Positions 1 to 64,000 of a stretch of DNA of 64,000 bases are shown here, one piece after another. This DNA comes from Pseudomonadota bacterium. Lineage in GTDB: Bacteria; Desulfobacterota; Desulfobulbia; Desulfobulbales; JAGXFP01. Position numbers and translations under genes: made by a program. The stretch spans positions 1 through 64,000 of the forward strand of contig JAHJAA010000006.1 of the NCBI GenBank assembly GCA_018814305.1. The letters run 5' to 3'. The notes below the pieces were generated by a model. The model did no database searches. It worked only from the letters and a program-made list of their open reading frames with translations, and was not told where the DNA came from. Every line of letters starts with the position of its first letter. Within the stretch, counting starts at the first letter, position 1.

Positions 1-897
1 AGTGTTATGAAAATATAGGTCTTTTGTCGGGCTGAAGCCGTCAAAGCCTCTTGCGCCGGTATTACATCTGAGCAGATAGAGGCGGAGCAGTCAATTGATC
101 TAAGTTTTCCACTGTTGACCGCCTATATCGGGAGCGGCTGTTTTCATGACACCTCCAAGTAAAGCATATTTAATACCGTAATAAAGGAGAATTATTCTCA
201 TCTCTTATCTAGATGAAATTGTTTGTGATTCCACCGAAACAACAGGTAATACCGTACTACAATGTCTTATAAACTAGTTTTATAATCGGAAGCGAACTGT
301 AATAAATATTTATAGTGATGACAGAATTTCGGGGGGTAATAGAAAAAAACTTTTCATGGCAATTCATCCCTGTGTTAAGATTTGTTCATTTGGCTAATCT
401 CCCATAAACACAATATGATAAACAGATTCTTTAAATCAAATTATTTCAGTAAATATATATTTTTTTTAATTGTTTATGATCAATAAAAGTAAAACATACA
501 GATTTTAGGAGTGAATGGTTTGACGGATCGATTTGGTGAGCAGGAGAGGTCAGAGTGATGTGATTTACTATGTAAATGCTGAAATTGATAAATAAATGAG
601 CAACTCGTTAGTGCTTTATTGCAGTAAAAAGATTTGTTTTCTGGTTTTATTAGGGGTGGTTTTTGGAAATATAAACTTGTTGTTCTTAGGTATTGACATC
701 TCTGTCGGTTTTTGAGAGAATATAATGTAAAATTAAATATTTAGTTTGGTCAGTCAGGGAAAGTCTTCTTGTCTTAGTCTCGACGTAACCTGTGGTTTGC
801 TGTGGTTTTTTTGGGTTCATTTGGCCTTCGTTCCTGTTTGATAGGGTCTGGTCGGCGTTTTGAATTTTACTACAACAAAAAATATACGGTTTCTGAA

Positions 898-1533
898 ATG
901 ATTCAAAAATGTACTAAGTTGAGTTTAGGTTTCTTTCTCGTAGGATTGTTTTTTGGTTCGGTCCAGGCTCAGTCCATGGGGGAATTAATCATCAATCGGT
1001 CGGCCATGGTGGTTGAACAGCTCAATCGGGGACTTGAGGACAAGCCCAATGATCCCGTCCTGTTAAACGAGAGAGGGGTTGCGTTAAAGGATATGGGTCA
1101 GTATCAACATGCCCTGGTCGATTTTGATGCAGCCTTGGCCTCACGTCCTGAGGTCGCGGTTATCTGGAATAATCGGGGGCACGTCAATCTTCTTCTTGGG
1201 CATTATAGGCAGGCCGTTACTGATTGCACCAAGGCTTTATCGTTAGCTCCGGAAAGTGTCCCGGCAATGAACAATCGGGCAATGGCCTGGTTGGGCTTGA
1301 ATAACTTGATCCTGGCCCAAGCCGATTTAGATCATGCCCTGTCGGTCGATCCCTTCTTTGCTCCGGCATTGGTCAATCGGTCTGCGGTATTTCTTCTCAC
1401 TGGCGATTATGAACGAGCGGCGGCCGATAAAGAGGCGGCCCGGGCCTTGGGGTGGATTGACTCCCCGGGGGAAAGAGCGCTTCCCGGTTTTCCCTTGGCC
1501 ATGCAATCATTCGAAGTGGCTGTTACTCCCTGA
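898..1533 (+). CDS. TPR-repeat protein with N-terminal signal peptide
   Basis: Tandem TPR-like units (NDPVLLNERGVALKDMGQYQHALVDFDAAL..., WNNRGHVNLLLGHYRQAVTDCTKAL); signal sequence MIQKCTKLSLGFFLVGLFFGSVQAQ supports the start at 898 rather than 802. Confidence 0.8.
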   Translation: MIQKCTKLSLGFFLVGLFFGSVQAQSMGELIINRSAMVVEQLNRGLEDKPNDPVLLNERGVALKDMGQYQHALVDFDAALASRPEVAVIWNNRGHVNLLLGHYRQAVTDCTKALSLAPESVPAMNNRAMAWLGLNNLILAQADLDHALSVDPFFAPALVNRSAVFLLTGDYERAAADKEAARALGWIDSPGERALPGFPLAMQSFEVAVTP

Positions 1534-1600
1534 CGAGGGGTGACGGGATTTGGTTCTTATGAATGTTAATGACGTCCAAATCGGTTTTATTTCCTGACCA

Positions 1601-2716
1601 TCAATCTTCCTGAAGCATCAAGATTGTTTTGAGCCGGGTCTTACGGCCCGAAATCCCGAGTTTTTTTCGAATATTGTCACGATGAAATTCAATGGTCCTG
1701 ATTGATAGGTTGAGGAGGTTTGCGATTTCTTTGGTGGATTTGTTTTGTTTGATCAGGTTGGCAACCTTGAGTTCCGCCGGAGACAGATCGACTTCGTCCG
1801 AAAGGAGTTTTTGGAGTACCGGTGAGATAATTTGATCCAGGTTTTTTTTGATGATGGCGAGGTATTCCTGTTGTTCCCGATTTAACCTGGTTTTTTTCAG
1901 TTTCAGGAGGAATGGTTCTGTAAGTTCCTTGATCTGCAGGAGAAGATTGCGATTCATCTCCTCTTCTCGTTCAGCCAGATTTTCCAGATCTCCCTCGGAA
2001 AACTTCTGGAGAAGAACTCTTAGAGCGATATTCGATTGCTCAAGTTCGTGGTCTTTTTCCGTGAGGACCTGTTTTTTGGTCAGAAGATCGGTACGGGTCT
2101 GATCTAATTTCTGTTCAGTTGAATGAAGTTGTTCTGTTCGTTGATCAAGTAGTTCCGAAATCTGCTGATTGGCCTTCCCCAGTTCCTCGTTGGTATTGAG
2201 CAGGGCTCGTTCCGTATGCCATTTGCTGCACAAAGATGCGGCAAACTGCCTGACTTCTTCTGGGCGTACTGGCTTCTGCAGATAGAGCAGCTTATCCTCT
2301 GGTGGTACCTTTATGGCAATTTCAGCCGGATCAACATCGGTGAAAGCCGTCATGATCATAATGTTCGTGTCCTGATCAAATGTGCGGATCCGCTCCGCTG
2401 TCCACAGCCCATCTTTTCCCGGCGGCATTTTCATATCGAGAAAGACCATGGCAAATCTTTCATTGGCGGCAACCGATGCCTGGACTGCTTTGACGGCCTC
2501 TTCCCCTTGGGAGCAAGAGGTTAGTTGGTACCTTTTTTTGGGGGTTGACTTGTGCCCGTCGTTAAAGAGTTCTGTCCCAAGTGCCTGTAGCAATGATTTG
2601 GTGTTGTGTAGAGATGACGTTTCATCAGGGCAGAGTACCTGTTGCATCATTTTGTGAATATCGTGTTCGTCATCGACTATCAAAATTCTGAACGGTTTTG
2701 TTTCGGTGGTTCCCAT
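1601..2716 (-). CDS. Response regulator: N-terminal REC, coiled coil, C-terminal LuxR-type HTH
   Basis: FRILIVDDEHDIHKMMQQVL, FLDMKMPPGKDG, and C-terminal LSPAELKVANLIKQNKSTKEIANLLNLSIRTIEFHRDNIRKKLGI. Confidence 0.85.
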   Translation of the reverse strand: MGTTETKPFRILIVDDEHDIHKMMQQVLCPDETSSLHNTKSLLQALGTELFNDGHKSTPKKRYQLTSCSQGEEAVKAVQASVAANERFAMVFLDMKMPPGKDGLWTAERIRTFDQDTNIMIMTAFTDVDPAEIAIKVPPEDKLLYLQKPVRPEEVRQFAASLCSKWHTERALLNTNEELGKANQQISELLDQRTEQLHSTEQKLDQTRTDLLTKKQVLTEKDHELEQSNIALRVLLQKFSEGDLENLAEREEEMNRNLLLQIKELTEPFLLKLKKTRLNREQQEYLAIIKKNLDQIISPVLQKLLSDEVDLSPAELKVANLIKQNKSTKEIANLLNLSIRTIEFHRDNIRKKLGISGRKTRLKTILMLQED

Positions 2717-2789
2717 CGCCTGATTGTCTCCTGAAACTTAAAAAAATATCGATCTGGGTGGGCCAGGTCAGCTATTCTTGAAACCTATC

Positions 2790-4727
2790 TCAATCCCTCA
2801 TGAAGCGCGGGAAGAGGAGATGAAAGGTTGCGCCCCTTTTTGGTCCGGGACTTTCTGCATAGAGCTTGCCTTGAAGAGAGGTAACTGTATTGGCACACCA
2901 GTGGAGGCCGATTCCGGATGTTTCTTTAGATTTGGTTGAGTATCCTCGTTCAAAGATCTTCGTGAGGTTTTCCTGGTTGATGCCGATGCCGTTATCCGTA
3001 ACGGTACAATGGATAAATTCCGTATTTGACTCAAGTACCGTAAAGGCCTTGATGGTGATGATGCCTTGATTGGCATCTTGTTGTTGCAGAATCGCTTCCG
3101 CTGCATTGTTTAAGAGGTTCGTTAGAACGTGGAGTAGGGCGGTTTTTGCGACGATAATCTTTCCTGTGACCTCGATCATGCTTTCCAGAGAGATTCGTTG
3201 GGGGGCATACCGTTCCAGGTAGAGTAATTGTCCAGCGTTCTCGATCAATTGATTCATGGTGGTTTGTTCGTAATATCGTTTGGATGAAGTAAACTGTTCC
3301 TGGTCGTAAAGAATTTTTTCAATTATTGAGATCCGATGGTTCATTACGGTCAAACGGGCGACGGCATCGTTTGTGATGTTTTTAAGATGATGGATTGCAG
3401 TGGAAAAATACTGCTGAAGCAATTCTCTCCGTTCTATGGGGGGAGTTGCTTCCATAAGTTCTTTGCAGGCTTTTTCCATTTGCTCATGGGGAATTTCACT
3501 AATCTCTTCCTTGAGCAAACCGATATCGACCAGGAGTGGAGTCAGTCCGTTGCGGATATTATGCATGGCCCCGGAAGCCATTTCAGCCATTCCGGTATAA
3601 TATGATTGTTCAACTAGCTGTTTTCGGGCCTTGTTCTTGATTGCAAGCATATCATCAAATTCCCGGGCCAGAATTCCGATTTCGTTCTTGGATATGAGCG
3701 TCTGGGGAATACGAGCGTCGGAGGTTCCATTGTTCTTCAAGCCGATGGCATGACGGGTCAGTCGGTCAATCGGGGTCACGACGATATGGCGAATAATTTC
3801 AAGGAGGATAACCAGGATCAGGAGTCCACTGGCAATGGTTGAAACCAGAGTTCCACTAAGAACATCCCGCCCGAGAGCTGTAATAGTTCGGGTGATTTGG
3901 ACCCGCAGTAAGAGGCTTGCCTTGCCGGAGATATCATCCATGATTGCGTAAATGTGGAGATGTTTGTCGTTGATCTCCTCTACGAGGGGGGTGTCGATGT
4001 CCGTGATTTCGGCGAGGAGAGAATCTGAAGGTGGATTGGTTCCTTTTTTGACCGACATTAAACACGGCTTGTCCGGGCAGGAGAAAGCATCATTCGTCAA
4101 CCCTTCGGGGCAGATGAGCTCCATAATGTCGAAATCAACATTGATCATGTTGCTGAATTCGATTCGAAGTTCATCGCTCAAGAATCGGCCCATGATAAAT
4201 GTCCCGCGAGGGGGGCCGTTATCCATTGAGGTGAGAATTGGTTGAGCGGCAATGAGCATCGGGCCATGGGCTGTATTCATGATTCCCTTGGCTGCTTGGG
4301 TCAAGAGGGGGTGGTCTTTGGGAAAGGTGGTCGTGGGGAGTTCCGGGAGAAAAAGTGGGGCGGATTCTTCATCCATCCGCGTCTCGCCCCAGGCCACATG
4401 CCCTGCTTCATCGATGATGAAAAGGGCATTAATCTGATTTGTGGAATAGGTTGATGGTATGAGGTTTGATTCGACATACCCTTCATTCCGATCATGAACG
4501 AAACTGTACGTGTCATCCCAGGCGCCCCAGTCGGTGGCCAGACTCTCGAGGCGATTGATCTCATGATTGATCACGGCCTGGATTCGTTGCAGATCTTTGA
4601 GTGATTCTTCTTTTTCAATCCGTTGGAATACCGGGAAGACGATATAGCTTTGGCCTAACCCAATAAATGCCGTCAACAGTACAATAGAAATCAGAATCGT
4701 GAAGAAAATTTCTTTTCTGAGTGTCAT
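2790..4727 (-). CDS. Membrane sensor histidine kinase with CHASE4-like sensor, HAMP and HATPase domains
   Basis: N-terminal TM; DWGAWDDTYSFV (CHASE4-like); MHNIRNGLTPLL H-box; NLLNNAAEAIL N-box; DNGIGINQENLTKIFERGYSTK and SGIGLHWCANT G-boxes. Confidence 0.85.
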   Translation of the reverse strand: MTLRKEIFFTILISIVLLTAFIGLGQSYIVFPVFQRIEKEESLKDLQRIQAVINHEINRLESLATDWGAWDDTYSFVHDRNEGYVESNLIPSTYSTNQINALFIIDEAGHVAWGETRMDEESAPLFLPELPTTTFPKDHPLLTQAAKGIMNTAHGPMLIAAQPILTSMDNGPPRGTFIMGRFLSDELRIEFSNMINVDFDIMELICPEGLTNDAFSCPDKPCLMSVKKGTNPPSDSLLAEITDIDTPLVEEINDKHLHIYAIMDDISGKASLLLRVQITRTITALGRDVLSGTLVSTIASGLLILVILLEIIRHIVVTPIDRLTRHAIGLKNNGTSDARIPQTLISKNEIGILAREFDDMLAIKNKARKQLVEQSYYTGMAEMASGAMHNIRNGLTPLLVDIGLLKEEISEIPHEQMEKACKELMEATPPIERRELLQQYFSTAIHHLKNITNDAVARLTVMNHRISIIEKILYDQEQFTSSKRYYEQTTMNQLIENAGQLLYLERYAPQRISLESMIEVTGKIIVAKTALLHVLTNLLNNAAEAILQQQDANQGIITIKAFTVLESNTEFIHCTVTDNGIGINQENLTKIFERGYSTKSKETSGIGLHWCANTVTSLQGKLYAESPGPKRGATFHLLFPRFMRD

Positions 4728-5020
4728 GGCTTTCTCGATGGTTATCCATTGCGTTGTGGCGGAGGATCTGGACGGGATAATAGCTTTGTGATTACCATGG
4801 GTTGCTCATCTTGTTGATTCTTCTGATGTTTTCTCTGGACATCTTTAGCCTGGGCATTGATGACCCGCAGGGGTTGCTCCGAATCAGATCTTAGCCCGGC
4901 CCATCATGCTAACGCCTCCCGCTGGTGAATGTCGACTGTCTGGGTGTTGGGATATGTCTTCAGCGATGATAGGTCACCCGAAACAGTATCAGATTTCATC
5001 GGGACGGAGCTATCTATTTT

Positions 5021-5046
5021 CCGATACATTTGGCAAAACGTATCGG
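5021..5046. repeat. Short inverted repeat CCGATAC-N12-GTATCGG in the gap between the CHASE4 kinase and the HAO-like gene
   Basis: Exact 7-bp arms at 5021-5027 and 5040-5046. Confidence 0.4.
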
Positions 5047-5183
5047 GCAGTGATCATCAGGCCCTAACGGTAATATGGTTCATACTGCTAGGTAGACAAC
5101 GTTGACGGACGAAGACCATATTCTGAATTGCGTTTTCTGGGGTCTGGTTTTCGCCAGTTGTTGAGAGGGACAAACTCCTGGGC

Positions 5184-5218
5184 AAAAAAAAGGCCGGAAC
5201 GAGGGGATCGTTCCGGCC
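5184..5218 (-). terminator. Rho-independent terminator of the octaheme cytochrome gene
   Basis: Perfect 11-bp stem GGCCGGAACGA/TCGTTCCGGCC followed on the minus strand by a T8 run; lies just after the stop at 5269. Confidence 0.85.
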
Positions 5219-5268
5219 CGGGGAGAAATGCTCGGAAAATGGATGCTCAACCAGGGGTTGAGGGAGGA

Positions 5269-6603
5269 TTAATCCATTTTCTGATTGTACCGCTCTTTGT
5301 AATAATCTTTGATTTCAGAGAGGCGTTTGGGGTCAAAGCCTTTGGTGAACCAGGCATGCCGTGGATCGCCGTCAATGTACTTCTTGATGATCTCTTCATA
5401 CACCTCTGGTTTCCCGGCCTTCTTGCAGGCCTCTTCGGCCTCGGGCAGCATCTCGGTGTAAAAGTGCTTGGCCACATCGTAGATGCCGTGCCACCAGGCG
5501 TAGTCAGGTCCGGACATGGCGGCTCCGTGGCGGGCCCGGCGTCCTTCATGGTGCCATAATTCCCAATAGATCCAGTCGATCTTGTCATCGAAGTTGGCCT
5601 TGGTCAACACTCCTTTGTCCATGAGAATGGCGCGAATTTCCTTGGCTGGAACTGCGAATTTGGTGTTGTAGAGATCGACGAAGTCATCGAGTTGCTTGTA
5701 GAATCCATCGACAAAGGTCTTGCTGTGGCAGGAGGTGCAGACATCCTGCATGTTGGCGAGTTTCTGTGGGGAATCCTTGGTCCGTGAGGACACGGCTGCG
5801 CGAAGATCCCAGCTTAACCGGGCACCCACATCATGGGTCACGGCCTGGGTGGAGGTTGCGCCGAGATGACAGGTGGAACAGGTGGGGGCATCGAAATAAT
5901 CTTCACCCGGAACCCATTTAGGACGATCCATGTTCAGTTCATCTTCATAGGCCCGGTAGAGAATCCCGTGCTTCGATTCTTCGTAGACCTCTTTCTGGGG
6001 ATGGTCCGGTCCCAGGTGGCATTTGCCGCAGACCTCGGGTTTTCTGGCCTGTTCCTTACTGAATCGGTGTCTGGTATGGCAGGCGCTACAGGTTCCCTTG
6101 GAGCCGTCCGGGTTGACCCGACCGATTCCGGTATTTGGCCAGGTTGAAGGATCAAGGCTGCCATCAGCCTTAGTCTTGACCAGTGAGCCGTGGCATTGCC
6201 GACATCCAACAGCAACTGCCGGTTCACCACCAAGCGTCTGCCCCAGTAAGCCGTCATTGGAATTTAAGATATTGCCGGCTTCAGCGTGGTGGCTCGCTTC
6301 CTGTTCGGCGCTTTCTTTGGCATGACATCGGCCGCAATCTTTTGGCGAGACAATGGTTGCCACCAGAAAACCATTGTGATCCATGGCGTCGGCATCACCT
6401 TTCTGAGCTACATGGCATTCAAAACATCCGACTCCGGCCTGCCAGTGAGGGCTTGACTCCCACTGGGTGACGATGCCGGGCATCAAGTCGGCATGACAGG
6501 CGAGACATTCTGTTGTGTCCTTTGACACTGCGGCCCAGGCGGAACCACCGACACCCAGCATCACCAGCATTCCTGCTGAAAGTTGAAACGCTAATTTTTT
6601 CAT
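5269..6603 (-). CDS. Octaheme c-type cytochrome, hydroxylamine oxidoreductase (HAO)-like family
   Basis: Signal peptide; eight CxxCH motifs (CLACH, CFECH, CGRCH, CRQCH, CSACH, CGKCH, CSTCH, CTSCH); C-terminal HHEGRRARHGAAMSGPDYAWWHGIYDV helix region typical of HAO-like proteins; AAAGGAG ribosome-binding site upstream. Confidence 0.85.
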   Translation of the reverse strand: MKKLAFQLSAGMLVMLGVGGSAWAAVSKDTTECLACHADLMPGIVTQWESSPHWQAGVGCFECHVAQKGDADAMDHNGFLVATIVSPKDCGRCHAKESAEQEASHHAEAGNILNSNDGLLGQTLGGEPAVAVGCRQCHGSLVKTKADGSLDPSTWPNTGIGRVNPDGSKGTCSACHTRHRFSKEQARKPEVCGKCHLGPDHPQKEVYEESKHGILYRAYEDELNMDRPKWVPGEDYFDAPTCSTCHLGATSTQAVTHDVGARLSWDLRAAVSSRTKDSPQKLANMQDVCTSCHSKTFVDGFYKQLDDFVDLYNTKFAVPAKEIRAILMDKGVLTKANFDDKIDWIYWELWHHEGRRARHGAAMSGPDYAWWHGIYDVAKHFYTEMLPEAEEACKKAGKPEVYEEIIKKYIDGDPRHAWFTKGFDPKRLSEIKDYYKERYNQKMD

Positions 6604-6654
6604 AACTCTTTCTCCTTTGTTAGTTTGTATTGCTACGTCCTGCTTTTTATAGAG

Positions 6655-6669
6655 GCAAAGAGTGTGCCA
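6655..6669 (-). promoter_or_regulatory. Sigma54 (-24/-12) promoter for the HAO-like gene
   Basis: Minus strand reads TGGCAC-ACTCT-TTGC; GG and GC separated by exactly 10 nt; about 50 nt upstream of the ATG at 6603. Confidence 0.85.
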
Positions 6670-6721
6670 GTTGTGTAATGGACTGTTTTTGCAGATAATT
6701 TTATTTTTTGAGTCAAGGCGC

Positions 6722-6774
6722 GTTACTTTTTGGTTACGTTACTGGTTGGCTTAGTGTTACCATAAGGTTACGTG
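6722..6774. promoter_or_regulatory. Candidate enhancer (UAS) array: two copies of GTTAC-N6-GTTACGT plus an extra GTTAC
   Basis: GTTAC at 6722, 6733, 6738, 6756, 6767; two 11-bp-spaced pairs offset by 34 bp, lying between two sigma54-like promoters. Confidence 0.6.
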
Positions 6775-6931
6775 TTGGTGAAATTCTATAATGATGGAAA
6801 TGATTCAGGCAAGTATTTTTGATTTTTTTGCCATGGCAAAAGATGCTTCGTCTGCTCTGGCTGAAAGTTTTTCGCAAGCCATCAAGGTTTTTGCCCCGAT
6901 CTGGCCTTGGGAAACTTGCCAATGCATTTTT

Positions 6932-6947
6932 TGGCTGGAATTTTGCT
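6932..6947 (+). promoter_or_regulatory. Second, weaker sigma54-like promoter facing the heme-sensor kinase operon
   Basis: TGGCTGGAATTTTGCT: GG and GC separated by 10 nt, intact TTGCT -12 element, but TG instead of AC in the -24 element. Confidence 0.5.
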
Positions 6948-6997
6948 TAACAAATGGACTGGTTCTGTGGGAACGGACTTTTTTGGAATAAAGAGAG

Positions 6998-8542
6998 GTG
7001 AAGGCCATGAGGCTGCGGATTAAAATGTCTTTGCTGGTCAGTTGTACGGTGGCCATCTCCTTTGGCGTTACCTTTGCCAAGGTCTCTTCTTTTCAGCACG
7101 GACTGGTGATCGGGCAGGCCGAACGGCAGGCCCGGATGCTGGCCCAGCAGATTATGCTGACCAGAAAGTGGGTTGCGGACCATGATGGTCTTTTTCTCAT
7201 CAAGAAACCCGGAGTCGAAAAGAATCCGTTTCTGCCGGAGGGTGAAGTTCGGTCTGATGATGGTCAGGTGTACGTTAAACGGAATCCGGCCATGGTGACC
7301 CGCGAGCTTTCCGAGTATGCCGCCCATGATGATTTCTGCCGATTCCGGGTGACCAGTCTGAAACCGGTCAATCCGGCCAACAGTCCAGATGCCTTTGAGC
7401 GGTCGAGTCTGCAGGCCTTTGAAGGAGGGCGGCAGGAGGCCCTCGAAATTAAAGACGGAGCCTCCGGCCGGGTTCTTCGGTTTATGATGCCCTTAAAGGT
7501 TGAGGAGTCATGTCTCGATTGTCACGCCATCCATGGATATCAGGTTGGAGATGTCCGAGGTGGGCTCAGTCTCGAAATTCCAATTTCCTGGGCGGATGAG
7601 ACAATTGCCGCCAACAATCGGATTTTGCTGGTGGCCGGGAGTTTGACTATTTTGATAACCGCCCTGACCATTTTTCTCTTGATTGACACCATCGTGGTTC
7701 GGCGGTTGGGATGGTTGGCTCTTGCCATGAATCGCTTTACCGGAGGGGAACTCCCGCAACAACGACTCCCGGCAGGTACTGATGAAATCGCCGGGCTGGC
7801 TGGCAATTTTCGAGATTTAGCCGGTCGTTTGGTGCGCTCCCAGGGCGAACTTGATCAGACCCGGGACCAGATGATTCAACAGGAGAAGATGGCAGCCGTG
7901 GGGCGATTGGCGGCCGGCATTGCCCATGAGATCAACAATCCCCTGGGCGGGATGCGAAACTGTGTCAAGAGTATGCGGGAGGCCCCTGAGGATAGTGGGA
8001 TGAGGAACCGGTATCTGGAGCTCATTGATACCGGTTTACAGAGAATCGGCCGGATCGTCCGGCAATTGCTGGATTTTGGCCGGAAGGATCCACTTTGTCT
8101 GCGGGAGGTTCGCATCGATGAGGTGATCCGGGAATGTTTGGGGTTGCTGGAGTATCAGTTGAAACAGATCAAGGTCAAGCTTGATCTTAGGCTCGATCAA
8201 CCGGCCCTGGTGGACGTGGAGGCGTTGAAACAGGTCTTGGTCAACCTGGCCTTGAACGGGATTCAGGCCATGCCGGATGGTGGAACCCTGACCGTCTTCA
8301 GTCGATACCGGGGCGGAGCAATTGAAATCATCTTTCGGGATACCGGGGTTGGCATTGCCCCTGAGCATCTTCACCATATTTTTGAACCGTTCTTTACCAC
8401 CAAGGAGATCGGTCAGGGTACCGGCCTTGGCCTGTCGGTTTCCTATGCCCTGGTTGGCAGAATGGGTGGGGAGATTACTCTGGACAGTGTGCCGGGGCAA
8501 GGATCTGATTTTCGAATTGTTCTTCCACCTCAGGGGGCTTGA
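6998..8542 (+). CDS. Heme-binding sensor histidine kinase (DUF3365/Tll0287-like periplasmic domain with CxxCH, HAMP, HisKA, HATPase)
   Basis: N-terminal TM, EESCLDCHAIHGYQVGDVRGGLSLEIPI, second TM, GRLAAGIAHEINNPLGGMRN H-box, FFTTKEIGQGTGLGLSVSYALV. Confidence 0.88.
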   Translation: MKAMRLRIKMSLLVSCTVAISFGVTFAKVSSFQHGLVIGQAERQARMLAQQIMLTRKWVADHDGLFLIKKPGVEKNPFLPEGEVRSDDGQVYVKRNPAMVTRELSEYAAHDDFCRFRVTSLKPVNPANSPDAFERSSLQAFEGGRQEALEIKDGASGRVLRFMMPLKVEESCLDCHAIHGYQVGDVRGGLSLEIPISWADETIAANNRILLVAGSLTILITALTIFLLIDTIVVRRLGWLALAMNRFTGGELPQQRLPAGTDEIAGLAGNFRDLAGRLVRSQGELDQTRDQMIQQEKMAAVGRLAAGIAHEINNPLGGMRNCVKSMREAPEDSGMRNRYLELIDTGLQRIGRIVRQLLDFGRKDPLCLREVRIDEVIRECLGLLEYQLKQIKVKLDLRLDQPALVDVEALKQVLVNLALNGIQAMPDGGTLTVFSRYRGGAIEIIFRDTGVGIAPEHLHHIFEPFFTTKEIGQGTGLGLSVSYALVGRMGGEITLDSVPGQGSDFRIVLPPQGA

Positions 8543-8609
8543 TCGGCCAAGATGAGGTGGTGGTCGCCCGTGGAGTGGGGCGAGGAGTGGATGATTTATA
8601 ACGAGAGGA

Positions 8610-9947
8610 TTGAATATGCCGAGAATACTGCTGGTTGAAGATGATGAAATCATGCGGGTGACCCTCTTTGACCGTCTCAAAGGGATGGGGTTTGAGGTGG
8701 ATCAGGAGGCCAACGGCCGCGATGCTTTGCTGAAGATCGAATCCCAGGAGTATCACCTGATCATCTCAGACATCAAGATGCCAGGATTGGATGGGGTCAG
8801 GTTGCTTGAGGAGGCGCGGAAGGTGGCGCCCAATGCCGATATTATTCTGATGACCGCTTACGGCAGCGTGGAGGACGCGGTGAGTTGTTTGAAAAAAGGG
8901 GCGGCTGATTATATCCTGAAGCCCTTTGATATGGATGATCTGACCATCAGGGTGAACCGGTTGCTGTCGGTTCGCAAGATGAAAACCCGATGTACTTCAC
9001 TGGAGGAAAATGTTCGTCCCGCGAGGATTATCGGCCGGAGTCCGGCCATGGCAGAGCTTGCTGAGTTAATCGACCGAGTGGCCGACTCCGATTCCACTAT
9101 CCTGATTACCGGAGAATCCGGGACCGGCAAGGAACTGGTGGCAGCAGCCCTCCATTATCAAAGTGGCCGGTCCGGGGGACCCTATGTCAAGGTCAACTGC
9201 GGTGCCATCCAGGAACACCTGATCGAATCGGAACTGTTCGGCCATGAAAAGGGGGCCTTTACCGGGGCCCTGGCTCGTAAGATTGGTCGATTTGAGATGG
9301 CCGATGGCGGCACTCTGCTTTTAGATGAGATCGGCGATCTCCCGTTACATCTTCAGGTCAAACTGCTCCGGGTTCTGCAGGAGCGCGAAATTGAACGGGT
9401 GGGGTCGGGACGACCAATTCGAATTGATGTTCGAATCCTTTGCGCTACCGCCAAGGATTTGAAGGAAGAGGTCAAGGCCGGGCGATTCCGGGAAGATCTC
9501 TTTTATCGATTACAGGTCATTCCTCTCTTTGTCCCCCCGCTCCGGGAGCGGAAAGAGGATATTCCCGATCTGGTCCGCTATTTTCTTGATGAGTTTCAAG
9601 TGATGCGCGGTATGGGGCTGGATCTTTCACCTGGTGGACTCAGCTGTTTGATGGGGTACAATTTCCCCGGGAATATTCGGGAGTTGCGGAATATCATTGA
9701 GCGGGCCTCGGTTCTGACCCGATCCTCGACCATCGATCTTTTGGAATTGCCCAGGGATTTGACCCTGGATACCCCTGGTGAGGATAGTGATTTTGGGCTG
9801 GCTGAGGCGGTCGGTCGGACTGAACAGCAGTATATTCTGAAGGCCCTGCGGAAGACGGGAGGGGTGAAAAACGAGGCGGCGGCTCTCCTGGGGATCAGTC
9901 GGAAGAATCTCTGGGAAAAGATGAAGACGTATCAGCTTGAAATTTAG
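8610..9947 (+). CDS. Sigma54-dependent NtrC-family response regulator (REC-AAA+-HTH)
   Basis: [34 protein letters not shown] Walker [16 protein letters not shown] (GAFTGA loop); C-terminal Fis-type [21 protein letters not shown]. Confidence 0.92.
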
Positions 9948-10039
9948 TGCTGGTTTATCCGGGATTGATTCAAGGCTTGAATGAATCAGAAAACCAAGGG
10001 AGTTGATCCGGCTCTTTTGGGTGTGATACGCTGGTTGGC

Positions 10040-10771
10040 ATGGGGCATAAGCATAACAAAAAACAGCGGCATGAGAAGGTTCATGAAACCCGCCGGCCAC
10101 CGGTTAAGGGAGGCTCTGAAGTTGTTCAAGAACCGCCCCGTCTGGAAATTGTCCTAAAGGCCGATTCCGACGGCAGTCGTGGGGCGGTTGCTGCGGAGAT
10201 TAATCGGATTTCTGCGGAGATCCCCGTGGGGGTCATCCACTCCGGGGTAGGCGATATAACTCAATCCGATCTTTTTTTTGCTGAAACCGCCAGTCGCCTG
10301 GTCATCGGGTTTGGGGTTGATCTCGTTTCTGGAGTCAGGGCGGGCGTCGAACAATCAGGAGTTGAGGTGCGACTGTACCGCTTGATTTACCCCTTGGCCG
10401 AGGATTTAAAAAGGATAGCGGCAAGCCTGGTTCCCAAAGGCGAGAGCGAAACCGTTATCGGCCAGGCCAAGGTGATTGCCCTCTTTAAGAGCTGTCGACA
10501 TGGTTCGATCCTTGGTTGTGAGTTGGTGGCAGGGCGCCTGGCCCTGGGGGACCACTTTCGGGTAATCAGCGGCATGGGCCCGATCTACTCCGGGCGGATA
10601 AAATCACTTCAAATTGGGGACCGTGCGGTGGACCAGGCCGGGGTTGGTCGGCAGGTCGGGCTCAAGATCGAAGACTTCAATCGCGGGGCCATCGGCGATC
10701 TGGTGGAAAGCTATAGGCCAATCCAGCCACCTATTCCCTGGCGACCGGATCCCGGCGTTTGCCAATTCTAA
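10040..10771 (+). CDS. Standalone IF-2 C-terminal-domain paralogue lacking the GTPase domain
   Basis: LEIVLKADSDGSRGAVAAEINRIS...VGVIHSGVGDITQSDLFFAETASRLVIGFGVDL...VRLYRLIYPLAEDLKRI...IGQAKVIALFKSCRHGSILGCELVAGRLALGDHFRVI...VGLKIEDFNRGAIGDLVESY resembles InfB domains III-IV/C2; no G1-G4 motifs. Confidence 0.8.
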   Translation: MGHKHNKKQRHEKVHETRRPPVKGGSEVVQEPPRLEIVLKADSDGSRGAVAAEINRISAEIPVGVIHSGVGDITQSDLFFAETASRLVIGFGVDLVSGVRAGVEQSGVEVRLYRLIYPLAEDLKRIAASLVPKGESETVIGQAKVIALFKSCRHGSILGCELVAGRLALGDHFRVISGMGPIYSGRIKSLQIGDRAVDQAGVGRQVGLKIEDFNRGAIGDLVESYRPIQPPIPWRPDPGVCQF

Positions 10772-10774
10772 AAA

Positions 10775-11698
10775 TTACTTCAACAGATCCGTACTCAGGT
10801 AGCGTTCACCCGTATCGGGGAGGACGACCACCAGGGTTTTGCCCCGGTTTTCCTCCCGGTTGGCAACCTGAAGGGCCGCCCAGGCGGCTGCCCCGGAGGA
10901 GATGCCACAGAGGATCCCCTCCTTGGCGGCCAGGAGTTTGGCCGTGCCGATGGCGTCTTCATTGGTGACCTGGACGATTTCGTCAATGATGCCGGTGTTT
11001 AAGACCTTGGGGATGAAGCCTGCCCCGATGCCCTGGATCTTGTGGGGGCCGGGGGCACCGCCGGAGAGAACCGGAGACGCCGTTGGTTCGACCGCCACGG
11101 CATAAAATGATGGTTTGCGGGCCTTGATCACTTCGGAGACTCCGGTGATGGTGCCGCCGGTACCGACCCCGGCCACTAATATATCAACCCGGCCTTCGGT
11201 ATCATTCCAGATTTCCAAAGCGGTGGTGGTGCGATGGATCTCGGGGTTGGCAGGGTTTTCGAACTGGTTGGGCATGAAGGCATTGGCGGTGTTTGCGGTG
11301 AGTTCTGTGGCCTTGGCAATGGCCCCCTTCATTCCCTCCGGACCTGGGGTGAGCACCAGTTCCGCTCCAAGATGCTTTAAGAGCTGGCGTCGTTCCATGC
11401 TCATGGTTTCCGGCATGGTGAGGATCAGCCGATACCCCTTGGCGGCACAGATCATGGCCAGGGCAATGCCAGTATTGCCGCTGGTGGGCTCGATGATCAC
11501 CGTGTCGTGGTTGACCTGTCCGGACTGCTCGGCGGCGTCGATCATGGCCTTGCCGATCCGGTCCTTGACGCTGAACAGGGGATTTCGGGATTCCAGTTTG
11601 GCCAGGATGGTGACCCCTGAATCCGGGGCCAGATGGTTAAGCCGGATCAGCGGGGTATTGCCGATGGCCTGGGAAATGTCGGAATAGATTCCACTCAT
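10775..11698 (-). CDS. cysK: Cysteine synthase A (O-acetylserine sulfhydrylase)
   Basis: [72 protein letters not shown]. Confidence 0.95.
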
Positions 11699-12678
11699 GT
11701 TGTTCTCCTTTTGTCGTTTTTTTTGCCATTGCCCGAGTAAACCAGTTCCGGCTTTTTCAGGATAACTTTGGTGTCCGGTGGGACGCTTTCGGTGATCCAG
11801 ATATTACCGCCGATCACGCTGCGGGTGCCGATTACGGTTTCGCCGCCAAGGATGGTTGAGTTTGCATAGACGATGACGTCATCCTCGATGGTGGGATGGC
11901 GTTTGACGTTGCGAAAACGTTTTCCGGCATCGGTCGGCAGGGAGAGGGCGCCCAGGGTGACGCCCTGGTAGAGTCGGACCCGGTTGCCGATGATGGTGGT
12001 CTCTCCGATGACCACCCCAGTGCCGTGGTCGATGAAAAAATGCGAGCCGATGGCGGCGCCGGGATGGATATCGATCCCAGTGAGACTATGGGCATATTCG
12101 GTCATGATTCGGGGCAGAACCGGGACCTGCATTCGGTGCAGTTCATGGGCCAGGCGATAGACACTGATGGCCAAAAGACCGGGATAGCTGAAGATCACCT
12201 CGTCGGCCCCCTTGGCGGCCGGATCACCATCAAGGGCGGCCTGGATGTCGTTGGCCAGTTGCTCGCTGATTTCGGGTAGTCGTTCGATGAAGCGAATTGC
12301 TTTTTCCGCACCTTGGACCTTGCAACGGGTACAAGTCTGGCGGGCCTGGAAGCATTCGTGCTGGATGGCCAGGACGATCTGGGCGGAGAGCTTTTCAAAG
12401 AGCTCGGTGGTCTCTTGACCCAGGCAGTATTCCAGGTTGGCCGGATTGATCGAGGTCGGTGAGAAATAGCCGGGGAAGAGGATGCGCCTCGCCTGCTGGA
12501 TGATCTCAACTACCTTGGCATGGGTGGGAATGGGAATTGAGCCCAGGTGGTCGAAACAGCCATGCCGGTTGCAGGAAGCGGCCAGCTTTTTAACCACCGG
12601 CGGGATATCATCGTAGAAATGGTTAGTGCTTTCCGCATCATCAATGCATTCTTTATTATCGATATCCTTGATAAACAT
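11695..12678 (-). CDS. cysE: Serine O-acetyltransferase (hexapeptide-repeat)
   Basis: [42 protein letters not shown]; overlaps the cysK start. Confidence 0.9.
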
Positions 12679-12799
12679 CTTTGTCTCCTTATAGCGATAA
12701 AACCTGGTGGGTCATTGGGGTTGAGGGGGACTGTTGTTCAGCCAGGAAGAAGATTTTACTCCGTTACCCTTTAAAATCTGTACTATAGCCATTTTTTAC

Positions 12800-13402
12800 T
12801 CAATCGGTCCTGCTGACCAGAAAAATTCCATAGGTGGCCCGCAGATTGGGCAGGAAAGAAATAATTTTCCCTTGAAGATCATGGCTGCTGGTGTCGATGG
12901 CCACCTCTTTTTCCAGGCGGCAGCCGATCTTTCTGATAAATCGGCGGAAATCTTTAATGGTAATAACCCTGATATTGGGGGTGTTATACCAGTCAAAGGG
13001 GAGTTGCGGGTTTTTCGGGGCATAGCCCTTGAGCAGGAGCTGTATCCGGATGGACCAGTGGCTGAAGTTGGGGAACGAGACAATCACCCGACCGCCGATC
13101 CGGAGCAGTTCATTCAGCAACCAGTCGGGACGATAAACCTGTTGCAGGGTCTGGCTGAGGATCACATAGTCGAACCAGTTATCCTGGTAGTCAAGGATTT
13201 CCTCGTTAATGTCACCCTGCAGGACCTGGAGTCCGCGTTCGATGCAGAAGGCGGCCAGTTCCTCGGAATTTTCGATACCGGTACCGGAAACCTGTTTTTC
13301 TTCCTTGAGAAAGTTGAGGAGATCACCGTGGCCGCATCCCAGGTCGAGGACCCTGCTGCCTGGTTCGATCCAAGAGGCAATAATTTGCAGATCATAACGC
13401 AT
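12800..13402 (-). CDS. metW: Methionine biosynthesis protein MetW (SAM-methyltransferase fold)
   Basis: [44 protein letters not shown]...; start at 13402 overlaps the 3' end of metX; the ORF-track extension to 13513 is antisense/overlap read-through. Confidence 0.9.
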
Positions 13403-14576
13403 GGCGGCCCGACCTCTCCCGGTAAATCCGTTCCAGGAATTTCCCCACCAGACTGCTGAGTCGGGGATTGGGGAGTAAAAAGGCATCGTGCCCACAGTCC
13501 GCTTTGATTTCACAGAAGCTGACGTCGAGTCCGTTTTTTTTCATGGCCTTGACCAGGGCTTTTGATTGATACGTGGGGTAGAGCCAGTCCGAGGTGAAGG
13601 AAACCACCAGAAATCTGGCCGTTGCACTGGCAAGGGCCAGGACGTCTGAGTCATCGCCGAATTTACTGCCCAAGTCGAAATAATCTCCTGCCTTGCTGAT
13701 ATAGAGGAAGGAGTTGGCATCGAAACGACGGACAAACTTATTGCCCTGGTATCGGAGATAACTCTCGATCTGGAAGTCGCCGTCGAAGTTGAAGGACAGG
13801 TCCTTTTTGTTCTGGAGTCTTCTCCCGAATTTGATGCGCATGGCCTCGTCCGACAGGTAGGTTACGTGCCCCACCATGCGGGCCACTGCCAGCCCGGTAT
13901 CGGGGAATTTCCCCTGATAGTAATGGCCACCGGCCCAGTTTGGGTCGGCCATAATGGCCTGGCGACCGATCTCGTTAAAGGCGATGGCCAAGGCTGAGTG
14001 ACGGGTGGTGGTGGCCAGGGGGATGGCCGAGGCGACCATCTCAGGGTAGCGGACCGACCACTCCAGAACCTGCATGCCGCCAATGGAACCGCCGATTACC
14101 GAGAGGAGTTGGTTGATGCCCAGATGATCCAGCAGGAGTTTCTGGGCCTTGACCATGTCGCCGATGGTAATCAACGGGAAGTCAAGGCCGAACTGCCTGC
14201 CGGTGGCGGGATTGATGGATGATGGGCCGGTTGAACCCATACATCCGCCCAGCACATTGGAGCAGATCACAAAGTACTGATCGGTATCGATGGCCTTACC
14301 AGGGCCGATCATAATCTCCCACCAGCCGGGTTTGGAATCTTCCTGGGTGTAGTATCCGGCCATATGGGAATCACCGGACAGGGCATGGGTGATCAGGATG
14401 GCATTGGAGCGATCCGAATTTAGTTGTCCCAAAGTTTCGTAGGCCAGGGTTATCGGCCCCAGGCGGGTTCCGCTGTCCAGGACGATTTCATTGGGAGAAT
14501 CGGCCAGAGTAACGAATTTTTTCTCTACAAGACCGACGGAGTTGCCGGAGGTGTCATGCTTGGTGTATTCGCTCAT
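13392..14576 (-). CDS. metX: Homoserine O-acetyltransferase
   Basis: [66 protein letters not shown]. Confidence 0.93.
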
Positions 14577-14587
14577 TATAATCCATC

Positions 14588-15838
14588 TCAAATCCGGTCA
14601 AGGGACTGGGCCAGATCCTGGCAGATATCTTCTACTGCCTCTATTCCTACCGATAGTCTAATCAGATCCGGAGTGATATCCAGAGATTGTTTGGTCGGTT
14701 CATCGAATGAAAGATATTGCGATGAGGAGGGGTGGATAATCAAGGTCTTGCAGTCTCCGAGGTTGGCCAGGTGATAGATCATTTTAAGTCCGTTGATGAA
14801 TGAAAAGCATTGGGCTTGGTCCCGGAGGCCGAAGGAGAGGATCCCGCCGAATCCCATCCCGTTGAACTGAGCCTTGGCGGTGAGATGGCTGGGGCTGTCG
14901 AGTCGGCCGGGATATTTTATCCAGGTCACCTCGGGACGGGCGGCGAGAAAATCTACTACCCGAGCGCAATTCTCCAGGTGCCGTTCCATCCTGATCGCCA
15001 GGGTGTCGAGACCGATCATGGTCAGATAGGAGTGGAGTGGAGCCTGGGTGGTCCCGAAGTTGATATGGTGTTCTCGCCAGACCTTGTCGAGAAAGGCCAA
15101 GGGGCCCTTCCGGTCGATAAATGGCTTCATATCTGGGAAACGGCCCTGTTGCCAGTCGAAGTTGCCGCCGTCGATCACCACTCCACCTGGGGCATCCCCA
15201 TGGCCACTGAGGTACTTGGTCGTTGAGTGGATGACCACATCGGCCCCCAATTCCAAAGGGCGGCAGAGATATGGGGTAGCCAGGGTGTTGTCCACCAGGA
15301 GAGGCAGCCCATGGCGATGGGCGATTCGGGCAGTTTCAGCGAGGTTTGGCACATCCATTTTGGGATTGCCGATGGTTTCCAGGTAGACGAAACGGGTCTT
15401 GTCGGTGATGGCTGCCTCCAGGGCGGCAAGATCGGTGGACTCAACCAGTCGGGCAGTGATTCCGTATTTTTTGAAGATGTTGTTGAAGAGAATATAGGTG
15501 GACATGAACAGGGAGTTGCCACTGACAAATTCATCCCCGGTTCGCAAGAGCGCCATGCAGGCATTGGTGATTGCCGCCATTCCTGAGGCCATGACCACAG
15601 CCCCTTTGCCGCTTTCAAGCAGAGCGAGTTTTTCTTCAAGGACCCGGTTGGTGGGGTTGGTCAGTCGGAGATAGATATGATCGGAGGTCTTGCCGCCAAA
15701 GGTGGCGCTCAGATTTTCGGCGGTTTCGTGAAGGTGTGAGGCGGATTGGCAAATTGGAGGCAGGGTCGCCCCTTGCCATTCTGAAGGGTGGAGGCCTTCA
15801 TGGATGACTCTGGTTCGGAAATCTTTTTTGTCAGACAT
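14588..15838 (-). CDS. metY: O-acetylhomoserine sulfhydrylase / homocysteine synthase (PLP Cys/Met metabolism enzyme)
   Basis: THAL-type PLP fold: [61 protein letters not shown]. Confidence 0.88.
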
Positions 15839-15995
15839 ATTATTGCTTCTCCAAAAGAGATACTATGGTCAGTGAGAGGTGTTTTATGGCTTAAGGAAGT
15901 GAAAGGTCGCTTCTGTCGTGGTGATTACGTTTAAGTATAGCAATAATCGCAATTCAGCATAGAGAAAAATGGGGATGCCCGGGGTCTGTTGATGG

Positions 15996-16376
15996 TCAAA
16001 GGATACTAGTGAGAACCTCACAGGAGCGACAGATATTCATTTTCTCCTGCCAGTTTTTCTGGCTCTTGCACTCACAGATGGTGCCATTAATAAACCAGCA
16101 AAGCTTACCTGCCTGGAATTCCCAAGCGGGGCAATGCTTTCGGCGTTGCGGTGGACATTTTTTGACGACCCAGCAGGGCTTGATGTCTTTATCATTGGCC
16201 CGGGTCCTTGAGATGAGGAAAAACACCTGACGTTCCACATGGGATGGTATATGTCGCCATCCTTGCTCGTAGCTGTGGATTGCCTTGATTGAAATACCCA
16301 AAAGTTCGGCCAGTTGTTTCTGGGTTTTGCCCAGCCTTTGGCGGGCCTCGAGAAATTCTTTACTGTCCACGACCAT
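15996..16376 (-). CDS. XRE-type HTH protein fused to a Cys/Trp-rich two-CW-like domain
   Basis: RQRLGKTQKQLAELLGISIKAIHSYEQGWRHIP (HTH); C-terminal CWVVKKCPPQRRKHCPAWEFQAGKLCWFINGTICECK...CRSCEV. Confidence 0.8.
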   Translation of the reverse strand: MVVDSKEFLEARQRLGKTQKQLAELLGISIKAIHSYEQGWRHIPSHVERQVFFLISRTRANDKDIKPCWVVKKCPPQRRKHCPAWEFQAGKLCWFINGTICECKSQKNWQEKMNICRSCEVLTSIL

Positions 16377-16440
16377 CCCCTCGGAGTAGTATGAATCCCT
16401 TCAAGTGTCTATGAATTGCCTAGGTCAAGGGATCGTTTCT

Positions 16441-16594
16441 AAATAGTTGCCGTCCAGAAACGGTCTTTTTGATCGATGGCTGCGTTGCTTAGTTGCCGAA
16501 AAATGCTCACGTACCTAAGTACGCTCCGCTTTTTCGTCGTCCTCGCGTCTTGCTCTCGACCAAAAAACCTCGTTTCTGGATGGAAACTAAATAA
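16441..16594. repeat. Intergenic inverted-repeat element (MITE/REP-like), copy 1
   Basis: Terminal arms AAATAGTTGCCGTCCAGAAACG / CGTTTCTGGATGGAAACTAAAT (imperfect inverted); internal CGAAAAATG...CGTACctaaGTACG...CGCTTTTTCG hairpin. Confidence 0.75.
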
Positions 16595-16748
16595 ACCTGA
16601 ATGTTCACCCCCAGGAAAAGAGGGTTAACTCGCCCAGGGCCAATGGGAATGCCGTGGACACGGGTCAATCAACTACAAATTCATTGGTGCAAACTCAAAA
16701 AATCTTTCAGCGGATTTGCGGTTCACGCTGCATTGTTTGCCTCAAGAC

Positions 16749-16848
16749 CCTTGGGCCCAAGGAGCCGCAAAGCGGTTGGTTTGTTAAAAAGGTGTTGCAG
16801 GTTTACAACGTCAATGTTTCATAGTGAAACGAAAATCCTTTTTAACAG
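16749..16848. other. Cluster of hairpin-forming inverted repeats upstream of clpB (candidate structured RNA or DNA)
   Basis: CCTTGGGCCCAAGG (16749-16762), CCGC-AAA-GCGG (16765-16775), TGTTAAAAAGG...CCTTTTTAACA (16782-16847) enclosing GTTTCATAGTGAAAC (16816-16830). Confidence 0.45.
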
Positions 16849-16870
16849 GTAGTGGCGAATTCAGCAACAT

Positions 16871-16908
16871 AATACCACGGAGTGGTACGTTTTGGTGGTA
16901 TTTTTTTT
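16871..16908 (+). terminator. Terminator/attenuator-like hairpin with alternative pairing, upstream of clpB
   Basis: AATACCAC (16871-16878) can pair with GTGGTA (16882-16887) or with GTGGTATT (16895-16902), the latter followed by a T8 run. Confidence 0.5.
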
Positions 16909-16968
16909 GTGGGAATCCAAAATAAATATGGGCCATTCCCTGTCTAGGATTTCCTCTCCTTGACATGA

Positions 16969-17169
16969 TTATGGTCCAACCTTACTTTTCATAAGGAAAA
17001 CATAGATATAATTCAGGATTGGGTCGTCTTTAACGATATATTCAGTGGGGAAGAGATTTCTTTGAAAGAAAAGGTTTTCATAAAGAAGGATGAGAATAGT
17101 ATCCTGGTTGTCTTTGAAAAAAGTACAAAATTAAATAATCCGGTACGGGCTTGGATGGGGAATACTTAA
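16969..17169 (+). other. Open reading frame of about 66 codons without a canonical start, stop overlapping the clpB ATG
   Basis: Reads [71 protein letters not shown] overlap with clpB at 17167-17171. Confidence 0.4.
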
Positions 17170-19781
17170 TGCAATTCGAAAAGCTTACCAATAAATCACA
17201 GACGGCCTTGCAGGAGGCCCAAGTTGTTGCCGCCAATCAAGGACATCAGGAGATCCGGGAGGAACATCTGTTACTGGCGATGTTGAAACAACCTGAAGGG
17301 GTGGTTATTCCGGTTCTCCAAAAGATCGGGATTGCTCCGGACCAATTGCTCTCCGAGATTGATACCCTTTTAAAGGGAATTCCCCAAGTGAGTGGCAGCG
17401 GTTTCGGGCAGGTGGTGGTCTCCGCAGGTCTGCGGAAGGTGTTTGACGGTGCCGAAAAAGTCGCGGCCGGAATGCAGGATGAATATGTGAGTCTTGAACA
17501 TATCTTTTTGGCCATGCTCGAAGAGGAGGGAACTCCCCTGGGCAAAGTGTTCAAGAAAATCGGGATTGACCATTCGGCATTTTTGAAGGCCCTGGCTGGG
17601 GTCCGTGGTAATCAGCGGGTAACCGATCAGGACCCCGAAGCGAAGTATCAGGCTCTGGAAAAATATGCCCGGAATCTGACCGCCGAGGCCCGTCAGGGGA
17701 AGCTCGATCCGGTGATCGGCCGGGATGAGGAGGTTCGGCGGGTTATTCAGGTTCTCTCCCGGCGGACGAAAAATAATCCCGTCTTAATCGGTGAACCCGG
17801 CGTTGGCAAAACTGCCATCGTTGAAGGTCTGGCTCAGAGGATAGTCAACGGGGATATCCCCGAGACCCTGCGTAACAAGCAGGTTCTTTCTTTGGATCTC
17901 GGGGCGTTGGTCGCCGGGGCCAAATATCGAGGGGAGTTTGAGGATAGACTGAAGGCCGTCTTGAAGGAGGTCCAGAGAAGACAGGGCGAAGTCATCCTCT
18001 TTATCGATGAAATTCATACCCTGGTTGGGGCTGGGGCGGCAGAAGGAAGTATGGATGCCTCCAATATGTTGAAGCCGGCTTTGGCCCGGGGGGAGTTACA
18101 TTGTGTCGGAGCCACGACCTTAAATGAGTATCGTAAATATATTGAAAAGGATGCCGCCCTGGAGCGCCGGTTTCAGCAGGTGTTGATCCGGGAACCGTCG
18201 GTGGAAGATACCATTGCCATTCTTCGTGGGATCAAAGAAAAATATGAGGTGCATCACGGGGTTCGGATTCAGGATGCTGCTACTGTGGCGGCGGCTACCC
18301 TGTCCAACCGTTATATCACCGATCGTTTTTTGCCCGATAAGGCCATTGATCTGATCGATGAAGCGGCATCCCGGCTAAGGATCGAGATCGACAGTATGCC
18401 CACTGAGATTGATGTGGTTGATCGGCAACGGATTAAACTCGAAATCGAACGGGAAGCCTTGAAGAAGGAAAAAGATACCCTTTCTCGGGAACGGTTGGCC
18501 AAGGTGGAAGAAGAACTGGCCAATCTCAATGAGACCCTCCAGGGCATGAAGGGCCACTGGCAGTTGGAAAAGGAGATTATTGGCAAGATCCGTCAAATCA
18601 AAGCGGAACTTGATGAGTTGAAAATTGAGGAGCAGCAGGCCCTGCGGACTGGAAATTTTGCCCGGGCCGGAGAATTGACCCATGGTCGGGGGCCTGAGCT
18701 TGAGGCGAAATTACAGGCCGAAAGTGAGCATTTGAACGAAATTCAGCGGGACCGGAAGATGCTGAAAGAAGAGGTCGGCGAGGAGGATATCGCTGGGGTT
18801 GTTGCCAAATGGACCGGGATCCCGGTTGATCATCTGCTGGCTGGGGAGCGGGAAAAACTGATCATGGCCGAGCAGGTTCTGGCCGGTCGGGTTATCGGCC
18901 AGGAAGAGGCTATTGGGGCGGTGGCCCGCGCGGTCCGCCGGTCCCGGGCCGGGCTCCAGGATCCCAATCGTCCATTGGGATCTTTCATCTTTCTCGGCCC
19001 GACCGGGGTCGGTAAGACGGAATTGGCCCGCGCCTTGGCTGTCTTTCTATTCAACAGTGAAAATGCCATGATCCGGCTCGATATGTCCGAGTATATGGAA
19101 AAGCATTCCGTTTCCCGATTAATTGGAGCCCCCCCTGGGTATGTGGGATATGATGAGGGCGGTTATCTTACCGAGGCAGTCAGGCGGCGTCCCTATTCCG
19201 TGATTCTCTTCGACGAGATCGAAAAGGCCCATCCCGATGTATTCAATGTCCTGCTGCAGATTCTCGATGATGGCCGAATGACCGATGGTCAGGGCCGGAC
19301 GGTTGATTTTAAGAATACTATTTTGATCATGACCTCTAATCTGGGGAGTCAGATGATCATGGAATTGGGCGAAGAAAAGCGACAGGAGGCCAGGCAGCGG
19401 GTCGACGAGATTCTGCACCATCATTTTAAACCGGAATTTTTAAACAGGATTGATGAAACCATCATCTTCCATGCCTTGAATCGAGAACAGTTGGGTCGGA
19501 TCGTCGATCTGCAGCTTGATTTACTCAAGACCCGGTTGGCCGGGCAGAAGTTTGCCCTCGATCTTGACAACCCGGCCCGTGAGTATCTTGCCGAAGTCGG
19601 TTTTGATCCGTCCTTCGGGGCCAGGCCGTTGAAACGGGCCATCCAGCGGCATCTTCTGGATCCACTGGCTCTAAAGATACTCGACGGAAATCTGGTTGAG
19701 GGTGACCATATCATGGTTCAACGGGGGGATGAAGGATTGGAATTTCGAAAATCTTTAGTTTCAAAGGGGAAGGAACTCTGA
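17169..19781 (+). CDS. clpB: ATP-dependent chaperone ClpB (Hsp104 family)
   Basis: [21 protein letters not shown]; two AAA+ modules ([32 protein letters not shown]), middle coiled coil. Confidence 0.96.
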
Positions 19782-20383
19782 TGGCCCTTAAAGCCGTTGA
19801 ACGGCTCGCCTCGGTTGACCGCAATGGCCAAGCGACCTCCTCCCCAACGAATCTTGCCGAACTGGCTGGGAAGCGGGCCCGGAATTTTTTCGAGGCCCAT
19901 CACCTGAGTTGTTCTGAAGCGGCTCTTCTGGTTATCAATGAGGGCTTTGGAGGTGGATTGAGTCCTGATCAGGCCATTGCCATGGGCAGCGGTTTCGGGG
20001 GTGGAATCGGTAATTCCGGTTGTGTCTGTGGCGCATTGTCCGGGGCGGTCATGGGCATGGGGTTATTGGTCGGCCCCCGGGGGCCTTTTGCCCTTGAAAA
20101 GAAAGAATTTCGGAAAGGAGTGGGACACTTCCATGACCAATTTCAGCAACAATCTGGAGCGGTATGTTGCAGAAATTTGATCGCTGATTTTCGTAAGGGA
20201 AGTCGGGCTAGGAAAAATTTCTGTGCAGATCTTACCGAAGGGGCGGTGCGGGATGCGGTTGCCTATTGCCTAGAGAAAAGACCGGAAATATCCCGGCAGG
20301 CCCATCTGGAATTCCTTGCTGGTCGCGATTCTCGGTTGTCTCTGCTGGTTGGGAAGTTGTTTCGGCCCCCCTTTGCCGGTTGA
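19781..20383 (+). CDS. C_GCAxxG_C_C family (redox-type) protein
   Basis: GSGFGGGIGNSGCVCGALSGAVMGMGLLVG with further conserved Cys (GAVCCRNLI); ATG overlaps the clpB stop. Confidence 0.75.
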   Translation: MALKAVERLASVDRNGQATSSPTNLAELAGKRARNFFEAHHLSCSEAALLVINEGFGGGLSPDQAIAMGSGFGGGIGNSGCVCGALSGAVMGMGLLVGPRGPFALEKKEFRKGVGHFHDQFQQQSGAVCCRNLIADFRKGSRARKNFCADLTEGAVRDAVAYCLEKRPEISRQAHLEFLAGRDSRLSLLVGKLFRPPFAG

Positions 20384-20538
20384 TCGTATTTACTTCCGTG
20401 CCCGATAGCTTTTATTTAAAAATAATGGTAAATGAATTTTTTTATTGAAATTAAAGTGTTAAAAGATATTTTTAACAAATGGTGTAGTAAATGAGTCCTT
20501 CTTCATTTTTTGTATTTCCTTAGGGTTGGTACCATGTA

Positions 20539-21021
20539 ATGAACGCAATTATGGAAACTGCACAAAAGGTTTTTGTCAACCAGGATGGAATTGCGGTCAT
20601 TAAGTGTCCGGTTTGTGAAGGGGTGAAAACAACCAAGGTTGATACCTTCAAGGGCACCAGGCATGTGGTCCGGGTGAAGTGTACCTGCCAGGAGACTTTC
20701 ATGGTCAACCTGGAATTCCGTAAGGCCTACCGTAAGGAAATTAAACTGTCCGGGGACTACGCTCATCTCCCCCATAAAAGGCCGCGGGGGAAAATGCTCG
20801 TGGTGAACATCTCGAAAACCGGAATCGGGGCCCAGATTTCCGGGGCCCACAGCATCAAGGAAGGGCATGAGCTCCAGATGACGTTTAATCTTGATGACCG
20901 GCATCACTCATTGATCGATAAGAAAGTTGTAGTCCGTTTGGTGCGTAAAAGTTATGTCGGTTGCGAATTTATCGAACCAACGTCCCATGATCGGGCTCTT
21001 GGTTTCTATCTCATGGTCTGA
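20539..21021 (+). CDS. PilZ-domain protein with N-terminal Cys-rich (zinc-ribbon-like) segment
   Basis: KCPVCEG...VKCTCQE; KRPRGKMLVVNISKTGIGAQISGAHSIKEGHELQMTF...VRLVRKSYVGCEF. Confidence 0.7.
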   Translation: MNAIMETAQKVFVNQDGIAVIKCPVCEGVKTTKVDTFKGTRHVVRVKCTCQETFMVNLEFRKAYRKEIKLSGDYAHLPHKRPRGKMLVVNISKTGIGAQISGAHSIKEGHELQMTFNLDDRHHSLIDKKVVVRLVRKSYVGCEFIEPTSHDRALGFYLMV

Positions 21022-21091
21022 CCGATTTTTACGATTTGTTCTTGTTCTGCCTCCATAAACTTGCCCTATCTCTCCTTTCATTCCAATTAAC

Positions 21092-22459
21092 TTAAAGATC
21101 AGCATGTCCCGGGGTCCGGGGGAAGGGAATTACGTCCCGGATATTGGTCATGCCGGTGATATACTGTACCATCCGCTCGAATCCCAGGCCGAAACCGGCG
21201 TGGGGGACCGTGCCATAGCGCCGGAGGTCGATATACCACTGGTACTGGTCTGGGTCGATGCCGGTGGCAAGCATCCTTTTCAGGAGGATATCTTCTCGTT
21301 CCTCACGCTGGCTGCCGCCGATGATTTCTCCGATGGTTGGAAACAGGATATCCATAGCGGCCACTGTCTTTTTGTCATTATTTACTCTCATGTAGAATGG
21401 TTTGATGGCGGAGGGGTAGTCGGTAACCACAACCGGGGATTTCATGATCACGTCGGTGAGGAATTTTTCGTGCTCCGACTGCAGGTCCGTCCCCCAGGAA
21501 ACCGGATATTCGAAGTTCTGTTTTGATTTGGCGAGCAGGGCAACTGCCTCGGTATAGCTGATGCGGGTGAAGGATCGGTCAAGAACTCCTTCCAGTCGGG
21601 TAATGAGACCCGGGGCAATGAAACGGTCAAAGAGCTCGAGATCATCGGGGCAGTTTTTGAGCGTGGATTTGATCAGATATTTAAGAAAATCTGTGGCCAG
21701 GGCTATATCGCCGTCCAGGTCGCAGAAGGCCATCTCGGGTTCAATCATCCAGAATTCGGCCAGATGTCTGCTGGTGTTGGAATTTTCGGCTCTGAAGGTG
21801 GGGCCGAAGGTGTAGACTTTGCCAAGAGCCAGGGCATAGGCCTCAGCTTGGAGTTGGCCGCTCACGGTCAGGCCTGCCGGATTTCCGAAAAAGTCACGGG
21901 GGGGAGTTTGGTCAGGGCTCCCTTTCTTGGGTGTGGTGGTGACGGCAAACATTTCACCGGCGCCCTCGCAATCACTGGTGGTGATAATCGGGGTATGAAC
22001 CAGAAAAAAATTATTATCCTGGAAGTATTGGTGGACCGCAAAAGACAGATGACTGCGGATGCGCATGACTGCCCCCAGGCTGTTGGTTCTGGGGCGAAGA
22101 TGACTGATCTCCCGTAAAAACTCAAAGGAGTGCCGTTTCTTCTGCAAGGGATAGCTGTCGGCTGGGGCCCAGCCGATCACCTCAAGGGTCTCGGCCTGAA
22201 GCTCAACCGTTTGCCCCTTGGCCGGCGAGGAGGTGACTTGACCTGTGACTCGAACGGAGCATCCGGTGGTAAGTCGGCTAACCTGGGTATCATAGTTGGG
22301 GAGAGCCCTGGCGGCGATAACTTGCAAATTTTTCAGGCAAGAGCCATCGTTGATTTCGAGGAATGAAAAATCCTTGCTGTCACGCTTGGTTCGGATCCAG
22401 CCGGAAATTATTGTTTGACCACCGATTTGCGGTTCGGTGAGGATTAATTTAATATCCAT
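21092..22459 (-). CDS. asnS: Asparaginyl-tRNA synthetase
   Basis: Class II aaRS motifs; HLRPRTNSLGAVMRIRSHLSFAVHQYFQDNNFFLVHTPIITTSDCEGAGEMF; FGPTFRAENSNTSRHLAEFWMIEPEMAF; GFGLGFERMVQYITGMTNIRDVIPFPRTPG. Confidence 0.95.
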   Translation of the reverse strand: MDIKLILTEPQIGGQTIISGWIRTKRDSKDFSFLEINDGSCLKNLQVIAARALPNYDTQVSRLTTGCSVRVTGQVTSSPAKGQTVELQAETLEVIGWAPADSYPLQKKRHSFEFLREISHLRPRTNSLGAVMRIRSHLSFAVHQYFQDNNFFLVHTPIITTSDCEGAGEMFAVTTTPKKGSPDQTPPRDFFGNPAGLTVSGQLQAEAYALALGKVYTFGPTFRAENSNTSRHLAEFWMIEPEMAFCDLDGDIALATDFLKYLIKSTLKNCPDDLELFDRFIAPGLITRLEGVLDRSFTRISYTEAVALLAKSKQNFEYPVSWGTDLQSEHEKFLTDVIMKSPVVVTDYPSAIKPFYMRVNNDKKTVAAMDILFPTIGEIIGGSQREEREDILLKRMLATGIDPDQYQWYIDLRRYGTVPHAGFGLGFERMVQYITGMTNIRDVIPFPRTPGHADL

Positions 22460-22537
22460 ATGATGTTCCTTTTACGAGTCATTGGAGACACAGAGGTTGG
22501 TTTAAACAGAGTAACATCATACGAATGAGGCTAAAAA

Positions 22538-23098
22538 ATGAAAAGCAATCAATTTATTCAACCCGATAATACCGCATTATTGGTTGTTGATATCCAGGAA
22601 AGGTTGATGCGGGTTATTCATGATCGGGAAATGGTTGCAAAAAATGCGGCGTTACTTATCAAGACGGCCAGTGTGTTAAAGCTTCCCCAGCTGGCCACGA
22701 CCCAGTATGCCGAAAAGATCGGCCCTCTTATCCCCGAGGTTTTGGCCGAACTCGGTCCTATTCCAGTGGATGATAAATTGGAATTTAATGCCCTGGCCAA
22801 CCCGGCTATTGGCCAACGGATAAAATCCTTGCCGAGTAGTGTGGATACCCTGGTTATCTGTGGGGTGGAGACCCACATCTGCATCTATCAGACCGTGGTT
22901 GGAGCTCTGTCCATGGGATATGACGTCCGAGTGGTGGCCGATGCGGTTTCTTCTCGAGATAAGCGCAACAGGAAGATAGGGCTTGCTCGGATTCGAGAAG
23001 TGGGCGCAGTGATCGTCAGTACCGAAATGATCATCTATGAACTCCTTGGTCGGGCTGGGACTCCCCACTTTAAAGCATTATTGCCCTTTATGAAATGA
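22538..23098 (+). CDS. Isochorismatase-family cysteine hydrolase
   Basis: NTALLVVDIQERLM, VDTLVICGVETHICIYQTVVGALSMGYDVRVVADAVSSR. Confidence 0.88.
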   Translation: MKSNQFIQPDNTALLVVDIQERLMRVIHDREMVAKNAALLIKTASVLKLPQLATTQYAEKIGPLIPEVLAELGPIPVDDKLEFNALANPAIGQRIKSLPSSVDTLVICGVETHICIYQTVVGALSMGYDVRVVADAVSSRDKRNRKIGLARIREVGAVIVSTEMIIYELLGRAGTPHFKALLPFMK

Positions 23099-23202
23099 TT
23101 TTTGCAGATCATCATCAGCACTCCATAACGCACTTGTTCCTTTGCTGGTGATCGAAAATGAGGAAAATCCGTAACTAACCAGCTTAATGCTGAAAATGAA
23201 CA

Positions 23203-23296
23203 AAAACCACCGAAATGTAACTGTTTAGATGTGCTACAGATGTGTCCGGTTCGGCTTTTTAGCTATACATGGGTATGCTGGAAGGCCGAATCGGAC
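23203..23296. repeat. Intergenic repeat fragment: ACCACCGAAATGTAACTGTTTAG motif followed by a long imperfect hairpin
   Basis: Motif shared (2 mismatches) with 39377-39400; hairpin GTCCGGTTCGGC (23243-23254) / GCCGAATCGGAC (23285-23296), one mismatch. Confidence 0.5.
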
Positions 23297-23512
23297 GCAG
23301 ATGGAGTGCAGCTGAATAGTTATGAAAATCCTTCAGTTCATCCTTGCCATTTATTGAAGGCTGTGTGCTATACTTGGGAGAATGGAAGGATCTCATTATT
23401 AGTTGAGCCTTTTGCAATAGGGCTAATGTCATAACTCATTTTCATCATGATATGGCATTCGGAAGATCATTCAATATCAATGTTTCCCAGGAACCCTTGG
23501 AAGGAGATGTTA

Positions 23513-23902
23513 ATGAGTAGCACCAACCCTGACGACTTTCAGGAAAAAAGGCGTTATGAGCGAATTCAGAAAAGTTTTGTAATGCGTTATCGGGTCTTAC
23601 CCGGCAATGATATTAACTTTAAGCAACCCCTCCGTGATGGAAGTTTGTGTGATATCGGTGGCGGGGGCCTTCGATTTCTCGCTGATCAGGATGTGAAAAA
23701 GAATGATCAACTTGTGATAGAGCTTGAGTTTTCCGGGTGGTGTGTCGATGGGAAAGAATGGATTTCCACAGGTCAAGCATCGGACCATGGGCGTCTTACG
23801 GTTCTGGGCCGGGTTATGTGGGTTTCCGCCAGTGCGCTTGATCAGGTATTGATCGAAGTTGGGGTTCTTTTTATAGGCAGTGTCCAACGGGGGCCAAAAT
23901 AA
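23513..23902 (+). CDS. PilZ-domain protein
   Basis: QEKRRYERIQKSFVMRYRV...GSLCDIGGGGLRFLADQDVKKNDQLVIELEF; start refined to 23513. Confidence 0.75.
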   Translation: MSSTNPDDFQEKRRYERIQKSFVMRYRVLPGNDINFKQPLRDGSLCDIGGGGLRFLADQDVKKNDQLVIELEFSGWCVDGKEWISTGQASDHGRLTVLGRVMWVSASALDQVLIEVGVLFIGSVQRGPK

Positions 23903-23969
23903 ATGATGTTGAAAAAAAATTCCTTTGAGGGTTTTCGCAGAGGGCCACGTGAGTCAGGGGGAGCTTGAT

Positions 23970-25526
23970 ATGACTGATAAGAAACCTGAAATACATTTGG
24001 AACTCTGCAGTGGTTCCTTTCGGATACCGACCGAAGATGCCATCCTGAATATCAAGGTTGTGGCGAGTGAGGAAAGTTCCGCCACCAGGGTTGTGGAAAG
24101 AATAGTTGAGAAAGAGCGGTCCTCCGAATCGTCTTCCGATGCTCGTGTCGTTCCCGCTGAAGTTTTGAACGGGGAGGGCGACCAGTACTATGAAAGAATT
24201 TCCAAGGATATCTATAACGAAATCGGAAATCTGGCCAAGAGTCTCAGTTCTACCTTGACCGAGATCCCTGCCGAGGATCGGCGGGCGAAAAGGGCTGAGC
24301 TCAATGAGGCCGGGGAGAAGATAGAAAGCGCTAAGAACCAACTGAAGGAAATAGTCGACATCACGGAAAAGGCAACCATGGAGATTTTGGACCAGGTTGA
24401 AAAAGTTCAATCCCAAACCGGAGACGTGAAGGAGCTTTTATCTTCCTTGAAGGATCATAATGCTTTCAAGGTTAAATCTGAGGATGGGGCAGCATCTCCC
24501 GGGAAAAGTGACCTTATTGACGAAATTGCTGCACTGCGCACAGAGGTGGAAGAGGCCTCTGCGATGGCAGAAGAAATGGCCAGAGCAAGTGTCCCAGATG
24601 AGATCATTGAAGTGTCACCGGCTCCAGCTGTTGACCCTGTTGGGCAACGACGATTTCAATTCGATCTGGATGTGGTTTTTCAAACCATGTACGAGTTATG
24701 CACAAATGAGACGGTTAAGGAGCACCTTACCCGGGCCCGGAAGGAAGCCTCAACGCTCTTTGATTATCAGGTGTTTGTTGCCGACATCAGTGATCAGGTT
24801 AATGGTCTGGAAGCGGACGCGGACAATTTCATGCAAGTGCCCTTGAGCAGTATTTTAGGGCCCTTACGTCTGGCCTGTTCAGACAAAAGTTTTCAGAACT
24901 TGATGAAGAATATGGATGCCAATCAGGCCTCCATCTTTCTCGATAGTAGTCTACCCCTAGAGGTGCCGGAGATTGTTCTTGCCCAGAGTGCCGAACCTCA
25001 AACGGAGGCCGAACCTCCTACTGTTACTTTGGTTGACCCGAGGCTAGGTGCGTTGGCCGAATTATTGGCGGGGCTGAGTCCTCGCCTGGATGGTCTGACC
25101 GATAAGGCGGAACGTTTTAGTGAATCGGATCCGACCATCGGGCAGCGAATGACCCTCGAAGAACAGCGGGATATTTTCAAACAGATCGAACAAGCTTTTG
25201 AGGTGATCAGTGCCATTACAGTGGACAGTTCGAAGATTACTGAGGTTTTAAGCTTTCAAGACCTCTCTGGTCAGCAGATCATGAAGATTATTAAGCTCCT
25301 GTCTGATTTTCAGGTGCAACTGCTGGCCTTGGTGGTCTCCTTTGGTTCCCAGTTGAAAAATAAGGAGACCAATACCACAATTTCACCAGAAGAAAGTAAG
25401 CGGTTGGCCCAGGGTGATGTTGACCGATATCTCAGTAGTATTTCGGGGCCGGTTGTCGGTGAAGGAAGTGAAGGTATGCTTGATCAGCAGGCGGTGAACT
25501 CAATGCTTGAAGAGATGGGATTTTAA
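23970..25526 (+). CDS. CheZ-like protein phosphatase with long N-terminal extension
   Basis: FQDLSGQQIMKIIKLLSDFQVQLLALV catalytic-helix region and C-terminal LDQQAVNSMLEEMGF resembling the CheZ CheY-binding tail. Confidence 0.7.
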   Translation: MTDKKPEIHLELCSGSFRIPTEDAILNIKVVASEESSATRVVERIVEKERSSESSSDARVVPAEVLNGEGDQYYERISKDIYNEIGNLAKSLSSTLTEIPAEDRRAKRAELNEAGEKIESAKNQLKEIVDITEKATMEILDQVEKVQSQTGDVKELLSSLKDHNAFKVKSEDGAASPGKSDLIDEIAALRTEVEEASAMAEEMARASVPDEIIEVSPAPAVDPVGQRRFQFDLDVVFQTMYELCTNETVKEHLTRARKEASTLFDYQVFVADISDQVNGLEADADNFMQVPLSSILGPLRLACSDKSFQNLMKNMDANQASIFLDSSLPLEVPEIVLAQSAEPQTEAEPPTVTLVDPRLGALAELLAGLSPRLDGLTDKAERFSESDPTIGQRMTLEEQRDIFKQIEQAFEVISAITVDSSKITEVLSFQDLSGQQIMKIIKLLSDFQVQLLALVVSFGSQLKNKETNTTISPEESKRLAQGDVDRYLSSISGPVVGEGSEGMLDQQAVNSMLEEMGF

Positions 25527-25614
25527 TGAGCCGGAGTCAGGATCCTGTCTGGATAACCGGTTGAGGGCGCAGGAAATAAGAGTGCATGGGTGATTTGCCT
25601 GGGGCAGAATAAAA

Positions 25615-25644
25615 AAAAGGCTGGTCGTGAGACCAGCCTTTTGT
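25615..25644. terminator. Rho-independent (bidirectional) terminator
   Basis: AAAAGGCTGGTC-gtga-GACCAGCCTTTT with flanking A/T runs between the CheZ-like gene and tRNA-Cys. Confidence 0.85.
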
Positions 25645-25650
25645 TATTTC

Positions 25651-25726
25651 TGGAGGCGACGAGCGGAGTCGAACCGCTGAATAAAGGTTTTGCAGACCTC
25701 TGCCTTAGCCACTTGGCTACGTCGCC
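25651..25726 (-). tRNA. tRNA-Cys (GCA), CCA encoded
   Basis: Minus strand GGCGACGTAGCCAAGTGGCTAAGGCAGAGGTCTGCAAAACCTTTATTCAGCGGTTCGACTCCGCTCGTCGCCTCCA folds as a cloverleaf, anticodon GCA. Confidence 0.95.
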
Positions 25727-25889
25727 TTTAGCGGGTCAATTTAAAACATAGTTTAGTGGTTTTGACAAGAGGAAAATTCAGCCGCCCGCAGCACGGTTGG
25801 CGAGGTTTGGCCCCAGGGCCGAATTCATCACCACCTGATCAAATGATTTCTCAAAAGTGGCGACGTTAAAAGCAACGAAGGGACATTTC

Positions 25890-26636
25890 ATGACATACGT
25901 CATTTCTCTTACCCGTAATAATCAGGACGCTTTACTGCTTCTACAGAACAGACTTGGGTACAACTTTGTGAAACCTGAGCTTCTTCAATTGGCCTTGATT
26001 CATCGTTCCTATGCCTTTGAGCAGGGTGGACGGTTGGATCGTGACAATGAGCGTATGGAATTTCTTGGTGATGCAGTTCTTGACCTCACGGTGGGAAATG
26101 CCTTGTTTCAGCTCTATCCGGAGATGCCGGAAGGAGAGATGACCAAATTACGAGCCTTGTTGGTCAAGGAGAGCCATTTGGCCCGGATGGCGGTTGAGGT
26201 GGATCTGGGAAGCGCCCTTTTTCTGGGGAGGGGTGAGGAAGGTTCTCTGGGTCGGCAAAAATCGTCGATTCTGTCCTGCGCTTACGAGGCGGTTATCGGG
26301 GCCATTTTTCTTGATGGTGGCTATGGGGCCGCGGAACAATTTGTTACCAGCCATTTCACTCCCCATTTTGATCCTTTGAAAGAAAAAATTCATCTGGCTG
26401 ATGCCAAGAGTCGATTGCAGGAATTGACCCAGGAGCAATTCAGTGAGGCACCGGTTTATGTGCTAGAGAAAGAAGAGGGGCCCGACCATGAGAAGATCTT
26501 TACGGTTTCGGTTCAATTTAGAGGGGCCGTCCTTGCCCATGGCCGAGCCATGAGTAAGAAGGTTGCTGAGCAGCTTGCCGCTGCCGAGGCCCTGAAAAGA
26601 ATCGAGGGGAAGAATTTGACCGAGATTTTTGGCTGA
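25890..26636 (+). CDS. rnc: Ribonuclease III
   Basis: RDNERMEFLGDAVLDLTVGNALF signature; C-terminal dsRBD (KSRLQELTQEQFSEAPVYVLEKEEGPDHEKIFTVSV). Confidence 0.95.
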   Translation: MTYVISLTRNNQDALLLLQNRLGYNFVKPELLQLALIHRSYAFEQGGRLDRDNERMEFLGDAVLDLTVGNALFQLYPEMPEGEMTKLRALLVKESHLARMAVEVDLGSALFLGRGEEGSLGRQKSSILSCAYEAVIGAIFLDGGYGAAEQFVTSHFTPHFDPLKEKIHLADAKSRLQELTQEQFSEAPVYVLEKEEGPDHEKIFTVSVQFRGAVLAHGRAMSKKVAEQLAAAEALKRIEGKNLTEIFG

Positions 26637-26724
26637 CCGGAGGTGTACCTGGATGCGCAGCACAAGCCACTGTGCCGTTTTAAGCAGAGATTTATGGGAA
26701 AGATTGTTCCCAAATGGAAAAGAA

Positions 26725-26899
26725 CTAGTGTTTGTCCATAAATGGTCTTTTCGGCCACCCTCGGCGTTATGCTCAAAAAATAATGCTCGGAATATCAAAC
26801 ATATGCCTGCGCTTATTTTTTCCACATGCCTCGGAGTCTCTCGGATTAGCTTACCTGATCTTGTCCAGAAATCTTCATTTATGGACAGACACTAACTAG
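26725..26899. repeat. Intergenic inverted-repeat element (MITE/REP-like), copy 2, related to 16441-16594
   Basis: CTAGTGTTTGTCCATAAATG (26725-26744) / CATTTATGGACAGACACTAACTAG (26876-26899); left end AGTGTTTGTCCATAAATGGTCTTTT aligns to AGTTGCCGTCCAGAAACGGTCTTTT of copy 1. Confidence 0.7.
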
Positions 26900-26908
26900 A
26901 ATCATCGA

Positions 26909-27970
26909 ATGGATTTCAAGCTGAAGCCGATCATTATCCCTTTTTTTATCAGCCATGAAGGCTGCCCCCATCGTTGCGTCTTCTGTAATCAGCAGGTCAT
27001 CACCGGCGTGTCCGGGACGGGTGGGTTGTCGGGGGTAACGGTGGTTGATCAGGTTAGGAGTCGGCTGGCGGAGCTTAACGAGGTTTCTCCTGCGAGGATT
27101 CAGGTGGCCTTCTACGGGGGGAGTTTTACCTGTCTTTCCTTTGAGCGTCAGCGCGAACTCCTGGGGGCGGTCCGTCCGTTTATGGATTCGGGCCAAGTTG
27201 CATCGATTCGAATATCAACCCGGCCTGATGCCATTGATCAGGCGCGGATGGATCTGCTCGCCAAGTCAGGGGTCACCACGGTTGAGCTTGGGATCCAGTC
27301 CCTTGACGATCAGGTTCTTGCTGAAAGCGGCCGAGGGCATACGACGGCTGATTCGATCAAGGCGGTGAGGACCTTGAAGGATGCCGGCTTTCAGGTGGGG
27401 GGGCAACTTATGATCGGACTCCCTGGGGAGGGTTTTGCCCGGTTATATCGGGGGGCGCGGCAACTGGCCGATCTAAGACCCGATTTTGTTCGACTCTATC
27501 CCGTGTTGGTTCTGGGTGGGAGTCGTTTGGCCGTTTTGTATCGGGAACAACGCTATCGACCCTGGTCGTTGGTCCGGGCGGTGATCGGATGCGGATGGCT
27601 CAAGCAACTCTTTGATGCGCAAGGCATCCGGGTTATTCGTATGGGCCTCCAGGCCGCTTCCGGTTTGGAAGATGAGTTGGTCGCCGGTCCCTACCATCCA
27701 GCTTTTGGTGAACTGGTCCTTTCGCGAAATCTCTTAAAACGGGTCCGGATTGCTCTGAGACGTTATCGGAATTCCGGGGCAAAAACCCTCGCTATAGCCG
27801 CTTGTGATGAATCGGTCTTCCGGGGGGCAGATAATATAAATTTACTCAGGTTGCGGAGGCTGGGACTGCTTGAAGGGGTTGAGGTGGTTTTTAGGCAGGA
27901 TCTGACCCGGAATCAATTCATGATCTCTCCGGTTGACGAAAGAGGGTATCCTATCTCTTCACCGCCTTGA
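26909..27970 (+). CDS. Radical SAM protein (Elp3-like radical SAM core, no GNAT domain)
   Basis: PFFISHEGCPHRCVFCNQQVITG (CX3CX2C), FYGGSFTCL, GIQSLDDQVLAESGRGHT, GGQLMIGLPGE. Confidence 0.85.
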   Translation: MDFKLKPIIIPFFISHEGCPHRCVFCNQQVITGVSGTGGLSGVTVVDQVRSRLAELNEVSPARIQVAFYGGSFTCLSFERQRELLGAVRPFMDSGQVASIRISTRPDAIDQARMDLLAKSGVTTVELGIQSLDDQVLAESGRGHTTADSIKAVRTLKDAGFQVGGQLMIGLPGEGFARLYRGARQLADLRPDFVRLYPVLVLGGSRLAVLYREQRYRPWSLVRAVIGCGWLKQLFDAQGIRVIRMGLQAASGLEDELVAGPYHPAFGELVLSRNLLKRVRIALRRYRNSGAKTLAIAACDESVFRGADNINLLRLRRLGLLEGVEVVFRQDLTRNQFMISPVDERGYPISSPP

Positions 27971-28910
27971 GAAAAACCCGCCAGGGTGCGGGATATCCCT
28001 CAATGGTTTGGTCCGGGTTGTTGGGGGCCATAAAGTCATCATATGATTCAAAGCTCATCCAATCGGTTTGGCGTTGTTCCTGGTTGCTCATGGGGTGGCT
28101 GCAGAAGATACTGACATCATCAAAACCGCTGCGGATTAGCCAGTTGGCCAGGCAGGTCCCGGTGGGGACGAAATAGGTTCCAGGGACCTTGCCGTAGGTT
28201 TCGGTCGGAAAAAGCGCCACCGGGTCGTCTCCTGGGATGGCTTGGGACTCGACAATCAGGCTGCCCCCTGGGCGAAGCGCCTTCCAGGTCTCCTTGAGGA
28301 CCTCAATTGGCGAGATCCGATGATAGAGAACCCCCATCAGAAAGATTACATCGAAGTACCCCTCGAATAAGCCCAGATTTTCCACACCCAGCAGTTCCGT
28401 CTCCAGATTTGATAGCCCGGCAAGACTGTTTAAGGTCTGAAAGGTGTAATGGTAGAGCAGATGGGGTTCAAAACCTAAGATCAGTTCCGGTTTTTGAGCG
28501 GCCATGCGGAACATGTAGTATCCGTTGTTACAACCTACATCGGCGATTTTTTTGCCGGTCAACTCTGGCAGAACCGGGAGCAGGCGGTTCCATTTCCGTT
28601 CACTCCGCCATTCAGCATCAATTTCGATTCCAAAAACATTAAAGGGCCCTTTCCGCCAGGGCATATACGCCCTGAGGGTTTCGAGCAGAAGAGCTTTCTG
28701 ATCCGGAGTTATCTCGTCGTCCCGACCGATGGTTACCACGTCGTTGGTCAAGTCCAGAGAATTTGCCTGGATGGAGCGGCTCTTCTCAAAGGGCTCCCGG
28801 TAGCGGAGCACTCCTTTCTTTGCGGAGGAGAGTAAGTCGTCATGGTCTTGAAGCAGTTGCTTGAGTCTACTTCGGTCAGCTGTGGGGAGTTCGGTAAGAT
28901 AGCGTCGCAT
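27951..28910 (-). CDS. cmoB: tRNA U34 carboxymethyltransferase
   Basis: RKGPFNVFGIEIDAEWRSERKWNRLLPVLPELTGKKIADVGCNNGYYMFRMA; VIFLMGVLYHRISPIEVLKETWKALRPGG. Confidence 0.93.
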   Translation of the reverse strand: MRRYLTELPTADRSRLKQLLQDHDDLLSSAKKGVLRYREPFEKSRSIQANSLDLTNDVVTIGRDDEITPDQKALLLETLRAYMPWRKGPFNVFGIEIDAEWRSERKWNRLLPVLPELTGKKIADVGCNNGYYMFRMAAQKPELILGFEPHLLYHYTFQTLNSLAGLSNLETELLGVENLGLFEGYFDVIFLMGVLYHRISPIEVLKETWKALRPGGSLIVESQAIPGDDPVALFPTETYGKVPGTYFVPTGTCLANWLIRSGFDDVSIFCSHPMSNQEQRQTDWMSFESYDDFMAPNNPDQTIEGYPAPWRVFLKAVKR

Positions 28911-28976
28911 TGGTTAAAATTCAGTAGATGTGTCTAGGGTTCTGTTTGGTGAACCTGGGATGGGGCATTATGAGGT

Positions 28977-29702
28977 TTATCCCTTGATGGCCATTATTGA
29001 AGCAAAATTAAACCATTGGAAAAAGGTATCGACATCGGTTAAACCCGCCTGGGCCATCATCTGATGGTTTTCCTGGATGGAGAAAGGAATTAGAACATTT
29101 TCCAGGGACTCCCTCTTGCGGGAGATTTCGGTTTCGGAATAGCCGTTTTTCCGTTTGAAATCAAGATGAGCATCGATGAACAAGGGGTTCAGGCGGGGCG
29201 AGTGACTGATTACCTTTTCACTAACGATCAAAACTCCTCCGGGGCGGAGGGAACGGGCGATCCTGTTCATAAAATCCTGTCGCCGGGGAGGACGGATAAA
29301 TTGCAAGGTGTAGTTCAAGAGAATGACTCCGGCCTCGGTAAAATCGGCCTTGGTGATGTCCTGCTCGATAAATTGAATCCGGTTGCCCTGGGAGTACATC
29401 TCCGCTTTATGGGTTGCCCGGTTGAGCATGGCCGCCGAGGTATCGATGCCGATAAAGGTCACCTCAGGTTCGCTGAGCCGTCGGGAAAGCTCCAGCAGGG
29501 TGGTGCCGGTGGAACAACCCAGGTCATAGATTGTATCGCCTGGCCGGACCAGCTTTGAAATGATTTTGGAGGTTATATCGATGACTTGAGCGTAGCACGG
29601 GACGGACCGGGTGAGCATGTCGTCAAAGACGTCCGCTACCTGGTCGTTGAACAGAAAGTCCTGTTTGTCTGAGTTTTCCCGAAAGAGGGTGTCTTTCTTC
29701 AT
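28977..29702 (-). CDS. cmoA: Carboxy-S-adenosyl-L-methionine synthase
   Basis: FNDQVADVFDDMLTRSVPCYAQVIDI; DLGCSTGTTLLELSRRL; LNYTLQFIRPPRRQDFMNRIARSLRPGG; adjacent to cmoB. Confidence 0.93.
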   Translation of the reverse strand: MKKDTLFRENSDKQDFLFNDQVADVFDDMLTRSVPCYAQVIDITSKIISKLVRPGDTIYDLGCSTGTTLLELSRRLSEPEVTFIGIDTSAAMLNRATHKAEMYSQGNRIQFIEQDITKADFTEAGVILLNYTLQFIRPPRRQDFMNRIARSLRPGGVLIVSEKVISHSPRLNPLFIDAHLDFKRKNGYSETEISRKRESLENVLIPFSIQENHQMMAQAGLTDVDTFFQWFNFASIMAIKG

Positions 29703-29707
29703 TGGGT

Positions 29708-30031
29708 TCAGTTTAGTTTGATTCGCTCATCATCCTGAAGGTCCGTGTTCGGACGGTAGAGAAGGGCGATCCTCCCGATAACCTGAACCAGGTTTGAACC
29801 GGTACTGTCCGCAATCTGGGTGGCAGCATCGTGACGCTCCAGCGGGCAGTTCTCCTGGATTTTTACCTTGATCAGTTCATGGGCGATGAGGACATCCATA
29901 ACCGATTTTATTACCGGTTTAGTGATCCCTTCACGGCCCAGCATGGCGGAGGGCTGAAGGTGGTGGCCAAGGCCGCGGAGAAATTTTTGTTGCTTCGAAG
30001 TCAGTTGGATGCGTTTCTTTTTGGCGCTCAT
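29708..30031 (-). CDS. CRS1/YhbY-type RNA-binding protein
   Basis: LTSKQQKFLRGLGHHLQPSAMLGREGITKPVIKSVMDVLIAHELIKVKI...VQVIGRIALLYRP. Confidence 0.88.
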   Translation of the reverse strand: MSAKKKRIQLTSKQQKFLRGLGHHLQPSAMLGREGITKPVIKSVMDVLIAHELIKVKIQENCPLERHDAATQIADSTGSNLVQVIGRIALLYRPNTDLQDDERIKLN

Positions 30032-30089
30032 TGGTATCCTTTCATCGGGGATGAAGTTGAAACTGGTTGGTGGAATGAAGTTGTTTTCG

Positions 30090-31295
30090 TTAAAAAAGAT
30101 CGGTAAAAATCTTGTATCCTCCGACCCAGGTTCCGATCAGGCTCCCGAATCCAGGGAGGAAGAAAGCCAGAAAAACCTTAAGGAGGCGATTGCGCCACCA
30201 GCCGGTCAAATGGGTCATGTCTTCAGTGGCGGTTTCAAATTCTCCAACCAATGGTGGTTGGAGAATCACCTGGAGAAAGGCAGTGACATAACCGGCTCCA
30301 ATGACCGGGGTGAGGCTGGTGATGGGAGCGGCGATAAAGGCCCCGATGATGGTTAAAGGGTGGGCCAGGGCCAGGAGGGCCCCGATGCTGGCCGGGATGC
30401 CGTTGGCCAGGATCCAGAATATGATATTATCAGCCGCTACTCCGCTTCCCTTCCGGAAACCGATGACCACGATGGAGGCGATGATGGCCATGGGGATGGA
30501 CCAACCGACAAACTTCCAGACCGGTGAGGTTGGCGGGATGGTCGTTATCTCATCCAACTGCTCTGAGCGGTCTTCCGTTATGGCCTGGATGATTCCGGCC
30601 ACATGGCCAGCTCCCACCACGGCCACGATTTTTTGGCCTGGAGCGGACTTGATTTTTTCCGAGAGAAAGGTATCCCGTTCGTCGATCAGGACCCGTTTCA
30701 ATTCCGGCAGGGCCTCACCAAGTTCTCCCATCAGCTCGGTCAGGACATCCGACCTGCGGAGTTCCGTAAGTTTTTCTTCTGATATCGAGGTGTCGTCAAA
30801 CATACTGGCCAGGAGGCTGGCCAGGAGATAGCCCTTCTTCAGCCAAGAGGTGGCATGCCAGGCCCGGCGCATGGTTATCCTGACATCACGGTCAGAGAGC
30901 TCAACGGGAATGCCATGTTCCTCAGCAGCTTTGGCTGCCTCAAGCAGTTCGGTCCCCGGCGGCACTCCCAGCTGGCTCCCCAGTTTTTTCTGATACGAAG
31001 CCAGAATCAGGTTGACCATCAGGGTGCTGAGCTGCTTCTTATAGATGATCTGTTTGAGGTCAAGGGAGACCCATTGTCGCCGTTTGGCAAGGGAGTCATA
31101 CCGTTTTGCGTCAAGTTCGATGCATACCCGATCCGGGCGTTCTTCTTCGATGACCTGCCGGACCAGGCGGGAAGACTCCATGGAAATATGGGCGGTACCG
31201 ATGAGGATAATCTCGCGGCCGCGGTCATTGATCCGATGAACATCCCCGGGGGATTCGATTGGATCTGCTGTCTGATCTGTCTGTTCGAGGTTCAT
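30090..31295 (-). CDS. TraB/PrgY-like family membrane protein
   Basis: REIILIGTAHISMESSRLVRQVIEEERPDRVCIELDAKRYDSL; C-terminal TM helices; start refined from 31325 to 31295. Confidence 0.85.
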   Translation of the reverse strand: MNLEQTDQTADPIESPGDVHRINDRGREIILIGTAHISMESSRLVRQVIEEERPDRVCIELDAKRYDSLAKRRQWVSLDLKQIIYKKQLSTLMVNLILASYQKKLGSQLGVPPGTELLEAAKAAEEHGIPVELSDRDVRITMRRAWHATSWLKKGYLLASLLASMFDDTSISEEKLTELRRSDVLTELMGELGEALPELKRVLIDERDTFLSEKIKSAPGQKIVAVVGAGHVAGIIQAITEDRSEQLDEITTIPPTSPVWKFVGWSIPMAIIASIVVIGFRKGSGVAADNIIFWILANGIPASIGALLALAHPLTIIGAFIAAPITSLTPVIGAGYVTAFLQVILQPPLVGEFETATEDMTHLTGWWRNRLLKVFLAFFLPGFGSLIGTWVGGYKIFTDLF

Positions 31296-31431
31296 AATTT
31301 CCTTCTTTTTTATACGAAGGGTCATTTATAAATGGTTCGATCCGATTGGTAAATAGAAATATTCCGTTATTTCTCCGTCTCTTTTTAGAGGCTTTGGTTG
31401 ATCCAATTCAGAACTATTCCCTTGTATCACA

Positions 31432-31460
31432 TTGTGTTATAAGTTCGGAACGCTTATAAT
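31432..31460 (+). promoter_or_regulatory. Candidate sigma70 promoter for the downstream monoheme cytochrome
   Basis: TTGTGT-17 bp-TATAAT, about 165 bp upstream of the ATG at 31628. Confidence 0.35.
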
Positions 31461-31627
31461 TAAAGAGTAATGATTCCTGGAGATGCGGTTTTTGGCGGTC
31501 TTCCTGAGGAATATCAGCGGGATCCTCTCAAAGATTTCTTCCGTCATAATTATTCTTTCCCGTTTATCTGCTCCTTGATCGTCTTGGGTTTGGCGCGCGA
31601 GGGGGGTTCCAAGCAAGGAGAAAAGTT

Positions 31628-32029
31628 ATGAAAAAAACAGCACGATGGTTTGCGGTAATCCTTCTTGCGGGGGTTCTTCTTCCGGCACTGGCTCAGGCGA
31701 GTCCCAAGAAGAGACTTGATCCGGTAACCAAGACCTGTCGTATCCTGACATTTTATAATAGTGGCTGGGTCAGCGAGGGAAATAAAATTTTCTCAAATTC
31801 ATGCAAGAATTGCCATGCCAGGGAAAACGACCAAGGAGCCCCCTTCCTCCATTCGGAGTCCAAGACCATGAGTGGTTGGAACCGGGTTTTTGCCGAGCGC
31901 TATCCCAAATGCGCCGAACAGGGTTTCTGGAAAGGATTATCACCGGACGAACTCATGAAGCTCAATGATTTTCTTTACCGGAATGCGGCCAATACCTATG
32001 ACGCCAATGATGGCGATGACTGCGGCTGA
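31628..32029 (+). CDS. Small periplasmic monoheme c-type cytochrome
   Basis: Signal peptide ...LPALAQAS; EGNKIFSNSCKNCHARENDQGAPFL (CxxCH). Confidence 0.8.
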   Translation: MKKTARWFAVILLAGVLLPALAQASPKKRLDPVTKTCRILTFYNSGWVSEGNKIFSNSCKNCHARENDQGAPFLHSESKTMSGWNRVFAERYPKCAEQGFWKGLSPDELMKLNDFLYRNAANTYDANDGDDCG

Positions 32030-32077
32030 TAATCCGGAAATTCTCCCGGTTCGGGAGAAAAGAAGTTGAGAGTAAGT

Positions 32078-32566
32078 TCAAATTCTGATGTAATGCCAGT
32101 CAACCGGATGGTGATCTTGGTAGGGCATATATCCGTGGAAGGCGCGGGGGTCGTCGTCAAATACCATCGGCAGGAAATGGCGGTCACCCTCCCACATCGG
32201 GAGTTCATTGAGGCGGTCAATGGAATGCCAGGAGAGTGAGCCTTCCTGGTTGTGTAGAAAGGGAGTCCCTTTGAAACGGTTGATCCTGAAGATAAAACCC
32301 AGCCAGTCCTCGCCTTTGGGGCCAAAGCCGGTCCAGTTGATGGTCCCCCGCAGAACGGTTTCAAGGCATTCTATTCCCGCTTCCTCCATAATTTCCCGTT
32401 GGATGCAGCGGACCACATCCTCTCCGGGTTTCATTTTACCGCCGAGGCCGTTGTATTTTTCAAAATGTTCGTCGTTGGGTCGGGCGTTCCGGTGGACCAG
32501 AAGGGTTGATTTTCCGTCCTTCGAAAGAATGAATCCTAATGTGCCGATTATGGGGCGATAAAACAT
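32078..32566 (-). CDS. NUDIX hydrolase (8-oxo-dGTP diphosphatase-like)
   Basis: Nudix box GLGGKMKPGEDVVRCIQREIMEEAGIE. Confidence 0.9.
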   Translation of the reverse strand: MFYRPIIGTLGFILSKDGKSTLLVHRNARPNDEHFEKYNGLGGKMKPGEDVVRCIQREIMEEAGIECLETVLRGTINWTGFGPKGEDWLGFIFRINRFKGTPFLHNQEGSLSWHSIDRLNELPMWEGDRHFLPMVFDDDPRAFHGYMPYQDHHPVDWHYIRI

Positions 32567-32668
32567 CTTGTTGGCCTTGGGGTTAAGGGTTAGTATCTAT
32601 TTAAAGAGGCTTGATTTAGTCGTTATTTATGGTCAAATCCGATCCATTTTCTGGATGGAGTTAGAGTG

Positions 32669-33679
32669 ATGCCGATAAAAGCAAAGAGCATTCTGTTGGT
32701 CGATGATTCTCCGGAAATTCTTGAGTCCCTTGGAGCCTTTTTTGAGGGAGAGGGGTTTGAAAATATTCATTATGCTACTTCCGCCGAGCAGGCCATAAAG
32801 TTACTGGGTTTAAATTCCCCCGACAATGATTTTCTCGACGTGGATCTGATCCTGCTTGATGTCGTCATGCCGGGTATGGATGGCATCGAAGCCCTGCGTT
32901 GCATCAAGAAGCACGAGCATTTCAAAGATGTCCCAGTGGTCATGGTAACCAAGCGTTCGGAGATCGAAGTGCTTCAGAAGGCCTTTGCCGCCGGAGCTAT
33001 TGATTATATCGTCAAGCCGGCCAAGGAGGCCGAACTTCTCGCCAGAGTACGTTCTTTTATGAGGTTGAAGGAAGAAATTGATCAACGGAAGGCCCGCGAG
33101 ACAGAGCTCATCGCCGTTACCAACAAACTGACCAGGGCCAACGCCATTCTTCAACGTTTGTCCTATATCGACAGCTTGACCGGGATCGGCAATCGTCGTT
33201 ATTTTGATGAACTTTTTCGGAAGGAATGGGGGCGGGCTCGTCGTGAGGTCAGGGATCTGGCCTTGGTTATTGTTGATATCGATTTTTTTAAAGCCTATAA
33301 CGACCTTTACGGACACCTGGCCGGAGATGAATGTTTACGCCAAGTTGCCCAGGCAATGGCTGACGCGCTCAAGCGCCCGGTGGATTTTATTGCCCGCTTT
33401 GGTGGAGAGGAATTTGCCGTGGTTCTGCCCCAGACCGATCAGTCCGGGATGATCCATATTGCTGAGGAGTTGATGGCCGCAGTGGCCGCGCTCGCTATTC
33501 CCCATAAAGGTTCTCCGGTGAGTGACATCCTGACGATCAGCCTGGGACTTGCCTCGATGGTGCCTGCCCTTGACGACCAGGTTGATGATCTGCTGGCCGC
33601 AGCGGATACCGCTCTTTATATGGCCAAGAATAATGGTCGTAACCGGATGGAATATCCAACCGTTCCTCTGCCTTCTTGA
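32669..33679 (+). CDS. Response regulator with GGDEF diguanylate cyclase domain
   Basis: SILLVDDSPEILESLGAFFEGEGF; LSYIDSLTGIGNRRYFDELFRKEW; RFGGEEFAVVLPQT. Confidence 0.92.
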   Translation: MPIKAKSILLVDDSPEILESLGAFFEGEGFENIHYATSAEQAIKLLGLNSPDNDFLDVDLILLDVVMPGMDGIEALRCIKKHEHFKDVPVVMVTKRSEIEVLQKAFAAGAIDYIVKPAKEAELLARVRSFMRLKEEIDQRKARETELIAVTNKLTRANAILQRLSYIDSLTGIGNRRYFDELFRKEWGRARREVRDLALVIVDIDFFKAYNDLYGHLAGDECLRQVAQAMADALKRPVDFIARFGGEEFAVVLPQTDQSGMIHIAEELMAAVAALAIPHKGSPVSDILTISLGLASMVPALDDQVDDLLAAADTALYMAKNNGRNRMEYPTVPLPS

Positions 33680-33815
33680 CCCTTTTTCTTACCGGGGATC
33701 GATTTTCCTCCTTGACTGCTTTTTGTCCCCTTTGATACCCTGAAAATAGGCAGGGCGTTTGCTGCTATCCGGGTTTCACATTGAGTCCCATTATTCCCGC
33801 TCAGGAGGAAATATT

Positions 33816-34325
33816 ATGGCTGAAGGTCTCGTTGTTGAAAATACGACCGTGGTGACCCACGAGGGGAAATACCTCACGTTTCTGCTTGGTAAAGAAGTTT
33901 ACGGAATTTCCATCATGAAGGTCCGTGAAATTGTCGGGATCGCCGGGATGGAAATCCATCATGTCCCCAATACCCCTTCCTATGCCAAGGGGGTTATGAA
34001 GTTGCGTGATAAAGTGATTCCGGTCGTCTCAATGAGGCGGCGTTTCATTATGGAAGAGATTGAGTATTCGGAACGGACCTGTATCGTTGTTGTTGATATT
34101 TCATTGGATCAGGGTAATCTATTGATCGGGGTTGTGGTGGACTCTGTTTCTGAGGTTATGAGTGTTACTCGGCAGGATATTGAACCTCCTCCCCGGTTTG
34201 GCACCAAACTGGATACGGATTATATTCTTGGCATGGCTAAGGTGAAAGGCGAGGTCATTATCCTGCTTGATATCGATAAGGTTATTTCGGCCGAAGAGCT
34301 TAAGGTTCTCGAAACCGTCTCTTAA
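33816..34325 (+). CDS. CheW-like chemotaxis coupling protein
   Basis: KYLTFLLGKEVYGISIMKVREIVGIAGMEIHHVPNTPSYAKGVMKLRDKVIPVVSMRRRF; start refined to 33816. Confidence 0.9.
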   Translation: MAEGLVVENTTVVTHEGKYLTFLLGKEVYGISIMKVREIVGIAGMEIHHVPNTPSYAKGVMKLRDKVIPVVSMRRRFIMEEIEYSERTCIVVVDISLDQGNLLIGVVVDSVSEVMSVTRQDIEPPPRFGTKLDTDYILGMAKVKGEVIILLDIDKVISAEELKVLETVS

Positions 34326-34411
34326 ACAACAGGGATGACTGGGGACTTGCTCCGGGGTCTTGTTTAAGCTGGCTCAATGCGCGGCGTTATCACGGAGTTA
34401 GCAAGTCATCT

Positions 34412-36511
34412 ATGTGGTTTCATTATCTGTTCCCCCTGCACGTTGTTCTTCGGATAACGTGCATCCTTTTGGCGGCGATGCTTCCTGTTAACGGTATCGC
34501 ATCCACTGATATTTTTCCCGTCTATGAAGAAATTCGGCCCAATGTTGCCTTCTGGGAAAAGATCTATGCCGAGTATGAGTTCAACCAGGGGGTTATCCAT
34601 GATAAAATCGATCTGGGTTTGATCTATGAAGTGATCACCCTGAACGATTCCCCGGATAAGAATACGGAGAGACTGAACAGAGAGATTATCAGTGAGGTAA
34701 AGAAAAAGTATCAGAATATTCTGTTGTCCCTGGCTGAGGGGGAGGAGCCTGCCGGGCCGGAAGAGCAGTGGGTTGCAGAGTTGCTGGGAGAGCCCCGAAC
34801 TTCTGAACGATATCGAAATGCGGCGGCGAATATTCGCTTCCAGCGTGGGCAGAAAGATCGTTTCCAACAGGGGCTCATCCGCTCGGGTGGTTATCTTGAA
34901 GAGATACAGCGGATTTTTGACGAAGAGGGTGTCCCCACGGAACTAGCCTATCTGGGCCACGTTGAATCATCGTATAATCTCAAGGCATACAGTAAATTCG
35001 GCGCAGCTGGGATCTGGCAGTTTACCCGAGCCACCGGGAAACGCTTTTTGACCGTGGATTACACCCTTGATGAAAGAAGAGATCCGATTCTCTCCTCAAG
35101 GGCCGCCGCCCGGCTTTTAAAGGATAATTTCGAAAAACTTGGCGCCTGGCCCCTGGCGGTCACCGCCTATAATCATGGAGCCGCTGGTCTGGCCCGCGCC
35201 CATGCTGAAATGGGGTCTTACCAGAGAATATTTTTGGAGCATCGAGGGAGGACCTTTGGTTTTGCCTCCCGAAATTTTTACTCTGAGTTTCTTGCCGCCA
35301 AAGAGGTGGCAAGAAACTATCAACGATATTTCGGAGAAATCTCCTTTGATCCCCCGAGAGCTGTTCAGGTTTTTCCTTTACCCGGATTCGTCGATGTCCG
35401 ACAACTGGCCAAGTGGCTTGAGCTCGATCTAGAGATCATCAGGGAATTTAATCCGGCCTTGCGGGAGCCGGTGTTTCAAGGGCAGAAATTTATTCCCCGG
35501 GGGTATGGCCTCTGCTTACCTGACACCCTCGATCGCTTTGCCGCCCTGAATGGAGATTTTCCCGACCATCTGATCCATGAAAAACAGAAGCCAAGTCAAT
35601 TCTATCGGGTTCGGCGAGGCGATACAGTCGGTGAAATTGCCCGTGGTCATGGGATTGCAATGCAGGATCTTCTGATGGCCAACCAGTTGGGAGCAAATGG
35701 GTTAATCTACGCCGGCCAGAATCTGAGAATACCGGTGGTCAATCCTGATCTGTTATTTACCGGGAGTTCGAAGTCGGAAGTGACCTCACTTACGCTCGCA
35801 GCAAGGGCCAAACCCTCTGATTCGGTTCCTGCCGATTATGCCGACTTTGCCAGACTCCAGGTGGCGGCAGCCAATCCTGAGCCCGTAAATGTCGCAGAGG
35901 ATACGCCTGACCCAGTTATTCCTCTAGAAGCATCTGGAGAGATGGGGGCTGAGGGCACGCCAGCCCTTGTAGAGCCAGATCCTGAACCTTTGGTTTTTCC
36001 AGAACCGTTCGCCGGATCCCTCATGGTTGAAGGACTCGATAATGACAATGGCCTCATGGTCGGATTTATCAGGGTGGAACCGGGTGAGACCCTAGGGCAT
36101 TACGGGGAGTGGCTTGAGGTGCCGACTTCTCAGGTGAGGAAGGCCAATGGGTTCAATTACGGCCAGGAGATTCGGATTGATCAACGGATCAGGATTCCCT
36201 TGGCGCATGTTTCACGTGAACTTTTTGAAGAAAGGCGATACGAGTATCACAAAGAAATCATCGAAGATTTCTTTGCTGCCTATAAGGTCGACGAGTTGAG
36301 AACCTATACGGTAAAACATGGTGACAACGTCTGGTTGCTGTGCCGTTCCGAATTCGATTTACCCCTGTGGTTGGTCAGAAAATACAATCCGGCCGTGAAT
36401 TTTAACGGGCTTAGACCAGACCAGGAACTGCTGGTGCCCGTGGTATCGAAACGATCCTCGGACCGCTTAGCTGATTTATTGACGGGGGATTGTTTCCAAG
36501 GACCGGGGTAA
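34412..36511 (+). CDS. MltD-like lytic transglycosylase with LysM domains
   Basis: SLT region VPTELAYLGHVESSYNLKAYSKFGAAGIWQFTRATGKRF; LysM-like YRVRRGDTVGEIARGHGIAMQDLLMANQL and YTVKHGDNVWLLC. Confidence 0.88.
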   Translation: MWFHYLFPLHVVLRITCILLAAMLPVNGIASTDIFPVYEEIRPNVAFWEKIYAEYEFNQGVIHDKIDLGLIYEVITLNDSPDKNTERLNREIISEVKKKYQNILLSLAEGEEPAGPEEQWVAELLGEPRTSERYRNAAANIRFQRGQKDRFQQGLIRSGGYLEEIQRIFDEEGVPTELAYLGHVESSYNLKAYSKFGAAGIWQFTRATGKRFLTVDYTLDERRDPILSSRAAARLLKDNFEKLGAWPLAVTAYNHGAAGLARAHAEMGSYQRIFLEHRGRTFGFASRNFYSEFLAAKEVARNYQRYFGEISFDPPRAVQVFPLPGFVDVRQLAKWLELDLEIIREFNPALREPVFQGQKFIPRGYGLCLPDTLDRFAALNGDFPDHLIHEKQKPSQFYRVRRGDTVGEIARGHGIAMQDLLMANQLGANGLIYAGQNLRIPVVNPDLLFTGSSKSEVTSLTLAARAKPSDSVPADYADFARLQVAAANPEPVNVAEDTPDPVIPLEASGEMGAEGTPALVEPDPEPLVFPEPFAGSLMVEGLDNDNGLMVGFIRVEPGETLGHYGEWLEVPTSQVRKANGFNYGQEIRIDQRIRIPLAHVSRELFEERRYEYHKEIIEDFFAAYKVDELRTYTVKHGDNVWLLCRSEFDLPLWLVRKYNPAVNFNGLRPDQELLVPVVSKRSSDRLADLLTGDCFQGPG

Positions 36512-36525
36512 TGTCAATGAGTGCT

Positions 36526-36655
36526 TCTTAACAAATCTCAGTTCATAATGCCAAAACTCGAATGACGAACGATGAACAATCAAATGACGGGGCTAGGTTC
36601 CCCTGTTCGAATGTTCGTAACTCGTCTGTTCGTCAATTGCATGTTCGCTGTATCA
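36526..36655. repeat. Direct repeat copy A flanking pepN (CGAA/TTCG-rich, internally palindromic)
   Basis: TCTTAACAAATCTCAGTTCATAATGCCAAAACTCGAATGACGAACGATGAACAATCAAATGACG...TTCGAATGTTCGTAACTCGTCTGTTCGTCAAT...ATGTTCGCTGTATCAA; matches 39435-39552. Confidence 0.85.
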
Positions 36656-36672
36656 ATTATCAAGGTAAAATC

Positions 36673-39342
36673 ATGTCTGAAATAAAACATCCAACCATCA
36701 GGCTGGCTGATTACCGCCCACCTGAGTATCTGATTCGTCGGACCGTTCTTACCCTGGAACTTGACGCCGCTAAGACGGTGGTTTCCTCCCGGCTTTCGTT
36801 GGTTCGCAACAGTCAGGGAACTGACCATTCCCCCCTCATTCTTGACGGGGTTGGTTTGGAACTTCAGTCCGTTCATCTGGATGGCCGACCGCTGGGGCCG
36901 GAGGAGTATGAATGTACCGAACAATCTTTGCGGATCCTTGCAATTCCCCAGGAATGCATTCTTGAAATTCAAAATATCATCCGCCCTGAGGATAATACTG
37001 CCTTGGAAGGTCTGTACCGGTCAGGTGATAAGCTCTGTACCCAGTGCGAGGCTCAGGGTTTTCGTCATATAGCCTGGTACCTCGACCGGCCCGATGTTTT
37101 ATCCGAGTTTGAGGTGACTTTGATTGGTGATCCGGTCCTTTATCCGGTAATGCTGGCCAACGGCAATGAGGTTGACCGCGGCGAATGTGCCGATGGCCGC
37201 CACTGGCGTCGGTGGCATGATCCCTTTCCCAAGCCCGGATATCTCTTTGCGGTAGTGGCTGGGCCCTTGGTTGAGATTTCGGATACCTTTGTTACGGCCT
37301 CGGGGCGTTCGGTGGTCTTGAGGATTTTTGTTGAGGCTCATAACCGTAACCGGTGTGGTCATGCCATGGCTTCCCTGAAAAAGGCCATGGCCTGGGATGA
37401 GCAACGTTTCGGCCTGGAGTATGACCTTGAGCTGTACATGATTGTGGCGGTGGATGACTTCAATATGGGGGCCATGGAAAACAAGGGACTGAATGTCTTC
37501 AATTCCCGTTACGTCCTGGCCAGTCCAGAAACCGCTACAGATACCGACTATGAGAACATCGAGGCGGTAATCGGTCATGAATACTTTCATAATTGGACCG
37601 GCAACCGGGTGACCTGTCGGGACTGGTTTCAGTTGAGCCTTAAAGAAGGGCTTACCGTTTTCAGGGACCAGGAGTTTTCCGCTGATATGACCTCACGGGG
37701 GGTAAAGCGGATCCAGGACGTGAAGCTGCTTCGGAGTCGCCAGTTTCCCGAAGACTCCGGGCCCATGGCCCACCCGGTCCGTCCGGACGAGTATATCGAG
37801 ATCAATAATTTTTATACCATTACCGTTTATGAAAAAGGCTCGGAGTTGGTCCGAATGATCCATACCCTCTTGGGGGAAGAGTTGTTCAGAAGGGGACTTC
37901 GGCTCTATCTTGAGCAAAACGATGGGCGGGCGGCCACTGTCGAGGATTTTGTTGACGCCATGGCTACCGCCGGTGGCGTGGATCTGACCCGTTTTTTGTT
38001 CTGGTACAGCCAGGCCGGTACCCCGATTCTGAAGGTTTCAGGGAGATATGACCAGGAAACCAGGGAATATCATCTGACCTTACAGCAGAGGACACCAGCA
38101 ACTGCGGGGCAGACCAACAAGGATCCTCTCCATATACCTGTGCTGGTGGGCTTTCTGGGGCGGGGAGGGCTGGAACTACCGCTAAGGTTAGCAGATGATC
38201 CAGGGGGAAAGGCATCGGCGACCACCCGACTTTTGGAGTTGAAGACCGCCGAGAAAACGTATCGATTTATCAATATTCCAGAAGAACCGGTGGTCTCCGT
38301 GCCCAGAGGATTTTCCGCCCCGGTCAGGCTTGAATATGAACAGGCCGACCTGGATCTGAAAGTACTTCTGGCCCATGACCCTGACCCCTTTTGCCGGTGG
38401 GAAGCCGGACAGCGCTTGATCATTGGTCAATTTTTCAAGGGGCTCTCCTTATTCAGGCAGGGGCAACCGGTGGTTTTCGATTCGGGGATGTCCGAGAGTT
38501 TTGGCCAGGTTCTGGTCCAGAGGAATGGGCGGGACTCTGCCCTGACTGCAGTCCTTCTGGCTCTGCCGGATGAAAATTATCTGGGTGAGTTGATGGCTAC
38601 GGTGGACGTGGAGGCTATTCATCTGGTTCGCGAGCAACTACGTCAAAATCTCGCCGGGAGTCTCAAGGACGAGTTGCTGGCCGCATACTACGAGAATCAA
38701 GAGCTTGGTCCCTATCGCTATGACCCTCTTCTTGCTGGTCGTCGTCTGCTTGGCCAATGTTGTCTGAGCTTTCTGGCCAGTCTGGCTGATTCGGAAATTG
38801 AAGCCCTGTGCCTCACTCGTTACCGGAAGGCGGATAATATGACCGATACCATTCATGCCTTGCGGGTCTTGGTGCATGGCCGATCAGCATATGCTCCGGA
38901 GATCCTGGCCGACTTTGAGCGGCGGTGGCGCTATGATCCCCTGGTCATGGATAAGTGGTTGACGGTACAGGCGACCTCGCCCTGGCCCGAAACCTTGGAT
39001 CAGGTTACTGCCCTGATGACCCATCCAGTGTTCACCATCAAAAATCCCAATAGGGTTCGGTCCCTTATCGGGGCATTCAGTAGCGCCAATCCCATGGGGT
39101 TTCACCGGGCGGACGGGGCCGGGTATACCTTCCTGTCCGAGATTGTTTTGGAGCTTGATCGACTCAATCCCCAAACGGCTGCTCGGATGGCCGGCGGACT
39201 CAGCCGCTGGCGTCGGTACGATGGGGCTCGGGCGGAGATGATGAGGGCTCAGTTGGAAAGAATTGTCGCTTCTTCCGGAATTTCAAAGGATCTTTATGAA
39301 ATATCCTCCAAATGCCTCAATATCTCCCAAGACGCTCCTTGA
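36673..39342 (+). CDS. pepN: Aminopeptidase N (M1 family)
   Basis: MGAMENKGLNVFNSRYVLA, VIGHEYFHNWTGNRVTCRDWFQLSLKEGLTVFRDQEF; start refined to 36673 (MSEIKHPTIRLADYRPPEY). Confidence 0.95.
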   Translation: MSEIKHPTIRLADYRPPEYLIRRTVLTLELDAAKTVVSSRLSLVRNSQGTDHSPLILDGVGLELQSVHLDGRPLGPEEYECTEQSLRILAIPQECILEIQNIIRPEDNTALEGLYRSGDKLCTQCEAQGFRHIAWYLDRPDVLSEFEVTLIGDPVLYPVMLANGNEVDRGECADGRHWRRWHDPFPKPGYLFAVVAGPLVEISDTFVTASGRSVVLRIFVEAHNRNRCGHAMASLKKAMAWDEQRFGLEYDLELYMIVAVDDFNMGAMENKGLNVFNSRYVLASPETATDTDYENIEAVIGHEYFHNWTGNRVTCRDWFQLSLKEGLTVFRDQEFSADMTSRGVKRIQDVKLLRSRQFPEDSGPMAHPVRPDEYIEINNFYTITVYEKGSELVRMIHTLLGEELFRRGLRLYLEQNDGRAATVEDFVDAMATAGGVDLTRFLFWYSQAGTPILKVSGRYDQETREYHLTLQQRTPATAGQTNKDPLHIPVLVGFLGRGGLELPLRLADDPGGKASATTRLLELKTAEKTYRFINIPEEPVVSVPRGFSAPVRLEYEQADLDLKVLLAHDPDPFCRWEAGQRLIIGQFFKGLSLFRQGQPVVFDSGMSESFGQVLVQRNGRDSALTAVLLALPDENYLGELMATVDVEAIHLVREQLRQNLAGSLKDELLAAYYENQELGPYRYDPLLAGRRLLGQCCLSFLASLADSEIEALCLTRYRKADNMTDTIHALRVLVHGRSAYAPEILADFERRWRYDPLVMDKWLTVQATSPWPETLDQVTALMTHPVFTIKNPNRVRSLIGAFSSANPMGFHRADGAGYTFLSEIVLELDRLNPQTAARMAGGLSRWRRYDGARAEMMRAQLERIVASSGISKDLYEISSKCLNISQDAP

Positions 39343-39376
39343 GTATCTAATCAGCGTATGGTCAGAAAACAACTAT

Positions 39377-39400
39377 AACCACCGAACTGTAATTGTTTAG
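39377..39400. repeat. Short motif AACCACCGAACTGTAATTGTTTAG shared with 23204-23228
   Basis: Two mismatches over 23-24 bp with AACCACCGAAATGTAACTGTTTAG. Confidence 0.45.
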
Positions 39401-39434
39401 CCCCACCTGTTGCCCAGGTTAATGTTTTTGTGAC

Positions 39435-39552
39435 TCTTAACGAAATTCAGCTAATAATGCGAATACTAGAATGACGAACGACGAACAATCGAATGACGCC
39501 GTTCGAATGTTCGTAACTCGTCTGTTCGTCAATCGAATGTTCGCTGTTTCAA
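39435..39552. repeat. Direct repeat copy B downstream of pepN
   Basis: TCTTAACGAAATTCAGCTAATAATGCGAATACTAGAATGACGAACGACGAACAATCGAATGACGCCGTTCGAATGTTCGTAACTCGTCTGTTCGTCAATCGAATGTTCGCTGTTTCAA; matches copy A. Confidence 0.85.
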
Positions 39553-39578
39553 TACAATGTGTTTCTGAACGAAACTCA

Positions 39579-39617
39579 GTTGTTTCCCGGTATTGTATGT
39601 TGTGGTAGGGAAACAAC
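39579..39617. repeat. Perfect inverted repeat GTTGTTTCCC...GGGAAACAAC
   Basis: Exact 10-bp arms (39579-39588 and 39608-39617). Confidence 0.5.
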
Positions 39618-39745
39618 TATTATGTTTAAGGCCTTGCTTCCTTTGGATAAAAAACTTTTATCAGTGTTCTTTTCGAAGAGGAAAAGTCTGTTCTGCAGTG
39701 GATAAATTTACAGAAATCCCCTTAAGAAATCTGAGCGATCTACGG

Positions 39746-39982
39746 TTACTGCTTTTCCATGGCCTCATCGATGTCCTTGAGGCGTTCCTCCCCATACTCC
39801 TGGGTTTTGCGGGCCTTGTCCAGGGGGGTTTTCATTTTCTTCACCGCCTTGTCCGCAGTCTTGGTGGTGAAACGATCAATTTTATCCGAAATATCCTCTG
39901 CCTTCTTTTCTTCACGGGAACAACCGCAGGTGAAAGTCCCAACAGCCAGTAAGATGGCCAGCCAGATGATTTTTTTCTTCAT
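39746..39982 (-). CDS. Small putative lipoprotein
   Basis: MKKKIIWLAILLAVGTFTCGCSREEKKAEDISDKIDRFT; lipobox-like TCGC and charged helical tail. Confidence 0.65.
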   Translation of the reverse strand: MKKKIIWLAILLAVGTFTCGCSREEKKAEDISDKIDRFTTKTADKAVKKMKTPLDKARKTQEYGEERLKDIDEAMEKQ

Positions 39983-40269
39983 GAGTTCTCCTTTTGTTTC
40001 GATACGTCAAAAAAATGCTTTTGCCTGACCATGGAGAAAGGCTTTGACAATGAGGCCACTCCTCCGCCACAATTAATCTACGGGGGTCGGAAAATCCTGA
40101 TGTATCCAAGATGGCCTGAAGGCGGGATGCGTTATGGTATATCAGCATTTTCCGAGTCCCTCAGGTAGTTGGTGGCAAGAAGAAAGTGTGAACGTCCTAT
40201 ATCCATCGACTTATTATGCCATAAACCAGAAAAATCTCTCGTTTTTCCTTGGGCAGGAGGCTTTGAGGT

Positions 40270-41406
40270 ATGAATTCCACGAATACGTACGAGAGTCAAA
40301 AGCAGACGATTCTGGTCATCGACGATCTGCCGGAGAATATCGATATTATTCATGAGGTGCTTAGCGATGATTATCGGATTCTGGCCGCAGTTACTGGTGA
40401 AAAGGGGTTGGCGCTGGCCAATTTACCTTTCCCGCCGGATTTGATTCTTCTTGATATCATGATGCCCGGTATGGACGGTTATGAGGTCTGCCGACGCTTA
40501 AAAGATCGAGCGGACACCAGGAATATTCCGGTGATTTTTGTTTCCGCCCTCAACGATGTGGAGGATGAGTACCGTGGGCTGGAGTTGGGTGCGGTCGATT
40601 ATATCACCAAACCCTTTTCCCCCCCCATCGTTAAGGCCAGGATTAAAAATCATCTTGACCTGAAATGCCATCGGGACCACTTGGAAATGTTGGTTCTGGA
40701 AAGGACCCATGAGCTGGAGTTGACCCAGGAAGCGACCATTGAGAGTATGGCGGTTCTGGCGGAATATCGTGACCCGGAGACCGGCGGGCACATCAAGCGG
40801 ACCCAGAATTATGTCAGAGCCCTGGCCGAACGGCTGAAGGATCATCCCAAATATTGTTCTTATCTCACCCCGGAAGTTATTGCCCTGCTGTACAAATCGG
40901 CCCCCCTTCATGATATCGGCAAGGTTGGGATCCCCGATAATATCTTGTTGAAACCAGGGAAGCTTACCCCTGAAGAATTTGAGATCATGAAAAAACATGC
41001 CGCCTATGGGCATGATACCATCCGAGCCACCGAGAAGACGCTGGGCCGGGATTTTTCCTTTCTCCATTATGCCGGTGAAATCGCCTTGACCCATCACGAA
41101 AAGTGGGATGGATCCGGCTATCCCCAAGGGCTCTCGGGGGAGGATATTCCCATTCCCGGCAGGTTGATGGCCGTCGTCGATGTCTATGATGCCCTGATCA
41201 GCAAACGGGTCTATAAACCACCCATGCCCCACGACCGGGCCATAAGCATAATCAAGGATGGGGGGGGGAGCCATTTTGATCCGGAAATGGTCAAGGCCAT
41301 GTTGGAAATCAGCGATAAGTTCTTACGAATTGCCTTGGAATTTGCCGATTTTGAGGAAGAGCGCCAGATGTTGTTGACGGTGGGAGATGATAGTGCCGGA
41401 TCATAA
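40270..41406 (+). CDS. Response regulator with HD-GYP (c-di-GMP phosphodiesterase-type) domain
   Basis: ILVIDDLPENIDIIHEVL REC; GGHIKRTQNYVRALAE, PLHDIGKVGIPDNIL, HHEKWDGSGYPQGLSG. Confidence 0.93.
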   Translation: MNSTNTYESQKQTILVIDDLPENIDIIHEVLSDDYRILAAVTGEKGLALANLPFPPDLILLDIMMPGMDGYEVCRRLKDRADTRNIPVIFVSALNDVEDEYRGLELGAVDYITKPFSPPIVKARIKNHLDLKCHRDHLEMLVLERTHELELTQEATIESMAVLAEYRDPETGGHIKRTQNYVRALAERLKDHPKYCSYLTPEVIALLYKSAPLHDIGKVGIPDNILLKPGKLTPEEFEIMKKHAAYGHDTIRATEKTLGRDFSFLHYAGEIALTHHEKWDGSGYPQGLSGEDIPIPGRLMAVVDVYDALISKRVYKPPMPHDRAISIIKDGGGSHFDPEMVKAMLEISDKFLRIALEFADFEEERQMLLTVGDDSAGS

Positions 41407-44400
41407 GGGATGGGGTGGCAAGGACCGGTCAACAGCTGGGAAGGCCAGTTGGCCCGGATCGGTGGGCAGTCTATTTCGTGATCGGGTGGTGCAGGTTACG
41501 ACCTTGCTGGTTGTGCTGGTTGTAGTGCTGGCTGGCTTAACCCTGGTCAGGATCAGAGCTAGAATGGAAGATGATCTTCGTGGTCATCTGCTTCGGGTCG
41601 TCAGTTCAACCAATACCGCACTTTCCGCCTGGTATTTTGGTTATCTTGGGGAGTTCCAGGCAATAGCCGCCCAGCCAGTGTTCAAGATGCTGGTCGCAGA
41701 CCTCCTGGCTGGTTCTCGGGAGCCGGAAGATTTACGGACGCATCCGGCCCAGATAAAGTTGAGGCAAGTTCTTGGCTTTGAGTTGAATAGTGAGGGAGTT
41801 CGGGGGATCACAGTTCTTTCGCCGGAGGGTATCTGTTTGTTCAGTAACCGGGAGGAGGAGCTGGGACAGCCCCATAAACTTGCCGTAGATCAAGGGGGAC
41901 TAGAAAAAATTTTTAATGGTCGGTCTCAAATTTTTATCCCGTTTTCTATTCATGCCACTCGTAACAATTCTTCCGGGTCAGCCCCTGACTTCGGTAACAC
42001 CATGTATTTTGTTGCACCGGTTCAGTATCCCGTTCATGCCGGAATAGCAGCTGTTCTGATGTTCGAGGTTGATTCCCATGGAGATCTTGCCAAGGTGACT
42101 GATTTTGCCAGGTACGGTGAATCGGCAGAAATTTATATGTTCAACGACAGGGGTTACCTGATGTCTCCCAGCCGTTTTGGGGGAGTGCTGCAAAAACTCG
42201 GTCTTCTTACAAAAGCAGAGGGCTTGGAGCATGGTTCTATGCTCCATGATCCGGGGGGGAGTCTCCTGGATGGATTCCGTCCCATCCGTTCCTGGAGTGA
42301 ATTGCCTCTCACGTACAGTGTCCAGCGGGCCATCTCAACTGGTCAGGCCGGGGTGAATGTCGGTGGGTATCGCAACTACTTAGGGGTGATGGTGGTTGGC
42401 GCCTGGATTTGGAATCCTGATTTTGAATACGGTCTAGCCTTTGAGATCGACCGGAACGAGGCCTTTGCCCTGAATGATTTCATTCGGAGGATGGTTGTTT
42501 TGGCCCTCTTGGTGACCATTATACTTTTCATTTTGCTGGAGATCGTCCTTCTGCAACGGAAGAAGCGAAGCGATAGTTTAGTCTTGGATCTGGGCCAAGA
42601 ACTTGCTGAAAAAGAGATGCTTGGTAAAAGTCTGGAGGAGGGGAATCGGGTCCAGGCGATTATCAATAAACTGGTTCAGCTGTCCCTCGTCATTAGTCCT
42701 CTGCAGGCAAAACTGGAAAAATTCATTGATTACATTACCTTATTGCCAGCCCTGGATATTCTGCCCAAGGCGGCGATCTTTCTGATGGATGAGGAGCGCC
42801 AGGTGCTGGTCATGCAGGCCCAGAAAGGGCTTCATCAATCCCTGCTCAGTCAATGCGCCATGGTTGCCCCGGGGCGGTGTCTCTGTGGTCGGGCCGCGCT
42901 GAGCCGGAAAGTGATTTATGCCAGTTGTGTCGACGAGCAGCATGAGATCAGCTATGAAGGAATCGCCAGTCATGGGCATTACTGTGTCCCGATTCTCACT
43001 GGAGATCAACGTCTGCTTGGGGTATTCACCCTCTACACCCAGGCCGATTCCGTCCGATCTGAAAAAACCGAGGAGATCTTATTAGCCGCAGCCAGTGCCA
43101 CCGCGACCATGATTGAGCATCAGCGCATCCTCGATGCCCTGGAGTTGAGTCGTGAAAAATACCGGCGGTTGGTGGAGACCCTTGAGGAAAAATATTATTT
43201 CTATTCGATTAATCCGGATGGAGAATATGTCTATGTCAGTCCATCGATCGTAAATATCCTTGGTTACCTGCCTGAGGATTTTAAGATTCATTATGCCAGA
43301 TTTTTGACGGATAATCCCCTCAACTCTGCGGCCCGCTCCCGGACCAAAATGGGACTGGAGGGAGAGACCCAGCCATCATTTAGGATCGAGATTTTTCATC
43401 AGGATGGATCTCGACGTTGGCTCGAGGTGTCTGAGGCTCCGGTTTTTGATCCGGAGGGAAGGGTGCTCACCCTGGAGGGAGTTGCCAACGATATTACCCG
43501 CCAGGTTGTAGCCGATACTCTCCAAAAGGACCGGGCCTTACAGGTAAATCAACAAAAAAACGCCATGCAGCATCTGGCCGGCATAGATTTGACCGATTTT
43601 GCCGTGGTAACGGAGCGCATTACCCGGGAGGCGGCCACGGCCCTTGACGCTGAGTTTTTTTGTATCCGCCTGTTTGAAAATTTTTCGACAAACCTGGATT
43701 GTACGTCACTGTACCGGTTGAGTTCCCAGGAATATGAGTCCTGTCCGACGCTCTCCATCCAGGATTCAGCGGCTTTTTTTGAGGCGTTGCAAACCAAGCG
43801 CGTTCTGGTTTTCGCCGATGTTTCTTTGGAGCCGCTTTTGCAAGGACTTTCTGATCGGTATTTTTCTCCGGATGAGATTTCAGCCCTGATTGTCGAGGGG
43901 GTTTTTTCCCATAACCTGATGGTCGGTCTGGTCTGTGCGAGCCATGTCGGTGGGCCGTATCAGTGGACGGAAGATGAACAATCCTTTGTTCATACCATGG
44001 CTGATCTGGTTAACTTGGCCATTGAGACCACTGAACGGCTCAAAGCTGAAGAGGCTCTTCGGGGCAGTTATCGGACCCTGTCTTTGCTCAGCCAATGCCA
44101 GCATGTTTTGCTCCAGGCAACCAATGAGGCCGGGTTACTCGATGATATCTGCAATATCATCGTCCAAACCGGAGGGTATCTCATGGCCTGGGTTGGTTTT
44201 GCCGTGCACGACAAGGATCAAACCGTCAGGATGGCCGCCATGAGTGAAAGCGGCAAGCAATATCTGAGTTCGATTCGAGTTTCCTGGGGGGAGAATGAAT
44301 TGGGTTTCGGTCCAACCGGACAGGCTATCCGGCAGGGGAAGGTCATTGCTGTTGATGATCTCAACACGGATCCTTCATACCGTCCCTGGCGGGATTTTGC

Positions 44401-47383
44401 TTTGCAGGCAGGCTTTCATTCATCCATCGCCCTGCCGCTGCAAATCGATGACAGGACCATTGGTTCGCTCAATATTTATGCCGAGGAGCCCGGGTGCTTC
44501 ACCGGGAATGAGTTACAGTTGCTGGTCAATCTCAGTAACTATCTCGCCTACGGTATTAAATCTCTGCGAATGCGAAAAGAACGGCAGTTAGCGCTCGATG
44601 AGCTTGAGCGGCATCGTGAGCAACTTGAAGAACTGGTTGACGAGCGATCTGGAGAACTCAAGCAGGAGATCATTGAACGACGGAACGCAGAAGAGGCCTT
44701 GCAGGAAACAGAGGAACAGGTACGTCTTCTTTTGAATTCCACGGTGGAGGCAATCATCGGTATTGATAACGATGGGACCTGTGTTCTATGCAATCCATCC
44801 GCCTTAAAGATGTTGGGGTATGATGAAGTTTCCATGGTGATCGGGCAAAAAATCCATAAAATGATCAATCCGACTCGATCGGATGGCACTTCCCTTTCGG
44901 AAGAGGAGAGTCTGATTCTAACGAAGTTCCAACGAGGCGAGGGTAGTCATTCGGATAATGAGGTATTCTGGCGCAAGGACGGGACCTCATTCCCTGCTGA
45001 ATTTTGGTCCTATCCCATAAAGAATGGTGATGAGATTATCGGGGGCGTGGTGACCTTTATTGATATAACCGACCGGAAGAAAGCCGAGGCGGAAATATCC
45101 AGGACCATGCAGGACTTAAAGGCCGCCAACACGGCCGCCCAAACGGCGACCAGAGCCAAGAGCGAATTTCTGGCTAATATGAGTCATGAAATCAGGACGC
45201 CCATGAATGCGATCATGGGGATGACCCACCTGGTCAAGCAAACCGAACTGTCGATTCGGCAACGGGACTATCTGAATAAAATTGAATTTTCCGCCAAGGC
45301 TTTGCTAGGGGTCGTTAATGATATCCTGGATTTTTCCAAGATCGAAGCTGGTAAGATGACCATCGAGGAGGTGGATTTCAACCTGGAAGATGTCCTGGCC
45401 GGGGTGGTAAATAACATTTCATTTAAGGCTGAGGAGAAAGCCCTGGAACTGAAGGTCGGGGTCGCTGCCGATGTTCCCTTCAGTTTAAAGGGAGATCCCC
45501 TCCGTTTGGGACAAGTCCTGGTGAATCTTGCCGCCAACGCCGTAAAATTTACCGAATCCGGCCGGATCTCCATTGATGTGGCACTTAAGGAACGGCAGGA
45601 AAATACAGGGGTGTTACGGTTCACAGTTTCCGACACCGGAATCGGCATGTCGGGAAAGCACCAGGAGGGTTTGTTCCAGGCCTTTTACCAGGCTGATACC
45701 TCCACCACCAGAATGTATGGCGGCACTGGGCTGGGACTGGCCATCTGCAAGCGGCTGGTTGATCTGATGCACGGTGAGATAGAGGTGGAGAGTCGATTGG
45801 GAGAGGGCAGCCGGTTTTCCTTTACGGCTGAATTTATGCTCAAGGAAGGAGTCAGTGAGGGGGGGGATGTTTTACCTCCAGGATACCAAGGTGCTCGGGT
45901 TCTGGTGGTGGATGATTCATCCTCGGTCCAGCGGATCCTGGCTGCTTCCCTTGAGTCTTTTTCTTTTGAGGTAGACTGCGCTGATTCCGGAGAGGAGGCT
46001 CTGGAAAAGGTATCTGCTGCGGCCGAAGCTGGTAATCCCTACCGCTTGGTACTGATGGACTGGCAGATGGAAGGGATCGATGGGATTGAGGCAACCCGTC
46101 GTCTGCGGGGACTTCCCCTTGGGGAGCAGCAGCCAGCGGTCATTCTGGTAACCGGGTACGGCAAGCAGGAAGTTATGCAGCAGGCTGAGCAAGGGAGCTT
46201 TAATGGAGTTCTCCTGAAACCGGTTACCCGGAGTGGCATTTTTGAGGAGGTCTGTAACGCGCTTCGTCCGGTGGGATCGAAGGTGATTTTTATGAAGATC
46301 GGTCATGAGGAGAAGCAAAAAAATCTCGAAATAATTAAGGGGAACAAGGTTCTGCTGGTGGAGGACAACGAGATCAACCGCCAGGTTGCCAGGGAGTTAC
46401 TGGAAAGTGTGGGAGTGATCGTTGAAACTGCCGAAAACGGGATGGTGGCCCTGAAACGAAATCGGAAAGAGCAATTTGATCTGATCCTGATGGATATCCA
46501 GATGCCCGAGATGGACGGCACCGAAGCAACCCGACTGATCCGGGAGGCTGAAAGGGGACGAAGAGTGCCGATTATCGCCATGACGGCCCATGCCATGGAT
46601 GAAGCCCGGGAAAATTCATTGGCCGCCGGGATGGATGATCATATCACTAAGCCGATCGATCCGGAAATACTGTATTCCACCATAGCCAAGTGGTTGCAGG
46701 CTAAACCGACCGCGATCTTGCCTGGAACAACTTCGGATACGGCAACCCAGGCCAATCCTTTCCTCGACGTTTTGCCGGACCTGCCGGGATTGGATATCGA
46801 TGACGGTCTGGCCAGGATGGCTGGTAATATAGATGGGTACCGCCGGTTGTTGCTTAAATTTCAGGAAAATCATCAGGGGGAATGTATTCGGATTTTTGAG
46901 ACCCTGGAAAAAGGTGATATGGGTGATGCCGCAGAGAGGGTTCATATGTTAAAAGGGGTGGCGGGGAATATTGGAGCCCGCGATCTCTATATCGCTTTAA
47001 ATGCCCTGGAACAGAGAATTGGCAAAGGTGGTGCCGAGCCTGTTGTTGAGCTTTTCTGGAAGGTAGAAAAGGCCTTTAATCTGTTGTCCTCCTCATTGAG
47101 TCGGCTTCGTGATCAGGATAAGCAGGTATTAACGGGGGGAGAGGTGCCACCTTCCGAACTTCTAGAGATGTTGCAAGGACTTAAAGGGCCCGTCCGGGAG
47201 AGTAACGCTTCTTCCGCCCGGATTCTTGCGAAGATCCTTGATACGGTAGGGGGACCTGAGTTGGTTCCGGATCTTTTTAAATTGTCAGGATTGCTTGAGA
47301 AGTACGATTTTGATCAGGCCCGGATTTGCCTGGACAAGATTATGGATAAACTGCAAGGTGAGATGGAAGAAGATGAAGGATAA
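41393..47383 (+). CDS. Very large hybrid sensor histidine kinase (TM/Cache-like sensor, GAF, PAS, GAF, PAS, HisKA-HATPase, REC, REC, HPt)
   Basis: [58 protein letters not shown] and [19 protein letters not shown]; HPt [14 protein letters not shown]. Possible GTG start at 41393 (ORF track gives 41387). Confidence 0.9.
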
Positions 47384-47489
47384 AGCTTCGTTTTCAGGGA
47401 TTGAGATGATTAACCCTTGGGCGGTTTGGCCCTGGTGTGGTAAATTGTCTGAAAATTAATGCAGGGCACAGCTGGACAGTTACATCAAG

Positions 47490-48626
47490 TTGTATAGAAC
47501 CGAGGTCAGGGGCATGGTGGCACAACGAGAGCGAGACGTCATTTTGGTGGTGGATGATGTCCCGGAAAATATCGATATCCTCGATGCCATTCTGCAACCC
47601 ATGTACACGGTGAAGGCCGCCCTTCGTGGAGAAAAGGCCCTGGAACTTGCCAATACAGCACCTCCACCCGATCTTATTCTGCTGGATATAATGATGCCTG
47701 GAATGGACGGTTATGAGGTGTGCCGACGGCTTAAGTGCTCCGAGGCGACCAGGGACATTCCGGTGGTTTTTGTAACCGCCATGGCCGATATTGATGATGA
47801 AACAAAGGGCTTTGGAATGGGGGCGGCCGACTACATCATCAAGCCGGTGATTCCTTCCATGCTTTTAGCCCGGGTGAAGACCCAGCTGCAACTCCGAAAA
47901 GCCTTGGCGGAGTTGCGACTCCGCAACGAGGTGCTCCTTGCCAATAATCGTTTGCGGGAGCATGTTGAGCAGATCTTTCGGCATGACCTGAAAACCCCCC
48001 TCTCCTTTGCTTTGAATGTCCCCGAAATGTTGATTCGAGAGGGGAATCTGTCTAAGGAGCAGGTTGAGTTGCTGACGCTCTTGAAGCAGGCTGGAAAGCG
48101 GATGCTGCATATCGTCAATCACTATATGGATCTTTTGCAGATTGAGAATGGCACCTATCAGCCGAATCCAGTCCGGGTGGACCTTGTCCCGATGTTTAAG
48201 GAGATCTGTCGGGAACTTTGCGGAGCTGGAGCGAACCTGCCGCGAATTGAATTGGATGGTCGGGTCATAGAAACAGAGGATACCTTTCCTGTACTTGGTG
48301 AAGAGCTGCTTTGTTACGGCCTTTTTGCCAATCTGGTGCGGAACGCCATCGAAGCGGGGACGGATAGTGCAGCGGTGAAAATTTTATTGGAGAGTGGTGA
48401 TCCGGGCCGTATCGTGATTCGGAATCCCGGTGAGGTGGTGCCGGCCATTCGAGAGCGTTTCTTTGAAAAATACGTTTCTGCCGGCAAGTCCAGGGGGACG
48501 GGGCTGGGGACCTATACCGGCAAATTGATGGCCGAGGCAATGGGCGGGGGGGTCTCTCTGGATACCTCAACCCCGGGCCAAACGACTCTCACAGTGGTCC
48601 TTCCTTCCTTTCCCACCGGTCAATGA
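47490..48626 (+). CDS. Receiver-histidine kinase protein (REC-HisKA-HATPase)
   Basis: ILVVDDVPENIDILDAIL; RHDLKTPLSFALNVPEML; NLVRNAIEAG; GTGLGTYTGKLMAEAMGG. Confidence 0.85.
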   Translation: MYRTEVRGMVAQRERDVILVVDDVPENIDILDAILQPMYTVKAALRGEKALELANTAPPPDLILLDIMMPGMDGYEVCRRLKCSEATRDIPVVFVTAMADIDDETKGFGMGAADYIIKPVIPSMLLARVKTQLQLRKALAELRLRNEVLLANNRLREHVEQIFRHDLKTPLSFALNVPEMLIREGNLSKEQVELLTLLKQAGKRMLHIVNHYMDLLQIENGTYQPNPVRVDLVPMFKEICRELCGAGANLPRIELDGRVIETEDTFPVLGEELLCYGLFANLVRNAIEAGTDSAAVKILLESGDPGRIVIRNPGEVVPAIRERFFEKYVSAGKSRGTGLGTYTGKLMAEAMGGGVSLDTSTPGQTTLTVVLPSFPTGQ

Positions 48627-48671
48627 CCTTTACGACCGGGGGATGTCTGCCCTGAAATTCGGAGGTTACGG

Positions 48672-49733
48672 CTACTTTTTCGGTTGGGTCTTCCATCGTT
48701 TATGCATCCAGGCCCATTGTTCCGGGTGGCGCCGGATCACGGTTTCGTAGATATCGGAGCACTTTCTGGTATTGACCAGGATGTCATGGTCGGCATCATC
48801 TGTCTGCGCAAGTTTGATGGGCGGAAGGATTTCCAGCTCGTAGGTACGATCGGGCCGGATGATCATGAACACCGGGATGATTGGGGCTCCGTACTTGCGG
48901 GCCAGGAGGGCTGGGCCGATCGGTGTGTAAGCTGGTCGGCCGAAAAACTCAACAAAGACCCCGTCAGCTTTGGTGTCCTGGTCGATCAGCATGGCAACCG
49001 CCTCGCCCCGCTGGAGACTGCGGATGATCTCCCTGGTTGCGGTGCCCCGGGCTATGTTTTTGTTCCCGGTCATTTCACGTGTTTCAATCAAAATCCGATC
49101 AAGCCTGGGATCAAACAGTGGGGTTCCTACGACCTGCAGGGGGTAGCCGTTCAGGCCGGCCCACGCTGCCATGATCTCCCAATTGCCGAAATGGCAGCTT
49201 AAAAAGATGATCCCTCGTTTTTGTTTGGCCGCTTCGGTCAGGTGCTCTTGTCCATGAACAGTTACCATGGCGTTTAAGTCATTCTTCAGCAGATTGGGAA
49301 GGCGCAGGATTTCTCCTGCAGCCGTAGCGAAGTGGATGAAAACCCGTCGGGCCAGGTCCCTGATTTCCGCAGGGCTCTTCTCCGCGCCAAAGGCCAGTTG
49401 AAGGTGGTGCAGAGTTCGTTTGCGGGGGCTGCTGGCAAAAAGATACGAGAGTTTCCCCAGAAAACCCGTTATCACAAAGGCCGCCCACCTCGGCAGAAGC
49501 CTGGTAACTCTGATGAGCAGCAGGGTCAACAGGTAAAAGAGATCATCGCGGACTCGTTTGTAGAAAGGCTTTCTCTTCATCAAAGGTAATCGGTATGGCA
49601 GAGGTTGGCATTTAGAAATGGCGCGCCACTTGGGATCTTCAGTTGAACGCCATGGAAATATATGTAACGTGGCGTCTATAGTAGGCCGACCCTGTTGAAG
49701 AGTCAAGATCCGTGACATTTTCTTGACCCACAT
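48672..49733 (-). CDS. LpxL/HtrB-like lysophospholipid acyltransferase
   Basis: GIIFLSCHFGNWEIMAAWAGLNGYPLQVVGTPLFDPRLDRIL; VAMLIDQDTKADGVFVEFFGRPA. Confidence 0.88.
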   Translation of the reverse strand: MWVKKMSRILTLQQGRPTIDATLHIFPWRSTEDPKWRAISKCQPLPYRLPLMKRKPFYKRVRDDLFYLLTLLLIRVTRLLPRWAAFVITGFLGKLSYLFASSPRKRTLHHLQLAFGAEKSPAEIRDLARRVFIHFATAAGEILRLPNLLKNDLNAMVTVHGQEHLTEAAKQKRGIIFLSCHFGNWEIMAAWAGLNGYPLQVVGTPLFDPRLDRILIETREMTGNKNIARGTATREIIRSLQRGEAVAMLIDQDTKADGVFVEFFGRPAYTPIGPALLARKYGAPIIPVFMIIRPDRTYELEILPPIKLAQTDDADHDILVNTRKCSDIYETVIRRHPEQWAWMHKRWKTQPKK

Positions 49734-49852
49734 GGCCTCAGTTGATATTATCCAAAACTTGTAGATTCGGTCCCGGTTCGGAGTTGTCCGGCCTGGTCAT
49801 TGTTCTCCTCATCATTGTGCGTTAAACCTCCGCCGGCGAACCAACTCGATCA

Positions 49853-50605
49853 ATGTCATCTCAAAAAAAATGCCTCTTTTCTCCTGCCTTTCTGCTCGTG
49901 GGGGTGGTCTTTCTGGTAACCGGTTGTGCGGCCCCCAGCCTGGATCTCTCCCTGAAGCCGGTCGGTTCTTTTGCTGTCAAAGGGACGGCGGCCCCTATTG
50001 TCATTGGGGTCGACGAGTTCATCGACCAACGGCCTCTGACCCGGGGGGATGATAATCAGAAATGGCGCGGCTTTATTCCCGGGGTCCTCTGGATTGAGAT
50101 ATCCACCGATATGCCCGAGATCTATACCCCTTTTTCGCCGTTTAATTCACCGGCTCTGACCCGGAATCTTTCTGAGTCTTTTGCCGGAATCCTCAGCGAT
50201 TATGGAATGACCGAACAGGTAGTGCTGCTCTCCTCCGATCCGTATCGGCAGGTTGATTATCGTTTGGAAGGAGTGCTCTTACGGAGTCAGGTGGTGGAGC
50301 GCTGTTATTATTACGGGTCGTTTATGTATGCCTGGCTGACCAGGGTGTTCGGGTTACCGTATGTTTCATATGAGATTGAGTTGTCGTTACAGCTACGGCT
50401 CAGAGACCTTGCCACGAATCGGATTGTTTGGCAGGGGAGTATCGAGGGTCACCGTTCGGACCGTTACCACAGTGTCTACAATCTTTCTGCCGGACGGAAC
50501 GGGAAGCATCTGATCGCAGCTGATTTTGCCGATATTCTGGCCGATGGGCTCCCCGAGGTTCTGGTTGGGATCCGTGGAGCATTGTCCGGGGAGATCAGTC
50601 ATTGA
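49853..50605 (+). CDS. Putative outer-membrane lipoprotein of unknown function
   Basis: Signal/lipobox LLVGVVFLVTGCAAPSLD; overlaps the next CDS by 4 nt. Confidence 0.65.
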   Translation: MSSQKKCLFSPAFLLVGVVFLVTGCAAPSLDLSLKPVGSFAVKGTAAPIVIGVDEFIDQRPLTRGDDNQKWRGFIPGVLWIEISTDMPEIYTPFSPFNSPALTRNLSESFAGILSDYGMTEQVVLLSSDPYRQVDYRLEGVLLRSQVVERCYYYGSFMYAWLTRVFGLPYVSYEIELSLQLRLRDLATNRIVWQGSIEGHRSDRYHSVYNLSAGRNGKHLIAADFADILADGLPEVLVGIRGALSGEISH

Positions 50606-51183
50606 ATCAGCAGGACCATTTCATCCGTTCCGTTCTGGCCGACCCGGTTGGGGAAGAGGTGATGGCCGTGCTCGGAGAACTGCCCAAACGTTGGGGGCGC
50701 ATGGACATCCTCAGCCGTCTGGCTGTGGCCGAAGTCGGTCGGGTTTTAAGCGAATGTGGACGATTTGACCAGCGAGCTCCCCGGATTCCCAAGGGGATGA
50801 CGGTCGGGCTTATCGGCGGGACTCGATTCGGGTCTCTCGTCACGGATCTGGATTTTGCTGCCACCTGCAGGAGTGGGGTTAACACAGCCAGTCCGCTCCT
50901 TTTCGGGTATACCCTGCCGAATATCGCCTTGGCTGAGGCGGCTTCACATTATGGGTTCATCGGGCCAGTCTACTCGGTTTTTTCCGATGACCCGATGGCT
51001 GAAGCGGTGCGGGTTGCCGCTCGGTGGCAAGAGAGTGACCCCCTGCTTGGCTTGATGGTCGCCGGGGAAATTGATTTTGTGCCGGAGGTAGCACGTCTGG
51101 CGTTTCAAGCTGGTGAGGTTGACGGAGGGACCGTTACCCCCCTGTTGGGCTGGCTTTCCATAAAATTTACCATTGTGAGTTGA
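50602..51183 (+). CDS. Standalone beta-ketoacyl-synthase-N-terminal-like protein without recognisable catalytic Cys
   Basis: GMTVGLIGGTRFGSLVTDLDFAATCRSGVNTASPLLFGYTLPNIALAEAASHYGFIGPVYSVFSDDPMAEAV resembles the KS segment SPxxFxxTxPNxxxGxxAxxxGxxGPxxTxxxAC. Confidence 0.6.
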   Translation: MNQQDHFIRSVLADPVGEEVMAVLGELPKRWGRMDILSRLAVAEVGRVLSECGRFDQRAPRIPKGMTVGLIGGTRFGSLVTDLDFAATCRSGVNTASPLLFGYTLPNIALAEAASHYGFIGPVYSVFSDDPMAEAVRVAARWQESDPLLGLMVAGEIDFVPEVARLAFQAGEVDGGTVTPLLGWLSIKFTIVS

Positions 51184-52466
51184 TTATGTCGCATATCACC
51201 ATTGTCTATCCCAAGTGGCCGAAGATTCCCGAGCAAACCGAATTTCATCTGCCCCCCCATGGGCCGGTTTGCATGGCCGCAGAAATTCCGGCTGAGTACC
51301 AGGTTCGTTTTGTGGATGAAAATGTTGATGCCCTGGACCCGGGTGCGTCCACCGATCTGGTTCTCATCTCCATGATGTTGACCTGCCAGGTTCCCAGGGG
51401 GTTGGAGATCGCCGCCGCCTATCGAGAGAGAGGGATCAAGGTCATTGCCGGTGGGATTGCCACCATGCTCCACGCCGATGAAGTTGAGGCCGGGGTTGAT
51501 GCTATTTTCCTCGGTGAGGTGGAGGATGGGCGTCTGGCTCGGGTTCTGGATGATTGGCAGAAGGAACGGCTGCAGTCCCGCTACGATTATTTTCGTGATT
51601 TTCCGCCCATTGCCTCGGTTGGAACGGCTCGGCGGGAGATCTTGAACCATGAAAAATACGTCTATCGGGGGGTACCCATGGTTGATCTGGTTCATGCCTC
51701 CCGGGGGTGTCGGTTCAACTGTTTCCCCTGCGCCACTGCCTATCTTGGCGGACGCCAGTTCCGGCCTCGGCCCATTGATCGGGTGGTGGAGGAGATTTCC
51801 GGTCTTGAGAACAATCGTCTTTTTCTGGTGGACAACTCTCTGGCTCAGGATCGGGACTGGATCATGGAACTCTTTCAGGCGATGATTCCCCTGAAGAAAA
51901 AATGGGTCTGTCATCCGATTCTCGATGAGGACGAAGTGGTGGCCAAGGCAGCGGAAGCCGGTTGCTGGTATGTGTATCAGGCGGTGTTTGACACCTCGGA
52001 CGTTATCCGGAACCGGGTCAAGCGACTGAAGGATCATGGCATCGGCGTCGAAGCGGCGGTTCTTCTGGGCCCGGACAATCAGGACAAGGATTACATCAAG
52101 CGACTGGTTGATTTTTTATTGGAGATCGACGTGGACATGGCGGAATTTTCTATTCTGACCCCTTTTCCCCATACCCCGGTCACCGATAGTATGGTTAAGG
52201 ATGGGCGAATCCTCCACCGCGACTGGCGGCGCTACACCACCGCCGAGGTGGTTTTTCAGCCCAAACATATGACCCCCGACGAATTGCAGGAGATGTACCA
52301 TTATGCCTGGGACAATTTTTATAAGGATATGTCCCAGTCCCTCCGGATGGCCCGTCTCTTTCAAAAGGTTGTTCGTCGGGAAATGGAAGACGGCACCTAC
52401 ACCTCGCCACCCCGCCTTACTGCCACCCGCCGGGTGTGGCATCAGGAAGGTTCAGGTCTGGTCTGA
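51180..52466 (+). CDS. B12-binding/radical SAM protein
   Basis: N-terminal cobalamin-binding-like fold (DLVLISMMLTCQVPRGLEIAAAYRERGIKVIAGGIATMLHADEVEAGVDAIFLGEVE) and HASRGCRFNCFPCATAYLGG (CX3CX2C). Confidence 0.85.
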   Translation: MIMSHITIVYPKWPKIPEQTEFHLPPHGPVCMAAEIPAEYQVRFVDENVDALDPGASTDLVLISMMLTCQVPRGLEIAAAYRERGIKVIAGGIATMLHADEVEAGVDAIFLGEVEDGRLARVLDDWQKERLQSRYDYFRDFPPIASVGTARREILNHEKYVYRGVPMVDLVHASRGCRFNCFPCATAYLGGRQFRPRPIDRVVEEISGLENNRLFLVDNSLAQDRDWIMELFQAMIPLKKKWVCHPILDEDEVVAKAAEAGCWYVYQAVFDTSDVIRNRVKRLKDHGIGVEAAVLLGPDNQDKDYIKRLVDFLLEIDVDMAEFSILTPFPHTPVTDSMVKDGRILHRDWRRYTTAEVVFQPKHMTPDELQEMYHYAWDNFYKDMSQSLRMARLFQKVVRREMEDGTYTSPPRLTATRRVWHQEGSGLV

Positions 52467-53803
52467 TGGGGCTCAACTGCCTGCTGATCTCCACCAACCG
52501 GGTGATCATCCCCTACCCGGTCTATCCCCTGGGGGTGGCCCATTTGATGGGAGCGCTACAGGCCTCGGGACATCGGGTTTCCCATTATGATATTCTTGCC
52601 CAGGGCGGTCTGGCCGGTTTATCCAAGCGGATCAAGGACTTTCAACCCGACCTGGTCGGTTTGTCCATCCGTAATCTGGATACCGTGGACAGTACTGCTC
52701 CAGACGCCTTTGTTGATCAGGCCCGTGAGATCATGGATTTTGTAAAGGCCAATCAAGAGGCCCCGGTGGTCCTGGGAGGACCTGCTTTTTCCATCATGCC
52801 CGAGGCCATGCTTGATCTGCTGGGTGCGGATTACGGGGTGGTGGGGGAAGGTGAACTCCTCTTGCCCTGGTTGGCCGATGAGCTGGCTGCGGGACGACGG
52901 CCCCAGGAGAAAATTCTGAGGTCGGCACCTTCAGGAAACTGCTGGAGGTCCACAGTGTATGACCCCGCCACGGTTGGGTATTATCTAGGCAATGGTGGGA
53001 TGCTCAATGTCCAGACCAAGCGGGGCTGCCCCTATCGTTGTAGTTACTGTTCGTATCCCACCCTCGAAGGTCGGACGTATCGGTTTCGAGACCCTGCTGA
53101 GGTGGCGGCTGAAGTCATCCGTCTGACCCGGGAGCATGGTGCCCGCTATATATTTTTCACTGACTCGGTTTTTAATGACGTGCAGGGACACTACCTGGAG
53201 GTGGCTGAGGCCCTGATTCGGGCCGGCAATACCACGCCCTGGTGTGCTTTTTTTCGGCCCCAGCGGTTGACGGCAGAGGCCTTTCGTCTGATGAAGCGGG
53301 CCGGTCTTGCCGCCATGGAAGTGGGCACCGACGCGGCCTCGGATACAACCCTGAAAGGCTTACATAAGGAATTTACCTTCGCCGAAGTGAAGGAAATTAA
53401 TGATCTGGCCGGCGAATTGGACATCCCCTGCGCCCATTTTATTATCTTTGGCGGTCCCGATGAAGATGCTATCACCCTGGCCGAGGGTCTTGCCAACGTG
53501 GAGCAGTTGACCAACTCGGTGGTTTTCGCTTTCTCTGGCATTCGGGTTTTACCCGGGACCGCCATGTTCGAGCGGGCTGTGGAAGACGGAGTGATGTCCC
53601 GTGAACAATCACTGCTGGCCCCGTTTTTTTATTTTTCACCGAAAATCAGTGAGGAAGAGCTGGACCGGACTCTGCGAAACGCCTGGACAACGCGTTTCGA
53701 CCGAATATATCCGGCGTCCAGGATGCAGGATCGGATTACCTCCCTGCACCAGCGTGGCCACATCGGGCCGCTTTGGGATATGCTGATTCGACGGAGAAGG
53801 TGA
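52466..53803 (+). CDS. B12-binding/radical SAM protein (lipid-biosynthesis-type)
   Basis: PLGVAHLMGALQASGHRVSHYDIL...VVLGGPAFSIMPEAMLDLLGADYGVVGEGE; KRGCPYRCSYCSYPTLEGRTYRFRDP; ATG overlaps the stop of the previous gene. Confidence 0.85.
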   Translation: MGLNCLLISTNRVIIPYPVYPLGVAHLMGALQASGHRVSHYDILAQGGLAGLSKRIKDFQPDLVGLSIRNLDTVDSTAPDAFVDQAREIMDFVKANQEAPVVLGGPAFSIMPEAMLDLLGADYGVVGEGELLLPWLADELAAGRRPQEKILRSAPSGNCWRSTVYDPATVGYYLGNGGMLNVQTKRGCPYRCSYCSYPTLEGRTYRFRDPAEVAAEVIRLTREHGARYIFFTDSVFNDVQGHYLEVAEALIRAGNTTPWCAFFRPQRLTAEAFRLMKRAGLAAMEVGTDAASDTTLKGLHKEFTFAEVKEINDLAGELDIPCAHFIIFGGPDEDAITLAEGLANVEQLTNSVVFAFSGIRVLPGTAMFERAVEDGVMSREQSLLAPFFYFSPKISEEELDRTLRNAWTTRFDRIYPASRMQDRITSLHQRGHIGPLWDMLIRRRR

Positions 53804-53926
53804 CCTTTGACGTTCCTTAACTGCGTTTACTGAACAAGAGCCCTGAGTTCCGCAAGGTATGTGAGCAGTAGTTTGAAACTTCAAGAGCTTTTAAAAAATT
53901 TTTACAGGCGTTTATTTGTGTTCCCA

Positions 53927-55135
53927 ATGGCTGATTATTTCAAGACGACCCTCCTGGTAATTCCCCTTTATAACCATGGAACGACCGTACATAGTGTGGT
54001 GGAGCGGGCTCTGGCTGCAGGCTGGCAAGTGTTGGTGGTTGATGATGGAAGCACCGACGGGGGGAGCGATCAGTTGGCCGGACTTCCCTGTCGGATTCAT
54101 CGATTGGCTCGTAACGGTGGGAAGGGCGGGGCCCTCATGACCGCGGCCCGGTTGGCTGATGAGTGGGGCTTTACCGCCATGATTACGGTTGATGCCGATG
54201 GCCAGCACGATCCCGCCGAGGCGTATCTCTTGGCTGAAGAGGCTGCCGGACACGGTCCGGTCATCGTCATTGGTAACCGCCGGATGACCGAGGCCACTGT
54301 GCCCCGATCCAGTTTGTTCGGCCGGGCTTTTTCCAACTTCTGGGTCCATCTTGAAAGTGGTCAGGATTTGCCGGACACCCAGAGTGGATTTCGGCTCTAT
54401 CCGGTTGGAGAGGTCCTGCAGTTACCGGTGCGTTGCCAGTGGTACGACTTTGAAGTCGAGGTGATCACCAGGGCGGCCTGGGCTGGGATTCCGATCCGGG
54501 CAGTTTCCATTTCGGTCCATTATCCTCCCCCCTCGGAACGACAATCCCATTTTCATCAGTTCAAGGATAATTTCCGGTTGACCTGCCTTCATACCATGCT
54601 GGTTTGCCGGGCCCTGTTGCCCTGGCCCCATCGGAAGATCATTGATACCAGGACTGACGAAATCCGCGAGATTAGGACCCTGTCCATGTTTCATCCGGTT
54701 AGCGTGATGAAACGACTTTGTCGTGAGCACAGTTCTGCGCTCCAGTTGGCTGTGGCGGCCTGGGTTGGCTTTTTTCTGGGGGCGCTGCCGCTCCTGGCCT
54801 GTCATACCGTGGCGATTCTCTATGTCTGTCACCGTCTCCATCTCAATAAACTGGCGGCAGTTGCCGCCAGTCAGTTATGCGCGCCTCCGTTGATGCCGGT
54901 GCTCTGCATGCAGCTCGGGTACCTGATGCTCCATGGCCACTTTTTGGTTACCATCACCTGGGAAACCATGGTCCTTGAGATTCATTATCGGCTCTGGGAG
55001 TGGTTCCTTGGTTCCTTGGTGGCAGGTCCCCTTCTAGGGCTTCTGGTCAGTGGGCTTTTTTATCAGGTGATTCGGCGTTTCCGGGCATTACGGACGGACC
55101 GGGCCGGTGACCCCGAACAGGTTTCTTCCCTCTAA
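53927..55135 (+). CDS. Family 2 glycosyltransferase fused to C-terminal DUF2062
   Basis: VIPLYNHGTTVHSVVERALAAGWQVLVVDDGSTDGG; TVDADGQHDPAEA; C-terminal FLGALPLLACHTVAILYVCHRLHLNKLAAVAASQLCAPPLMPVLCMQLGYLML. Start refined to 53927. Confidence 0.85.
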   Translation: MADYFKTTLLVIPLYNHGTTVHSVVERALAAGWQVLVVDDGSTDGGSDQLAGLPCRIHRLARNGGKGGALMTAARLADEWGFTAMITVDADGQHDPAEAYLLAEEAAGHGPVIVIGNRRMTEATVPRSSLFGRAFSNFWVHLESGQDLPDTQSGFRLYPVGEVLQLPVRCQWYDFEVEVITRAAWAGIPIRAVSISVHYPPPSERQSHFHQFKDNFRLTCLHTMLVCRALLPWPHRKIIDTRTDEIREIRTLSMFHPVSVMKRLCREHSSALQLAVAAWVGFFLGALPLLACHTVAILYVCHRLHLNKLAAVAASQLCAPPLMPVLCMQLGYLMLHGHFLVTITWETMVLEIHYRLWEWFLGSLVAGPLLGLLVSGLFYQVIRRFRALRTDRAGDPEQVSSL

Positions 55136-55145
55136 GGAAGGTGTC

Positions 55146-56042
55146 ATGACGAAACCTCGCCGCACCCTGTCGGCCCGCTTGGAAGCCCTTGGGCACTGGT
55201 TTTTTTATGTTGCTCTGAGGGTCTTCGGCCAGCGGGGCGGTTATCTGTTGCTTTATCCAGTGATTGGGACATATCTTCTGTTTGGAAGGGGGATTCACCG
55301 CCAGACCCGTCCTTATCTGCGGCGCCGTTTCCCTGGCCATGGCGCCTGGGCTCGTTGGGTTGATACCATGAAGATAGTGCTCTCCTTCGGGCGGGTTCTG
55401 GTGGACCGGGGCTGGTTGGGGATGTGCCGTGGTGTCGGCCTTGATGGCGAATTGATTGGAGCCCGGGAGCTGCTTGACCTGATCGGAGAGGGTAAGGGAG
55501 TTGTCTTGCTCACCGCCCATGTGGGCAATTGGCAGACCGCTCTGTCGCGGATCAATGACCTGTCGGTTCCGATTAATTCACTGATGCATTACGAAGAGGA
55601 GGCCGTGGCCAAGCATTATTTTGACCTCCGTAATGAACCGGTACCTTTTCGGATCATCAAGAGTGACGGATTCATGGGAGGTTTGGTCGAGGCGACGGTG
55701 GCTCTGCAACGGGGAGAAGTGGTCACCATCATGGGTGACCGCTATACTGGGGGACCGGCGGTTGAGGCCGATTTTCTTGGTGATCCTGTCCGTTTTCCGG
55801 CTGCGGCCTACAGCCTGGCCTCGGCCACCGGGGCACCAGTGGCGATTCTCCTGGCTGCAAAAACCGGTCGCCGGAGGTATCGTTTGGAGGTCCGGGCCAT
55901 CTTCCGTCCGGAAGGGGGTGATCGTGATCGACGTCGAGAGGAGATGAACCGTGGGGTTCGGTGTTTTGCCAGGGTTTTAGAAGAATACGTGGGGGAATAT
56001 CCGCAACAATGGTATAATTTTTTCGATTTTTGGCATCGCTAA
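55146..56042 (+). CDS. LpxL/HtrB-like acyltransferase
   Basis: GVVLLTAHVGNWQTALSRINDLSVPINSLMHYEEEAVAKHYF; VVTIMGDRYTGGPAVEADFLGDPVRFPAAAYSLA. Confidence 0.85.
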   Translation: MTKPRRTLSARLEALGHWFFYVALRVFGQRGGYLLLYPVIGTYLLFGRGIHRQTRPYLRRRFPGHGAWARWVDTMKIVLSFGRVLVDRGWLGMCRGVGLDGELIGARELLDLIGEGKGVVLLTAHVGNWQTALSRINDLSVPINSLMHYEEEAVAKHYFDLRNEPVPFRIIKSDGFMGGLVEATVALQRGEVVTIMGDRYTGGPAVEADFLGDPVRFPAAAYSLASATGAPVAILLAAKTGRRRYRLEVRAIFRPEGGDRDRRREEMNRGVRCFARVLEEYVGEYPQQWYNFFDFWHR

Positions 56043-56163
56043 AGGAAGCTTTCCCTGGTTGCCGGTTGCCGTCGATCAGGAGAGATACTGGCAAGTGTGT
56101 AGATAAAATCGCAAACGTTTCAATAAACCGATGGGAAGCGTTTACGCCAAGGGAGAGACCATC

Positions 56164-56421
56164 ATGGAAGAACTGAAAAACAAAATTAAAGAAGTTATTG
56201 TTAAGGATCTAAAACTCCAGGGATTGACGCCGGCGGAAATCGACGATGATGCCCCCCTTTTTGAGGAGGGATTGGGCCTTGATTCCCTGGATGCGGTTGA
56301 ACTGGTTGTCCTCGTCCAGAAATATTTTGGAGTCCAGATTGAGGATATGGACGAAGGTCAGAAGGCCTTTCGTTCCGTGAACAGTTTGGCCCAATTTATC
56401 AGCGACCGGCAGGCTCCGTGA
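56164..56421 (+). CDS. Acyl carrier protein
   Basis: EEGLGLDSLDAVELVVLVQKYFGVQI (phosphopantetheinylation Ser); start refined to 56164. Confidence 0.93.
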   Translation: MEELKNKIKEVIVKDLKLQGLTPAEIDDDAPLFEEGLGLDSLDAVELVVLVQKYFGVQIEDMDEGQKAFRSVNSLAQFISDRQAP

Positions 56422-56460
56422 GTTTGGTCTGCTGGGGAGCAGGATGACGGGTAAGCAACA

Positions 56461-57717
56461 ATGACCGTAGGAATCGCGAAAGCTGACACCGTGCACGTGG
56501 TGGTGAGCGGGATGGGCTGTCTGGCCGGACCTGGAGATGATATCCCGGCGATTCGGCGGAGTCTGGAAGAGACGAGGGTGACTTGTGGGCCGCCCCCCCA
56601 ATCACTATTTACTACCGCTTTGCCGTATCCAGTGTTTGCCGCTAATCCGGCCGGATTGACGACCCAAGGTCGACAACTGGTGGAGGCGGCGTGTCCGGGG
56701 TTTCAAGCAAATTCAGTCAGTCGTACGGTTCTTTTCGCCTTAAGCGCGGTTGCTGAAGGGCTTACTCAAGCCGGGATTGACCTTGATCGGTTACGGAGCG
56801 GGCGGGTGGGAATTGCACTGGGGACCACCGTCGGATGTACCTTTCACGACGAAGAATACTATATCGCCTGGCGTCAGGGGCTGGCCCCGGATTTGGCCCC
56901 GGTGCGCAGTTTTCTGGGGGGGAATGTCGCTGCTGCAGTGCATCGGATTCTCGGGACCAAGGGACCGTCGGTGGTGGTCACCAATGCCTGTGCCTCCGGG
57001 ACCGATGCCATTGGGATTGCCCGTAACTGGTTGAGACAAGGGCATTGCGATTTTGCCTTGGCCGGCGGGGCCGATGAATTATCCCGGGTGGCCTATAACG
57101 GTTTCGTCAGTTTGATGCTCTCAGATGAAAGCCCTTGCCGTCCTTTTAATGGGGATCGACAAGGGTTGAATCTCGGGGAGGGGGCCGGGGTATTGATCCT
57201 TGAGCGGGAAGACGATTGCCGCAAGCGTCATGGCCGACCGGTGGGGCGGATTCTTGGTTACGGTTGTGGGGCTGATGCCTATCATCCCACCGCGCCTCAT
57301 CCGGAGGGCCGGGGATTACAGAATGCCCTGCGGCAGGCCCTGGGCGAAGCGGCTCAACCTGGGGTACCTGCGCTGATCAATGCCCATGGTACCGGGACCA
57401 AGGCCAATGATCTTGCCGAGACCACAGCCCTGGCCAGGATCTTCCCCGGAAAAGATCGTCCGATCCTGGTCTCAACCAAGGGGCTCACCGGTCATACCCT
57501 GGGGGCAGCCGGAGGAATTGAAGCGATTCTTACCCTCGTCGCTTTGAGTGAAGGTGTTACTCCTGGTACTGTGGGTTGTCGGGACCCGGATCCTCACTTT
57601 GCTTACTCACCGCTTGTTCAAGGAATAACCAGACCCCTGTCCGGACGGTGGGGGCTCTCTCAGTCGCTGGCCTTCGGTGGCGGTAATTCGGCCCTTGTTC
57701 TGGAGGTGTTAACGTGA
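56461..57717 (+). CDS. Beta-ketoacyl-ACP synthase (catalytic KS)
   Basis: VVVTNACASGTDAIGIA (Cys), NAHGTGTKANDLAE (His), STKGLTGHTLGAAGGIEA (Lys-His). Confidence 0.92.
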   Translation: MTVGIAKADTVHVVVSGMGCLAGPGDDIPAIRRSLEETRVTCGPPPQSLFTTALPYPVFAANPAGLTTQGRQLVEAACPGFQANSVSRTVLFALSAVAEGLTQAGIDLDRLRSGRVGIALGTTVGCTFHDEEYYIAWRQGLAPDLAPVRSFLGGNVAAAVHRILGTKGPSVVVTNACASGTDAIGIARNWLRQGHCDFALAGGADELSRVAYNGFVSLMLSDESPCRPFNGDRQGLNLGEGAGVLILEREDDCRKRHGRPVGRILGYGCGADAYHPTAPHPEGRGLQNALRQALGEAAQPGVPALINAHGTGTKANDLAETTALARIFPGKDRPILVSTKGLTGHTLGAAGGIEAILTLVALSEGVTPGTVGCRDPDPHFAYSPLVQGITRPLSGRWGLSQSLAFGGGNSALVLEVLT

Positions 57718-58514
57718 ACCGCGAGGTTGTAGTGACAGCGGTGAACATGATCGATCATCTGGCCCCGGTGCCTGCCGGTCTTGCTGCGGGATTGCGCAGG
57801 GCCGACGATTTTATCCGAATGGCGGTGACCGCCGCCCATGGTGCTCTCTTCGGGTTAGATCAACTGGAACCTGAGCGGACCGGGATCTTTCTCGGCACCG
57901 CCTATGGGCCGCTGGAGACCAACTTTGAATCATTGGCCTCCCTGATTGATGATGGCGAGGGGCATATCTCGCCCACGCTATTTTCCCATTCGGTATTTAA
58001 TTCAGCGGCAGGATATGTGGGCAGGCTCTTGAACCTGCAGGGTCCGGCTCTGACCATTACCGATTATGGTTGGCCTTTTCTGGCCGCTCTGGAAGAGGGG
58101 CGGGTGGCGGTGGCTTCGGGGCGGGTGGCTCGGGCTGTGGTTCTGGGAGTGGAAACCTACAGCGAACTTCTGGCCGATGCCTATTGCCGAGCCCATGGAG
58201 TTGTCGCAGTCCCCTGGCGGAAGGCGGCAGTGGCCTGGGTGCTGGCGGCCGCAGAAACCCAGGTCGGGGTGAGGCTTGAAGAGGTGACGGTTTGTGGTGC
58301 TACCAGTGACCCCGCCGATTGTCTGACCCGGCTGGGTGAGGTTTGGGGCGGGTTGCCTTCAAGCCATGACCCACTTCATCCTCTTTCCCATGCCTTGGTC
58401 ATGACTGAGGTAATGGCCGCCAGCGACCAAGTTGTCTCGGGACCGCTTGCCTGGGAGCTTACGTCCCCGTTCGGTACGGCGATCATCCGTCTTAAAGTAG
58501 CCCCTCAGGATTGA
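57714..58514 (+). CDS. KS-like (chain-length-factor-like) protein lacking catalytic Cys
   Basis: FSHSVFNSAAGYVGRLLNLQGPALTITDYGWPFLAALEEGRVAVASGRVARAVVLGVE: DYGWP replaces the ACASG active site; overlaps KS by 4 nt. Confidence 0.8.
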   Translation: MNREVVVTAVNMIDHLAPVPAGLAAGLRRADDFIRMAVTAAHGALFGLDQLEPERTGIFLGTAYGPLETNFESLASLIDDGEGHISPTLFSHSVFNSAAGYVGRLLNLQGPALTITDYGWPFLAALEEGRVAVASGRVARAVVLGVETYSELLADAYCRAHGVVAVPWRKAAVAWVLAAAETQVGVRLEEVTVCGATSDPADCLTRLGEVWGGLPSSHDPLHPLSHALVMTEVMAASDQVVSGPLAWELTSPFGTAIIRLKVAPQD

Positions 58515-58663
58515 TGAACTCGCAAAAAGTCAGGCGATGGCTAAGCTAAAAGTTCCATATACAAGGAGTAGTATGTTTTTGTGAGAGAGGCCATACATAT
58601 GGTATGCCGAACGAACAAAAATGTGCTACGACGCCGTAGATTGAGCTTTTTGCGACGCCATCA
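58512..58663. repeat. Intergenic inverted-repeat element inside the biosynthetic operon
   Basis: TGATGAACTCGCAAAAAGTC (from 58512) and GAGCTTTTTGCGACGCCATCA (58643-58663) are near-perfect inverted arms; internal GGCCATACATATGGTATGCC. Confidence 0.75.
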
Positions 58664-58681
58664 GGATTAAAGGAGGAAAAG

Positions 58682-59794
58682 ATGAAGATCCATATCTGGT
58701 TCTTGGTTTTGCTGTTTGTTTCGGGGGTGGGATTTGCCGGAGCTGATGACGGCTCCGAGGTCGCGGTGACCTCAGAAGGATTCGGAGTCACTAGAGATGA
58801 GGCTCTGCTTCAGGCGAAGCGGGAGGCCGTTGCCGTTGGGATCGGGACCGTGCTGATCTCCGAGACTGAGGTCAATAATTTCGTTCTCCGGAAAGACGTG
58901 GTTCTTACACGGACCATCGGGGCGGTAAAATCCTTTAGGGTCCTGGGCGAGAATCAACCACAAGGTGATGATCTCTATCAGGTACAAATCGAGGCCCGGG
59001 TGTCGCTTGCCAATATCCGAGGTGATCTCGCCGCGATGAAAATCCTTCTCGAGTCCATGGATAAACCAAGGATGATGGTGGTTATTCGAGAAGAGGGGGG
59101 GCGCGCTGCGGAGACCAGGCTTCTGGAAATCTTGCGTGAGAAGGGTTTTGACGTGGTGGATGCCGCCGCTGTTGCCGCCCTGACCCAAAATGACGGACCG
59201 TTGATTGATCAGGCGGTTGCCGGTGATCCAGCGGCAGCGATCCGTCTGGGGGCTGCTCAAGGGGCCGAATATATCATCGTCGGACAGGTGGCCGGCAGTC
59301 TGGCTAACAATGCTCTTTTGGCCCGATCGGGGATGGTTTCCGGGCAGGCGGAACTGAGTGCCCGGGTTATTGATTGTTCCACCGGCCGGGTTGTCGCTGG
59401 AAAAACGGTAACCGGGGCGGCTGCCCATGTCTCGGAAATCCAGGCCCGGGAAAAAGCAGCGGTCAAGGCGGTTGAAAAGCTCATGGACCGTGGCCTCCTC
59501 GAACAGATTATTGCCTCTTTTCAGGATATGGTCAATAATGGGAGGATTCTACAGGTGACCATTCGGGATATTCCCGATTACCGGACCCAGCTGGAGGTTG
59601 ATCGAATTATCCGGGAACTGCCGGTGATCTCCGTTGAAAAACGGGGATTTCGGGAGGGCGCCCTCATGCTTGACGTGGTGTACGGTGGGGCCGTTGATGG
59701 TTTTGCCGGAGGGATTGATGGTCGTACAGTGAATGAAAAGGTGCTTTCGGTGATTGAAGTGACCGGGAACAGGGTCGTTCTGAGGTTGCAGTGA
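58682..59794 (+). CDS. Secreted protein with FlgT-N/LPP20-like region
   Basis: Signal peptide; SEGFGVTRDEALLQAKREAVAVGIGTVLISETEVNNFVLRKDVVLTRTIGAVKSFRVLGE. Confidence 0.55.
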   Translation: MKIHIWFLVLLFVSGVGFAGADDGSEVAVTSEGFGVTRDEALLQAKREAVAVGIGTVLISETEVNNFVLRKDVVLTRTIGAVKSFRVLGENQPQGDDLYQVQIEARVSLANIRGDLAAMKILLESMDKPRMMVVIREEGGRAAETRLLEILREKGFDVVDAAAVAALTQNDGPLIDQAVAGDPAAAIRLGAAQGAEYIIVGQVAGSLANNALLARSGMVSGQAELSARVIDCSTGRVVAGKTVTGAAAHVSEIQAREKAAVKAVEKLMDRGLLEQIIASFQDMVNNGRILQVTIRDIPDYRTQLEVDRIIRELPVISVEKRGFREGALMLDVVYGGAVDGFAGGIDGRTVNEKVLSVIEVTGNRVVLRLQ

Positions 59795-59833
59795 CCTGAA
59801 CGATTCCCAGTGCCAATACTATGGCAGGAGGGC

Positions 59834-61057
59834 GAATCGGAAATGAGAAAAATGAGAAATGGGTTAAAAATAGTGATCGCGCTGTTTGTCGGATTGGCTT
59901 TCCTGGGATTGGCTTTACCCGGCGGCGCTGAAGCAGATTTTAATAAAACCAAGATTGCGGTCCTCGACTTCAGCCAACAGGGTGAGGGATTCGAGACCGA
60001 AGATATGGGCCAGATCGTTGCTGAGTGGTTTATTACCGCCCTGGTCAAGGAGGGTCGTTTTGATGTGGTGGAGCGGGCCATGCTTCAGAAGATCCTCAAT
60101 GAACAGCAGATGAGTCTCATTGGAATCCTTGATGAGAACAGCGCTACCCAGTTGGGTAAGATTCTGGGGGTCAAGGTGATCATCTCTGGCTCGGTGATGA
60201 AGCTGCAGGGGGTCCTGGAGGTGAACGCAAGGATTATTGACGTGGAAACCGCCTCGATCATTGCGGCGGAGAATGTCCGGAGCACTGACTCTACCGATCT
60301 CCAGAGTATGATTGTTCAGATGTCGGAAAAAATCATCAAAAATTTTCCCCTAGAAGGATATGTCGTGTCCCATGATGATAATACCGTCTCCATCGATCTA
60401 GGCCAGCGGGCCGGGGTCCGAACCGGTATGGAATTCATGGTCTTTCGGGAAGGGATGGTGATCAAACATCCCAAGACCGGGGAAGTGCTCGATGTGGAAA
60501 AAATAGAGACCGGCAAGCTCAGAATATCTTCGGTGAATAATAAAATTGCCAAGGCGGAGATTGTCTTTGAGAACGAACCTGGGGCAATTGTGGTGGGCAA
60601 TCTGGTCAAAAGCATCTCCGGGCCATTGACCCCGGAGGAGGTTCCCTTCGGTGGTGGTGAAGCAGGTTCAGACCGGAATCGTGAGGCAAGTGATGGGACG
60701 TCGTCACCACCCCCACGTGGTATAGGGCAATTGGCTGGAAGCTCCGGGGAGCGCGGCAACGCCCTCATCGCCAAGATTAAGTCGAAAAATTATCGAGATA
60801 AGACTTATGCCGCCAAAAGGATTATCAAGGAAAAAATTGTTGATCCGGCGGTCCTGGATGTGGTGGAGGAGGAATTACTCGCCAATTATACTACGAAAAT
60901 CAGGGATCGGCATCTTATTGACGCCATGTCTTGGCTGGTCAAGGCCTTGGGTGCCCCAAAATTGCCGAAATATAAACCGACCATTGAACTGGTGGCCAAG
61001 TCGGCCTATGATCGGAAACTCAAAGGATATGCCCAAAAGGCCCTGGTTGCTTACTGA
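59834..61057 (+). CDS. CsgG/FlgO-like periplasmic or outer-membrane protein
   Basis: TKIAVLDFSQQGEGFETEDMGQIVAEWFITALVKEGRFDVVERAMLQKILNEQQMSLIGILDENSATQLGKILGVKVIISGSV. Confidence 0.7.
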   Translation, partial: ESEMRKMRNGLKIVIALFVGLAFLGLALPGGAEADFNKTKIAVLDFSQQGEGFETEDMGQIVAEWFITALVKEGRFDVVERAMLQKILNEQQMSLIGILDENSATQLGKILGVKVIISGSVMKLQGVLEVNARIIDVETASIIAAENVRSTDSTDLQSMIVQMSEKIIKNFPLEGYVVSHDDNTVSIDLGQRAGVRTGMEFMVFREGMVIKHPKTGEVLDVEKIETGKLRISSVNNKIAKAEIVFENEPGAIVVGNLVKSISGPLTPEEVPFGGGEAGSDRNREASDGTSSPPPRGIGQLAGSSGERGNALIAKIKSKNYRDKTYAAKRIIKEKIVDPAVLDVVEEELLANYTTKIRDRHLIDAMSWLVKALGAPKLPKYKPTIELVAKSAYDRKLKGYAQKALVAY

Positions 61058-61063
61058 GGTGAA

Positions 61064-61801
61064 TTGGTGAAAGAAAATGAAGTAAAAACCGTGCTGGTGA
61101 CCGGTGCCAGCAAGGGGATCGGTGCTGCCATTGCACTTCAGTTGGCCCGGAGCGGCTATGATATCTGGTTGAATTATCGCTCCGACAATGAGGCTGCAGA
61201 GCAGATTCGGAGCGGGATCGTCGCCATGGGGCGACGCTGTCTTCTGCTCCCCTTTGATGTCTCAGACGAGACGGCACTCACCGAAACCCTTTCGCCGCTT
61301 CTGGAAAACGAGACGCCGTGGGGGCTTGTTCACAATGCTGGTTTGACCCGTGACGGCTTGGTGGCCATGATGCCACGGGAGCATTGGGACCGGGTGATCG
61401 ACGTCCATCTGACCGGATTCTTTCTCCTGACCCGACTCTTGACCAAGATGATGCTTTCGGCCAGGCGGGGGCGGATTGTGGCTATTGCCTCGACCTCCGG
61501 TGAAACCGGGCAGGCCGGGCAGTTCAATTATTCGGCCGCCAAGGCTGGGATGATTGGAGCAGCCAAGGCCTTGGCCCGCGAAGTGGCCAAACGCAATATT
61601 CTGGTTAACGTGGTTTCGCCGGGCCTTATTGATACGGAGATGATCAAAGGGCTTCCCTTGGCCAAAATGCTCGAGGCGGTCCCCCTTGGCAGGGTGGGCG
61701 TGCCTGACGAGGTGGCTGCTGTGGTTGATTTTCTTATGGGTCCTGGCGCCGGTTATATTACGGGGCAGGTGATTGGGGTTAATGGCGGGTTGTACATCTG
61801 A
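61064..61801 (+). CDS. fabG: 3-oxoacyl-ACP reductase (SDR, FabG-like)
   Basis: VLVTGASKGIGAAIALQLARSGYDIWLNYRS; NAGLTRDGLVAMM; YSAAKAGMIGAAKALAREVAKRNILVNVVSPGLIDTEM. Confidence 0.93.
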   Translation: MVKENEVKTVLVTGASKGIGAAIALQLARSGYDIWLNYRSDNEAAEQIRSGIVAMGRRCLLLPFDVSDETALTETLSPLLENETPWGLVHNAGLTRDGLVAMMPREHWDRVIDVHLTGFFLLTRLLTKMMLSARRGRIVAIASTSGETGQAGQFNYSAAKAGMIGAAKALAREVAKRNILVNVVSPGLIDTEMIKGLPLAKMLEAVPLGRVGVPDEVAAVVDFLMGPGAGYITGQVIGVNGGLYI

Positions 61802-61817
61802 AAGGGTAGGGTCTTGA

Positions 61818-62270
61818 GTGATGATTGATATGGTCTTTCCCGAATTGCCTCTCCCGGCTGAGCAACTGGTTCCCCAACGTCCGCCCATGCTTCTGGTGGG
61901 TCAACTGCTCAGACGGGCGCGGGAACCTGATGAAGCCCTGGCCGAGGCGGATGTTCCCCTTGACGGAATCTTTATCGATCCGAATGGGCAGGTTTTGCCC
62001 GAGTACTTTGTCGAATTAGTTGCCCAGGCTATGGCCGCAGTGAACGGATATGACTCGCTGGTTGAAGGTGCTTCCGGCGGCAAGGGTTTCCTGGTTGGTA
62101 TTGATGGGTTTACCTGGCCAGGAACCGCCAGTCCTGGTGATCATCTTCGGGTTGAGATTACTAAAGTTTACGAATTCGGGCCGGTATCAGTGATGCATGG
62201 AATTGTCTTGAATGATCAAGGGTTTGTCCTGGCTTCCGGTGATATTAAGGCCTGGGAGGAGCCATCATGA
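61818..62270 (+). CDS. 3-hydroxyacyl-ACP dehydratase-like (hotdog fold, ApeI/ApeP/FabZ-type)
   Basis: VPQRPPMLLVGQLLRR...VLPEYFVELVAQAMAAVNGYDS...GFLVGIDGFTWPGTASPGDHLRVEITKVYEFGPVSVMHGIVLNDQGFVLASGDIKAW. Confidence 0.8.
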   Translation: MMIDMVFPELPLPAEQLVPQRPPMLLVGQLLRRAREPDEALAEADVPLDGIFIDPNGQVLPEYFVELVAQAMAAVNGYDSLVEGASGGKGFLVGIDGFTWPGTASPGDHLRVEITKVYEFGPVSVMHGIVLNDQGFVLASGDIKAWEEPS

Positions 62271-62914
62271 GGTGGGTATTTCTGAGGTGCCTGCCGCTTA
62301 TTGGCTTGATCTGGGGGGTTATTGGACCGGTTCACACCCAAGGAGCTGATTTTTCTTCGGTGGAGCAGTTGCTCGATGCCGTCCAGGAGAGGTCAGCAGG
62401 GATCTCCTCATTTTCCTCCCGTTTTGTGCAGACCCGGTATCTGTCAATTTTTCCCCAACCGGTCAAGTTCAGCGGGCAACTGACCATGGCTCGGCCTGAT
62501 CGGTTGCGCTGGGAATTCCTGGAGCCTGTGCCGTCGGTACTGTTGCTGGATGGCAGGCAGGGCATGAAGTGTGATGGTGATGCGCCTCCCAGGGTGTTTA
62601 ATCTTGACGCAGATCCGGTTATGCGGATGGTTGCTCGACAACTTCTAGCCTGGACCAGCGGGACCTATCGAGACGTTCGGGAGAACTTTGATTTTGACTT
62701 GATCCCCGGTCCCGGGCTGGGTTTTACCCCCAAGGCTGGTGGGGCGGAAAATGTGATCAGTCGGATCGAAGTTATCTTTGAACCGGAAACCTTGCAACCG
62801 TTATCGGTGTCCATCAATGAACCTGGTGGAGATCATACCCTGATCGTTTTTGCCGAATACCGGGAAATCACCCCTTCCGCTACACTTTTCAATACGTGCT
62901 CAACCGGTCCTTGA
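62267..62914 (+). CDS. LolA-like outer-membrane lipoprotein carrier
   Basis: SSFSSRFVQTRYLSIFPQPVKFSGQLTMARPDRLRWEFLEPVPSVLLLDGRQGMKCDG; overlaps the dehydratase by 4 nt. Confidence 0.85.
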   Translation: MRWVFLRCLPLIGLIWGVIGPVHTQGADFSSVEQLLDAVQERSAGISSFSSRFVQTRYLSIFPQPVKFSGQLTMARPDRLRWEFLEPVPSVLLLDGRQGMKCDGDAPPRVFNLDADPVMRMVARQLLAWTSGTYRDVRENFDFDLIPGPGLGFTPKAGGAENVISRIEVIFEPETLQPLSVSINEPGGDHTLIVFAEYREITPSATLFNTCSTGP

Positions 62915-64000
62915 TTGTGAAGCTGTCAAGTGAACAAGGTAAGGATTTCGGCCTGTCCGGATGGCGGCTCTTCATCATCCTTGGAGTAACGTTGCTGGGA
63001 GTGTACTCTGCTCTGTCGGTCAAGCTCGATGAAGATGCCCTTGATCTGTTGCCCGGTCCGGAAGTTCGTCGGCAGTTGGTGGATCTCTCTCGATTGGGCA
63101 TGGTCAACCGGATTTTTCTTTCGTTTGACTTCACCGGCCCGAACCAAGAGGTCACTGCTGATCCCAACCAATTGGTTGCGGAAATCGCCAGGGTCGGTTC
63201 GATCCTCAGCGCCGATCCCCTGTTTCGGGAAGTTTTTTATCGTTTGCCCGAAGGGTACGAGTTTAGACTGGCCGGAACCTTCCATGAGTATTTACCTGTT
63301 CTAGTTGATGGTAAAGATCGTGAGGCCATCCGGGAACGGTTGGCACCGGAACGGCTCCGGGAATTTCTTGTTGACGATTTTCTTAAACTTAACTCCGTTG
63401 CCGGTCTTCCTTTGATCGGGATGATTCGCCGGGATCCCTTGGATTTTACCTCTATCGTCCTCGAAAAAATGAAGGGGCTCCGTGGCGGGATGCAGATCTC
63501 CCTGTGGAATGGATTCTTTTTGAGCAAGGATCTGAAACATGGTCTGCTCTGGCTTGAAGGTCTGGAAACTATGACCGACACTGTCAACGCAGTTAAGGTC
63601 AAGCAGAGTATTGATCGTGCGGTTGCCGGGGCTCCTACAGGCATCCGGATTCGGGTTGTGGGTCCTTTTGCCCATACCATTGCCAATGCCGAGGCCATCC
63701 GCCACGATCTGGCGAAATTGCTTCCCATTGCCATGGGGATACTGGCCGTCTTTCTCTTGGCGGTTTTTCGGAGTTGGCGGGCCCTGGTGGTTGTTGCGGT
63801 GCCTTTTCTGGCCATTCCGCCAGCTATTGCTTTAGTCGGACTTTTTTCCCCCTCCATCAGTGCTATGGCCCTTGGTTTTGGTATTGTTCTTCTTGGGATT
63901 GCGGTTGATTTTGCCGTGCATATCTATTACGGATTCCACCGGGGGCAGGGGTTCGGTCCATCGCTTAAAACGTCGGTACTCATGGCGGCGGGCACAACCA
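62896..64000 (+). CDS. MMPL/RND-family exporter (5' part, runs off the window)
   Basis: GTG start at 62896 or 62917; VKLSSEQGKDFGLSGWRLFIILGVTLLGVYSALSVKLDEDALDLLPGPEVRRQL...LLPIAMGILAVFLLAVFRSWRALVVVAVPFLAIPPAIALVGLFSPSISAMALGFGIVLLGIAVDFAVHIYYGF. Confidence 0.88.
   Translation, partial: MLNRSLIVKLSSEQGKDFGLSGWRLFIILGVTLLGVYSALSVKLDEDALDLLPGPEVRRQLVDLSRLGMVNRIFLSFDFTGPNQEVTADPNQLVAEIARVGSILSADPLFREVFYRLPEGYEFRLAGTFHEYLPVLVDGKDREAIRERLAPERLREFLVDDFLKLNSVAGLPLIGMIRRDPLDFTSIVLEKMKGLRGGMQISLWNGFFLSKDLKHGLLWLEGLETMTDTVNAVKVKQSIDRAVAGAPTGIRIRVVGPFAHTIANAEAIRHDLAKLLPIAMGILAVFLLAVFRSWRALVVVAVPFLAIPPAIALVGLFSPSISAMALGFGIVLLGIAVDFAVHIYYGFHRGQGFGPSLKTSVLMAAGTT

Follow-up and report, generated by a model that had tools for sequence, protein, structure and literature searches.

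A predicted sigma54-dependent, nitrogen-oxide-responsive switch for an HAO-family octaheme cytochrome gene

Organization of the locus

The window (the whole stretch of DNA analysed here, 64 kb in length) carries a gene for an HAO-family octaheme cytochrome c on its minus strand and, divergently oriented, the genes of a sensor histidine kinase and an NtrC-type response regulator. The features of this region are as follows.

5191–5219, minus strand: strong intrinsic terminator 3′ of the cytochrome gene (12-pair stem and T run)
5269–6603, minus strand: HAO-family octaheme cytochrome c, 444 aa (PF13447; eight CXXCH motifs; signal-peptide-like start)
6612–6617, minus strand: ribosome-binding site AAGGAG before the cytochrome ATG (read from the sequence)
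6655–6669, minus strand: sigma54 (−24/−12) promoter element TGGCACACTCTTTGC (exact match; 16.2 bits; same place relative to the operators in relatives)
6722–6737, no strand assigned: putative proximal operator palindrome GTAACCAAAAAGTAAC, given on the coding strand (agrees with the consensus at 10 of 12 positions and has the family's spacing and gap)
6756–6771, no strand assigned: putative distal operator palindrome GTAACCTTATGGTAAC, given on the coding strand (11 of 12 consensus positions; part of the genome's sole tandem pair)
6932–6947, plus strand: possible weak sigma54 site TGGCTGGAATTTTGCT (score 13.0 bits; directed towards the kinase gene)
7007–8542, plus strand: sensor histidine kinase with a periplasmic PF11845 domain (Tll0287-like, heme c CXXCH), HAMP, HisKA and HATPase (Pfam)
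8616–9947, plus strand: NtrC-type response regulator with a receiver, a sigma54-interaction AAA+ domain with GAFTGA and a Fis-type HTH (Pfam)

An earlier, sequence-only reading of this DNA had described both a minus-strand gene for an HAO-like octaheme cytochrome and, next to it, a divergent operon encoding an NtrC-type regulator and a heme-sensor kinase, and profile searches bore out both descriptions. When the cytochrome was compared with solved structures by profile, the best match was 4qo5 (E 2.4e-67), the Ignicoccus octaheme cytochrome, followed by HAO structures (E ~1e-27). The terminator at 5219–5191 lies after the gene, which is therefore probably transcribed alone. In the kinase, the CXXCH motif of the PF11845 domain reads CLDCH in the translation, and the ATG at position 7007, preceded by AGAGG, was preferred to the GTG at 6998 as the start codon, since homologs align from the ATG.

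Two further genetic units flank these genes. Downstream of the cytochrome gene (1601–4727, minus strand) lies another two-component pair, unrelated to the first and made up of a CHASE4 kinase and a LuxR-type regulator, and a 243-aa protein, whose sole Pfam match is a free-standing IF-2 domain (PF11987), is encoded 3′ of the regulator gene (10040–10771, plus strand).

The sigma54 site and the tandem palindromes

The sequence-only reading had placed a sigma54 promoter about 50 nt before the cytochrome ATG. The sequence TGGCACACTCTTTGC is indeed present at 6669–6655 on the minus strand, with correctly spaced GG and GC dinucleotides, 51 nt 5′ of the ATG (6603), and it is the single exact occurrence of TGGCAC-N5-TTGC in the window. 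When one mismatch was allowed, five sites were found versus 3.6 expected by chance; taken by itself, the loose pattern therefore carries little weight, and it was left out of the argument. In a scan with an approximate sigma54 weight matrix (set down from the published consensus, without refitting, and applied with equally approximate thresholds), 6669–6655 scored 16.2 bits and was the sole site of at least 14 bits in the 64 kb, while shuffled windows contained 0.1 sites of at least 16 bits per 64 kb. The sigma factor RpoN is encoded in the same genome (TIGR02395, 456.9 bits versus a cut-off of 277), and transcription of the cytochrome gene is predicted to start at approx. 6643.

Two 16-bp palindromes (consensus GTTACC-N4-GGTAAC), which had formed no part of the earlier description of this promoter, are located between the sigma54 site and the kinase gene. 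The near edge of the proximal palindrome lies 52 bp upstream of the sigma54 site and the distal palindrome 34 bp from the proximal one. A degenerate tandem-pair pattern matched only once in the 4.15-Mb genome, at 6722–6771, and its reversed control not at all. We consider the pair, which is conserved beside the sigma54 site, to be a putative upstream activator site for an enhancer-binding protein; a literature search of incomplete coverage returned no relevant description of a GTTACC operator.

The spacing of these elements is rigid. Among 59 distinct palindrome pairs collected over all fetched loci (themselves picked via the kinase, the cytochrome or the operator pattern), the start-to-start distance was 32, 33 or 34 bp in every case, in a search that permitted 30–36 bp. 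In 33 of the 59, a sigma54 site scoring 11 bits or more was present 50–56 bp from the pair, versus 0–3 in the other 7-bp bins sampled, and a minor second group at 36–42 bp was about one helical turn nearer. A hexameric activator binding near its promoter would need such a constant spacing.

Palindromes of the same type, approx. 82 bp apart, were also seen upstream of the cytochrome gene in two other genomes (L052, 5605–5703; L057, 1317–1414). The TGGCAC-like sequences found there have no −12 GC, and the arrangement is possibly a different or decayed one.

Co-occurrence of the promoter module with the kinase

Cytochrome orthologs at approximately 70% identity or more were gathered from genome collections and their upstream regions were compared. 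The palindromes together with the sigma54 site were present in all six orthologs with a linked kinase/NtrC-type regulator pair (the window, L034, L035, L006, L036 and L039; sigma54 site 50–54 bp from the palindromes, in L036 a weak one of 9.3 bits) versus none of the 27 without such a pair (Fisher p 9e-7, phylogeny ignored; the orthologs compared are related, and such p-values thus overstate their independence). Two orthologs at 78–82% identity (L031 and L033) have neither the linked kinase nor the promoter, and the closeness of the enzymes alone is therefore an insufficient explanation. Many orthologs, in Desulfuromonadales and other lineages, do without sigma54/operator control.

The association was also seen at the level of genomes, mostly metagenome-assembled. 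Of the order's 258 genomes, 23 contained the strict tandem pattern, and the genomes sampled from the phylum's other orders yielded no match (reversed controls, 0). The kinase sensor had a close homolog (E ≤ 1e-58) in 22 of the 23 genomes with the pattern versus 86 of the 235 others (Fisher p 2e-8, phylogeny ignored). The comparative data give the decisive support, and at the level of sequence they confirm 6669–6655 as a real sigma54 promoter. Control of the HAO-family enzyme through sigma54 by its own heme-sensor two-component system, as proposed in the sequence-only reading, is likewise supported by the presence of RpoN, the putative operators and this co-occurrence.

The sole genome with the strict pattern in which the kinase was not detected (G594, 94% complete) contains two tandem operator pairs with sigma54 sites on one contig (C191, locus L243). 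In another genome (G009), the kinase is encoded elsewhere, the cytochrome gene has no palindrome pair, and a pair is present at nrfA instead. Upstream of the intact kinase gene of this genome we observed a fragment matching the last 27 residues of the cytochrome (L185; C16, approx. 25668–25748), the full-length gene, without operators, being on another contig; the fragment looks like a remnant of loss or relocation.

Genes preceded by the module in related genomes

Analysis of the relatives revealed that the module precedes several kinds of genes: (i) those of NrfA, the ammonia-forming nitrite reductase, and NrfH (L227–L230; L227 scores above the NF008339 and TIGR03153 cut-offs), (ii) napA (L233, above the cut-off; L290 and L291, 85% identical to L233; L190, L236 and L242, NapA-like), (iii) an NrfC/NrfD-like pair with an octaheme cytochrome (L243), and (iv) pairs of a tetraheme NrfH/NapC-type and an octaheme cytochrome (L201, L115, L116 and L118). 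In one further genome (G001; L203, 11531–15787), napA lies 553 bp beyond a window-type cytochrome gene, in the same orientation, and the kinase and regulator genes are divergent; as read from its genes, this locus is a compact nitrate-ammonification cluster. The appearance of the same circuit in front of Nap and Nrf genes indicates nitrogen-oxide reduction rather than hydroxylamine oxidation.

The genome of the window (96.7% complete) encodes NapA; NrfA was not found in it. No operator pair was found at its own napA, which means that nap and the cytochrome gene would not be co-regulated by this route in this genome.

The cytochrome itself was not assignable to the other nitrite reductases considered. 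All eight of its heme motifs are CXXCH and the CXXCK active-site motif is absent from the translation, which rules out a CXXCK octaheme nitrite reductase (TvNiR/TaNiR type), and its match to NrfA (PF02335, 19 bits) fell below the cut-off of 24.1. The profile alignment of its C-terminal part to HAO structures ends before the region of the heme 4 cross-link tyrosine, a mark of the oxidative type.

It shares eight CXXCH motifs and homology with the HAO-family reductases (Kuenenia HAOr and the Ignicoccus hospitalis protein 4qo5, the best match) and differs from them in being shorter (444 aa), bacterial and probably encoded by a single-gene transcript, the likeness being one of sequence. A similar gene complement has been reported for Thermosulfurimonas dismutans and Dissulfuribacter thermophilus, which have Nap, no NrfA, and HAO homologs proposed as the nitrite reductase (PMC5276818); one of these homologs is encoded beside nap. 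In contrast to the window, a regulatory mechanism was not found described in that paper.

Interpretation of the circuit

The reading that we favor, with a probability of roughly 80%, is that the sigma54 promoter is controlled by the neighboring two-component system and serves as a nitrogen-oxide-responsive switch for an HAO-family octaheme reductase acting in nitrate ammonification.

The strongest competing explanation accepts the DNA sites as real and holds that the cytochrome oxidizes hydroxylamine or serves more generally in electron transfer or detoxification, instead of reducing nitrite or another nitrogen oxide, and that the regulator senses a different stress. Octaheme cytochromes do have a broad substrate range (PMC5276818) and the gene occurs in many lineages without the NtrC-type regulator. 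We nevertheless regard this explanation as unlikely, since the NrfHA and NapA genes of relatives stand behind the same operator/promoter module, the genome of the window has NapA without NrfA, the best-matching solved structure is that of the Ignicoccus cytochrome, and most HAO-like enzymes outside the anammox bacteria are inferred to be reductive in a recent phylogeny (PMC12758564).

A second explanation, which we judge improbable, is that the circuit is the NrfS-NrfR system of Desulfovibrio itself, with a different target. The NrfSR two-component system depends on sigma54, is induced by nitrite and controls nrfHA; sites for it have also been predicted at nap (PMC5701242, PMC6456213). The layout is also shared: at locus L279, from a Desulfovibrio-like genome, nrfHA stands opposite the genes of a PF11845 hybrid kinase and an NtrC-type regulator, which judging by the layout are presumably NrfSR. 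The system of the window resembles that of D. vulgaris and D. desulfuricans in its predicted sigma54 dependence, its position beside (putative) nitrite reductase genes, its 16-bp palindromic operators and, as far as the presumed kinase of L279 is concerned, its PF11845 domain. However, the regulators are 32–34% identical, and the recognition helix of the window regulator, a 10-residue sequence kept in nearly all linked relatives, differs from GISRGHWYEL (the presumed NrfR, L279 only). NrfR-type sites are GTC-N10-GAC (PMC6456213) and not GTTACC-N4-GGTAAC, the tandem operator (33-bp spacing, approx. 51 bp from the promoter) did not occur in any genome sampled outside the order, and the hybrid kinase of L279 carries receiver and Hpt domains, whereas that of the window is non-hybrid and faces an HAO-like octaheme gene in place of nrfHA. 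Given a regulator about one-third identical and a different recognition helix and operator, we class the system of the window apart from NrfSR.

That the sigma54 match arose by chance, with the cytochrome gene driven by another promoter, is highly improbable: one-mismatch patterns are as frequent as expected and sigma70-like matches lie nearby, but the position of the site relative to the palindromes is fixed across many genomes, the promoter co-occurs with the regulator, and its strong score is unique in the window.

Under the favored reading, a nitrogen-oxide-responsive switch, the signal would enter through the kinase, which has the layout of sCache_heme (DUF3365/Tll0287) sensors, in which a CXXCH-bearing PF11845 domain is joined to HAMP and a histidine kinase. 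Signalling-type domains of this family have NO-sensor properties, and a tested signalling member binds NO (2026 preprint, PMC12889525). The kinase of the window is probably NO- or nitrite-responsive. The published sCache_heme work gives no nitrogen-respiration targets and nowhere mentions nitrite, whereas in the system of the window the domain is linked to a nap/nrf/octaheme regulon.

More distant PF11845 kinases are paired with other regulators, and the operator pair was not found at their loci (L195–L200). One of them (L196; G408, 7693–12256) is encoded with an unrelated OmpR-type regulator beside an nrfA-like gene and a tetraheme cytochrome gene, and in Desulfomonile-type genomes (L068–L070) PF11845 kinases lie beside an octaheme homolog, which fits a nitrogen-oxide signal. 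Further PF11845 proteins are encoded in genome G000 (C54 and C5).

The circuit may accordingly be pictured as follows. Through its periplasmic heme-c Cache domain (PF11845), the kinase would perceive a nitrogen oxide, which is most likely NO itself or nitrite by way of NO, and would then phosphorylate the NtrC-type regulator, whose dimers would occupy both palindromes, three helical turns apart, and assemble the ATPase ring. The ring would contact RNA polymerase–sigma54 approx. 52 bp away and open the octaheme promoter, and the cytochrome produced would reduce a nitrogen oxide, most likely nitrite (or hydroxylamine or NO), downstream of the Nap nitrate reductase. The phosphotransfer, binding and activation steps are drawn from what is established for NtrC-type regulators.

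A more extensive proposal, which we put forward tentatively, is that these loci represent a previously undescribed nitrogen-oxide regulon of the order (probably Desulfobulbales), in which a heme-c NO-sensing kinase and an NtrC-type regulator, acting through a rigid twin operator approx. 51 bp from sigma54 promoters, may serve NrfHA, Nap or HAO-like octaheme modules depending on the genome; in the genome of the window, the nitrite-to-ammonium step would fall to the octaheme cytochrome in place of NrfA. Sulfur-cycling bacteria commonly have HAO-like octaheme cytochromes, but the reaction of these proteins is rarely known, and several ammonifiers have no NrfA. A regulatory code common to octaheme, Nap and Nrf genes would make the role of the octaheme protein directly testable, and the new heme-c NO-sensor family would gain a candidate physiological regulon. 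The signature (two copies of GTTACC-N4-GGTAAC 33 bp apart, 51 bp from TGGCAC-N5-TTGC) can also be searched for, pointing to nitrate-ammonification genes in uncultured genomes.

The kinase-facing site

Weak sigma54 sites directed towards the kinase gene were observed in three relatives (L004, L005 and L222), 94–98 bp from the operators, distances that differ from that of TGGCTGGAATTTTGCT in the window. The latter site is possibly, and in our view tentatively, a candidate for autoregulation of the kinase gene.

Follow-up and report, generated by a model that had tools for sequence, protein, structure and literature searches.

The gene at positions 10040–10771 of the window (the whole 64,000-nucleotide stretch analysed, taken from contig JAHJAA010000006.1 of a Desulfobulbales genome) encodes a stand-alone version of the C1 and C2 domains of translation initiation factor IF-2, and the existence of a family of such proteins is close to certain. 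Judged by its sequences, this family is derived from IF-2, is devoid of the GTPase that defines the factor, and carries an apparently rewritten reader domain. Every bacterium has IF-2, as a rule in one copy, and the factor reads formyl-methionine with its C2 domain. A conserved paralogue in which C1-C2 remain, the GTPase is gone and the reader is rewritten would amount to a natural experiment on how fMet recognition is encoded, and it would be a candidate new ribosome regulator. No published description of a stand-alone or paralogous IF-2 was found in the open-licence literature.

Gene, domains and the separate infB

The open reading frame is complete, with exact boundaries and without an internal stop or frameshift. 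ATG 10040 is the only in-frame start codon upstream of the C1 domain, and the protein beginning it gives (MGHK or MGSRK) is seen again in orthologues. The domains and tails are listed in Table 1.

Table 1. Features of the stand-alone IF-2 paralogue in the window.
Feature	Position	Strand	Basis or remark
CDS, stand-alone IF-2 C1-C2 paralogue	10040–10771	+	ATG start; 243 aa plus stop; profile matches
N-terminal basic/His-rich tail, residues 1–32, MGHKHNKKQRHEKVHETRR...	10040–10135	+	Predicted disordered (AlphaFold)
C1 domain, residues 35–124	10142–10411	+	PF11987, AlphaFold model, residue mapping (V70/G71 and Y117 kept)
C2 beta-barrel, residues 134–228	10439–10723	+	AlphaFold model, residue mapping; fMet/A76-contacting residues replaced
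C-terminal tail, residues 229–243, W-x-P motif (here IPWRPDPGVCQF)	10724–10768	+	Predicted ordered; short strand at 239–242, at the end

The original prediction was of a GTPase-less paralogue with a basic N-terminal tail and similarity to the C-terminal half of IF-2, and each part of this description has held. Pfam PF11987 (IF-2 C1) matches residues 30–124 (E 2.6e-21; 76 bits, cut-off 27), and TIGR00487 (IF-2) matches residues 33–226 (E 2.3e-38) at model positions 384–578 of 587, that is, over the C-terminal part only. The TIGR00487 score of 132 bits stays under the cut-off of 424 because the G domain and the N-terminal parts are missing. No match to a G domain with its G1–G5 motifs was found in the protein using Pfam and NCBIfam. 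Membership of a different family was one outcome that could have overturned the prediction; the HMM searches instead place the protein in IF-2 C1-C2. A phmmer search against the PDB returned IF-2 structures, e.g. 5lmv (E 1.5e-25 over residues 4–231), the best matches being the factors of Thermus, E. coli, Pseudomonas and mitochondria. The C2 barrel is supported by the reach of TIGR00487 to residue 226, by a match to 1d1n, and by AlphaFold and Foldseek.

The AlphaFold model (mean pLDDT 91) has a confident C1-C2 fold, with a disordered N-terminal tail (pLDDT 51–66 for residues 1–30) and an ordered C-terminal one; at a pTM of 0.70, the mutual placing of C1 and C2 is less sure than either fold. 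A comparison with InfB domains had been proposed, and IF-2 C1-C2 ranks first when Foldseek is queried with this model, the top match being mammalian mitochondrial IF-2 (9hfo_7). The protein should not carry the annotation “translation initiation factor IF-2”.

The genome of the window (4.15 Mb, 97% complete) also holds a separate full-length infB, as the paralogue reading calls for: a 936-aa open frame on another contig (G000:C81), adjoining a gene that reads as rbfA. With a complete infB elsewhere, the candidate explanation that the gene is one part of a split infB, or the sole IF-2 of its genome, was rejected. A full-length IF-2 stands beside the stand-alone gene in the carriers checked, bar two drafts in which it was undetected, one 63% complete (G085) and the other searched at a strict threshold (G127). 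The fmt gene is present in this genome and in nearly all genomes tested, so fMet initiation should be normal in carriers. Loss of fmt was also considered as an explanation and rejected, the gene being near-universal in carriers and non-carriers.

Distribution, origin and neighbourhood

The gene is patchily scattered, mainly in uncultivated bacteria of two phyla, Desulfobacterota and Nitrospirota. Orthologues are about 240–250 aa long and about 40–50% identical (44–50% in the same order, where 96 related genomes were searched), and they are clearly apart from full-length IF-2 (about 28–33% identical over the shared part). Carriers make up 21 of the 258 genomes of the order (about 8%) and fall into 10 of its 69 genera. 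Other Desulfobacterota families also have the gene, one carrier being a single-contig genome (G452). In an alignment-based scan of the GTDB species genomes 43 loci came up, three of them ordinary full-length IF-2s of other bacteria; nearly all are labelled Desulfobulbaceae, other former Deltaproteobacteria or Nitrospirota, and one carrier is an isolate, Desulfoferrobacter suflitae DRH4. Since two short motifs served as the query, absence outside these groups is not proven; an earlier contig scan seeded by a single protein had given no matches, whereas the alignment-based scan did find loci. A sequence titled Flavobacteriaceae (CP070731.1) encodes a stand-alone protein with about 70% identity to those of Desulfobulbaceae; this sequence contains runs of N, and its organism label may be wrong.

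The family has a single origin. When 41 stand-alone proteins are placed in one tree with 36 IF-2 C-termini, the two groups split with an SH-aLRT of 100, and the Nitrospirota members cluster (support 97) inside the stand-alone side. It is also under purifying selection, with dN/dS of 0.14–0.23 for those orthologue pairs whose dS could be measured, while the window copy paired with L056 gives 0.26; pseudogenisation, which would have spoken against the original prediction, was not seen. The idea of a leftover or pseudogene from an infB duplication, suggested by the partial copy and its patchy occurrence, is accordingly rejected for the family as very improbable, given that dozens of genomes from two phyla hold intact, conserved frames of much the same length, which form one clade with these dN/dS values and have conserved motifs and tails of their own. 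The window copy alone may be decaying, although its frame has neither a stop nor a frameshift.

PF11987 is matched by 40 of 40 family members. Hallmarks of the family are a K/H-rich start (MGHK, MGSRK, MSHK) opening an N-terminal tail rich in K, S and H, followed by VIALFKSSRKGIILGC, MGPxY, SLHIEK, GQQVGLKI and a C-terminal W-x-P-x-G tail. The window copy is divergent (Q75, Q191, G193, R204) and has lost some family residues. Two further members (L104, L105) are the most divergent, do not have the W-x-P tail, and lie near a methyltransferase and a CO-dehydrogenase-like gene. Full-length chlamydial IF-2s of Anoxychlamydiales (L089, L090) contain AKVIALFKSSHLGVIAGC while retaining the ECG motif, which means that VIALFKSS by itself does not identify a protein as a member of the stand-alone family. 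An apparent domain fusion in one locus (L103, 510-aa open frame) was rejected, since the frame simply stays open ahead of a normal start codon.

No partner gene common to the lineages was found in the neighbourhoods compared. In the window the neighbours are HK/RR genes and cysK; Syntrophobacteraceae-like genomes have nadC-azlCD-std-proC there, and Nitrospirota have sppA/rpsA upstream. Before the gene, the window (5269–9947) encodes a multihaem c-type cytochrome with many CxxCH motifs, a sensor kinase with a CxxCH of its own, and an NtrC-type response regulator that ends 93 bases ahead of the gene. Downstream, on the minus strand (10775–15838), cysK, cysE, metW, metX and an O-acetylhomoserine sulfhydrylase were read by eye as a sulfur amino acid cluster. 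There is no RNA element or odd tRNA near the gene, the sole tRNA being a tRNA-Cys at 25651–25726.

One genome among those checked has selB about 110 bases upstream on the same strand (L060/L040, G077:C96). A link to selB was rejected: nearly all genomes have selB, whether they carry the stand-alone gene or not, and the remaining order-level carriers checked have the two genes on different contigs. The genome of the window has a second selB-like match (G000:C19:2750-3856, a 699-aa frame) besides a full selB on C10. Of 16 carriers, 6 have an HPF match, as do 5 of 24 non-carriers, with no clear pattern of complementarity. A mobile or viral origin was likewise rejected: no relatives were found in viral contigs at the patterns used, and matches in a plasmid collection are about 30% identical over IF-2 C-termini and are infB wherever annotated.

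Residues of C1 and of the C2 pocket

In compact IF-2 of P. aeruginosa on the 70S ribosome, V676 and G677 stack on the SRL and Y723 on A1067 of the uL11 stalk, and helix H10 faces the G domain; in the extended form Y723 also approaches the catalytic His (PMC9192638). With this numbering (G677, Y723) checked against the chain sequence, the equivalents in the window protein are V70, G71 and Y117, all three of which the family keeps (G71 in 41 of 41 members, Y117 in 38 of 41). The C1 positions that are conserved in both groups yet differ between them are concentrated on helix H10, including its end, where K replaces E730, T replaces A738, G replaces S739 and R replaces A741. This pattern is what would be expected if ribosome binding persists without a G domain, and we infer as much from the conservation, with the qualification that some kept residues, at well-conserved positions of the fold, may be conserved for folding.

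For C2, the family was aligned with IF-2 and its columns were numbered by E. coli IF-2, in which F804 and F848 flank fMet and R846 envelops A76 (PMC13345285, preprint). The equivalent of F848 in P. aeruginosa, F799, touches fMet (PMC9192638), and the mutation R847G strongly reduces fMet-tRNA binding (PMC8709274). The family retains F804 and replaces R846 by H/Q, R847 by I (36 of 41) and F848 by E/G/D, and the IF-2-invariant E860 and C861 have become Q/K and V/A. In the window copy, Q191, I192, G193, Q205 and V206 stand at R846, R847, F848, E860 and C861. The fMet-contacting residues being substituted, the fMet-tRNA modulator, put forward as an earlier guess at function along with a ribosome modulator, a stress factor and an IF-2 antagonist, now seems less likely.

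Within the family no other columns of C2 are as conserved as those of the pocket (entropy 0.42 vs 1.46 for the rest; permutation p 0.00025), which suggests a pocket that is retuned and not decayed, in a test that cannot tell ligand binding from barrel-core constraint. The new pocket residues appear to resemble domain IV of eIF5B. On a profile of that domain built from 4 sequences, 37 of 41 family members reach at least 8.4 bits and every IF-2 stays at or below 7.3 bits, all of them weak scores, with the window copy at 4.8 bits only. The Pfam domain-4 model follows the same trend (best E 1.9e-7 for the family vs 0.052 for IF-2).

Proposed role and relation to known factors

Our best reading, held tentatively and at somewhat less than even confidence, is of a GTP-independent factor of the 50S factor-binding site whose C2 would not require fMet and which would modulate or silence initiation. 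The protein would bind that site (SRL, uL11 stalk, accommodation corridor) without GTP, and its retuned pocket would sit by the tRNA 3' end, with no need for formyl-methionylation, or by rRNA. It would compete with or modulate IF-2 and other factors, with ribosomes held in a non-initiating or resting state as one example of the outcome. As there is no G domain, GTP hydrolysis could not power release, and occupancy would therefore depend on the abundance of the protein or on a partner. Counting against this reading are the domains missing here, from which IF-2 gains much of its ribosome affinity, the unlinked, lineage-variable neighbourhoods and the divergence of the window copy. The broader claim, that these proteins form an undescribed class of IF-2 C1-C2 mimics at the 50S factor-binding site, with a pocket reading a non-formylated tRNA end, which regulate or silence ribosomes in mostly uncultivated Desulfobacterota and Nitrospirota, is possible but doubtful.

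The same pocket could serve away from the ribosome, a C2 of eIF5B/EF-Tu type binding unformylated Met-tRNA or other acceptor ends (as chaperone, buffer or sensor) on a C1 scaffold. Such a role would fit pocket columns that are conserved yet unlike IF-2, the apparent likeness of VIALF and SLHIEK...GQQVGLKI to VAVF and SIEINH...GQ.V..KI of eIF5B, and the basic L1 loop FKSSRKG beside the site where Lys994 of eIF5B may contact the acceptor stem (PMC4236685). We consider it unlikely, since eIF5B binds Met-tRNA weakly off the ribosome (PMC4236685) and the conservation of ribosome-facing residues in C1 would serve no purpose. A pure antagonist or decoy, which would take the C1-C2 site or pair with IF-2 and lower initiation with no C2 ligand, is to us an equally improbable account: the domains are those of the IF-2 tRNA-end anchor, but have lost the fMet code and stand without a G domain, and full IF-2 is found alongside in all carriers checked except the two drafts, but isolated C1-C2 would be expected to bind weakly and the altered pocket columns would be left unexplained as the most conserved of C2.

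Exaptation for a non-translational role, in regulation or nucleic acid binding, has a poor chance. The variable neighbourhoods favour it, as do lone IF-2 C2-related barrels in Pyrococcus (7anu; 1xe1 only at E 0.19), against which both domains and the IF-2 arrangement are kept, with residues that map to ribosome contacts. The chance is slimmer still for a GTPase-less ribosome assembly factor acting on maturing subunits. Trypanosoma mitochondrial IF-2, bound in small-subunit assembly intermediates (7pua and 7pub, among the Foldseek matches), and the basic tail speak for such a factor, but that IF-2 is full-length, and the only connection to assembly genes is the lineage-specific rpsA nearby.

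Among known systems, bacterial IF-2 (infB; TIGR00487, PF11987) shares C1 and C2 in the same order and fold, and 24 of 37 near-invariant IF-2 positions are kept by most family members. Unlike it, the stand-alone protein has no N, G or G3 domains and is encoded by a separate gene beside infB, while the family replaces R832 along with R847, F848, E860 and C861, has an altered H10 face, and adds the basic tail and the W-x-P C-terminal tail. Domains III-IV of eIF5B/aIF5B seem the closer likeness for the pocket motifs VIALF, SLHIEK and GQQVGLKI, which look nearer to domain IV of eIF5B than to bacterial IF-2; yet the window protein scores 34–44 bits on archaeal models against 132 bits on the bacterial one, and the GTPase of eIF5B/aIF5B is absent from it. 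Mammalian mitochondrial IF-2 ends in SWDPGF, similar to the W-x-P-x-G tail of the family and perhaps convergent, but is a full-length GTPase with an fMet-tRNA function. Pyrococcus Pbp11 (7anu), a lone barrel that matches the family profile (E 1.1e-4), differs in being an archaeal single barrel without C1.
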